Below are positions 1 through 39,059 of a stretch of 39,059 bases of DNA, piece by piece. Each line of letters opens with the position of its first letter. Position 1 is the first letter of the stretch. Under the pieces are notes generated by a model. That model did no database searches and was not told the origin of the DNA. It was given only the letters and a program-made list of their open reading frames with translations. Made by a program: the position numbers and the translations under genes. This stretch comes from Plantactinospora alkalitolerans (lineage in GTDB: Bacteria > Actinomycetota > Actinomycetes > Mycobacteriales > Micromonosporaceae). Location: positions 1-39,059 of the forward strand of contig NZ_JADPUN010000239.1 of assembly GCF_015690345.1 (NCBI RefSeq). The letters are read 5' to 3'.

Positions 1-443
1 CCGATGCTCGGCGGCGGGTGGGGGTCGCCGAACGGGTGTCCGAGGCGATGCGCGCCCCCGGCCTCCTCGGCGTCGGCGGCGTCGTCGGCGCGCCCCGAGG
101 CCGCCTGCCCGACCCGGGCACAGTAGAACGCGCCGGACCGGTAGTGCAGCAGTGCCGGGTCGGTCGGCCGGACGGCGAGCGCCACCGCGGCGTTCCCCTC
201 GTGTCCGGAGGAGCCGATGGTGTAGAACCCCTCGCCGAAGCTGCGTAACCAGCGGGCCGCCAGGTCCAGGTGCCGGCTGACGAGTTGGGCGTCGTACAGT
301 TCCAGGGCCCGTCCGCCGTCGAGCGTGCCGCCGTCCCGGACCGGCTCCTCGGCCGACCGCCCGGACGTCGATGCCGAGACGGCACCGACCGCCTCCCGGA
401 ACCGTTCGTCGAGATCTTGAGGGGTGGTCACGTCGGACAGCAT
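1..443 (-). CDS. Thiamine-diphosphate-dependent 2-oxoacid dehydrogenase E1, N-terminal part (cut by window edge)
   Basis: About 147 codons are readable without a stop from ATG at 443 down to base 1; the rest lies outside the window. A charged leader is followed by RWLRSFGEGFYTIGSSGHEG and then LLHYRSGAF. This is the pattern of the E1-alpha domain of branched-chain or related 2-oxoacid dehydrogenases, where the GSSGHE(G) region helps shape the active site and subunit contacts. Family knowledge: these enzymes decarboxylate 2-oxoacids on thiamine diphosphate and pass the acyl group to a lipoyl E2. I cannot tell whether this is a separate alpha chain or an alpha-beta fusion. The ribosome site is weak, and a GTG four codons further in is an alternative start. 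It is transcribed divergently from the phosphatase gene at 721. Confidence 0.75.
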   Translation of the reverse strand, partial: MLSDVTTPQDLDERFREAVGAVSASTSGRSAEEPVRDGGTLDGGRALELYDAQLVSRHLDLAARWLRSFGEGFYTIGSSGHEGNAAVALAVRPTDPALLHYRSGAFYCARVGQAASGRADDAADAEEAGGAHRLGHPFGDPHPPPSI

Positions 444-720
444 TACCGACTTCGGCCACCCCTGACCACTCAGACACGTCACAACTGGACAGTGTGTCGC
501 AACCGTCAGTTCGTGCCCGATTCCGCCGCGCCCGGCCCGGCCGCCGACCCCCGAGCCGCCACACCGGACTCCGGCACATCGGTTCCGACCGATTCGGGCA
601 ATGCCCCTCCCTTCCCTTCACTCGATGTTCGACGGGTAGCTATCGCGATGATCGACCCCATGAACCGGTGATCGCCAGGCTGCTCCCAGTCTGTCCCCCC
701 ACAGATCCTGGGAGATCCCG

Positions 721-2373
721 ATGGCCCTGTCCCGCCGTACCCTCCTGCTCTCCGGCGCCGCGGTCGGTGCCGCCGGCGCGGTCACCGTGCTGCCCTCGGC
801 GGCCGTTGCCGGCCGGCCGCTCCGCACCGACCCCTTCACCCTCGGCGTTGCCTCCGGTGACCCGGACCACGACGGTTTCGTGCTCTGGACCCGGTTGGCC
901 CCGACCCCGCTCGCCGAGGACGGCCTGGGCGGGATGTCGAACCGGCCCGTGCCGGTGCGCTGGGAACTCGCCGCCGACGAGCGGTTCCGGCGCGTCGTAC
1001 GGCGCGGTACCGCCGTGGCCCGCCCCGAGGCGGGGCACAGCGTGCACGTCGAACTGGGCGGCCTACAACCGGGACGCGAGTACTTCTACCGGTTCCACGC
1101 CGAGCGGCACACCTCGCCGGTCGGCCGGACCCGCACCGCGCCGGCGCCGTGGGCCTCCGGCGGGAAACTCGTGATGGCCTTCGCCTCCTGCTCGCAGTTC
1201 GAGCACGGCTACTTCACCGCCTACCGGCGGCTGGCCGAGGAGGACCCGGACCTGGTCCTGCACCTGGGCGACTACCAGTACGAGTACACCAAGGACTCGT
1301 ACAACATCCCGGGCGGCAACCCGCGCGACCACGAGGGCCCGGAAACCGTCACCCTGGCCAACTACCGGCAGCGGCACGCGCAGTACAAGTCCGACCCGGA
1401 CCTGCAGGCCGCGCACCAGGTCGCACCCTGGGTGGTGGTCTTCGACGACCACGAGGTCGACAACAACTGGGCCGACGAGGCGTACGAGAAGCCGGAGATC
1501 CCGCAGCCGGACTTCCTGGCCCGGCGGGCGGCGGCGTTCCAGGCGTACTACGAGAACATGCCGCTGCGCCGCACCTCGATCCCGCGCGGCATCGACCTGC
1601 AGCTCTACCGCCGAATCCGGTGGGGCCGGCTGGCCAACTTCCACATGATGGACACCCGGCAGTACCGGGACGACCAGGCCTGCGGCGACGGCACGAAGGA
1701 CTGCCCGGCCGCCCTCGACCCGGCCCGCTCCATCACCGGCGCGGAGCAGGAGCGCTGGCTGATCGACGGCTTCCGGCGCTCGGAGGCCCGCTGGGACGTC
1801 CTCGGCCAGCAGGTCTTCTTCGGCCAGCGGGACACCGACGCCGGCCCGGCCAAGTTCACCTCGATGGACAGCTGGGACGGGTACGTCGGCTCCCGGGACC
1901 GGATCACCCGGGGCTGGGTCGAGGCCCGGGTCCGGAACACGCTGGTGCTCACCGGTGACGTGCACGCGCACTGGGCCACCGACCTCAAACTCGACTACGA
2001 CGACCCGACCTCGCGGACGGTCGGCAGCGAACTCGTCTGCTCGTCGATCACCTCGGGCGGTGACGGCGCCGACTCGGTGACCGGCAGCCACCCGTACTTC
2101 CCGCACAACCCGCACCTGCGGTTCCACAACAACCAGCGCGGCTACGTGCTGACCCGGTTCACCGAGCGGGAGTTCCAGGCGGACTTCAGGGTCCTGCCGC
2201 ACGTCACCACGCCGGGAGCACCGGTGCACACCCGGGCGTCGTTCGTGGTCGCCGACCGGGTGCCGGGGCTGCACCAGACGTACGACCGCCCGGTCGACCC
2301 GGCCACCACCGCCGCCCGGTCCGGCGTCGACCAGGCCGCCGAGACCCGGGCCCAGGAGACCCTCCGCCCCTGA
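721..2373 (+). CDS. phoD: PhoD-family alkaline phosphatase/phosphodiesterase, Tat-exported
   Basis: 550 aa. The N-terminus has a twin-arginine signal (SRRTLLLSGAAVGAAGA, residues 4-20), so the enzyme should be exported folded. A PhoD N-terminal beta domain (about 35-150) precedes the metallophosphatase domain. Metal-site motifs are visible: FASCSQFEHGYF (about 157-168), LHLGDYQYEY, FDDHEVDNNW and LTGDVHAHW. Family knowledge: PhoD enzymes hydrolyse phosphomono- and diesters, including teichoic-acid-type polymers, using Fe/Ca, and scavenge phosphate outside the cell. The length is typical. The start has a plausible GGGAG ribosome site at about 708-713. It is monocistronic and converges on the gene at 2502. 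A weak PHO-box-like repeat lies upstream (see findings). The symbol names the family; direct orthology to a characterised PhoD is inference. Confidence 0.9.
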   Translation: MALSRRTLLLSGAAVGAAGAVTVLPSAAVAGRPLRTDPFTLGVASGDPDHDGFVLWTRLAPTPLAEDGLGGMSNRPVPVRWELAADERFRRVVRRGTAVARPEAGHSVHVELGGLQPGREYFYRFHAERHTSPVGRTRTAPAPWASGGKLVMAFASCSQFEHGYFTAYRRLAEEDPDLVLHLGDYQYEYTKDSYNIPGGNPRDHEGPETVTLANYRQRHAQYKSDPDLQAAHQVAPWVVVFDDHEVDNNWADEAYEKPEIPQPDFLARRAAAFQAYYENMPLRRTSIPRGIDLQLYRRIRWGRLANFHMMDTRQYRDDQACGDGTKDCPAALDPARSITGAEQERWLIDGFRRSEARWDVLGQQVFFGQRDTDAGPAKFTSMDSWDGYVGSRDRITRGWVEARVRNTLVLTGDVHAHWATDLKLDYDDPTSRTVGSELVCSSITSGGDGADSVTGSHPYFPHNPHLRFHNNQRGYVLTRFTEREFQADFRVLPHVTTPGAPVHTRASFVVADRVPGLHQTYDRPVDPATTAARSGVDQAAETRAQETLRP

Positions 2374-2402
2374 CCGCGCCCGCCACGCCGACCCGGTGGT
2401 CC

Positions 2403-2446
2403 CGCCGGGTCGACGTGGCGGCTCCGCCGGGTCGACGTGGCGGCTC
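2403..2446. repeat. 22-bp tandem duplication in the phoD/muiA-like convergent gap
   Basis: Two perfect head-to-tail copies of a 22-bp unit (2403-2424 and 2425-2446) lie in the 128-bp gap between two convergent genes. The unit is CG-rich and starts CGCCGGGTCGACG. It sits 30 bp after the phoD stop codon. No coding or terminator role is evident; it looks like a recent slippage duplication. Confidence 0.85.
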
Positions 2447-2501
2447 CCGCACCGCCGGTGCCGCCCGCCCCGCCGACCCCGGGTACTTCCGCCGACCTCG
2501 C

Positions 2502-4193
2502 CTACTCCCGCCAACCGACCATCTCGACGCCCCTGGTCAGTTCCACCCGGAGCCCGAGCACGATCTCCCGGGACTGTCCCGGCGGAAGCTCCAGTCGCCA
2601 GATCAACTCGCCCAACCCGGCCCGCTCGTCCGGAGCCGGATCGAGGCGCAGCTCCCGGACCGTGATCCCCTCGCTCTGGGACACCGGAAGCTGGTCGAGG
2701 ACCGTCAGCCGGGCCGGCCGGGGAGTGTGGTTCGCCACGCTGATCCGGTACTCCGCCTCCCGACGCCGGGTCGAGCCCAACGTGACCTTCGTGTCGCTGC
2801 GCCGGACCAGCTCGCGCTTCACCCTGATCCGGTCGTCCTGGCCGAGCGCCAACTTGACCTCCTCGCCGGGCGCCCAGGTCGGCAGCGTCGTACCGCCGAC
2901 GAAGTCGCCGCCGTGGAACACCGACGCAGGACCGGGCAGCAGGGTGTGCGCGGAGTTGTTGACCGCCGTCGCCCGCAGGTGGACCCCGGGGGTACGGATC
3001 GGCGCGGTGAGGTAGTCGAGCCGGGTCGGCAGCTCGAGCGTGGCGACGACGGCGCGGTGGCTGCCGCCGTCGGCGGGTACGGCCACGGTGCGGGCCGGCT
3101 GGTAGGTCGCCGCCATCACGCCCTGTTCCAGGGTGGCGGTGGGCTGTGCCACCGGGGCGACCCGGCGCGGCGCGGCACCCGGCGACCGTGGTCTGCCGCC
3201 CGGCGGCGGCACGGGTGTGCCGGCGGCCGCGACCGCGTACCCCGGTCCACCGCCCGGGCCGCCCTCCGCACCGCTGAACCCGATCGGCTCCGCCTGGCGC
3301 AGGTACCACGGGACCAACTCCGGCAGGGTCGTACCACCGCTGGTCGGGCGCGCGGTCGAGAGCAGCAGTTCGCACTCCGGCCAGTCCTCCCCGGTGCGCT
3401 GGCTGACCAGTCCGAACCAGGTGAGCGTCAGCGTCTCGTCGACCAGCCGCAGGTCGTACGACGAGGTCCAGCCCGCACCCTCCACCACGTACGACAGTTC
3501 GAGCCGCACCTCCTCCGCCGCGGCCCCGTCCGCGTCCTCCGGCTCGGCACCCTCAGGCTCGTCCCGGACCGGCCCGTCATCCTCCGGCCCGTCATCCTCC
3601 GGCTCGATCCGCAGGGTCACCTCGGCGACGAGCCGGTCCGCCGGCCGCTCGCCGGACAGCGCGGCCAGCTCACGCTCGACGGCGGCCAGGCGGTCCGACG
3701 TCTCGTCCCGGCGGCGGCTCAGCTCCCGCCGCCGGGCCTGGCTCGCGGCGGTCTGCTCGGCCACCGAGTCCGCGAACCCCGCGACGTCGGCCGGCGACGC
3801 GTCACCGGCCGCGAGGGCCCGCGCGTAGCTGCCGCCCGCCCGCTGGGCGAGCAGGGTCAGGAAGTCGGCTCGCTGCCCCTCGACCGCGTCGGCGTCGGCC
3901 AGCTCGGCCAGCTCGGCGTTCAGGGCGCGACGCCGGAACGCCAACTCGGCGGCGGTGCCCTCGGTGGCCCGGGGCCGTACCTCCGTCAGCACATCCACCC
4001 CGAGCACGGTCGCCGGACCTCGACCTCCCACCCGGAGCGAATCACGCCGCAGGCCGAGCGGCAGCGGCCCGAACCGCACCCGGTGCTCGCGTTCTCCGGC
4101 GGGCAGGTTGAGGTCGATCCGGCGGGTAACCCGGGCCCGGTCCGGATAGACCGTCACGGCGACGATCGGCGCGTCGATCGGGGATGGCGTCAT
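2502..4193 (-). CDS. MuiA-like protein (DUF4140/DUF4139, mucoidy-inhibitor A family)
   Basis: 563 aa from ATG at 4193. The N-terminal part (about 5-110, IVAVTVYPDRARVTRR then HRVRFGPLPLGL) matches the DUF4140 beta domain. An Arg/Glu-rich helical, probably coiled-coil segment follows (about 115-185). The DUF4139 beta-rich domain (about 215-560) has LELSYVVEGAGWTSSYDLRL, then TGEDWPECELLLSTARP, with a Gly/Pro-rich linker at about 315-345. Family knowledge: named after a Pseudomonas gene whose product suppresses mucoidy; the biochemical activity is unknown. There is no signal peptide, so it is probably cytoplasmic. An acidic EDDGPEDDGP stretch (about 205-225) is a small internal duplication. It lies downstream of the YjbQ gene on the same strand, separated by a palindromic element. 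Confidence 0.8.
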   Translation of the reverse strand: MTPSPIDAPIVAVTVYPDRARVTRRIDLNLPAGEREHRVRFGPLPLGLRRDSLRVGGRGPATVLGVDVLTEVRPRATEGTAAELAFRRRALNAELAELADADAVEGQRADFLTLLAQRAGGSYARALAAGDASPADVAGFADSVAEQTAASQARRRELSRRRDETSDRLAAVERELAALSGERPADRLVAEVTLRIEPEDDGPEDDGPVRDEPEGAEPEDADGAAAEEVRLELSYVVEGAGWTSSYDLRLVDETLTLTWFGLVSQRTGEDWPECELLLSTARPTSGGTTLPELVPWYLRQAEPIGFSGAEGGPGGGPGYAVAAAGTPVPPPGGRPRSPGAAPRRVAPVAQPTATLEQGVMAATYQPARTVAVPADGGSHRAVVATLELPTRLDYLTAPIRTPGVHLRATAVNNSAHTLLPGPASVFHGGDFVGGTTLPTWAPGEEVKLALGQDDRIRVKRELVRRSDTKVTLGSTRRREAEYRISVANHTPRPARLTVLDQLPVSQSEGITVRELRLDPAPDERAGLGELIWRLELPPGQSREIVLGLRVELTRGVEMVGWRE

Positions 4194-4218
4194 CGCGCGA
4201 GGCTACCGGCCCACCCCT

Positions 4219-4272
4219 GTAAGGAAGGGCCCCTTCTTATCGCTTTCTGTAGAAGAAGGGTCCCCTCCTAAC
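4219..4272. repeat. 54-bp palindromic element, copy 1
   Basis: Left arm GTAAGGAAGGGCCCCTTCT and the right arm (ending CCCTCCTAAC) pair at 16 of 19 positions around a T-rich loop (TATCGCTTTCTGTAG). It lies between the YjbQ gene, whose stop is at 4285, and the start of the MuiA-like gene at 4193, so it could terminate or attenuate transcription between them. Related copies are at 34972-35025 and 38932-38982. Confidence 0.85.
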
Positions 4273-4284
4273 AGCTCTGACAGC

Positions 4285-4689
4285 TCAGCCGGGCAGGAAG
4301 GAGAACCGGACCTGCCGGGTGGTGTTGTCGCCGTTGGGGTCGACCAGGCAGATCGACTGCCAGGTACCGAGCGCGAGCCGGCCGTCCAGCACGGGCAGCG
4401 TCGCGTACGGCGGCACGAAGGCCGGCAGTACGTGGTCGCGCCCGTGCCCCGGTGATCCGTGCCGGTGCCGCCAGCGGTCGTCGGTGGGCAGCAGGTCGTC
4501 GAGCGCGGTCAGCAGGTCGTCGTCCGAACCCGCCCCGGTCTCGATGATCGCCAGTCCGGCCGTGGCGTGCGGTACGAAGACGTGCAGAAGCCCGTCGCCC
4601 TTACCGGCGAGGAACTGCTCGGCCTCCCGGGTGATGTCCCGGACCACTGGTCGGGACCCGGTCCGGATCGTGATCACCTCGCTCTGCAT
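4285..4689 (-). CDS. YjbQ family protein (UPF0047)
   Basis: 134 aa from ATG at 4689, giving MQSEVITIRTGSRPVVRDIT. The family's hallmark stretch is present: LLHVFVPHATAGLAIIE (about 39-55), then an acidic DDDLLTALDDLLP, a His-rich RHRHGSPGHGRDH segment and DGRLALGTWQSICLVD near the end. The length matches the family. Family knowledge: compact trimeric proteins with a conserved His/Asp site; weak thiamine-phosphate synthase activity has been reported for E. coli YjbQ, and the true role is unsettled. Upstream in-frame starts exist, but that extension is low-complexity Arg/Pro and unlike the family. The gene diverges from aceE. Confidence 0.87.
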   Translation of the reverse strand: MQSEVITIRTGSRPVVRDITREAEQFLAGKGDGLLHVFVPHATAGLAIIETGAGSDDDLLTALDDLLPTDDRWRHRHGSPGHGRDHVLPAFVPPYATLPVLDGRLALGTWQSICLVDPNGDNTTRQVRFSFLPG

Positions 4690-4997
4690 GACGCCCAGTC
4701 TGCCGGAGCGGACGAGGCCGGCGCAGCCGGGCGGACGGGGCAAAGCCGGACGTCGCCGGCGCCCCGGTGGACGAGGCACAGCCGGGCGGACGAGGCGGCG
4801 CCGCGGACGGCGGGGCGAGAGGTCCCGGACGATCTCCAGCCGCAAGATCTTCGGCGAAGACCGCCATGTTGCCGGAAAGTTACCCCCGGGTACCTGTGTC
4901 GAGCATCGCCTCTACGCGGTCTAGACGTGACGGAGCTAGGCATCAGGGGGCAGGATGGCGCTAGAGACCTATCCCACACACAACCTAGGGAACGCCT
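4690..4997. other. Intergenic region between yjbQ-like gene and aceE (divergent promoters)
   Basis: This 308-bp region must hold the promoters of both divergent genes. The yjbQ-proximal half is GC-rich with repeated CCGGGCGGACG-like words. The aceE-proximal half (about 4850-4997) is more AT-containing, with TCTAGACGTGAC near 4918 and CTAGAGACC near 4961. I could not fix a -10/-35 pair. A purine-rich CTAGGGAA about 6 bases before the GTG at 4998 may act as ribosome site. Confidence 0.4.
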
Positions 4998-7754
4998 GTG
5001 GCCACGGAACGCAAGCGCCCGGTGATCAGCGACGGCCTGCCGAGCCAGCTTCCGGACATCGACCCCGAAGAAACCAGCGAGTGGGTCGAGTCGCTTGACG
5101 GTGTCATTGACGACCGGGGTGCCAAACGCGCCAGGTACGTCATGCTGCGCCTGCTGGAGCGGGCCAGGGAGCGCCAGGTCGGGGTGCCGCCCCTGACCAC
5201 CACCGACTACATCAACACGATCCCGCCGGAGCAGGAACCCTGGTTCCCCGGCGACGAGCACATAGAGCGACGGATCCGGGCGTACATCCGATGGAACGCC
5301 GCCATGCTCGTGCACCGCGCGCAGCGGCCGGAGATCGGTGTCGGCGGTCACATCTCCACCTACGCGAGCTCGGCCTCGCTCTACGAGGTCGGCTTCAACC
5401 ACTTCTTCCGGGGCAAGAACCATCCGGGCGGCGGCGACCAGATCTTCTACCAGGGCCACGGCTCGCCCGGCATGTACGCCCGGGCGTTCATGGAGGGCCG
5501 GCTGTCCGAGGATCAGCTCGACGGCTTCCGGCAGGAGCTCTCGCATCCGGGCGGCGGGCTGCCGTCGTACCCGCATCCGCGGCTGATGCCGGACTTCTGG
5601 GAGTTCCCTACGGTCTCGATGGGGCTTGGCGGGATCAACGCGATCTACCAGGCCCGGTTCAACCGCTACCTGCACCACCGGGGCATCAAGGACACCTCCG
5701 ACCAGCACGTATGGGCGTTCCTCGGCGACGGTGAGATGGACGAGGTGGAGTCGCTGGGCGCGATCGGCGTGGCGGCCCGCGAGGAGTTGGACAACCTCAC
5801 CTTCGTGATCAACTGCAACCTCCAGCGGCTGGACGGTCCGGTCCGGGGCAACGGCAAGGTGATGCAGGAACTGGAGGCGTTCTTCCGGGGCGCCGGCTGG
5901 AACGTCATCAAGGTCGTCTGGGGCCGGGAGTGGGACCCGCTGCTCGCCGCGGACACCGACGGCGCGCTGGTCAACCTGATGAACACCACGGCGGACGGCG
6001 ACTACCAGACCTACAAGGCGGAGTCCGGGGCGTACGTCCGGGAGCACTTCTTCGGCCGCGATCCGCGGACCCGCAAGATGGTCGACGGGCTCAGCGACGA
6101 CGAGATCTGGAACCTGAAGCGGGGCGGGCACGACTACCGGAAGCTCTACGCGGCCTACAAGGCGGCCACCGAGCACACCGGCCAGCCGACGGTGATCCTG
6201 GCCAAGACGATCAAGGGTTGGACGCTCGGTTCGAGCTTCGAGGGCCGCAACGCGACCCACCAGATGAAGAAGCTGACGCTGGACGACCTGAAGACCTTCC
6301 GCGACCGTCTCTACCTGGACATCCCGGACGAGAAGCTGGAGACCAACCCGTACCTGCCGCCGTACTACCACCCCGGCGAGAAGTCCGAGGAGATGGAGTA
6401 CCTGCGGGAGCGGCGGCAGCAGCTCGGCGGCTACCTGCCCTCGCGGCGGACCGCCTGGACGCCGCTGGCGGTCCCCGGCCCGGAACGGTTCGCCGACGTC
6501 AAGCGGGGCTCCGGCAAGCAGAAGATCGCCACCACGATGGCGTTCGTCCGGCTGCTCAAGGACGTGATGAAGGACCGGGAGTTCGGCAAGCGGTTCGTGC
6601 CGATCATCCCGGACGAGGCCCGGACCTTCGGGATGGACTCGCTCTTCCCGACCCAGAAGATCTACTCGCCGCACGGCCAGAAGTACACCTCGGTCGACCG
6701 GGAGCTGTTCCTGTCGTACAAGGAGTCCACCACCGGGCAGATCCTGCACGAGGGGATCAACGAGGCCGGCTCGGTCGCCTCGTTCACCGCCGCCGGCTCG
6801 GCGTACGCCACGCACGGCGAGCCGATGATCCCGTTGTACATCTTCTATTCGATGTTCGGCTTCCAGCGCACCGGTGACGCGTTCTGGGCGGCGGCCGACC
6901 AGATGACCCGGGGCTTCGTGCTCGGTGCCACCGCCGGCCGGACCACGCTCAACGGTGAGGGCCTGCAGCACGAGGACGGCCACTCGCACCTGATCGCCGC
7001 GACCAACCCGGCCGTGGTGGCGTACGACCCGGCGTTCGCGTTCGAGATGGCACACATCTTCGAGAACGGCCTGCACCGGATGTACGGCGAGAAGCCGGAG
7101 AACGTCTTCTACTACCTGACCGTCTACAACGAGCCGATCCTGCAGCCGGTGGAGCCGGCCGAGGTCGACGTGGACGGGCTGCTCCGGGGGATCTACCGGT
7201 ACTCGCCGGCCCCCTCGGTCCCGGGCCAGGACGGCGGCACCGCACCGCGGGCCAACATCCTCGCCTCCGGTACCGGTATGCAGTGGGCGTTGAAGGCACA
7301 GAACCTGCTGGCCCAGGACTGGGGGGTGGCGGCCGACGTCTGGTCGGTGACCTCCTGGACCGAGCTGCGCCGGGACGCGGTGGAGTGCGAGCAGTACAAC
7401 CTCCTGCACCCCGGTGACGAGCAGCGGGTGCCGTACGTCCAGCGCAAGCTGGCCGACGCCGAGGGACCGGTGGTGGCGGTCAGCGACTGGATGCGGGCGG
7501 TACCCGACCTGATCTCCCGCTGGATTCCGGGCGACTACACCTCGCTGGGCACCGACGGCTTCGGCCTGTCGGACACCCGGCACGCGCTGCGCCGGCACTT
7601 CCACGTGGACGCGGAGTCGGTGGCCGTGGCCACGCTGGGCCAGTTGGCGCTCCGTGGGGTGGTCCCGGCGTCGGTGCCGGCGGAGGCGGCGAAGAAGTAC
7701 GCGATCGACGACATCGCGGCTGCCCCGGTGGGCGAGACCGGCGGGGACTCCTGA
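4998..7754 (+). CDS. aceE: Pyruvate dehydrogenase E1 component, homodimeric type
   Basis: 918 aa, the usual size of single-chain AceE. It decarboxylates pyruvate on thiamine diphosphate and transfers the acetyl group to lipoylated E2. The start GTG at 4998 gives [20 protein letters not shown]. The first transketolase-like domain has [20 protein letters not shown] (about 114-133) and the diphosphate/Mg motif [10 protein letters not shown] (about 243-252) ending in [12 protein letters not shown]. The second domain has [15 protein letters not shown]-like sequence at about 535-550 and the E1 motif EGINEAG (about 587-593). The sequence is intact throughout. It is monocistronic, followed by a bidirectional terminator hairpin shared with the convergent SRPBCC gene. 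The same 2-oxoacid chemistry appears in the partial gene at 1-443, but that is a different family. Confidence 0.96.
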
Positions 7755-7779
7755 TCGCTGATCGCTGAGCCAGGTCCGG

Positions 7780-7817
7780 GAGGGGCGGGTTGTCGCAGTC
7801 GCGGCAGCCCGCCCCTC
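7780..7817. terminator. Bidirectional terminator-like hairpin between aceE and the SRPBCC gene
   Basis: A 13-bp stem (7780-7792 GAGGGGCGGGTTG, 7805-7817 CAGCCCGCCCCTC; one G-U pair) closes a 12-nt loop. The right arm overlaps the stop codon of the convergent gene at 7816. There is no U-tract, as is common in actinomycetes. Confidence 0.7.
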
Positions 7818-8253
7818 AGCCGACCGTGGCCATCCCGGTGAGCCGGGCGAGCGAACCCTCGAGATCGGCCCCGACGCGGCGCATCCCCCAGCGCAGCAGC
7901 GCCCCGCTGACCGGGCCGGCGGGCCAGCGCACCATGATCAGGCGTACCGAGGTGCCGTCCTCCTCCGGGGCGAGTTCGACGTACACCTCGGTGCGCGCCT
8001 CGGCGCGCGCGCCGGAGCCCTCGACCCGCTCGCGCCACGCGATCAGCGTCGGCTCCTGGTAGGCGATCACCTCGGCGTCCAACGCCCGACCGGCCGCGTG
8101 CACCCGCTGCCGTCGGCCGATCCCCTCGCCGGAGAGCACCTCCGCCTGTCGCACCCCGGCCAGCCAACCCGGCAGGTCCTCGGCGCGCTGGACCAGGTCC
8201 CAGACGGCCTCGATCGGCGCCGACACCCGCGTGCTGCGTTCTATGAGCATCAT
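7816..8253 (-). CDS. SRPBCC/polyketide-cyclase-like lipid-binding fold protein
   Basis: 145 aa. The start ATG at 8253 is chosen because GGAGG at 8263-8267 sits 9 bases upstream; an adjacent ATG at 8250 is equally in frame. The sequence follows the START/SRPBCC pattern: RSTRVSAPIEAVWDLVQRAEDLPGW at the N-terminus (first strand plus helix), a central beta sheet with VIAYQEPTLIAWRERVEG, and a long C-terminal amphipathic helix (GALLRWGMRRVGADLEGSL). Family knowledge: a cavity fold that binds hydrophobic ligands; many actinobacterial members are uncharacterised. No catalytic residues can be assigned. It is a single gene converging on aceE. Confidence 0.8.
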   Translation of the reverse strand: MMLIERSTRVSAPIEAVWDLVQRAEDLPGWLAGVRQAEVLSGEGIGRRQRVHAAGRALDAEVIAYQEPTLIAWRERVEGSGARAEARTEVYVELAPEEDGTSVRLIMVRWPAGPVSGALLRWGMRRVGADLEGSLARLTGMATVG

Positions 8254-8447
8254 CCCTAGCCGCCTCCATTGCGGACAACCTGTGACCATTCGCAGCTTAT
8301 TCACGAATACGGGCCAAATCGGGCTATTGCGGGATGACACGCCGGAATGAACTACCACCGTGAAGTTCGGCCGGCTGGTGATCCGACGGGTGCCACCGGC
8401 GAAGCGGCGGCGGGAAACCTGGTGGCGGGCCGCCCGGGAGGTCTGCG

Positions 8448-8460
8448 TAGGCTTGGCCCG
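8448..8460 (+). promoter_or_regulatory. Candidate -10 box for a leaderless gltX transcript
   Basis: TAGGCT at 8448-8453 fits the TANNNT -10 pattern of actinobacterial housekeeping promoters. It lies 6 bases before the GTG start at 8460, so transcription could begin at the start codon itself. No convincing -35 is seen, and a GGGAGG further upstream (8436-8441) is too far away to be a normal ribosome site. Confidence 0.3.
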
Positions 8461-9872
8461 TGACGGTACGCGTACGCTTCGCCCCTTCCCCGACCGGAAT
8501 GTTCCACGTCGGCGGTGCCCGCTCGGCCCTGCAGAACTGGATCTACGCCAAGCAACAGGGTGGCGTGTTCGTGCTGCGGATCGAGGACACCGACGCGGCC
8601 CGGAACCGCCCCGAGTGGACCGAGGGGATCCTGTCCGCGCTGGACTGGATCGGGATCGAGCGGGGCAGCTACGAGGGGCCGTACTTCCAGTCCGCCAACG
8701 CGAGCGAGCATCGGAACGCGGCGACCCGGCTGCACGACGAGGGGCGGGCGTACTACTGCGACTGCACGCGGGAGGCGATCCAGGCGCGTACCGGCTCGCA
8801 GTACCAGGGCTACGACGGCTTCTGCCGCGACCGTGGCCTGGAGGCGGGCCCCGGACGCGCACTGCGCTTCCGTACGCCGGACGAGGGCGAGACCGTGGTC
8901 GTCGACCTGATCCGCGGCGAGCCGACGTTCGAGAACAAGCTGATCGAGGACTTCGTGATCGCCCGGGGTGACGGCTCGGCCGTCTTCCTGCTGGCGAACG
9001 TGGTGGACGACCTCACCATGGGCATCACCCACGTCATCCGGGCCGAGGAGCACCTGCCGAACACGCCCAAGCAGCAACTGCTGTGGGACGCGCTCGGGGT
9101 CAAGCCGCCGATCTGGGCACACGTGCCGGTGGTGGTCAACGAGAAGCGCCAGAAGCTCTCCAAGCGGCGGGACAAGGTCGCCCTGGAGGCGTACCGCGAC
9201 GAGGGCTACCTGGCCAGCGCCATGCGCAACTACCTGATGCTGCTCGGTTGGGCGCCGTCGGGCGACCGGGAGATCGTGCCGTGGTCGGTGATCGAGTCGG
9301 AGTTCCGGCTGGCCGAGGTCAACCCGTCACCGGCATTCTTCGACGAGAAGAAGCTGCGCGCCTTCAACGGCGAGTACATCCGGGCGCTGCCGGTCGAGGA
9401 GTTCGCCGCCGCCTGCCAGCCGTGGTTGAGCGGTACCGACACGATCGCCCCGCCGCCGTGGCGGCCGGAGGAGTTCGACGCCGTGGCGTTCGCCGCCGTG
9501 GCACCGCTCGCGCAGACCCGGATCGCGGTGCTCAGCGAGATCGTCGCGAACGTCGACTTCCTCTTCCTCGACTCGCCGCTGATCGACGAGGCGTCCTGGG
9601 CGAAGAGCACCAAGGGCGACGCCGCCGAACTGCTCGACGACGCCATCGTCGCGTTCGAGGCGCTGCCGAGCTGGGAGGCGGAGCCACTCAAGGCGACGCT
9701 GGAGGAGGTCGGCACGCGCCGCGGACTCAAGCTCGGCAAGACCCAGGCACCGGTCCGGGTGGCGGTCACCGGGCGCAGTGTCGGATTGCCGCTGTTCGAG
9801 TCGCTGGTCGTACTCGGTCGGGATCGGACCCTGACCCGGCTACGCGCGGCCCGGGTCCGGCTACAGCCCTGA
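8460..9872 (+). CDS. gltX: Glutamyl-tRNA synthetase
   Basis: 470 aa class I aminoacyl-tRNA synthetase that attaches glutamate to tRNA-Glu in the cytoplasm. The Rossmann domain opens with [20 protein letters not shown], where FHVG (15-18) is the HIGH-equivalent. The GluRS-typical IEDTD follows at about 43, and KLSKR (about 232-236) is the KMSKS-equivalent. The C-terminal anticodon-binding helical domain is complete and the length is normal. A GluRS that also charges tRNA-Gln (with later amidation) would be usual for this group, but that cannot be read from sequence. A 206-bp gap separates it from the divergent SRPBCC gene; a hairpin follows the stop. Confidence 0.96.
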
Positions 9873-10182
9873 CCGGCCCGAGACGAAGGCGGCCCCGGGA
9901 ACCGGAGTAGGAAGGTTTCCGGGCCGTTGCGGAAATGTTGTCCGGGCCCGTTACCGTGACCCGGGTGGTAGTCGGATCGGGTCGTGCGAGGAGAGTCAGT
10001 CGCACGGTGGCCGGCGCCGCCTCCAGCCGGGCGCCGTCGCGGGGATCACTGCCGGTCAACGAGTTGTGCGCGGCCGCCGGACCGGCGGGTGGCAGCACCC
10101 GGGGCAGCCACGGGATCCCCGGAGCACCACTGAGCAGTAGCGCTGCCACAGTGGTGACCCGGCGCCCCGTGACCTCTTCCAT
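9766..10182 (-). pseudogene. Truncated CopC-like copper-binding protein remnant
   Basis: From ATG at 10182, a hydrophobic leader (VTTVAALLLSGAPG) is followed by HNSLTGSDPRDGARLEAAP and VRLTLLARPDPTTTRVTVTG. This is the start of a CopC domain (mature N-terminal His, then SxPxDGA). Similarity ends after about residue 83; the remainder is unrelated Arg/Gly-rich sequence that reads through the gltX terminator region and 107 bases into the 3' end of gltX on the opposite strand. A full CopC domain needs about 95 residues plus, usually, a C-terminal membrane segment, so the second half is missing. I read it as a decayed gene; a very small secreted CopC-like protein is the alternative. The ribosome site is weak. 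Confidence 0.5.
9890..9926 (+). terminator. Hairpin after gltX
   Basis: CGGCCCCGGGAACC (9890-9903) pairs with GGTTTCCGGGCCG (9914-9926), with one bulged C and one G-U pair, around a 10-nt loop. It begins 17 bases after the gltX stop and has no U-tract. It probably terminates gltX. Confidence 0.65.
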
Positions 10183-10404
10183 CCCGCTACTATTCGCCGA
10201 GCTGATCAATGGCTCGTCACTTAGTCGACCCTGGATCGCAGATAGTTCCAATTACTGCTCGTGCAGGTGCAACCGAGCGGCGTTCTGCGGAGTCTTTGTA
10301 GTTAGCACGGCCGGTCCATCTGCGACAGTGTCGTGCGCTCCACCGACCAACCAGCGCGTGACCTGCATTATGGCCACCATCGAAACGGGGCGAGGAGGTC
10401 GGCG

Positions 10405-11061
10405 ATGGCCGGAGAGGTGAGTCGTCGACTTGTCGGCGTGGTGACGCTGCTGGTTGCGGCGGGCAGTTGGTTGGCGATCGGCGGTGTGGCGTCCGCCAAG
10501 CCCGCGCCCAAACCCACGTCGGTGGTCATCACGAGCAAGGGCATGCCCGACCCGTTGACCCTGCGGGCGGACAACAACAAGGATCTCTTCGAGGCGGTCC
10601 TCGACCAGGTCGACTGGTTGACCGGCGACGGACCCACCACCGCGCCGAAGGCGGCCGACCTGGGGCCGAAATTCACGGTCGTGGTGCACGTCGGTGACGC
10701 CGCCAAGAAGTCCTACGACCTCTACCCCCTCGCCAAGGGCGGCCCGCGCGCCTTCCGACCGGCCCGGCAGCCGGACCGGACCCAGCCCGGCGCGGCGTGG
10801 TTCTTCGGTCGACTGACGATGGCGGAGACGCTGCTGGCGGCCGGCGCCCCGTTGCCCGACCAGAACATCACCACCCTGCACGGCGGTGGTATCGGCGGTG
10901 GCGAACGGGTGATCCCGGACGATGCGATCGGCACCGGCGAGGATGTCGACCGGCTACTCGGCGAACTACGTCGGTTGATGCTGCTCAACGGCGCCGTACT
11001 GGTCGCGATCACACTCGGGCTGGCCGGCATCGCGCTGCTGGTACGGCGACGTACCCGCTGA
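10405..11061 (+). CDS. Exported/membrane-anchored protein of unknown function
   Basis: 218 aa. The start ATG at 10405 is preceded by GGAGG at 10394-10398 with 6-base spacing. An N-terminal signal sequence (VVTLLVAAGSWLAIGGVASA, about 10-29) ends in a plausible AxA cleavage site. A conserved-looking ectodomain follows (VVITSKGMPDPLTLRADNNK, then FTVVVHVGDAAKKSYDLYP), and a single C-terminal membrane segment (VLVAITLGLAGIALLVRR) ends in RRRTR. The topology is therefore an extracytoplasmic domain anchored at its C-terminus. I do not recognise the family. The preceding copC-like remnant suggests, weakly, a former copper or envelope locus. The stop codon lies in the first unit of a short tandem array. 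Confidence 0.75.
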   Translation: MAGEVSRRLVGVVTLLVAAGSWLAIGGVASAKPAPKPTSVVITSKGMPDPLTLRADNNKDLFEAVLDQVDWLTGDGPTTAPKAADLGPKFTVVVHVGDAAKKSYDLYPLAKGGPRAFRPARQPDRTQPGAAWFFGRLTMAETLLAAGAPLPDQNITTLHGGGIGGGERVIPDDAIGTGEDVDRLLGELRRLMLLNGAVLVAITLGLAGIALLVRRRTR

Positions 11062-11123
11062 CCGGCCGTACCCGCTGACCGGCCGGCCGTACCCGCTGAC
11101 CGGGCCTAGCCGCTGACCGGGCC
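11051..11123. repeat. Tandem copies of a 17-bp stop-codon segment
   Basis: The unit GTACCCGCTGACCGGCC occurs at 11051-11067 and 11068-11084, then again at 11089-11106 after an extra GGCC (with one inserted G), and in part at 11110-11123. The first copy contains the last codons and TGA stop of the gene ending at 11061, so the gene's 3' end has been copied three to four times. Confidence 0.8.
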
Positions 11124-11188
11124 GGCACGATCGCGGCACCACCCGGGGCGCGGCAGGCCGATCCCGGCCCCGGTCCATCGGTGGCGGA

Positions 11189-11974
11189 TCAGCACCATCG
11201 GCGCGGCGGACGGTCACGCCGGACGGCGCGCCGAGAGGGCCGTACCGCGCCGTGGCGATGCGCTCCGGCCCAGCCGGGACGATCGGTCCGGCAACCCGGC
11301 GTACGGCCGCAATCCACGTCGTCCACCTCGTCGTCCGACGGTCCACCGGATTCCTCCGCCGATCCGGTGGTCCCGCCGACCCGCTCCGGAGCACCGAGGC
11401 GACCCGGTTCGGAAGTGTCACGGCCACCGGGATCGGAAGCACCGTGGCCACCCGACTCGAAGGCACCGGGATCATCCGGGTCGGGATCGGCGCGGTGGTC
11501 CGGCTCCGGAGCGGAGCGGTAGCGCGACTCGCCCGGCCGTGGTCGGGGGATCAGCCTCGACCGTTCCCCGCCCAGCCCCGGTTCTGCCCTGCCGGCGCCC
11601 CGGTCGGCCCCGTCCGAACCGGCGCCCCGGCCGGAACGGGCGACCAGTTCCACGGCCGGCGTTCCGTCGCGCTGATCGCCTGGGTCCAATTCTCGGTCCA
11701 GGTCGACGCGTTCCGCCGGATCCCCGGGCCGCACACTGCCGGAACAGTCCACCGCCTCCATCGGACGGGCCGGTCCGGTCCGGTCTCCCGGATCTCCGGG
11801 ATCCACGTCGGTCCGGCCGGAGATCCCCTCGACCGGTCCCGCCGGCAGTCCGGCACTGGCCCCGCAGACCCAGCGGAGACGGCTGGCCGGGCCCAGCGGA
11901 GGCAGAGGCTCATGATCACCAAGCAGCCGACTCGGCTCGCCCTCGGCACAGCCGTGCTCAGCGTCATGCGCCAT
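11189..11974 (-). CDS. Hypothetical low-complexity acidic protein
   Basis: 261 aa. The strongest support is the start: ATG at 11974 follows GAGGAGG with about 6-base spacing. The product is rich in Gly, Asp, Glu, Pro and Arg, with phrases such as GDPGDRTGPARP, DHRADPDPDDPG and a loose duplication SGGHGASDPGGRDTSEPG. It has no membrane segment, signal peptide or recognised domain; a few Cys residues (WVCGAS, DVDCGRTPGC, final WC) are scattered. Third codon positions are G/C-rich but less so than in neighbouring core genes. It may be intrinsically disordered. Overlapping open frames exist on both strands here, so reality of the gene is uncertain. Confidence 0.45.
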   Translation of the reverse strand: MAHDAEHGCAEGEPSRLLGDHEPLPPLGPASRLRWVCGASAGLPAGPVEGISGRTDVDPGDPGDRTGPARPMEAVDCSGSVRPGDPAERVDLDRELDPGDQRDGTPAVELVARSGRGAGSDGADRGAGRAEPGLGGERSRLIPRPRPGESRYRSAPEPDHRADPDPDDPGAFESGGHGASDPGGRDTSEPGRLGAPERVGGTTGSAEESGGPSDDEVDDVDCGRTPGCRTDRPGWAGAHRHGAVRPSRRAVRRDRPPRRWC

Positions 11975-12174
11975 CCAAGCCTCCTCACACTCGCCGCCGA
12001 ATGGGCGGTCGCCCCGGGTGGAGAGTGGCGCCCGCGTCCGTGGCCGGTAGGTCAGAACGTGGCATCCGCGTCGTCGGGACCATGTCACCGTACTGGTCCG
12101 AGGTGACGGACTCGACGCCGCCGTGACCAGAACTGGTGCAATCCGCCCAAACAAGGGCCGGATGTCGGAGGTGT

Positions 12175-12711
12175 TCAGTCCTGGGCCGGCTGCGGAAAGA
12201 GGGTCACCCAGACCGGAAACGCGACGAGCCAGATCACCATCGCACCGGTGAGCCGGAAGATCCAGCCGAGCAGTTCCCCCGTACGGCTCGGGTCGCCGAC
12301 CATGAGGATGCCCAGACCGAGCAGGCCGCAGGCGACGGCCCAGCCCAGCAGTCCCTTGCCCCACTCCCGCCACTCGTAGCGGGCCCGGGCCCAGCCGCCC
12401 TTCGGAGGCCTGACCGGCGGCGGTCCGCCGGCGAAGCGGTGGGCGAACCGCTGATCCGCCCAGCGGATCATGCTGTGCCCGAACACGACGGAGAAGCCGA
12501 GGTAGGCGGCTGCCAGGCCGTGGACGAACTCGGCTGTCGCGCCCCGGCGCAGATCCAGCACGGTCGCGACCAGTATGACGAGGTCGATCAGCGGCGTGGC
12601 GAGCAGCAGCAGGGCTCCCAGCCGGGGCATCCGGAGCAGATACCGGGCGATCAGTCCGGCCCCGAGCAACACCCAGAAGCCGATCTCGCCCGCAGCGATC
12701 ACCGCCACCAC
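12175..12711 (-). CDS. Small polytopic membrane protein of unknown function
   Basis: 178 aa from GTG at 12711. I chose this start because GGGAGAGGGAGG (12720-12730) places GGAGG 8 bases upstream; reading further back enters the 17-bp tandem array. About five hydrophobic segments are visible: AAGEIGFWVLLGAGLIARYLL, ALLLLATPLIDLVILVATVL, HGLAAAYLGFSVVFGHSM, GLLGWAVACGLLGLGILMVG and IFRLTGAMVIWLVAFPVWVT. A charged loop (GGWARARYEWREWGK) sits between the third and fourth. It resembles uncharacterised YmcC-type integral membrane proteins, but that comparison is from memory. It diverges from the sensor-kinase gene. Confidence 0.75.
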   Translation of the reverse strand: MVAVIAAGEIGFWVLLGAGLIARYLLRMPRLGALLLLATPLIDLVILVATVLDLRRGATAEFVHGLAAAYLGFSVVFGHSMIRWADQRFAHRFAGGPPPVRPPKGGWARARYEWREWGKGLLGWAVACGLLGLGILMVGDPSRTGELLGWIFRLTGAMVIWLVAFPVWVTLFPQPAQD

Positions 12712-12731
12712 CGCCGGAACCTCCCTCTCCC

Positions 12732-12867
12732 GCCGCTGCCCCGTGCCCGCCGCTGGCCTGTGCCCGCCGCTGGCCTGTGCCCGCCGCTGGCCCGTGCCTG
12801 CTGCCGGCCTGTGCCTGCCACTGGCCTGCGCCTGCTGCCGGACTGCGCCTGATGCCGGACTGTGCCT
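12732..12867. repeat. 17-bp minisatellite, eight units
   Basis: Eight adjacent units of exactly 17 bp follow GCCGCTGGCCTGTGCCC with gradual divergence (the 2nd and 3rd are identical; later ones carry CCGGACTG variants). Because 17 is not a multiple of three, any frame is shifted at each unit, so three units give a 17-residue pattern in all frames and keep them all open. The array ends just upstream of the ribosome site of the membrane-protein gene. Confidence 0.92.
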
Positions 12868-12938
12868 GCCGCCTGCCGTCGTGCCAAGTCTGTCCGGCGG
12901 CCTCGGCCGGGACGTCGCCACCGCTGCCGAGATGCGGA

Positions 12939-12982
12939 TCCGTCGAAAGAGGTACGGCTACATCCTTCGACGGACCCGTACC
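12939..12982. promoter_or_regulatory. Interleaved inverted repeats upstream of the sensor-kinase gene
   Basis: TCCGTCGAA (12939-12947) is matched by TTCGACGGA (12966-12974), and GGTACGG (12951-12957) by CCGTACC (12976-12982). The arms are interleaved (A-B-A'-B'), so they cannot form two simple hairpins at once. The site is 60 bases before the GTG of the kinase gene and could hold operators for a dimeric regulator. Confidence 0.35.
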
Positions 12983-13041
12983 GTCCAGCCTCGTCGGCAG
13001 GACGGACGGCAACGGTCGGCGGATGTGATGGGATCGGGTAC

Positions 13042-14379
13042 GTGACGGCACGGCTGAGCCTGGAACGCGGGACGATGTCCCGGGACATCGCGTTGGCGCT
13101 CGCCTCGCTGGCGGGCGGGTTGCTGATGCTCGCGCTCGGCATCTACCAGCCGCTCAATCCCGGGTTCCTGGATTCCTCGCCACTGGTGACCCTCGGGACG
13201 CTCGTCGCCACCTGTACGGCCGTCGCACTGCGCCGGGTGGCCACCCGCCGCGCCCTGGCACTGGGTACGGTCGCGTTCGCCGTCGATCTGGCCTGCGGCT
13301 CGTCGCTGGCCACCACCCTGGTCTACACCCAGGTGCTCTTCGACTCCTGCGTCTACGGGCCGCCGAGGATGTGGCGCCGACTGTTGTGGATCAACCTCGT
13401 GGTCACCGGCCTCGCCGCGGTGGCCGGCGTGGTCCTCCTGCGCCCGTTGTCGTGGCAGGGCATCGGGTTGAGCGTGCCGGTGGTGCTGATCGGCGTACTG
13501 CCGGTGGTCAGTGGCATCAGCGTCCGGCAGTACCGCGACCAGGCCGCCGCCGACCGGGCCAGGGCCGAGCAGACCGCCCGGCTGGCCGAACTCGACCGTC
13601 GCCAGGCGGTGGCGGCGGAGCGGAGCCGGATGGCCCGGGAGTTGCACGACGTCATCGCCAACCACCTGAGCGCGGTCGCCATCCACGCCACCGCGGCGCT
13701 GTCGGTCTCCGGGCTCGATCGCGCCCAGCGGGACCAGGCTCTGCGGGTGATCCGCGAGAACAGCGTGCAGGGGCTCGCCGAGATGCGTCAGATGATCGGT
13801 CTGCTCCGTGAACCGGCCGAGGCCGACCCGATCTCGCTGGGAGCACTGGACGACCCCGTACGGGCCGGGCTGACCGAGGTCGACCGGTTGGTCGACCAGG
13901 CACGGAGCGCCGGCCTGCCGGTACGGTTCGAGACGGTCGGCACGGTTCGGCCACTGCCGGTCGGCGTGGATCTGGCCGCCTACCGGATCGTCCAGGAGGC
14001 GCTGACCAACGCGCTCAAGCACGGCTGCGGACCGGCCACCCTCACCATCCGCCATCGGGAGCAACGCGTCGACCTCACGATCGAGAATCCGGTCGCCGAC
14101 CCGCCGGGTGCCGGTTCCGGCGGCTCGCCGTGGCGCGGCGCTCCGGCGGGGGCCGGGCTGCCCGGCGCGGGCGCGGGGCTGATCGGGATGCGGGAGCGCG
14201 TCACCCTGCTGCACGGCCGGTTCGATGCCGGACGGTGCGGGCCGGGTTGGCGGGTGCACGCGGAACTTCCGTACCCCGGGACCGCCAGCCGCGCCGAGCC
14301 TCCCGTCACCCGCGCCGAGGTCGCCGCCGCAGGGGGCATCCGGGTCGGCGTCGTGGCCGCCTCGCGACCGCTGTCATGA
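13042..14379 (+). CDS. Two-component sensor histidine kinase (NarL/DesK-type, HisKA_3)
   Basis: 445 aa from GTG at 13042; an ATG at 13075 is an alternative. The N-terminal half has about five membrane segments (about 14-35, 46-63, 72-100, 116-134, 140-158) with almost no extracytoplasmic loop. A short coiled coil (about 162-195) leads to the dimerisation/phosphorylation helix ARELHDVIANHLSAVAIH, with phosphoacceptor His202. The ATPase domain has IVQEALTNALKHG (N box, about 317-329) and AGLIGMRERVTLLHG (G2-like box). Family knowledge: such kinases sense membrane-linked cues and phosphorylate a LuxR-type partner. The partner gene overlaps by ATGA. The signal is unknown. Confidence 0.9.
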   Translation: MTARLSLERGTMSRDIALALASLAGGLLMLALGIYQPLNPGFLDSSPLVTLGTLVATCTAVALRRVATRRALALGTVAFAVDLACGSSLATTLVYTQVLFDSCVYGPPRMWRRLLWINLVVTGLAAVAGVVLLRPLSWQGIGLSVPVVLIGVLPVVSGISVRQYRDQAAADRARAEQTARLAELDRRQAVAAERSRMARELHDVIANHLSAVAIHATAALSVSGLDRAQRDQALRVIRENSVQGLAEMRQMIGLLREPAEADPISLGALDDPVRAGLTEVDRLVDQARSAGLPVRFETVGTVRPLPVGVDLAAYRIVQEALTNALKHGCGPATLTIRHREQRVDLTIENPVADPPGAGSGGSPWRGAPAGAGLPGAGAGLIGMRERVTLLHGRFDAGRCGPGWRVHAELPYPGTASRAEPPVTRAEVAAAGGIRVGVVAASRPLS

Positions 14380-15101
14380 TCGAGTTCGGTCCGGACGGAA
14401 CCGGGGTCGGCGGGTCGACCGACCGCGACGGGACGACCGGGGCCGTACCCCCGATCCGGGTGGTGATCGCCGACGACCAGGACGCGGTTCGGGCCGGCCT
14501 CGTGCTGATCCTCGCCGCCGCGCCGGGCCTGGAGGTGGTCGGCCAGGCCGCCGACGGGGAGGAGGCGGTGGCGCTGTGCCGGAAACTCCGGCCGGACGTG
14601 GCCGTGCTCGACGTGCGGATGCCCCGGCTCGACGGCGTCTCCGCGACCCGCGAGATCGTCGCCGAGCGGCTGGCCGACGTCCTGGTGCTGACCACCTTCG
14701 ACCTCGACGAGTACGTCTTCGGCGCGCTCCGGGCCGGCGCGTCCGGCTTCCTGCTCAAGGACACCGACGCGGAGGGACTCCTCGACGCGGTACGTACCGT
14801 GGCCCGGGGCGAGGGGATCATCGCCGCCGCCGTCACCCGGCGCCTGATCAGCGCCTTCGCCGCCACCCCGCCGGAGGCCCCGGCGGTCGACCGGACGGCG
14901 GTGGACGAACTCACGCCCCGGGAACGCGACGTGCTGGCCTGCCTCGGCCGGGGACTGTCCAACCAGCAGATCGCCGACCGGCTGGCGATGGCCGAGAGCA
15001 CGACCAAGACCCACGTCAGCCGGATCCTCGGCAAGCTCGGTCTGCGCAGCCGGGTGCAGGCGGCGATTCTCGCGCAGGAACTGGGTCTGCCGAACCCCTG
15101 A
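14376..15101 (+). CDS. LuxR/NarL-family response regulator
   Basis: 241 aa; ATG at 14376 overlaps the kinase stop codon (ATGA), so translation is coupled. After a Gly/Asp-rich leader of about 26 residues, the receiver domain runs from IRVVIADDQDAVRAGL. The acidic pair is Asp33-Asp34, the phosphoacceptor Asp79 is in VAVLDVRMPRLDG, the conserved Thr/Ser region is VLVLTTFD and the Lys is in GFLLKDT. The C-terminal LuxR helix-turn-helix has LTPRERDVLACLGRGLSNQQIA and STTKTHVSRILGKLGLRSR. It is presumably phosphorylated by the adjacent kinase. Target genes are not evident; the divergent membrane protein at 12175-12711 is the nearest candidate. Confidence 0.92.
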   Translation: MIEFGPDGTGVGGSTDRDGTTGAVPPIRVVIADDQDAVRAGLVLILAAAPGLEVVGQAADGEEAVALCRKLRPDVAVLDVRMPRLDGVSATREIVAERLADVLVLTTFDLDEYVFGALRAGASGFLLKDTDAEGLLDAVRTVARGEGIIAAAVTRRLISAFAATPPEAPAVDRTAVDELTPRERDVLACLGRGLSNQQIADRLAMAESTTKTHVSRILGKLGLRSRVQAAILAQELGLPNP

Positions 15102-15146
15102 ACTGCCCGGCGACCGGGACCTGGCCACCTCGGACCGGCAGCTCGG

Positions 15147-15815
15147 CTACCGGACGACCTGGTCGGCCCGGTCCCCGGCGGAGGTCCGTTCGGTGCCGCC
15201 ACCCCAGCGGGTCGCGGCCCGGGCCGCCAGCGGGACGACGGCGAGGGCCAACAGCCAGCCGCCCAGGACGTCGGCGGGCCAGTGCGCCAGCAGCGCCAAC
15301 CGGGTGAGCCCGACGAAGACCCCGAACGCCACGGCCAGGATGGCGGTGACCACCCGACCCGCCGTCGCCAGTCGTGGCCAGAGCAGGAGCACGGCCACCA
15401 GGGCCGCCGCCGCCGCGTTGCTGGTGTGCCCGCTCGGGAAGCCGTTGCTGTCCACCACCACGAAGCCGTTCTCCGGCCGGGGGTGGTGCACGAGCCAGTG
15501 CATCAGCCCCCAGAGCACCGGCACCGTCACGGTCACCAGGGCACACAGCGCGGCGGGCCGGCGCTGGGAGAGGGTCGCGAGGGCGATGCTGATCACCAGG
15601 CCGGCGACCACGAACGGCACGGTGGCGGCCACGTCGGTAACCACCCGGAGCACGTCGACGAGGCCGGGGCTGGCGCCGCCGTACCCCCGGAAGGCGTCGC
15701 TGAGCGCGTCGTCGAACCTTCCCAGCGGCGCCCAGTCCCCGGCGGTCAGCGCGAGCAGCACCAGGAACCCGGCGAGCGCGAGCAACGGTACGGCCAGCGG
15801 CGGACGGGCGATCAT
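15147..15815 (-). CDS. PAP2-superfamily membrane phosphatase
   Basis: 222 aa from ATG at 15815. Membrane segments alternate with the three PAP2 catalytic motifs: HWLVHHPRPE (about 107-115, with His where many members have Lys), PSGHTSNAA (127-135, His130) and TRLALLAHWPADVLGG (171-186, with Arg172, His178, Asp182). Family knowledge: these enzymes dephosphorylate lipid phosphates or undecaprenyl diphosphate on the outer face of the membrane. The exact substrate cannot be read here. The C-terminus is charged. The gene converges on the response regulator and diverges from the fasR-like gene, 60 bp away. Confidence 0.88.
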   Translation of the reverse strand: MIARPPLAVPLLALAGFLVLLALTAGDWAPLGRFDDALSDAFRGYGGASPGLVDVLRVVTDVAATVPFVVAGLVISIALATLSQRRPAALCALVTVTVPVLWGLMHWLVHHPRPENGFVVVDSNGFPSGHTSNAAAAALVAVLLLWPRLATAGRVVTAILAVAFGVFVGLTRLALLAHWPADVLGGWLLALAVVPLAARAATRWGGGTERTSAGDRADQVVR

Positions 15816-15875
15816 CGAAGCATGATGCCACGGCCGGGTGGCGGTGTCCGGGGGTGAACGTGGCACGCTGGGCCG

Positions 15876-17105
15876 ATGGGGACCGAGGCGGGCGACGGCG
15901 AGCTGGCGGCCACGCTGCGCCGGATCGAGCGGGCGGCGGGCACGCTGGCCACCGCCAGTGTGGGCCGGATGGACGAGACGCTGCCCTGGTTCCGCGAGTT
16001 GCCGGCCGAGCAGCGCTCCTGGGTGATGCTGGTCGCCCAGGCCGGCGTCCGTTCGCTGGTGGAGTGGCTGCGTTCCCTGCCGAGCAGCACCGATCGGGGT
16101 GCCGGTGGCGTGACGGACAGCCCGCAGGAGGTCTCCGACGAGGTCTTCGCCGCCGCTCCCCGGGCGCTGGCCCGGTCGATCAGCCTGCAGCAGACGGTGG
16201 CGCTGATCAAGGTCACCATCGACGTGGTGGAGCAGCAGGTCCCGCACCTGGCGGCACCGGGCGAGGAGCGGTTGCTGCACGAGGCCGTACTCAAGTTCTC
16301 CCGGGAGATCGCCTTCGCGGCGGCCCGGGTCTACGCGCGGGCGGCGGAGTCACGCGGCTCCTGGGACGCCCGGTTGCAGGCGCTGCTGGTGGACGCGCTG
16401 CTCCGGGGCGACTCCCCGGACGTGCTGGCCAGCCGGGCCGCGGCCCTGGGTTGGTCGGACGCTCCGCCGGTGGCGGTGGCGGTCGGCCGCTCCCCCGGCG
16501 GCGAGGTGGCCGCGGTGCTGCACACCATCTACCGGGTCACCCGGCGGTTGGGGCTGGAGATGATCGGCGGCGTGCACGGCGATCGGCTGGTGGTGGTGCT
16601 GGGTGGCGTGGCCGACCCGCTGGCCGCCACCGAGAAGCTGCTCGCCGGCTTCGGCCCGGGGCCGGTGGTGGTGGGTCCGGCGGTGCCGAGCCTGGATTCG
16701 GCCACCGACTCGGCGCGGGCGGCCCTGGCCGGATTCCGCGCGGCACCCGCGTGGCCGGCGGCACCTCGGCCGGTGGCCGCCGGGGACCTGTTGCCGGAGC
16801 GGGCGCTGGCCGGCGACCCGGAGGCCCGCCGGAGCCTGCGCCAGGACGTCTACGCCGCACTGGTCCGGGCCGGCGGGGAGCTGCTGGAGACGTTGGACGC
16901 GTTCTTCGCGGCCGGCGGAGTGTTGGAGAGCACGGCCCGAACGCTGTTCGTCCACCCGAACACGGTCCGGTACCGGCTGCGCCGGGTCGCCGATGTGACC
17001 GGTTTCTCACCGCTGACGGCCCGGGATTCCTTCGCATTGCGGATGGCGCTGACGATCGGACGCCTGGATCCGTCCGCACCGGTCGGACCAGGCACGGGAC
17101 ATTAG
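15876..17105 (+). CDS. fasR: FasR-like PucR/CdaR-family transcriptional activator of fatty-acid synthesis
   Basis: 409 aa. The N-terminal helical region (about 5-150) is followed by a CdaR/GGDEF-like middle domain. A C-terminal PucR-type helix-turn-helix (about 335-390) carries LLETLDAFFAAGGVLEST then HPNTVRYRLRRVADVTG. Established knowledge: in Streptomyces coelicolor a regulator of this type, FasR, is encoded next to fabD-fabH-acpP-fabF and activates it. The same order here, with fabD 134 bp downstream on the same strand, supports the name; conservation of function is inference. An inverted repeat in that gap (17154-17172) is the likely target. Confidence 0.85.
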   Translation: MGTEAGDGELAATLRRIERAAGTLATASVGRMDETLPWFRELPAEQRSWVMLVAQAGVRSLVEWLRSLPSSTDRGAGGVTDSPQEVSDEVFAAAPRALARSISLQQTVALIKVTIDVVEQQVPHLAAPGEERLLHEAVLKFSREIAFAAARVYARAAESRGSWDARLQALLVDALLRGDSPDVLASRAAALGWSDAPPVAVAVGRSPGGEVAAVLHTIYRVTRRLGLEMIGGVHGDRLVVVLGGVADPLAATEKLLAGFGPGPVVVGPAVPSLDSATDSARAALAGFRAAPAWPAAPRPVAAGDLLPERALAGDPEARRSLRQDVYAALVRAGGELLETLDAFFAAGGVLESTARTLFVHPNTVRYRLRRVADVTGFSPLTARDSFALRMALTIGRLDPSAPVGPGTGH

Positions 17106-17152
17106 GCGACGTTTAGGACAGACATCCCGCCAAGTCTGTGATCGTCATTGAT

Positions 17153-17181
17153 TTTTGTAGGAACCTCACAAAGCTGATAGT
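17153..17181 (+). promoter_or_regulatory. fabD promoter with candidate FasR operator
   Basis: The gap 17106-17239 is much more AT-rich than its surroundings. TTTGT (17154-17158) and ACAAA (17168-17172) form an inverted repeat separated by 9 bases. TTTTGT (17153-17158) could serve as a -35 and GATAGT (17176-17181) as a -10, with 17-base spacing. The overlap of palindrome and -35 is inferred from position only. Confidence 0.5.
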
Positions 17182-17239
17182 GCGGATTGGTCCATCACGG
17201 CAAGCACACGCCGGCCAATGATCCAGGAGAGTCGTAGGC

Positions 17240-18415
17240 GTGCTCGCCGTCCTCTCGCCCGGCCAGGGTTCCCAGAAGCCCGGCTTCCTGACTCCATGGC
17301 TCGACCTGCCCGGCGCCGAGGCGCGACTGCACTGGTGGTCCGCGCTGGCGGGCGTCGACCTGGTCCGGCTCGGCACCCAAGGGGACGCCGACGAGATCAG
17401 GGACACCGCGCGGACCCAGCCGCTGCTGGTCGCCGCCGCCCTGCTCGCCGCCGAACACCTTCCGATGTACGACGTCACCGCGACCGCCGGGCACAGCGTC
17501 GGTGAGCTGGCCGCCGCAGCGCTGGCCGGCGTACTGACCCCGGAGACCGCGGTCACCCTCGCCGGGGTACGCGGCCGGGAGATGGCCGCCGCCTGCGCCC
17601 TCGAACCGACCGGTATGTCCGCGATGCTCGGCGGCGACAAGGACGAGGTGCTGGCCGCCGTCGAGGCACACGGACTGCACCCCGCCAACTTCAACGGCGC
17701 GGGTCAGATCGTCGTGGCCGGGACGGTCGACCGGCTGGCGAAGCTGGCCGCCGAGCCCCCCGCCGGCAGCCGGGTGATCAGCGTGAAGGTCGCCGGGGCG
17801 TTCCACACCCCGTACATGGCCCCCGCCGAGCAGGCGTTGGGCGTCATCGCGGCCGGGATCACCCCGACCGAACCGACCCGGATCCTGCTCTCCAACTTCG
17901 ACGGTGCCGCCGTCAACCACGGCCGGGAGATGCTGCAACGCCTGGTCCGCCAGGTGACCGCGCCGGTCCGCTGGGACCTGTGCATCCGCAGCCTGGCCGA
18001 CCTCGGCGTCACCGCCGTGATCGAGCTTCCTCCGGCGGGTACCCTGGCCGGGTTGATCAAGCGCGAACTCAAGGGCAGCGACGCCCTGCCGGAGATCGTC
18101 ACCCTGAACACCCCGGACGACCTGGCCGCCGCCCGGGACCTGATCGCCCGGCACGGTGCCCCGGCCGGCCACGAACCGACCATGCAGTTCCGGGTCGTGG
18201 TCGCCACCAGCGCCGGGACCTTCGCCCCGGTCGAGGGACTGGCCGAGGGCGACATGATCGACTCTGGGCAGGTCGTCGGCCACGTCAACACCCGGCAGGG
18301 CGCCGTCGAGGTCGCCGCTCACGGCTCCGGGGTACTCACCGAATGGCTCGCGCACCACGACGACCCGGTCGCCCCGGGCCAGCCCCTCGCCCGCATCGGA
18401 GGACAGCTCTCATGA
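17240..18415 (+). CDS. fabD: Malonyl-CoA:ACP transacylase with extra C-terminal biotinyl/lipoyl-like domain
   Basis: 391 aa; GTG at 17240 with AGGAGA at 17225-17230. The transacylase core (about 1-308) has GQGSQ (9-13), the nucleophile Ser86 in GHSVGE, and the catalytic His189 in AGAFHTPYM. It transfers malonyl from CoA to the ACP encoded downstream. Typical FabD is about 310 residues; this one continues with a separate domain (about 315-391) of biotinyl/lipoyl-carrier pattern: GLAEGDMIDSGQVVG, VEVAAHGSGVLTEWL, VAPGQPLARI. The hairpin that would carry the modified Lys (AMKM in carriers) reads NTRQG, with Gln353 at the Lys position, so it cannot be biotinylated or lipoylated in the normal way. 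First gene of the fatty-acid-synthase operon. Confidence 0.93.
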   Translation: MLAVLSPGQGSQKPGFLTPWLDLPGAEARLHWWSALAGVDLVRLGTQGDADEIRDTARTQPLLVAAALLAAEHLPMYDVTATAGHSVGELAAAALAGVLTPETAVTLAGVRGREMAAACALEPTGMSAMLGGDKDEVLAAVEAHGLHPANFNGAGQIVVAGTVDRLAKLAAEPPAGSRVISVKVAGAFHTPYMAPAEQALGVIAAGITPTEPTRILLSNFDGAAVNHGREMLQRLVRQVTAPVRWDLCIRSLADLGVTAVIELPPAGTLAGLIKRELKGSDALPEIVTLNTPDDLAAARDLIARHGAPAGHEPTMQFRVVVATSAGTFAPVEGLAEGDMIDSGQVVGHVNTRQGAVEVAAHGSGVLTEWLAHHDDPVAPGQPLARIGGQLS

Positions 18416-18462
18416 CCGGTCACCGAGAGATCACCGACCACCGCCCGGCGGTGGTCCGGTGA
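18412..18462 (+). CDS. 16-codon ORF bridging fabD and fabH (or frameshifted fabH start)
   Basis: ATG at 18412 overlaps the fabD stop (ATGA), and its own TGA at 18460-18462 overlaps the fabH GTG (GTGA). The peptide reads MTGHREITDHRPAVVR. A strong ribosome site GGAGGA (18398-18403) lies 8 bases upstream, whereas the fabH GTG has none of comparable quality. Either this is a coupling mini-ORF that hands ribosomes from fabD to fabH, or fabH really starts here and one base was lost near 18457. One extra G would fuse the frames. Confidence 0.45.
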   Translation: MTGHREITDHRPAVVR

Positions 18463-19397
18463 GCAGGATGATCGCCCTCGGGCACTACCAGCCGTCCCGG
18501 GTGCTCACCAACGACGACCTCGCCCAACTGGTGGACACCAACGACACCTGGATCCGGGACCGGGTCGGCATCGCCACCCGGCGGATCGCCGACTCCGAGA
18601 CGGTCGCCGACATGGCCGCCGCCGCCGCCGACAAGGCGCTGGCCAACTCGGGCCTCGCCGCCTCCGACATCGACCTCGTCGTGGTGGCCACCTGCTCGGC
18701 CATCGACCGCAGCCCGAACACCGCCTGCCGGGTCGCCGCCAAACTGGGCATCGACGCCCCGGGCGCGTTCGACATCAACACCGCGTGCTCCGGCTTCTCG
18801 TACGCGCTGGGCACCGTCGACCACGCGCTGCGGGCCGGGGCGGCGCGCAACGCCATCGTGATCGGCGCCGAGAAGCTCTCCGACTTCACCGACTGGACCG
18901 ACCGGTCGACCTGCATCCTGTTCGGTGACGGTGCCGGCGCGGCGGTGGTCAGCGCCACCGGCGAGGGCGAGCCGGACGGTATCGGGCCGGTGGTCTGGGG
19001 CTCGGTCCCGGAGCGGAGCGACGCGGTACGGATCGAGGGCTGGCGCCCGTACATCAAGCAGGAGGGTCAGGCGGTCTTCCGCTGGGCCACCACCGCACTG
19101 GCCCCGCTCGCCCTCCAGGCCTGCGAACGGGCCGGCGTCGACCCGTCCGAGATCGCGGCGTTCGTGCCGCACCAGGCCAACCTCCGGATCATCGAGGGAA
19201 TCGCCAAGCGGCTCAACATGCCCCAGGCGATCGTCGCCAAGGACATCGTCGAGTCGGGCAACACCTCGGCGGCGAGCGTGCCGCTGGCGCTGTCCAAGCT
19301 GGTCGAGCGCCGTGAGGTGCCGTCCGGCGCCCCGGTACTGCTGTTCGGCTTCGGCGGCGGCCTCACGTACGCCGGGCAGGTCGTCCGCTGCCCGTGA
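18459..19397 (+). CDS. fabH: 3-oxoacyl-ACP synthase III
   Basis: 312 aa. It condenses an acyl-CoA primer with malonyl-ACP to start fatty-acid chains; in actinomycetes the primers are often branched. The thiolase fold shows Cys110 in INTACSGFSYAL, His238 in VPHQANLRI and Asn268 in ESGNTSAAS, the complete catalytic triad. TWIRDRVGI (30-38) matches the CoA-binding segment. The GTG start at 18459 overlaps the mini-ORF stop (GTGA). The N-terminus is a few residues shorter than usual, so an upstream start after a frameshift remains possible. A 146-bp gap precedes acpP. Confidence 0.94.
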   Translation: MSRMIALGHYQPSRVLTNDDLAQLVDTNDTWIRDRVGIATRRIADSETVADMAAAAADKALANSGLAASDIDLVVVATCSAIDRSPNTACRVAAKLGIDAPGAFDINTACSGFSYALGTVDHALRAGAARNAIVIGAEKLSDFTDWTDRSTCILFGDGAGAAVVSATGEGEPDGIGPVVWGSVPERSDAVRIEGWRPYIKQEGQAVFRWATTALAPLALQACERAGVDPSEIAAFVPHQANLRIIEGIAKRLNMPQAIVAKDIVESGNTSAASVPLALSKLVERREVPSGAPVLLFGFGGGLTYAGQVVRCP

Positions 19398-19543
19398 CGG
19401 CCCGACACCGATACCCGGGACGCCCCCACCGGCCAACCGTGACCCCACCACCACCCAGGTAACCACCGGCCGGCGCCACGTCGACCAGCCGGGGCGGACG
19501 ATTCCGCCATCGCAACATCCATCCATGAGAGGAAACAACCGCA

Positions 19544-19783
19544 ATGACCCGTGACGAGATCACCGCCGGACTCGCCGAGATCCTTGAAGAGGTCGCCGGA
19601 GTGAGCCCGGACGACGTGGCCGAGGAGAAGTCGTTCACCGACGACCTCGACGTCGACTCGCTCTCCATGGTCGAGGTCGTGGTGGCCGCCGAGGAGAAGT
19701 TCGGCGTCAAGATCCCGGACAACGACGTCCAGAACCTCAAGACCGTCGGCGACGCCGTCGCCTACATCGAGGCGCAGTCCTGA
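19544..19783 (+). CDS. acpP: Acyl carrier protein
   Basis: 79 aa acidic helical protein, the normal ACP size. Ser39 in LDVDSLSMVE carries the 4'-phosphopantetheine arm. Helix II continues with VEVVVAAEEKFGVKIPD. It shuttles malonyl and growing acyl chains between FabD, FabH and FabF, all encoded here. A GAGAGGA ribosome site lies about 9 bases upstream. An ATG at 19525 opens a 9-codon ORF that overlaps the acpP start; it may simply be chance. fabF follows after two bases. Confidence 0.95.
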   Translation: MTRDEITAGLAEILEEVAGVSPDDVAEEKSFTDDLDVDSLSMVEVVVAAEEKFGVKIPDNDVQNLKTVGDAVAYIEAQS

Positions 19784-19785
19784 TC

Positions 19786-21012
19786 ATGAGTCGTCCTGAC
19801 GTTGTCGTCACCGGGCTCGGCGCGACGACCCCGCTCGGCGGGGACGTCGCGTCGACCTGGGAAGCCATGTTGGCCGGTCGCTCCGGGGTGGGTCCGCTCA
19901 CCCAGGAGTGGGCCGGGCAGCTCCCGGTACGGATCGCCGCCGAACTCGCGGTCGAACCGACCGAGAAACTCGACCGGGTCAAGCTGCGGCGGCTGGACCG
20001 GTCGGAGGCGATCGCACTGATCGCCGCGCACGAGGCCTGGGCGGACTCCGGGCTGGCCGACGCACCCCCGGAGCCGGAACGGATCGCGGTGAGCGTCGGA
20101 TCCGGGATCGGCGGCGCGCAGACCCTGCTCGCCCAGGACGACATCCTGGAGGCGTCCGGCCCGCGGCGGGTGTCCCCGCACACGGTGCCGATGCTGATGC
20201 CGAACGGACCGGCCGCCTGGGTCGGACTGGAGCTGGGGGCACAGGCCGGCGTCCACTCGGTGGCGAGCGCCTGCGCGACCGGCGCCGAGGCGATCGCACT
20301 CGGCCTGGACCTGATCCGCGCCGGCCGGGCCGACGTGGTGCTGGCCGGCGGCACCGAGGCGGTCATCCATCCGCTGCCGATCGCCGGGTTCGCGTCGATG
20401 CGGGCGATGTCGACCCGCAACGACGACCCGGAGCGGGCCTCCCGCCCATGGGACAAGGGACGCGACGGGTTCGTCCTCGGCGAGGGCGCCGGCGCGGTCG
20501 TACTGGAGCGGGCCGACCACGCCGCCGCACGCGGTGCCCGGGTGTACGCCCGGCTGGCCGGCGCCGCGCTCACCTCGGACGGCTACGACATCGTGCAGCC
20601 GCATCCGGAGGGCCGGGGCGTGATCCGGGCGATCAACATGGCGATCGCCGACGCGGGTATCGCCCGCTCGGACATCGTGCACGTCAACGCCCACGCGACG
20701 TCCACTCCGGTGGGCGACATCGCGGAGATCGCCGCGCTCCGGACCGCGCTGGGCAACCATCCGGTACTGACCGCGACCAAGTCGATGACCGGCCATCTGC
20801 TCGGTGCGGCCGGTGCGCTGGAGTCCATCGCCACCATCCTGGCCATCCGGGATTCGGTGATCCCTCCGACGATCAACCTCGACGATCCCGACGACGCCCT
20901 CGACCTGGACGTGGCCGCGCACAAGCCACGGCACATGGACGTGCCCGCGGCGCTGAACAACGGCTTCGGGTTCGGCGGCCACAACGCGGTTCTGGTCTTC
21001 GCGAGGGTGTGA
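19786..21012 (+). CDS. fabF: 3-oxoacyl-ACP synthase II
   Basis: 408 aa. It elongates acyl-ACP by decarboxylative condensation with malonyl-ACP. The Cys-His-His triad is intact: Cys163 in VASACATGAEA, His303 in VNAHATSTPVGD and His337 in TKSMTGHLLGAAG (with Lys332). The C-terminal NNGFGFGGHNAVLVF is typical. Starting 2 bases after acpP, it is surely cotranscribed. Family knowledge: FabF-type enzymes also occur in polyketide clusters, but the neighbours (FasR, FabD, FabH, one ACP) mark this as primary metabolism. Confidence 0.95.
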   Translation: MSRPDVVVTGLGATTPLGGDVASTWEAMLAGRSGVGPLTQEWAGQLPVRIAAELAVEPTEKLDRVKLRRLDRSEAIALIAAHEAWADSGLADAPPEPERIAVSVGSGIGGAQTLLAQDDILEASGPRRVSPHTVPMLMPNGPAAWVGLELGAQAGVHSVASACATGAEAIALGLDLIRAGRADVVLAGGTEAVIHPLPIAGFASMRAMSTRNDDPERASRPWDKGRDGFVLGEGAGAVVLERADHAAARGARVYARLAGAALTSDGYDIVQPHPEGRGVIRAINMAIADAGIARSDIVHVNAHATSTPVGDIAEIAALRTALGNHPVLTATKSMTGHLLGAAGALESIATILAIRDSVIPPTINLDDPDDALDLDVAAHKPRHMDVPAALNNGFGFGGHNAVLVFARV

Positions 21013-21028
21013 CGGCACGCCAGACACC

Positions 21029-21060
21029 CCGTACGGCGCGCTCATCTCCGCGCCGTACGG
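21029..21060. terminator. Perfect 12-bp hairpin between fabF and the carboxyltransferase gene
   Basis: CCGTACGGCGCG (21029-21040) and CGCGCCGTACGG (21049-21060) are exact complements around an 8-nt loop. It starts 17 bases after the fabF stop and ends 25 bases before the next GTG. It could terminate part of the operon transcripts or stabilise a processed fab mRNA. Confidence 0.7.
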
Positions 21061-21084
21061 TCGGCAACCGATTTGGAGGCTTCC

Positions 21085-22509
21085 GTGACCACCACGTCCG
21101 TGAATCCTGACTCGTCCAGCGTCGACCAGCGTGATCCGGAGCTCCGGCTCCGGTCGCTGTTCGACGCCGGTTCGCTGCGGCTCGCGTCGCAGCGCGACGA
21201 CTCCGGGGTGTTGTGGGCCCGTGGTGAGGTGGAGGGCACGCCGACGATCGCGTACGTCACCGACGCCACGATCATGGGCGGCGCGATGGGCGCCCTGGGC
21301 TGCCAGCACATCGTCGAGGCGATCGACACCGCGGTCCGGGAGCGGGTGCCGGTGCTCGGGCTGTGGCACTGCGGCGGCGCCCGGCTGGCCGAGGGCGTGG
21401 TGTCACTGGACGCTGTCGGCCAGGTCTTCGCGGCGATGGTGCGCGCCTCCGGGCGGGTACCGCAGATCTCCGTGGTGTTGGGCCCGGCCGCCGGTGGCGC
21501 CGCCTACGGGCCCGCGCTGACCGACATCGTGATCATGAGCGGTGCCGGCCGGATCTTCGTCACCGGCCCGGAGGTCGTCCGCAGCGTCACCGGCGAGCAG
21601 GTCGACATGGAGCGCCTCGGCGGCCCCGAGCCGCACGGCCGGCGCTCCGGCGTGGTGCACGTGACCACCAAGGACGAGGCATCGGCCATCACCGAGGCCC
21701 GCCGGCTCGCCGAACTGCTGGGTCGGCAGGGTCGACTCAGCCCGGCGGACATCCCCGCCGAGGCCGGGGCCGGGCACGACCTGGCCGCGCTGATGCCGGC
21801 CGAGCCCAACCGGGCGTACGACGTCAAGCCGGTGGTCAAGGCGCTGCTGGACGCGCCGGGGGTGGAACTGCACGCCAAGTGGGCGCCGAACGTCGTCACC
21901 ACGCTGGGCCGGTTCGCCGGCCGTACGGTCGGGGTGATCGCGAACAACCCGCTGCGGCTGGGCGGCTGCCTCGACGCGTCGAGCGCGGAGAAGGCGGCCC
22001 GGTTCGTCCGGATGTGTGACTCGCTCGGCGTACCGCTGGTCGTGCTGGTCGACGTGCCCGGTTACCTGCCCGGACTGGGTCAGGAGTGGGACGGCGTGGT
22101 CCGGCGCGGCGCCAAGCTGCTACACGCCTTCGCCGAGGCCGTGGTGCCCCGGGTGACGCTGGTGACCCGCAAGGCGTACGGCGGCGCGTACATCGCGATG
22201 AACTCCCGCGCCCTGGGTGCCACCGCCGTGTTCGCCTGGCCCAACGCCGAGGTCGCCGTCATGGGTGCCTCCGCCGCGGTGCAGATCCTGCACCGCAAGA
22301 GGCTCGCCGCCGCACCGCCCGAGGAGCGCGACGCGTTGCGCGAGCGACTCGTCGAGGAGCAGACCCGGGTGGCCGGCGGGGTCAACCGGGCGCTCGAGAT
22401 CGGTGTGGTCGACGACGTGATCACGCCCGGGAAGACCCGTCGCCGGATCGCCGAGGCGCTCGCGGGGGCTCCCGCCGCCCGGGGTGTACACGGCAACATC
22501 CCGCTGTGA
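21085..22509 (+). CDS. Acyl-CoA carboxylase, carboxyltransferase (beta) subunit
   Basis: 474 aa from GTG at 21085, set by GGAGG at 21075-21079. Both halves of the crotonase-like carboxyltransferase are present. The N-half has VPVLGLWHCGGARLAEGV and the oxyanion-type VVLGPAAGGAAYGPAL. The C-half has PLVVLVDVPGYLPGLGQE, VTRKAYGGAYIAMNSRALGA and WPNAEVAVMGASAAVQIL. It moves CO2 from carboxybiotin to acetyl- or propionyl-CoA, with a biotin-carrying alpha subunit encoded elsewhere. It is somewhat shorter than the roughly 520-530 residues of PccB/AccD5 types. Its place after fabF fits supply of malonyl-CoA to FabD; actual substrate choice cannot be decided by eye. Confidence 0.9.
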   Translation: MTTTSVNPDSSSVDQRDPELRLRSLFDAGSLRLASQRDDSGVLWARGEVEGTPTIAYVTDATIMGGAMGALGCQHIVEAIDTAVRERVPVLGLWHCGGARLAEGVVSLDAVGQVFAAMVRASGRVPQISVVLGPAAGGAAYGPALTDIVIMSGAGRIFVTGPEVVRSVTGEQVDMERLGGPEPHGRRSGVVHVTTKDEASAITEARRLAELLGRQGRLSPADIPAEAGAGHDLAALMPAEPNRAYDVKPVVKALLDAPGVELHAKWAPNVVTTLGRFAGRTVGVIANNPLRLGGCLDASSAEKAARFVRMCDSLGVPLVVLVDVPGYLPGLGQEWDGVVRRGAKLLHAFAEAVVPRVTLVTRKAYGGAYIAMNSRALGATAVFAWPNAEVAVMGASAAVQILHRKRLAAAPPEERDALRERLVEEQTRVAGGVNRALEIGVVDDVITPGKTRRRIAEALAGAPAARGVHGNIPL

Positions 22510-22675
22510 CAACCGGCGCGACGGTCGCGACCCTGGCCCGGACCCCGGACCGGGCGGTGACCGTCCCCCGAGCCGGGTACGCCCCGATGATAGGTTTCCG
22601 TCGGCCGAGTCCCGCCGCGCCCTCCCAGCGCGGCGGGAGTCGCTTTCCGGGACGGGTAGCCGAGGAGAAGCGCAG

Positions 22676-23308
22676 TTGTTGACAGCGATCAAGGGTCTGC
22701 TCGGGCACGAGGCGCTGTACGTCGCCCTGCAGAAGGGCCTGGGCGCGGACCGGCTCCGCTACCGGTGCCTGGACGAGCTCGGGCTCACCGACGGCGACAC
22801 GGTCATCGACGTCGGCTGCGGTCCGGCCTACTACTTCGGGCGGCTGCCCCGGGTCCGCTACTACGGCTTCGACACCTCGGAGAAGTACATCGCGCACGCC
22901 CGCAAGCGCTGGGGCAGCGACCAGGCGGAGTTCCGCTGCGAGGTCTTCGGCGAGCAGCACCTGGCGGAGATTCCCCCGGTCAACGCGATCCTGCTGCTCG
23001 GCCTGCTGCACCACCTCTCCGACGCCGACTCCCGGCACCTGTTGCAGGTTTCCGCCCGGGCCCTCGCCCCCGGCGGCCGGGTGATCGCCGTGGACCCCAC
23101 CCTGGTACCGGGACAGCACCCGGTCTCCCGGTGGATGTCGAAGAACGACCGCGGCGAGTACGTCCGGGAGCCGGAGGCGTTCGTCGCGCTCGGCCGTGAA
23201 TCCTTCGACGACGTCGACGGCGAGGTCGTCGACGACGCCACCCGGATCCCGACGAGCCACTGGATGATGCGGATGCGGACCCCTGTGTTCGCCAGGGACG
23301 CCTCCTAG
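22676..23308 (+). CDS. Class I SAM-dependent methyltransferase
   Basis: 210 aa from TTG at 22676, supported by GAGGAGA at 22662-22668; a second TTG follows directly. The SAM-binding motif I is VIDVGCGPAYYFG (43-55), followed by an acidic strand end in YYGFDTSEKYI. LLLGLLHHLSD and APGGRVIAVDPTL match motifs II/III of the Rossmann-like fold. The C-terminal part is short, with HWMMRMRTP at the end. The substrate is unknown. A 166-bp gap separates it from the carboxyltransferase gene, so it may have its own promoter; the alditol oxidase gene follows 64 bp on. Confidence 0.85.
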   Translation: MLTAIKGLLGHEALYVALQKGLGADRLRYRCLDELGLTDGDTVIDVGCGPAYYFGRLPRVRYYGFDTSEKYIAHARKRWGSDQAEFRCEVFGEQHLAEIPPVNAILLLGLLHHLSDADSRHLLQVSARALAPGGRVIAVDPTLVPGQHPVSRWMSKNDRGEYVREPEAFVALGRESFDDVDGEVVDDATRIPTSHWMMRMRTPVFARDAS

Positions 23309-23372
23309 CCGTACCGCCGCGACAACGCTCCACCACCCCTCGAACACACCGAACACCCCGAAGAGGTTGACC

Positions 23373-24644
23373 ATGACTGGACCGATCACCAACTGGGCCG
23401 GGAACGTCGACTTCGGTGCCAGCGCACTGCACCGGCCCGGGTCCCTGTCCGAACTCCGGTCCCTGGTGGCCGGCAGCGACCGGGTACGGGCACTCGGTAC
23501 GGCACACTCCTTCAACCGGATCGCCGACACCACCGGCGATCTCGTCTCCCTCGCCGCCCTGCCGCCCACGGTCGAGATCGACACCGGACGGGCCACCGTG
23601 AGCGTCGCCGCCGGAATCCGGTACGGCGAACTCGTCGAGCGGCTGCACCGGGCCGGTTTCGCACTGCACAACCTCGGATCGCTGCCGCACATCTCGGTGG
23701 CCGGCGCCTGCGCCACCGCCACCCACGGTTCGGGCGTGGGCAACGGCAATCTCGCCACCGCCGTCTCCGGGCTGGAACTGGTCACCGCCGACGGCGACCT
23801 GGTGACGCTGGACCGGGACGCCGATGGCGACGAATTCCTCGGCCACGTCGTCGGACTCGGCGCGCTCGGCGTCGTCACCCGACTCACCCTCGACCTCGCC
23901 CCGGCGTTCGACATCGAGCAGTACGTCTACGACGACCTGCCCCGCGAGCAGCTCGACGAACACCACGCGGAGATCCTCGGCGGCGACTACAGCGTCAGCC
24001 TGTTCACCGACTGGGCCGGCCCACACGTCAACCAGGTGTGGCGCAAGCGCCGGGTGGTCGGCGCGGGCGACCTGGGCGCCCCGGAACGCTGGTTCGGCGC
24101 CACCCTGGCCACCGAGGCCCGGCACCCCGTACCAGGGATGTCGGCGGTGCACTGCACCCAGCAGCTCGGCGTTCCCGGGCCCTGGCACGCCCGGCTGCCG
24201 CACTTCCGGCTGGAGTTCACCCCCAGCAGCGGCGAGGAACTGCAGACGGAGTACTTCGTGCCGCGTCAGGACCTGGTCGGGGCGCTTACCGCGCTCGACG
24301 GGATCCGGGACCGCATCGCCGCCGTCCTACAGATCTCGGAGATCCGTACGATCGCCGCCGACGAGTTGTGGCTGAGCCCGGCCTACCGGCGCGACAGCGT
24401 GGCGCTGCACTTCACCTGGGTCAAGGACACCGGGGCGGTGCTGCCGGTGCTGGCGGCGATCGAGGACCGGCTCGCCCCGTTCGCCCACCGACCGCACTGG
24501 GGCAAGCTCTTCGTCACCCCGCCCGAGGTGGTGCGCGACCGGTACGACCGGCACGGCGACTTCGTGGCGCTGATGACCCGCTACGACCCGGCCGGCAAGT
24601 TCCGCAACGACATGCTGGACCGGTACTTCCCCGCCGCCGGTTAG
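23373..24644 (+). CDS. Alditol oxidase (FAD-dependent, VAO family)
   Basis: 423 aa; ATG at 23373 with AGAGG 6 bases upstream. The sequence closely follows, as I recall it, the alditol/xylitol oxidase AldO of Streptomyces coelicolor, from TNWAGNV at the start to DPAGKF near the end. FAD-binding features are visible: LGTAHSFNRIA (41-51), where His45 corresponds to the covalent FAD attachment site; SLPHISVAGACATATHGSG; and GALGVVTRLTLDL. The substrate-side HPVPGMSAVHCTQQLGVPGPWH and PHWGKLF are also conserved. It oxidises sugar alcohols to aldoses with production of H2O2. There is no signal peptide. The stop region is duplicated downstream. Confidence 0.88.
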   Translation: MTGPITNWAGNVDFGASALHRPGSLSELRSLVAGSDRVRALGTAHSFNRIADTTGDLVSLAALPPTVEIDTGRATVSVAAGIRYGELVERLHRAGFALHNLGSLPHISVAGACATATHGSGVGNGNLATAVSGLELVTADGDLVTLDRDADGDEFLGHVVGLGALGVVTRLTLDLAPAFDIEQYVYDDLPREQLDEHHAEILGGDYSVSLFTDWAGPHVNQVWRKRRVVGAGDLGAPERWFGATLATEARHPVPGMSAVHCTQQLGVPGPWHARLPHFRLEFTPSSGEELQTEYFVPRQDLVGALTALDGIRDRIAAVLQISEIRTIAADELWLSPAYRRDSVALHFTWVKDTGAVLPVLAAIEDRLAPFAHRPHWGKLFVTPPEVVRDRYDRHGDFVALMTRYDPAGKFRNDMLDRYFPAAG

Positions 24645-24672
24645 CCCGCTACTTCCCCGCCGCCGGTTAGCC
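24624..24672. repeat. 23-bp duplication of the alditol-oxidase 3' end and stop codon
   Basis: A 23-bp segment at 24624-24646, coding the last residues and the TAG stop of the upstream gene, is repeated perfectly at 24650-24672 (period 26). The second copy lies outside the coding frame in the short gap before the convergent gene at 24717. Confidence 0.9.
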
Positions 24673-24716
24673 GCGCCGGCCGATCCACCACCGGCCGTCG
24701 ACGGGGCCGCCCGGGG

Positions 24717-26999
24717 TCAGGGAAGCTGGTAGACGGCCATCCGGCGGTTCTCGAACCGCAGCCGGGCGAGTTGGCGCAGCGCCGGAGACTCCGGCCCGAC
24801 CGACCGGTCCACCACGAGCCACCGTACGGCGTACCGGTCCCGCAGGTCGCGCAGTCCGGCCTCGGTGGGTGCGGTGAACGCCGCGTCGTTGCGCCGCAGC
24901 AGGTCCTGGTCCCAGAACGGGGTGTACGCCCCCAGCGTCGCCATCCGGGGCGCGAAGCCCCAGCCCTCGACCAGCACCCGGCGTTCGGCGTACGCACTGA
25001 GCCAGAACGAGCGCGAGTCGCACCAGCCGTTGACGACGGCCTGGCAGTGCACGTTGGTCGCCAGCACGTCGCCCGGAGCGCTGTGCTCCCGGGTCCAGCG
25101 GGCCGCGTCGATCCGGGACTTCGGCAGCGAGATCGGCGTGTACGCACCTCCGTTCGGCCACCGGGCCGACTTCTGCATGTCCATCACCAGGCCGGGTGCC
25201 CCGACCACCAGGACGGCGGTGAGCAGGGCGATCGCGCCTCGGCCCCGGAGTGCCGGAATGCCCTGGCTGGCCGGTCGCCACAGCCCGACGGCGAGGACCG
25301 CCAGCACGGCCAGCCCGCCGGACCACCACAGCAGTGGCTGGATCCAGTCCGACGGTGCTCCGACCGGGGCCGGTTCGGCGTACCGGAGCTGGATCGCGAC
25401 CAGGGCGACGGCCAGGACCAGGGCGAACAGCCCCAGTGCCGCCCGGGAGCGCCGGGTCAGTTCGGCCCGCTCGGCGAGCAGCACGTACCCCCAGGCCGAC
25501 AGCACCACCGCGAAGGTGAAGCCGGCCCGGGTGAAGTACTGGTTGGCGCCGCCGGGTTGCTGGAGCAGAAGGAAGAACGCCGGGCCGGCCAGGGTGCCGC
25601 CGAGCAGGAACCACTGCACCGGTTCCAGCCGGCCCCGGCGCAGCCAGAGCAGCGGGCCGATGCCCACCACCCGAAGTTGCATGTTGACTCCGAAGGCGGC
25701 GAACACCGCCGTCACCGCCAGCGCGCCGGCCCAGCCCGACCGGTCCGTCGGCGTCGCCCAGAACGGCTCCAGGCTGGCGAACGGCTCGACCTCGATGCCG
25801 TACGCCTTGAAGCGGTACAGCACCGCCGTGGCGAACAGTTGGGCGGCTGCGGCGGTCAGTCCCGCCCCGACCACCGCCCACGGGATCCGACGCGTCCGGA
25901 CCAGCAGGACCACGGCGGTGAACGCGAGCGCGGCCCCCACCACCGGCAGTGTGCTGGCCTTCGCACCGCTGGAGGCGAACATCAGCAGTGGCACGAGGAC
26001 GAACGCGCCCCGGCCGATCGGGGCGACCGGTCGATCGGCACGCCGGTCGACCAGATCGGCGAGTACGGCGATCAGCGCGATCAGCAGCACCCAGCTGTAG
26101 ATCATCGACATGCCGTGCCAGATCACGAACGACGCCTGGGTGCCGAACGGCATCGTCACCGGGTCGGTGAAGTTGGTCTCGCCGAGAACGAAGAACAGGA
26201 CGGCGGCGATCGCACCGACGTACGGCCGGCCGCTGACCCGCCAGCCCAGCACCGCGGTGAGCACGATCGCGGCGGCGCACAGGGCCGGGATGGTCAGCCG
26301 CAGCGCCACCACCGGCAGGTCGATGTGCCCGATCAGGCTGGTCGCCGCCATGTGCACGTACCCGAACCAGTGGTAGTCGAGCGGTTCCTGCGCGACCTGG
26401 GGCAGATGGATCGGGAACTGGTGCTTCGCCTCACCGGCCAGCGAGAGCTGGTAGGCCAGGTCGAGATACTGGCGCGTGCCGTCCGAGGTGGGCAGGATCG
26501 GGTTGCGTTCCAGGAAGGTGACCGACAGGTAGGTGGTGAAGAACGCGACCGCGCCGACGACGGACCACGACCAGCCGACCGGGGTGGGACGGTAGCCCCG
26601 GACCAGCCAGTTCCGGCGCAGTTTCGGTACACCCGCGAAGACCGCCACGATCGCCGCCGGCCACGTCCACAGCCAGTCGCCGAGGCCGAGTACGGCGTAG
26701 CCGGCCCAGGCGGGCAGTTCGAGCACCAGCCCGACGGCGGCACCCATCGCCACGTCCTCGACGAGCGTGTGCGGCCGTCGGCGCAGGGCCCGGTAGACCA
26801 GGGTGCCCGGCAGGATCAGCGCCAGCAGGACGTACCCCGCGTAGCGGACGAGGTCGAGCGGCGGGGTGTCGGCCGCCAGCAGCACCACGGCGAAGTAGCC
26901 GACCCCCACCACGAGCGGCGACCAGCGGCGCAGGGCACCGACCGAGGCCGACGTCGTCGAAGGAGAGGAGTCCACCACCGCCGGAGCGGTAACACTCAC
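24717..26999 (-). CDS. Large polytopic membrane protein, GT-C glycosyltransferase-like
   Basis: 760 aa from GTG at 26999, with GGAAGG 8 bases upstream. About a dozen or more membrane segments run from residue 29 to about 620. A first large loop contains ILPTSDGTRQYLDLAYQLSL and EPLDYHWFGYVHMAATSLIG. A soluble C-terminal domain of about 140 residues follows (IDAARWTREHSAPGDVLATN, then RYAVRWLVVDRSVGP). This layout, with many helices, an acidic first periplasmic loop and a C-terminal globular domain, resembles GT-C enzymes that use polyprenyl-phosphate sugars. No named family could be fixed and the catalytic Asp is uncertain. It is coupled to the 61-codon repeat ORF and, through it, to the GT2 gene. 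Confidence 0.7.
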   Translation of the reverse strand: MSVTAPAVVDSSPSTTSASVGALRRWSPLVVGVGYFAVVLLAADTPPLDLVRYAGYVLLALILPGTLVYRALRRRPHTLVEDVAMGAAVGLVLELPAWAGYAVLGLGDWLWTWPAAIVAVFAGVPKLRRNWLVRGYRPTPVGWSWSVVGAVAFFTTYLSVTFLERNPILPTSDGTRQYLDLAYQLSLAGEAKHQFPIHLPQVAQEPLDYHWFGYVHMAATSLIGHIDLPVVALRLTIPALCAAAIVLTAVLGWRVSGRPYVGAIAAVLFFVLGETNFTDPVTMPFGTQASFVIWHGMSMIYSWVLLIALIAVLADLVDRRADRPVAPIGRGAFVLVPLLMFASSGAKASTLPVVGAALAFTAVVLLVRTRRIPWAVVGAGLTAAAAQLFATAVLYRFKAYGIEVEPFASLEPFWATPTDRSGWAGALAVTAVFAAFGVNMQLRVVGIGPLLWLRRGRLEPVQWFLLGGTLAGPAFFLLLQQPGGANQYFTRAGFTFAVVLSAWGYVLLAERAELTRRSRAALGLFALVLAVALVAIQLRYAEPAPVGAPSDWIQPLLWWSGGLAVLAVLAVGLWRPASQGIPALRGRGAIALLTAVLVVGAPGLVMDMQKSARWPNGGAYTPISLPKSRIDAARWTREHSAPGDVLATNVHCQAVVNGWCDSRSFWLSAYAERRVLVEGWGFAPRMATLGAYTPFWDQDLLRRNDAAFTAPTEAGLRDLRDRYAVRWLVVDRSVGPESPALRQLARLRFENRRMAVYQLP

Positions 27000-27181
27000 C
27001 AGCCGAAACCTTCCGTTCGCGACTGCGGGGCTCGCAGAACCGGCTCACTCCTCGCGCTCACCGTGCAGACCTTCGTTCGCGACTGCGGGGCTCGCAGAAC
27101 CGGCTCACTCCTCGCGCTCACCGTGCAGACCTTCGTTCGCGACTGCGGGGCTCGCAAGACCGGCTCACTCCTCGCGCTCAC
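26996..27181 (-). CDS. 61-codon ORF of three 20-residue repeats bridging two glycosyltransferase-type genes
   Basis: GTG at 27181 overlaps the GT2 stop (GTGA), and the ORF's own TGA overlaps the GTG of the next gene at 26999 (GTGA). It encodes three copies of a 20-residue repeat beginning [MV]SARSEPVLRAPQSRTKVCT; the last ends TEGFGW. Each DNA unit also contains GAAGG 8 bases before a GTG, so each repeat could be a translation start. One unit differs from the others at two adjacent bases that turn GTT-CTG into GTC-TTG, both synonymous (Val-Leu). The product has no recognised domain; the role may be coupling rather than the peptide. Whether it is translated is not shown by sequence alone. Confidence 0.5.
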   Translation of the reverse strand: MSARSEPVLRAPQSRTKVCTVSARSEPVLRAPQSRTKVCTVSARSEPVLRAPQSRTEGFGW

Positions 27182-27193
27182 CGTGCAGACCTG
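27014..27193. repeat. Three tandem 60-bp repeats between the GT2 and GT-C-like genes
   Basis: Three head-to-tail units start at 27014, 27074 and 27134. The first two are identical over the core; the third has AAGA in place of AGAA (CTCGCAAGACC). Each contains a small hairpin, CTGCG-GGGCT-CGCAG, and on the minus strand a GAAGG ribosome-like site followed by GTG. From memory, similar short elements recur at gene ends in Micromonosporaceae; this needs a search. Confidence 0.95.
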
Positions 27194-28209
27194 GCGGAGC
27201 CGTTCCGGGCCACCGGTGCTCCCACGCTGTGGACGAGCGGCTCACCGAGGTCTGGAGCCGGGTCCTCGACCAGGTCGGCGGTGTCCGAACCGACGAAGTA
27301 ACTGGGCCGGCCCTGCACGGCGGCGTAGATCCGGGCGATGTACTCGCCGAGCAGCCCCAGGCAGAGCAGTTGGACCGCACCCAGGAACAGCACCGCGACG
27401 TAGAGCGAGGCCCAGCCGGTGACGGTGGAGTCGCGCAGGTAGGCGATGATCGCCAGCACCAGCATCACGGTGCAGAGCAGCATGCCGCCGGCACCGAGCC
27501 AGGTCGCCAGCCGCAGCGGTGCGCCGGAGAAGCTGGTGATGCTGTCGGTGGCCAACCGGACCATCCGCGAGAGCGGGTATTTCGTACTGCCCGCCGCGCG
27601 CAGCGAGCGGACGTAGCGCACCTCGCCGCTGGGGAAGCCGAGCCACGGCACCACCAGCCGGAGCACCGGACGACGCTCGGGCAACTCGCGCAGTGCCTCG
27701 ACGGTCGCCCGGCTGAGCAGCCGGAAGTCGCCGGCCTGGGCCGGAACCGTGTTGCCGACGAGTCGGCGTACCAGCCGGTAGTAGAGGCCCGCCGTCGACC
27801 GCTTGAACACCGTGTCGGTGGACCGGTCGGCGCGTACCCCGTAGACGATGTCCAGGGTCTCGTCGCGAGCCAACCGCAGCATGTCGACCAGGACCTCCGG
27901 CGGATCCTGGAGGTCGGCGTCGATGCTGGCGATGTAACCGCCCCGGGCCCGGAACAGGCCGGCGGTCAACGCCGCCTGGTGCCCGCTGTTGCGCCGCAGC
28001 CGGATGACCCGCAGTTGGGGCCAGCCGCGCCGCAGTCCGACCAGGATGACCGGGGTGGCGTCGGTGCTTCCGTCGTCGACGGCGACCACCTCGTACGGCT
28101 CGCCGAGCCCGTCCAGCACCGGACGCAGTCGTTCGACCAGTAACGGAAGAACGCTCTCCTCGTTGAACATCGGCACGACCACGGACAGGGCCGGCTCCCG
28201 GCTCGTCAC
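27178..28209 (-). CDS. GT2 polyprenyl-phosphate glycosyltransferase (DPM1/GtrB-like)
   Basis: 343 aa from GTG at 28209. The GT-A fold begins LSVVVPMFNEESVLPLLVE (8-26), followed by VVAVDDGSTDAT (41-52). The metal/nucleotide site is ASIDADLQDPPE (94-105, Asp97-x-Asp99). Two C-terminal membrane hairpin helices are at about 233-256 and 268-292. GtrB/YkoT-type members use this architecture to move a sugar from a nucleotide to undecaprenyl or decaprenyl phosphate on the inner face. The sugar is not predictable. The stop codon is the TGA of the first repeat unit downstream, which couples it to the 61-codon ORF and the GT-C-like gene, its likely user. Confidence 0.9.
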   Translation of the reverse strand: MTSREPALSVVVPMFNEESVLPLLVERLRPVLDGLGEPYEVVAVDDGSTDATPVILVGLRRGWPQLRVIRLRRNSGHQAALTAGLFRARGGYIASIDADLQDPPEVLVDMLRLARDETLDIVYGVRADRSTDTVFKRSTAGLYYRLVRRLVGNTVPAQAGDFRLLSRATVEALRELPERRPVLRLVVPWLGFPSGEVRYVRSLRAAGSTKYPLSRMVRLATDSITSFSGAPLRLATWLGAGGMLLCTVMLVLAIIAYLRDSTVTGWASLYVAVLFLGAVQLLCLGLLGEYIARIYAAVQGRPSYFVGSDTADLVEDPAPDLGEPLVHSVGAPVARNGSARSAR

Positions 28210-28302
28210 AGTCGTACCCCCCGTCCTCTGGATCTGCCGACAGCCGAACGCTACCAGCAGCGCAGGTGACCGATCTCACCAGCGCCGCACCGGCCCGGCC
28301 CC

Positions 28303-30024
28303 TCAGCTCGCCGGACAGCTCGATCTTGGCAGGCCGGTGACCTGCACCGGAGACCGCCCGGTCGGCTTGGCCCGCCCGGCGAGCACGTCCGCCAACGCGG
28401 TGATCGACACCGCCGTCGACGAGTACGTCGCCAGCAGCACCGGCGACCTGGCCCGGCCGAGAACGTACGGCGTGTCCATCGCCACCGTCACCGCCGCGTC
28501 GGCCCGCAGGTCGCTCGTACCGTCGTTGTAGCCGACCAGGTGCACCACCTTGCCGCCGGACGGGACCACCTTGACCCCCACCGCCCGCAGGGCCTTGATC
28601 AGTCGGTCCCGGCTGGTACCCCGGTCGTTCGCCGCGGTCACCGTCACCGGTCCGGTCACCGGCGCCGCGCCGCAGCCACCCCGCAGCATCGTGATCGCCG
28701 CCGCGGCGGCGCGCCGGGCGGCCTCCTGGTGACCTGTGCTGTTCAGCGTGCTCATCTCCGGCCGGGGCCGGTCGGCCAGCCGGAACTTCAGCGTCAGCAC
28801 CCGGGTCACCGCCTCCACCAGCCGGGCCCGGGGCAGCGAGCCGTTCCGCAGCGCGGCCAGCACCCCGTTGTACGCCTCGGCCACGTTCGGCGGCATCAGC
28901 ACGAGGTCGTTGCCGGCGTTGAGCGCCCGCACGGCGGTCTGGCCGGGCGGCTGCTCGGCGACCGCGGCCATGTCCATCGCGTCCGTCACCAGCACGCCGG
29001 TGAAGCCGAGTTCGGTGCGGAGCACGTCGGTGAGGAGCTTGCGGGAGAAGGTGGCCGGTATCCCGGGGTCCACCGCCCGGACGTCGAGGTGTCCCGCCAT
29101 GACCAGCCAGGCCCCGGCGTCGATGCCGGCCGCGAACGGCGGCAGGGCGAAGGAGTCGAGCTGCTTGCGGTTCTGCTTCACCACCGGCAGGCCCTTGTGC
29201 GAGTCGGCGGCGGTCTGGCCGTGCCCCGGGAAGTGCTTGAGGGTCGCCGCGACGCCCGCCCCCTGCAGGCCCCGGACGGCGGCGCCGACCTGGTTCGACG
29301 CCGCCTTCGGATCCGAGCCGTACGACCGGGAGCCGATCACCTTGCTGTTCGCACCGAGGACGTCGGCACTCGGCGCGAAATCGACGTTCACCCCGAGGGC
29401 GGCGAGTTCGGTGCCGGCGCTGCGCCAGGCCGTCTCGGTGAGCGCGGGATCGCCGCCCGCGCCGAGGGCCATCGCGCTGGGCAGGTTGGTGACGCCCTCG
29501 GAGATCCGGGTGACCACACCGAACTCCTGGTCGATCCCGATCAGCGCCGGTACGGCACCGGCCGGCAGCTTTCCGGCGGCCGCCTGGAGGCCGGCGGTGA
29601 GGTCGCCTACCTGCTTCGGGTTGTCGACGTTGGTGGTCGGCTGGTTGGCCCCGGTCGGGTCGTCGGCGGAGAAGCCGACCAGGATCAACCCGCCGAGCCG
29701 GTACTTGGCGATCATCTCGGCCGGGGTCTGGACTCCGGCGAGCTTCCGGTTGCCGGCCGCCGACCCGCCGGACACCTTGGTGGCCGAGTTGCCGTAGGCG
29801 TACGGCATCAGCACCTGGCCGACCAGGTCCTCGTCGGCGAGGGTGGCGACCAGCTGGGCCGCCCGGGCCGCCGGGTCCGGCGGTGCGGTCGGAGCGGTGC
29901 TGGACGGCGACGACGGCGCGGGCACGCCCGTTGCGTCCCGGTCGGGCGTACCGGCGCAGCCGGAGACGATCAACAAGGCGATGGCGGAGAGCACGGCCGG
30001 AGCGCGCCGGAGGGAAGTCGACAC
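28303..30024 (-). CDS. Glycoside hydrolase family 3 lipoprotein, NagZ-like beta-N-acetylhexosaminidase
   Basis: 573 aa from GTG at 30024, chosen so that the signal peptide LRRAPAVLSAIALLIVSGC ends in a lipobox with Cys23; the protein should be lipid-anchored outside the membrane. A Ser/Pro/Thr linker (about 30-50) precedes the GH3 barrel. The NagZ-type motif KHFPGHGQTAADSHKGLP (about 262-279) supplies the His/Asp acid-base pair, and VTDAMDM (about 345) the nucleophile Asp. A C-terminal alpha/beta domain follows (about 430-573). Predicted role: removal of N-acetylglucosamine from muropeptides or related wall glycans. Proteobacterial NagZ is cytoplasmic and shorter; exported lipoprotein forms with the extra domain are usual in Gram-positives. 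Confidence 0.88.
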   Translation of the reverse strand: MSTSLRRAPAVLSAIALLIVSGCAGTPDRDATGVPAPSSPSSTAPTAPPDPAARAAQLVATLADEDLVGQVLMPYAYGNSATKVSGGSAAGNRKLAGVQTPAEMIAKYRLGGLILVGFSADDPTGANQPTTNVDNPKQVGDLTAGLQAAAGKLPAGAVPALIGIDQEFGVVTRISEGVTNLPSAMALGAGGDPALTETAWRSAGTELAALGVNVDFAPSADVLGANSKVIGSRSYGSDPKAASNQVGAAVRGLQGAGVAATLKHFPGHGQTAADSHKGLPVVKQNRKQLDSFALPPFAAGIDAGAWLVMAGHLDVRAVDPGIPATFSRKLLTDVLRTELGFTGVLVTDAMDMAAVAEQPPGQTAVRALNAGNDLVLMPPNVAEAYNGVLAALRNGSLPRARLVEAVTRVLTLKFRLADRPRPEMSTLNSTGHQEAARRAAAAAITMLRGGCGAAPVTGPVTVTAANDRGTSRDRLIKALRAVGVKVVPSGGKVVHLVGYNDGTSDLRADAAVTVAMDTPYVLGRARSPVLLATYSSTAVSITALADVLAGRAKPTGRSPVQVTGLPRSSCPAS

Positions 30025-30082
30025 GCCCGCTATCCCATCAGCCCGTTCCTGGCCGGGCAACTCGACCGTTGCCCGGCCGGGC

Positions 30083-30574
30083 TCAGCCGACCCTGGTGAG
30101 CAGGGTGACCGGTGCGCCGTCCCCGGCGTACCGGTAGGGCTCCAACTCGGCGTCCCAGGCCGTACCCATCGCCTTGTCGAGGGCGTGCGCGAGTGCCTCC
30201 GGGGCGCGGGCGGACTCCATGATCGATCGGAGTCGGTCCTCGCCGAGCTGAATGTCGCCGGCCGCCCCGGCGGTGGCGCGGAAGAGCCCCCGACCGGGCA
30301 CGTACATGAACCGCTCCCCGTCGACGCCGGGACTCGGTTCCTCGGTCACCTCGAAACGGATCATGGGCCACTGTCTCAGGGCAGCGGCCAGCTCCGCGCC
30401 GGTCCCTGGCCGGCCGGTCCACCCACACTCCGCTCGACGGGCGGCCGGATCGACCGGCTGGCCCGTCCAGTGCAGGTTGACCGGCGCGGTAAGGACGCGC
30501 GCGATCGCCCACTCGACGTGCTGACACACGGCGAGTGGGGTCGAGTGGACGTATACGACGCCACGCGTTGGCAC
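30083..30574 (-). CDS. DUF3145 family protein
   Basis: 163 aa from GTG at 30574, with GGGAGG 5 bases upstream. It opens MPTRGVVYVHSTPLAVCQHV, which I recognise as the DUF3145 signature. Further segments include PVNLHWTGQP, a WPMIRFEVTEEPS strand, RFMYVPGRGLFRA, and a C-terminal LAHALDKAMGTAWDAELEPY. The family is actinobacterial and of unknown function. There is no signal peptide or membrane segment. It is 58 bp upstream of the NagZ-like gene on the same strand and may be cotranscribed. Confidence 0.88.
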   Translation of the reverse strand: MPTRGVVYVHSTPLAVCQHVEWAIARVLTAPVNLHWTGQPVDPAARRAECGWTGRPGTGAELAAALRQWPMIRFEVTEEPSPGVDGERFMYVPGRGLFRATAGAAGDIQLGEDRLRSIMESARAPEALAHALDKAMGTAWDAELEPYRYAGDGAPVTLLTRVG

Positions 30575-30923
30575 GGTGACCTCCCGGAGAGCGAGGTGCG
30601 TCTTCCCCTACGACCTCGCCTCACCGAACGAACTTCACCGAGCAATGTTGGAACACATGATGACGGTTGTGACGGATGGTACGCCAGGGATTCACGAAAC
30701 TGCCCCGGGGGAATAGCCGTACCGGTGAGGGTAGTTGGACCCCATGTCAGCGGCGGTAGCCGACCGGTCATCACCGCTGTCGTGTAAAATTTGCCCGGCG
30801 GCGTCTGCCGCTCAAGTTCGGCCAGTACCCAAGCCGGGCGGCGCAACACATTTCCGGCGGCCCGCCGTCGGCTGTCCCCTCGGACCTTCCCGTCCTCCCG
30901 TACGTCATTCAAGGAGTCCCGCC
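30575..30923. other. Intergenic region with promoters for DUF3145 (minus) and the gene at 30924 (plus)
   Basis: This 349-bp divergent gap is less GC-rich than its surroundings near 30630-30680. TAAAAT at 30785-30790, preceded by TG, is the best -10 candidate on the plus strand, giving a leader of about 125 nt for the gene at 30924. No clear -35 is seen. No open frame here has a convincing start. Confidence 0.4.
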
Positions 30924-31253
30924 GTGGCGAGCAACACGTCCAAGACCGCGCGCGCATCCGTCCGCGCCGGCCAGGCCGGTCAGGGTGGCGCCCTGAGCGT
31001 GCTCGGTGAGTTCAAGTACCTGATCCCGCTCAATGGCGGCAAGCACGCCTACGTGCGGAACCTGACCAACGGCAAGACCTCGCACCTGCGTACGGACTCC
31101 GAGGCGTTCGTCGAGGAGATCCGGACGCTGGTCGGTGCCGGTCACGCCATCAAGATCCGTACCGAGCTGAACAACCTGGCCGCCGCGTACCCGAGCGACG
31201 GCTGGGACACCTGCGAGAAGCGGCTGGTCGAGGCCGGCGTCTTCGAGGCCTGA
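30924..31253 (+). CDS. Small conserved-looking protein of unknown function
   Basis: 109 aa; GTG at 30924 with AAGGAG at 30911-30916 and 7-base spacing. A basic, Ser/Thr/Ala-rich N-terminus (ASNTSKTARASVRAGQAGQG) is followed by a compact domain: VLGEFKYLIPLNGGKHAYVR, HLRTDSEAFVEEIRTLVG, HAIKIRTELNNLAAAYPSDGW and EKRLVEAGVFEA. It has no membrane segment or catalytic motif. The basic tail plus compact domain would suit a nucleic-acid- or ribosome-associated protein, but that is a guess. The strong terminator just after it and the AT-rich promoter suggest a well-expressed single gene. Confidence 0.8.
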   Translation: MASNTSKTARASVRAGQAGQGGALSVLGEFKYLIPLNGGKHAYVRNLTNGKTSHLRTDSEAFVEEIRTLVGAGHAIKIRTELNNLAAAYPSDGWDTCEKRLVEAGVFEA

Positions 31254-31302
31254 GCCCGACCGGTTCACGTCCCACCGTTCGGCGACGCACCAACGCAACA
31301 TC

Positions 31303-31345
31303 CGTGAACGCTCCGGCGCGGTTTCCCCGTGCCGGAGCGTTCACG
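31303..31345. terminator. Perfect 15-bp terminator hairpin
   Basis: CGTGAACGCTCCGGC (31303-31317) pairs without mismatch with GCCGGAGCGTTCACG (31331-31345) around a 13-nt loop. It lies 50 bases after the stop of the gene at 30924-31253 and insulates the hydrolase gene starting at 31525. Confidence 0.85.
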
Positions 31346-31524
31346 CGTTCCCGGGTCGGGATGATTCACCGCCGGGCGGTGCGGGTACTCAACGGCCGGC
31401 GACGTGTTCCGGCAGGGAAGGTACGAGGAAAGCCGACAGATCCACCCGCCCCGTCGGAAACGTCGCATCGGGCAGGATTGTTACCCGTGGGTACGGCTTA
31501 CCCCGGCGCGACGCGGAGGTGACC

Positions 31525-32610
31525 ATGCCCGACCCCGGCTCGGTACGGCTGGCGGACGGCGTCCAGTTGCACGTCGACACGTCCGGCCCCGACACCGCCG
31601 GCCTGACGGTCCTGCTGCTGCACGGCTGGACCCTGGACGGGCGTACCTGGCACCGGCAGGTGGCCGCGCTGCGCGACGCGTTCGGCGAGGCGGTCCGCGT
31701 GGTCACCTACGACGCGCGCGGCCACGGCAGGTCCGGCCCGGCCACGCTGCACTCGGCCACCCTGGAGCGGCTCGGCGACGACCTGGCCGAGGTGATCGCC
31801 GAGGTGGCCCCGACCGGCCCGATCGTGCTGGCCGGACACTCGATGGGCGGCATGACCGTCATGGAGTACGCCCACCGGCATCCCGAGGACTTCGCCCGCC
31901 GGGTCGCCGGCCTGGTCTTCGTCTCCACCACCGCCGAGGGCCACACCCACACCGCCTACGGCCTGCCGGCGCCGGTCGCCCGACTGATCCGGATCGCCGA
32001 GCTGGCCGGTACCGGACTCCTGGCCCGGTGCGGCGGCTGGCGGACCCCCCTGCCACTGCTCTACGCGCTCCGCCCGACCCTGCGCTGGCTGCTTTTCGGC
32101 GACGTGTGCGAATCGGCCGACATCCGGCTCACCTCATCGGCGGTGGCCCGCGCCTCGCTGGTCTCGATCGGCGGGTTCCGCCCGTCCATCGGCACCCAGA
32201 GCCGGCTGGCGACCCTCGCCGAACTGGCCGAGCTACCGGCGGCGGCCCTGGTCGGCGACCGGGACCGGCTCACCCCGCCACCCTGCGCGGTGTCGATCGC
32301 CGAGGCGTTGCCGTCGGCCGAGCTGACGGTGTGTCCGGGTGCCGGACACATGCTCATGCTGGAACGGGCCGACGAGGTGACCGGCGCCCTGCTCTCGGTG
32401 ACGCAGCGGGCGATGTCGCGGCCGGCGACGGTCCGGAAGACGGCGACGGTCCGGAAGACGGCGGCAGTTCGGAAGACGGCGACGGTCCGGACGGCGGCGG
32501 CAGTTCGGAGGACGGCGACGGTCCGGACGGCGGCGGCGCCGGCCGGGGCCACCGGACCGGTCGTCAAACAGCCACGACGACAGGAAGACCACAGCGCACC
32601 GTGCACCTGA
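31525..32610 (+). CDS. Alpha/beta-hydrolase with a repeat-encoded basic C-terminal tail
   Basis: 361 aa; ATG at 31525 with GGAGG at 31515-31519. The core (1-292) is a standard alpha/beta hydrolase: oxyanion-loop LLHGWTLDGRTW (31-42), YDARGHGRS (62-70), nucleophile Ser106 in AGHSMGGMT, an acid in VGDRDRLTPP (about 246-255) and a His in PGAGHMLMLE (about 275-284). The substrate is unknown. The last 69 residues are unusual: six repeats of a hexapeptide close to ATVRKT, then PAGATGPVVKQPRRQ. The tail is strongly basic and made by an 18-bp tandem array; this reading frame has G/C at nearly all third positions in the array, supporting it as the coding frame. Confidence 0.85.
   Translation: MPDPGSVRLADGVQLHVDTSGPDTAGLTVLLLHGWTLDGRTWHRQVAALRDAFGEAVRVVTYDARGHGRSGPATLHSATLERLGDDLAEVIAEVAPTGPIVLAGHSMGGMTVMEYAHRHPEDFARRVAGLVFVSTTAEGHTHTAYGLPAPVARLIRIAELAGTGLLARCGGWRTPLPLLYALRPTLRWLLFGDVCESADIRLTSSAVARASLVSIGGFRPSIGTQSRLATLAELAELPAAALVGDRDRLTPPPCAVSIAEALPSAELTVCPGAGHMLMLERADEVTGALLSVTQRAMSRPATVRKTATVRKTAAVRKTATVRTAAAVRRTATVRTAAAPAGATGPVVKQPRRQEDHSAPCT
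32424..32531. repeat. 18-bp in-frame tandem array, six units
   Basis: Six units of 18 bp run GGCGACGGTCCGGAAGAC (twice), a GGCGGCAGTTCGG variant, GGCGACGGTCCGGACGGC, the variant again, and GGCGACGGTCCGGACGGC. Alternating units form a 36-bp higher-order pattern in the second half. All lie in the C-terminal coding part of the hydrolase gene. Confidence 0.92.
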
Positions 32611-32857
32611 TGCACCTGATCCCCGGCAGCCCCACGACCAGCCACCGAGGCGGCGGGGACCGTGTCGAACGCGGCCAGCGTCACACCGCGGGCGGTCATC
32701 GTCACACCGGAGACGTCGGGCGGACCAGGCGCGGCGGAGCCGTGCCGAGCGGGCACGGCGTACCCTCGCTTCCTGGCAATTATGCGGCACCCGAGCGGCC
32801 GGACCGATGGTCCCGGACGACGGCGTGGCCAGATATCGATCTCCGGGAGCATTCGCG

Positions 32858-34975
32858 TTGACCGACCACACCACGCTGCGGCAGGAGATCGAAGCCGAAC
32901 AGCGCCATCTCGATCGGGTCTACACCCGGCTGGCGCAGCTACGACGCTCCGCCGAGCTGGCCGAGAAGGACGGGTACCAGTTGGCCCGGGTGGGCAACTT
33001 CGGCGCGCTGGTCGAACGCGACGCGATGGTCTTCCACGCCGCCCGGCGGCGGCACACCCTCGACGCGGAACACGAGGGACTGGTCTTCGGCAGGCTGGAC
33101 CTCCGATCCGGACAGGTACTGCACATCGGCCGGCTCGGCGTACGCGGCGAGCACGCCGAACCACTCGTGATCGACTGGCGGGCACCGGCCGCCGCCGCCT
33201 TCTACCAGGCCACCGCGGCGGACCCGCGGAACGTCGTACGGCGTCGGGTGATCTCGTCCACCGGCGAGCGGGTGACCCGGATCGAGGACGACCTGCTCGA
33301 CCCGGCGGCGGCACCGGACGGGATGCGGGTGGTCGGCGACGGCGCCCTGCTCGCGACGCTGTCCCGAACCACCGGCCGGGGAATGCGCGACATCGTCGCC
33401 ACCATCCAGCGGGAGCAGGACGAGGCGATCCGCTCCCCCGCCGGCGGCGTGACCATGGTGTCCGGCGGGCCGGGCACCGGCAAGACGGCGGTGGCCCTGC
33501 ACCGGGCCGCCTACCTGCTCTACTCCGACCGCAACCGGTTCGCCGGCGGCGGCGTACTGGTGGTCGGTCCGTCCGCCGTCTTCGTCGAGTACATCGCCTC
33601 GGTGCTGCCCTCGCTGGGCGAGAACGCCGCGACCCTGCAGTCGCTGGGTTCGATGTTCGACGGGGTGACCGCGAGCCGGACCGATCCGGCGGCGGTCGCC
33701 GCGATCAAGGGATCGCTACGGATGCGCCAGGTGCTGGAGCGGGCCGCCCGGGACCAGGTTCCGGACGCACCCGGCGAACTGCGGCTGCTGTACCGGGGCG
33801 AACTGCTCCGGCTCACCGCCGCCGAACTGGAGACGATCCGGACCCGGGCACTGCCGCCGGGCGCCCGGCGCAACGAGGTACGCCGGGCCGGCTTCGACGG
33901 GATCTTCCACGCGCTCTGGTCCCAGGTGCAGCGGCTACGGGTCGGTCGCCTGCCCGACCAGCGGACCTTCGAGGACGAGATCGCCGAACGGTCCGAGTTC
34001 CGGGACTTCCTCCGGGCCTGGTGGCCCCGGCTGCACCCCCGGCACGTGCTGGCCTGGCTCGCCCGGCCGGAACGGCTGCGCCGGTACACCGCCGGCCTGC
34101 TGTCGAACGCGGAGTTCCGGCTGCTCGCCGACGCGTACCGGACGATGGGCACCGACCGGTTCAGCGTCGGCGACGTGGCCATGCTCGACGAACTCGACAA
34201 CCTGCTCGGTCGACCGGCACAGCCGGCACGCCGCAAACGGGACCCGTACCAGCTGATCGGCGGGGTCCGCGAGGTCACCACCTACGCGGACCGGCAGCGG
34301 GCCAGCCGGGCCGGGCGCGACGGCGAGCGGCCGTCGGACTACCGCGAGTACGCCCACGTGGTGGTGGACGAGTCCCAGGACGTCTCGCCGATGCAGTGGC
34401 GGATGCTCGGCCGTCGAGGCCGGTTGGCCTCCTGGACGGTGGTCGGCGACCCGGCCCAGACCGCCTGGACCGGCGACCCGGCCGAGCTGTCCCGGGCCCG
34501 GAACAAGGCCCTGGGCCGGCGCCCCCGGCACGAGTTCACGCTCTCCACCAACTACCGCAACTCGGCGGAGATCTTCGCGGTGGCGGCACGGGCGATCCGT
34601 GAGGTCTTCCCCGACCTGCCGCTGCCCGTCGCGGTCCGCAGCACCGGGGTGCAGCCGGTGGAACTGACGGTGCCGGCCGCCGACCTGCCCGAGGCGGTAC
34701 GCGAGGCGACCACGAAACTCCTCGCGGAGGTCGAGGGAACGGTCGGGGTGATCGCCCCGGTACCGCGCCTGGCCGAGATCGTCGACTGGCTCGCCACCAC
34801 CACCGACCCCAGACTCCAGGTGGTCGACACCATGCAGGCGAAGGGCATGGAGTACGACGGCGTCGTGCTGGTCGCCCCCGCCCAGATCCGGGCCGACTCC
34901 GCTGCCGGTGGCCGCACCCTCTACGTAGCCCTCTCCCGGGCCACCCAGCGCCTCACCACCATCGACGAGATGTAA
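32858..34975 (+). CDS. helD: HelD-like RNA-polymerase-associated UvrD/Rep-family ATPase
   Basis: 705 aa. The start TTG at 32858 is chosen because GGGAGC lies 7 bases upstream; an in-frame ATG at 32807 would add 17 residues. An N-terminal antiparallel coiled coil (about 7-60, LRQEIEAEQRHLDRVYTRLA) is typical of HelD, where it enters the polymerase secondary channel. Walker A is SGGPGTGKTA (202-211), Walker B VVDESQD (about 505), with motif III-like VVGDPAQTAW, motif IV-like TLSTNYRN and late motifs DTMQAKGMEYDGVVLV and ALSRATQRL. HelD recycles stalled RNA polymerase; actinobacterial forms lack true helicase activity. The stop TAA lies inside palindromic element copy 2. Confidence 0.88.
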   Translation: MTDHTTLRQEIEAEQRHLDRVYTRLAQLRRSAELAEKDGYQLARVGNFGALVERDAMVFHAARRRHTLDAEHEGLVFGRLDLRSGQVLHIGRLGVRGEHAEPLVIDWRAPAAAAFYQATAADPRNVVRRRVISSTGERVTRIEDDLLDPAAAPDGMRVVGDGALLATLSRTTGRGMRDIVATIQREQDEAIRSPAGGVTMVSGGPGTGKTAVALHRAAYLLYSDRNRFAGGGVLVVGPSAVFVEYIASVLPSLGENAATLQSLGSMFDGVTASRTDPAAVAAIKGSLRMRQVLERAARDQVPDAPGELRLLYRGELLRLTAAELETIRTRALPPGARRNEVRRAGFDGIFHALWSQVQRLRVGRLPDQRTFEDEIAERSEFRDFLRAWWPRLHPRHVLAWLARPERLRRYTAGLLSNAEFRLLADAYRTMGTDRFSVGDVAMLDELDNLLGRPAQPARRKRDPYQLIGGVREVTTYADRQRASRAGRDGERPSDYREYAHVVVDESQDVSPMQWRMLGRRGRLASWTVVGDPAQTAWTGDPAELSRARNKALGRRPRHEFTLSTNYRNSAEIFAVAARAIREVFPDLPLPVAVRSTGVQPVELTVPAADLPEAVREATTKLLAEVEGTVGVIAPVPRLAEIVDWLATTTDPRLQVVDTMQAKGMEYDGVVLVAPAQIRADSAAGGRTLYVALSRATQRLTTIDEM

Positions 34976-35025
34976 GGAAGGGCCCCTTCTTATCGCTTTT
35001 TGTATAAGAAGGGGCCCTTCCTAAC
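34972..35025. repeat. 54-bp palindromic element, copy 2 (bidirectional terminator)
   Basis: The left arm starting GTAAGGAAGGGCCCC (34972 on) and the right arm ending GGGCCCTTCCTAAC pair over about 22 bp with one mismatch around a T-rich loop CGCTTTTTGT. It provides the TAA stop of helD (34973-34975) and ends 8 bases before the stop of the convergent gene at 35033, so it can terminate both. Confidence 0.9.
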
Positions 35026-35032
35026 CGTCCGG

Positions 35033-35971
35033 TCAGGGGCGCGGAACCGCCACCGCCGTGTAGGGGGTGGCCGGGGTCGGTGTGGTGGTGAAGCGGGCAT
35101 TCGGCAGGTAGAGCCGCCGGCCGTACGCCGCCACCGTCGTCGGTACGTCGAATCCGGTGTCGGTGATCCGGCCGACCACCCGACCCGAGTCACCGGACCG
35201 GTCCAGCCGGAGCACCGCGAGCGTGTTCAGCCGGTTCTGCACCACGTAGAGGGTCCGCCCGTCGAGCAGCAGGCCGTCCCCGTTGGGAAGCAGTTCCGCA
35301 CCAAGGTCGACGGCCCGGGTCACCCCGGTCGCCGGGTCGACCCGGAACAGCAGGCCGGTGCTGGACTGCACGATCAGCAGAGCCCTGCCGTCCGGGGTCC
35401 GGGCGATCCCGTTGGCGTTGATTCCGCTGCCGTAGACGATGTCGCCGCTCAGCGGCACCGGAACGACGCCGTGGGGCGCCGGCAGGGCACCGTGCCGGCC
35501 CAGCGGCACCCGGTAGAGCACCGGGTTGGTCGAGTCTGTGAACCAGGCCGCGTCCGGCGTGAGCACGACGTCGTTGACGAAACTCGGCCGGTCGGTGAAC
35601 CGGTAACTGGCCAGCAGCCGTCCGGTCCGGGTGTCGACCACCCGGCCGTCCCCGCCGGACCCACCGGCGACGAAGAGCCGGCCGCGGGCGTCGACCTTCA
35701 TGCCCAGGGACGGGGTGCCCGGCCCGGCGTTGATCACCTTTCCCCGGCCGGTGAGCAGGTTGGCCCGGTAGATCGCCCCGGTGGCCCGGGATCCGAAGTA
35801 CGCGTACGGCAGCGCTCCGATCGCGATCCCCTCCGGCTGGAAGCCGGCGGGCAGGTCGATGGTCGATGGCCCGAGCGAGGTACCGGCCCCCGCGTTGGCC
35901 GGCGCGGCGGCGCTGGTGGCCACCGACAGGGTGGCGGCTACCAGGACGTGGATACGTCGGCGGCGACGCAT
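35033..35971 (-). CDS. Exported SMP-30/gluconolactonase-like beta-propeller protein
   Basis: 312 aa from ATG at 35971, with AAGGGAG about 8 bases upstream. The N-terminal signal peptide (MRRRRRIHVLVAATLSVATS, cleavage near APANA, about 27) predicts export. The rest is a string of beta-propeller blades: LPAGFQPEGIAIGALPYAYF, SLGMKVDARGRLFVAGG, RPSFVNDVVLTPDAAWFTDS, NANGIARTPDGRALLIVQ and LPNGDGLLLDGRTLYVVQN. Such proteins are often annotated as SMP-30/gluconolactonase or, without support, superoxide dismutase. Possible metal ligands (Glu, Asn, Asp) occur in the blade turns but I cannot confirm a lactonase site. Confidence 0.82.
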   Translation of the reverse strand: MRRRRRIHVLVAATLSVATSAAAPANAGAGTSLGPSTIDLPAGFQPEGIAIGALPYAYFGSRATGAIYRANLLTGRGKVINAGPGTPSLGMKVDARGRLFVAGGSGGDGRVVDTRTGRLLASYRFTDRPSFVNDVVLTPDAAWFTDSTNPVLYRVPLGRHGALPAPHGVVPVPLSGDIVYGSGINANGIARTPDGRALLIVQSSTGLLFRVDPATGVTRAVDLGAELLPNGDGLLLDGRTLYVVQNRLNTLAVLRLDRSGDSGRVVGRITDTGFDVPTTVAAYGRRLYLPNARFTTTPTPATPYTAVAVPRP

Positions 35972-36353
35972 TGAGGGCTCCCTTCACGCACCCGGGCCGG
36001 CTCCGCGCCGCGGGCCCGGACCGGTCGGCGGCCTCGGCCGGTCCGATCCGGTCCACACCTCGCGACCCGCGACCGCCGGGCATCGACGAGTGTCACCTGG
36101 AACAGCCTCCGATGATGCCAGGTACCGAGCTGTCCGCATCTCGACATCTCGATCGCTCGCCTCGACGGCCCGGTCCCGGTGACACTGTCCGGATGCGGCC
36201 CGAGCCCGGTGACACCGCCCCGATGCGGCCCGAGCCCGATGACACCGCCCCGATGCGGCCCGAGCCCGATGACACCGCCCCGATGCGGCCCGAGCCCGAT
36301 GACATCCGTCCGCACCGGGCCGAGCCCCGCGACGACTTGCGGATGCCGTCGGA
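35972..36353. other. Intergenic region between the beta-propeller gene and the ABC permease
   Basis: This 382-bp divergent gap holds the 30-bp tandem array at 36192-36311 and a possible small ORF. The part near the beta-propeller gene (about 35990-36110) is GC-rich with no clear motif. Promoters for both divergent genes should lie here but could not be placed. Confidence 0.45.
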
Positions 36354-36357
36354 GTGA
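36113..36357 (+). CDS. Possible repeat-encoding ORF overlapping the ABC permease start
   Basis: An open frame from ATGATG at 36113 runs to a TGA at 36355-36357 that overlaps the permease GTG (GTGA). It contains about four copies of a ten-residue repeat MRPEPDDTAP and ends IRPHRAEPRDDLRMPSE. Codons in the repeat have G/C at 9 of 10 third positions, but one antisense frame is equally good. No convincing ribosome site precedes 36113; internal ATGs in each repeat are possible starts. It may be only a minisatellite that happens to stay open. Confidence 0.3.
36192..36311. repeat. 30-bp tandem array, four units plus degenerate flanks
   Basis: Units at 36192, 36222, 36252 and 36282, each 30 bp and starting GATGCGGCCCGAGCCC, are near-identical; partial copies extend on both sides (about 36170-36335). 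The second and third are identical. The period keeps reading frames in phase. Confidence 0.93.
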
Positions 36358-38894
36358 ACCGGCCGCTGCTCCGCCTCGCCCTGGCCGGTCTGCGCGCCCA
36401 CGCCGTACGGCTCGCCCTGACCGGCTTCGCGGTGGTGGTGGCGGTCGGCTTCCTCGCCGGCACGCTCGTCTACGGGGACACGGCCCGCTCGGCGTTCTAC
36501 ACCGACCTGGCCCGCTCGGCACGGAACGTGGACGTGGTGGTGGAGCCGGAGACCGGGCTCGTGCCACCGGCGGCCGTCGAGCGGATCCGCGCCGTGGACG
36601 GGGTGGCGGCGGTGGACGGGCGGGTGGTCGCCTGGCTCGGCGTACTGGACCGGAACGGTCGGCTGATCGAGAGCCAGGAGCACATCGGGTACGCCCTGTC
36701 GGTGCCCGGCGTCGCCGCGCTGGCGCCGTACGACCTGGCTGCCGGCCGGCTGCCCCGGGCGCCCGGCGAGATCGCCGTGGACCGGGCGACGGTGGCCGGC
36801 GCCGGATTCGTACCGGACGGGCCGGTGACCGTGCTGGACCAGGCCGGCGCCGCACACCGGATGCGGCTGGTCGGCGTACTCGATCTCGGGGTGAACCGGC
36901 TCTTCGGCGGGTCCGCGGTCGCCGCGCTGAGCCCCGCCGACCTGGGAACGCTGACCGGCACCACCGACTACGCCCAGGTGGTGGTCAGCGCGGCCGACGG
37001 CACCGATCCGGTCGAGCTGCGGGACCGGGTGGCCGCCGTGGTGGGCCCCGGGCACGAGATCATGACCGGGGCCGAGCTGCGGGACCGGCTCGCCCGGCAG
37101 GCGGCGAAGTACGTCGACGGCTTCCTCGCGGTACTGCTCGGCTTCGGCCTGGTCTCGCTGACCGTATCGGCGTTCGTGATCTACAACACCTTCGCCATGC
37201 TGGGCGCCCAGCGCGCCCGGGAGCTGAGCCTGCTGCGCTGTGTCGGTGCGTCCCGGCGGCAGGTGACCGGCTTCGTACTCCTGGAGGCGGGCATCCTCGG
37301 CCTGCTGGCCTCGCTCGGCGGCCTACTGGCGAGCCTGCTCGTCGGGTACGGCCTGATCCGGGGCCGGGAGCTGGTGGCCTCGGACATCCCGCTGCACGCG
37401 CCGGTGGTTCGCTGGCCGACGGCGGCGGTCGCGCTCGGCTTCGGCATCCTGGTGACCGTCCTGGCGGCGCTGGTCCCGGCGCTGGACGCCGGTCGGGTGC
37501 CGCCGCTGGCCGCGCTGCTGGCCCGGGACACCATCGAGGCCGGTGCCGGGCGGGGGCGCCGGCCTCGTCTCCGGATCGCGTTCGCCGGCACGCTGACCGG
37601 GGTGGGCGTGCTCGCCGTCCTGGCCGGACTGCCGCTGGCCTTTCCTGGTCTGCCGCTGGTGCTCGGCGGCGGCATGGTCGTCCTCCTCGGTGCGGTGGTC
37701 GCCGCGCCGCTGTTGGTTCCCAGGGCGGTCCGGTTGGTCGGCTGGCTGCCCGCCCGGATCTTCGGCCCGGTGGTACGGCTGGCGGTCGCCAACGCCCGCC
37801 GCAACCCCCGCCGGGCCGCGGCGACGACATCGGCGCTGGCCATCGGGGTGGCCCTGATGGCGATGTTCAGCGTGCTGCTGGCGACCGCCCGGGACCAGGC
37901 CGGACGCGAGTTGACCGAGAACTTCCCGGTGGAGTTCGTGCTCGACCGGGTCCGGACCGACGGCGATCCCTCGGCGGTACGCGGACCGCTGCCCGCCGGG
38001 CTGGCGTCCCGGCTGCGGGCCGACCCGGCATTCGCCACGGTGGCCGAGGTGCGTCGGGCCACCGCCGCGCTGGACGCCGGGATCCGGATCTGGGCGGTGC
38101 CGCCCGAGCAGTTCCACGGACCGATCCGTCCCGAGGTGACCGCCGGCGACCTGGCCGGGCTGGGCTCGGGGACGGTGGCGTTGAATCGGCAGTTCGCCCA
38201 GGAGCGCGGCCTCGGGATCGGTGATCGCCTCGCCCTGGAACCGTCGGGCCCGCTGACCGTGGTCGCGCTGTACGACGACGCGCCCACCGACGGCGCAGCC
38301 CTGGTCGCCTGGCCACAGTTTCTGGCCACGTACGGCGTCGGGGAACCGGACCGGCTCCTCGTCGACCTGGCGCCCGGGGTGTCGACCGCCGCCGGTCGGC
38401 AGTCCCTCGACACGGTGCTGGTCGACTATCCGGCGGTCCGGGTCCGTGGCCTCGCCGACCAGGCGGACGCGCTGTCGGCGACCCTCGACGAACTGCTGGG
38501 CATCTTCGCGGCCCTGCTCGGCATGTCGGTGCTGATCGCGGTACTGGGGATCGGCAACACCCTCGCGCTGTCGGTGGTCGAACGTCGCCGGGAGTCCGCG
38601 ACCGTCCGGGCACTGGGCCTGTCCCGCCGGCAGTTGATGGGCATGCTGCTGGCCGAGGCGGCACTGGTCGCGGCGGTCGGGGCGCTGTCCGGCATCGTCC
38701 TGGGGGTCGGCCTCGGCGTGGCGGCGGCGGTGGGCCTGATCGGCAGCTACGGGCACGGGCTGCCGGTCGTACCGGTCGGCCAGCTCGCGCTCTGCGCGGC
38801 GCTGGCGGCCACGGCGGCGGTACTGGCCAGCCTGTTTCCGGCCCGGCGCGCCGGCCAGGCGCCGATCGTCTCCGCCCTCTCCGACGACGGATAA
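36354..38894 (+). CDS. ABC transporter permease, two FtsX/MacB modules
   Basis: 846 aa from GTG at 36354. The first membrane segment (LRLALAGLRAHAVRLALTGFAVVVAVGFLAG, residues 5-35) is followed by a large outer domain (about 40-245) and three helices (about 255-385), forming one FtsX module: LLGFGLVSLTVSAFVIYNTF, RELSLLRCVGASRRQ. Then two hydrophobic segments lead to a second N-terminal helix (RRAAATTSALAIGVALMAMF, about 483-502), another outer domain and the final three helices with VVERRRESATVRALGLSRRQL. Such permeases work with a LolD/MacB-type ATPase in lipoprotein, lipid or antimicrobial-peptide traffic. No ATPase gene is in the window. The product is full-length. Confidence 0.9.
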   Translation: MNRPLLRLALAGLRAHAVRLALTGFAVVVAVGFLAGTLVYGDTARSAFYTDLARSARNVDVVVEPETGLVPPAAVERIRAVDGVAAVDGRVVAWLGVLDRNGRLIESQEHIGYALSVPGVAALAPYDLAAGRLPRAPGEIAVDRATVAGAGFVPDGPVTVLDQAGAAHRMRLVGVLDLGVNRLFGGSAVAALSPADLGTLTGTTDYAQVVVSAADGTDPVELRDRVAAVVGPGHEIMTGAELRDRLARQAAKYVDGFLAVLLGFGLVSLTVSAFVIYNTFAMLGAQRARELSLLRCVGASRRQVTGFVLLEAGILGLLASLGGLLASLLVGYGLIRGRELVASDIPLHAPVVRWPTAAVALGFGILVTVLAALVPALDAGRVPPLAALLARDTIEAGAGRGRRPRLRIAFAGTLTGVGVLAVLAGLPLAFPGLPLVLGGGMVVLLGAVVAAPLLVPRAVRLVGWLPARIFGPVVRLAVANARRNPRRAAATTSALAIGVALMAMFSVLLATARDQAGRELTENFPVEFVLDRVRTDGDPSAVRGPLPAGLASRLRADPAFATVAEVRRATAALDAGIRIWAVPPEQFHGPIRPEVTAGDLAGLGSGTVALNRQFAQERGLGIGDRLALEPSGPLTVVALYDDAPTDGAALVAWPQFLATYGVGEPDRLLVDLAPGVSTAAGRQSLDTVLVDYPAVRVRGLADQADALSATLDELLGIFAALLGMSVLIAVLGIGNTLALSVVERRRESATVRALGLSRRQLMGMLLAEAALVAAVGALSGIVLGVGLGVAAAVGLIGSYGHGLPVVPVGQLALCAALAATAAVLASLFPARRAGQAPIVSALSDDG

Positions 38895-38931
38895 CGGGCC
38901 GAGGTCCGACGACGGATCGGGCCGAGGGTAC

Positions 38932-38982
38932 GGAGCAGGCCACTTCTTATCGTTTTCTGGATAGGAGGGGTCCCCGGCCAAC
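38932..38982. repeat. Palindromic element, degenerate copy 3
   Basis: CACTTCTTATCGTTTTCTGG and the following ATAGGAGGGGTCCCC match the loop and right arm of the elements at 4219 and 34972; the left arm (GGAGCAGGC) is eroded. It lies 38 bases after the stop of the ABC permease, again at a gene 3' end. Confidence 0.7.
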
Positions 38983-39049
38983 CCGCGGCCGGCAGTATCG
39001 ACAGCGGGGTGGGGCCGAGCGAGGAAGGGTGTGCGGGTGGGGGCAGGTC

Positions 39050-39059
39050 ATGACCACGG
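39050..39059 (+). other. Probable start codon of the next gene (cut by window edge)
   Basis: ATG at 39050 follows GGGGGCAGG with suitable spacing and continues ACCACGG to the window end. Too little is visible to name a product. Confidence 0.35.

Follow-up and report, generated by a model that had tools for sequence, protein, structure and literature searches.

The three 60-bp repeats that separate two genes in a 39,059-nucleotide stretch of the Plantactinospora alkalitolerans genome (contig NZ_JADPUN010000239.1; this whole stretch is referred to as the window) are very probably tandem copies of a short, MIRU-like and probably non-autonomous mobile repeat of the Micromonosporaceae that inserts at DTGA sites. 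MIRUs are the mycobacterial interspersed repetitive units that reportedly go back to Supply et al. in 1997. We refer to the new repeat as type A. As we picture it from the sequence comparisons described below, its insertion targets would be DTGA start codons, often those that overlap the stop codon of the preceding gene. Ribosomes that end the upstream gene would then restart on a mini-ORF formed by the repeat, translate through it and pass to the downstream gene. Presumably an insertion is nearly neutral and survives because ribosomes are handed on in this manner; units would be gained and lost in tandem, and lengths that break the hand-off would be purged by selection.

The junction in the window

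All of the features of the junction are on the minus strand. The upstream gene (27178-28209) matches the Pfam family Glycos_transf_2 (GT2), and its matches to NCBIfam models of the polyprenyl-phosphate type are all under the cut-offs. Its stop codon lies inside the GTGA at 27178-27181, which also contains the start of a 61-codon mini-ORF (26996-27181) built from three 60-bp type A units. The mini-ORF stops in a last GTGA (26996-26999), and this is where the downstream gene of 760 codons (24717-26999) starts; the gene was labelled GT-C-like when the sequence was first read, and it has no Pfam or NCBIfam match at the limits used. Each unit contains a 22-bp core (27134-27155, 27074-27095 and 27014-27035 for units 1, 2 and 3), which is found three times in the window and not once in 100 shuffled versions of it. 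Tandem Repeats Finder (TRF) reports a 60-bp unit in 3.1 copies at 27008-27192. Thus, the three-unit array between the two genes and the GTGA overlaps at both of its ends, which the sequence-only reading had described, are confirmed. TRF also lists tandem repeats at 12729-12872, 32423-32546 and 36166-36333, with periods of 17, 18/36 and 30/60 bp.

Two finer points of that reading hold in part. It placed GAAGG eight nucleotides before a GTG in every unit; by eye, this is so at the two internal unit ends, but the Shine-Dalgarno-like GAAGG at 27009-27013 is nine nucleotides 5' of the last GTGA, and CCAGG precedes the GTG of the first unit. It also held that the units differ only by synonymous changes. 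The change from GTT-CTG to GTC-TTG in one unit is indeed silent (both encode Val-Leu), but the last unit ends in a tail of a different length and with different residues (TEGFGW versus TKVCTV, by eye).

Dispersal in the genome and the family

The repeat is not confined to this junction. In the 9.2-Mb genome of the organism, blastn finds the unit at 15 places (the two weakest with E = 4e-4 and 8e-4), and the 22-bp core with up to three mismatches has 24 matches, compared to two for a reversed control; a first search pattern was dropped as too loose (528 matches versus 340 for its reversed control). The 15 places have a general layout in common, in which the element follows a DTGA and is followed in turn by a purine-rich stretch and a second start. 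At ten of them the upstream gene is connected to the downstream start by an unbroken chain of ORFs (eight by a -4 overlap and two by -1), two others, with distances of 195 and 60, stay in frame and continue into the next gene, and the remaining three have no long upstream ORF terminating in the element. The neighboring genes include pdxS/pdxT, trpC/trpB, nuoF/nuoG and several ABC-transporter pairs, as named by NCBIfam models for nine of the 14 other sites in this genome, with the transporter models matching under the cut-off. Therefore, the element is not bound to one gene function. The pdxS-pdxT array (locus L016, near 1549-1744) is the one that runs in frame into pdxT over a distance of 195, so that a long N-terminal extension of the protein is possible.

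With up to two mismatches, the core was found in 65 of the 150 family genomes, representing 21 of 44 genera. Among 249 genomes of the order, the 5' half of the unit, again with up to two mismatches, occurs in 37, which consist of 35 of the 42 genomes from the same family and two genomes of family f16 with a single match each; it has no match in family f8, which is the family with the MIRU motif (see below). A scan of named genomes found at least 118 stretches with the element, and among the 80 matches listed all are from Micromonospora except for one each from Plantactinospora mayteni, Paractinoplanes toevensis and an unclassified member of the Micromonosporaceae. In some of the copies in other genera (L029, L030, L031, L033 and L038), additional sequence separates the DTGA from the core. 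No match was found in 50,697 phage records, and one plasmid record, Micromonospora terminaliae pLB1, carries the element. The pLB1 copy (L169, 2005-2059) is located between genes for a lysophospholipid acyltransferase and a glycerol-3-phosphate dehydrogenase; no gene is listed at that position, in a gene table that is incomplete.

Empty sites and number of units

The GT2 gene is kept in all six of the genus relatives that were compared, and the junction that follows it differs among them. Five relatives (G104, G113, G078, G032 and G092) have a single GGTGA with no insert, and the sixth (G058) has two units where P. alkalitolerans has three. Since these five have one GTGA and no repeat, one ancestral GTGA became the two that now flank the insert. 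The trpC-trpB junction has one unit in P. alkalitolerans, two in G058 and a single ATGA in G113, with different or decayed insertions in the other four relatives. An ABC-transporter site (L017) with three units in P. alkalitolerans is a single ATGA in G113, G078 and G104, which are all of the relatives in which a close homologue is present. A further site (L019) yields no clean empty junction: G058 has about four units there, and in G113, G104, G032 and G078, which have no type A unit, the junction is instead taken up by duplicated sequence, a spacer or a type B element (see below). In G113 the end of the upstream gene seems to be duplicated in tandem at this site (L305), and two GTGAs are present. 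Among other pairs of sites, with orthology taken from the similarity of the flanks, the unit numbers are 1/2, 1/3 and 2/3.

These patterns bear on the proposal in the sequence-only reading that the array is a stepping stone between these two genes. The stepping-stone architecture stands, and the frame is kept at junctions throughout the genome, but the part of the proposal in which the array was made for this gene pair does not fit a unit that also lies at pdxS/pdxT, trpC/trpB, nuoF/nuoG and ABC-transporter junctions. The same observation makes it improbable that the array is a regulator specific to this operon, selected here so that the number of units would set the ratio of the GT2 protein to the next one. 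The double GTGA coupling and the presence of three versus two units in the two filled junctions would fit such a regulator; however, the same unit is present at unrelated junctions, and five of the six genus relatives do without it at the GT junction.

At 63 sites with a complete chain of ORFs, the ten nucleotides before the first DTGA and those before the last DTGA have an average of 4.71 bases in common, versus 3.73 for permuted pairs, and none of 2000 permutations gave a value as high; the same was true (0/2000) with five other settings, on pairs that were kept unmerged by orthology and with the Shine-Dalgarno bias controlled on average only. The resemblance is clear at L017, L019 and L037. 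This fits a duplication of the target in which the ribosome-binding site is copied. Insertion would then copy both the ribosome-binding site and the start codon, so that the mini-ORF and the gene would each retain one.

Placement at gene junctions and the frame rule

The placement was scored with a fixed, frame-blind geometry that used GC3-rich ORFs of 80 codons, identical places were counted once (103 places), and random places were drawn from the same loci. A GC3-rich ORF ends in the 5' DTGA at 77 of the 103 places, and one starts in the 3' DTGA at 81. Both are present at 63 of 103 element places, compared to one of 11,322 random places, which bears out the earlier suspicion that the double overlap is hard to get by chance. 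At 25 of the 103 places no long upstream ORF terminates in the element, and so the element also occupies gene starts that do not overlap an upstream gene. A DTGA is missing at one end, within the search windows, at 36 of 216 places; in the earlier set of 103 places the figure was 25, within fixed windows.

The distance between the two DTGAs follows a simple rule. In 104 scorable single-unit copies it is 2 mod 3 in 88, 0 mod 3 in 16 and 1 mod 3 in none. When sites with similar flanking proteins are merged, 73 unique single-unit sites are left, of which 60, 13 and none fall in these classes; 59 of the 73 reach the downstream start by a -4 overlap, 12 run in frame into the gene and two fail. The 44 unique sites with tandem arrays are similar (32 by -4, ten in frame and two failures), so that, for all 117 unique sites, 91 are coupled by -4, 22 are in frame and four fail. 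The genome-wide search that the sequence-only reading had called for thus placed the unit at gene starts and at stop/start overlaps with the frame preserved. That reading named non-synonymous or frame-breaking changes in relatives, and copies scattered away from junctions, as observations that would speak against it: non-synonymous changes are seen, whereas breaks of frame and scatter are largely absent, as the four failures indicate.

The rule that selects the 5' DTGA has a history that should be kept in mind. A first frame-blind rule that took the outermost DTGA gave 37, 6 and 5 of 48 sites for 2, 0 and 1 mod 3. The rule was narrowed after seeing the data to a DTGA 15-28 nucleotides before the core, which gave 42, 6 and 0 of 48, and it was then held fixed on a second set from named genomes, where the numbers were 48, 8 and 0 of 56; this set was chosen by an exact pattern and has at least one genome in common with the first set, and a further 25 of its places, 15 of which lie close to an edge, were left unscored.

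Lengths of 56, 59 and 62 dominate the single units, and the lengths that are 0 mod 3 are 57, 60, 63 and 66. The commonest length, 59, occurs at 39 of the 73 unique single-unit sites, and it was left out of one test because it could be fixed by the element and not by selection. Without it, the 2 mod 3 class contains 21 of 34 sites (p = 6e-4) and the 1 mod 3 class none of the 34 (p = 1e-6), in a sample where sub-families share lengths and the sites are partly dependent. The 43 unit periods are 60 bp (17), 59 (15), 61 (four), 56 (three), 62 (three) and 58 (one). Periods of 59 bp produce separate 20-residue ORFs, and periods of 60 bp produce fused ones, as in the window.

A second element

An 80-bp repeat that we refer to as type B has 35 matches, which are spread over 11 of the 150 family genomes. 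P. mayteni (G078) accounts for 16 of these matches, and the P. alkalitolerans genome has none at two mismatches. Copies are found, for example, in L313-L342, in trpC-trpB of L291 and in L307. The matches represent 28 distinct places, 27 of them scorable with windows that were fixed after inspecting the sequences. Every one of the 21 single copies has a length of 80 or 71 bp, which is 2 mod 3. The mini-ORF stops in the 3' DTGA at 22 of the 27 places, and the remaining five are tandem pairs. At 16 of 27 places the 5' DTGA contains the end of an upstream ORF, and at 26 of 27 the 3' DTGA contains the start of a downstream one. When types A and B are compared, 213 of 1000 shuffles give an equally good score, so that a relation is undetectable in this way, and a remote kinship may exist; when type B is compared to a MIRU, 970 of 1000 shuffles do.

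Constraint on the sequence, the RNA and the peptide

The repeat could also be a plain spacer element, such as a hairpin, a promoter or an RNA element, in which the open frame is a by-product of a fixed length. The predominance of length 59 would agree with this, but the dominant lengths are 56, 59 and 62, in-frame lengths occur at 13 of the 73 unique single-unit sites, and the 1 mod 3 class is empty; moreover, type B obeys the same length rule with no detectable similarity to type A. As to RNA structure, folding is weaker than in shuffled sequences in all four of the stretches folded (z of +0.6 to +1.8), and a search of 26500-27700 against Rfam gave no match up to E = 1, so an RNA-structure element was rejected as a candidate. 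Altogether, a plain spacer seems improbable to us, slightly more so than the operon-specific regulator.

The frame itself was studied in the first units of 179 copies, which were chosen by similarity of the core, a choice that limits variation in the core. The frame set by the DTGA contains a stop in one unit, compared to about eight expected, and the other two frames contain stops in 179 and 173 units. Synonymous changes make up 0.51 of all changes, versus 0.375 (sd 0.026) when the same changes are placed at random. However, many of the synonymous changes are concentrated in codons 8, 9 and 16, and codon 8 has G as its second base in 110 units and T in 69, so that the residue is Gly or Val. 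Furthermore, 13 of 15 third positions are identical in at least 173 of the 179 units, which implies that the DNA itself is conserved in addition to the open frame. The open frame is kept, and there is no clear selection for a particular peptide. The suggestion that the 20-residue repeat peptide has a role of its own, which was raised in the sequence-only reading, is weakened by these observations; the excess of synonymous changes and the scarcity of stops speak for it, but with the invariant third positions, the variable codon 8, the split into separate 20-residue ORFs at 59-bp periods and the lack of a Pfam match for the mini-ORF, we consider a functional peptide the least probable of the explanations.

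Comparison with known elements

A 2025 review describes MIRUs as apparently mobile, inserted at start codons, with an ORF coupled at -4 and a likely minimal impact on genes (PMC12548453). The MIRUs of senX3-regX3 are given as 77 and 53 bp in PMC4213456, and both lengths are 2 mod 3; the sequence of the 53-bp MIRU292 unit is printed in PMC7977185. A table of the latter paper also contains MAPK_TR_3, a 57-bp mycobacterial tandem repeat that likewise has AAGGAGTGA and that is perhaps a similar kind of repeat. In the order, a MIRU motif was found in 11 of 249 genomes, ten of which belong to one genus of family f8, and the one single match in the family of P. alkalitolerans is un-MIRU-like in appearance. 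Ten of 19 MIRU-motif loci inspected in f8 have a DTGA on both sides, and the distance, taken by hand for the nearest pair, is 2 mod 3 in eight, 0 in one and 1 in one.

The type A element resembles MIRUs in several ways. It is located at DTGA starts or stop/start overlaps, its small ORF overlaps both neighbors with a -4 spacing, its insertions are polymorphic with a single DTGA at empty sites (in the window junction, trpC-trpB and L017, and uncleanly at L019), its tandem copies vary in number, and the DTGA-DTGA distance is 2 mod 3. In contrast, no similarity in sequence is detectable; an alignment to the MIRU consensus scores 9, compared to a mean of 10.8 for shuffles, 452 of 500 of which do as well, and a repeat of the comparison gave 933 of 1000, so that homology to MIRUs was rejected as undetected. 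Type A also differs from MIRUs in that it resides in the Micromonosporaceae and has no match in f8, which we infer to be the mycobacterial family, and in an apparent duplication of the ribosome-binding site that precedes the insert, a feature that is not stated for MIRUs in the excerpts of PMC12548453, PMC4213456 and PMC7977185. Because the architecture is common to both and no similarity is detectable, type A would seem to work like a MIRU but by sequence is not one.

Two other kinds of short repeats can be compared by description. The Rickettsia palindromic element is a mobile short repeat that inserts inside genes and adds residues while the frame of the host gene stays open. Type A is also short, mobile and preserves an open frame, but it occupies gene starts and uses stop/start overlaps. 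The REP, BOX and ERIC repeats are short, dispersed and non-autonomous, as type A appears to be, and they form stable hairpins in spacers, whereas type A folds worse than shuffles and carries a coupled ORF.

Among the papers searched, no title or opening of an abstract refers to the type A element; 19 bases of the core, searched as text, match none of these papers, and MIRU and Micromonospora as whole words co-occur in none of them. Subscription journals were outside the search, and hence this is no proof of novelty.

Implications

No similarity is detectable among MIRUs, type A and type B, yet each keeps a length of 2 mod 3 between two DTGAs. We would give even chances to the idea that repeats bounded by DTGAs form a general class of translation-compatible mobile elements that arose more than once in actinobacteria, in which the choice of target may be tied to start sites through a putative mobiliser.

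In conclusion, these results suggest that the MIRU way of life, seated in the hand-off of ribosomes between genes, is not peculiar to mycobacteria. The 117 unique scorable sites in culturable Micromonosporaceae, which amount to over a hundred independent natural insertions and some of which have empty counterparts in relatives, provide a testbed for how operons tolerate coupled ORFs and for the movement of such elements. The element may also explain some odd N-terminal extensions and short intergenic gaps in genome annotations, for example in M. terminaliae pLB1.
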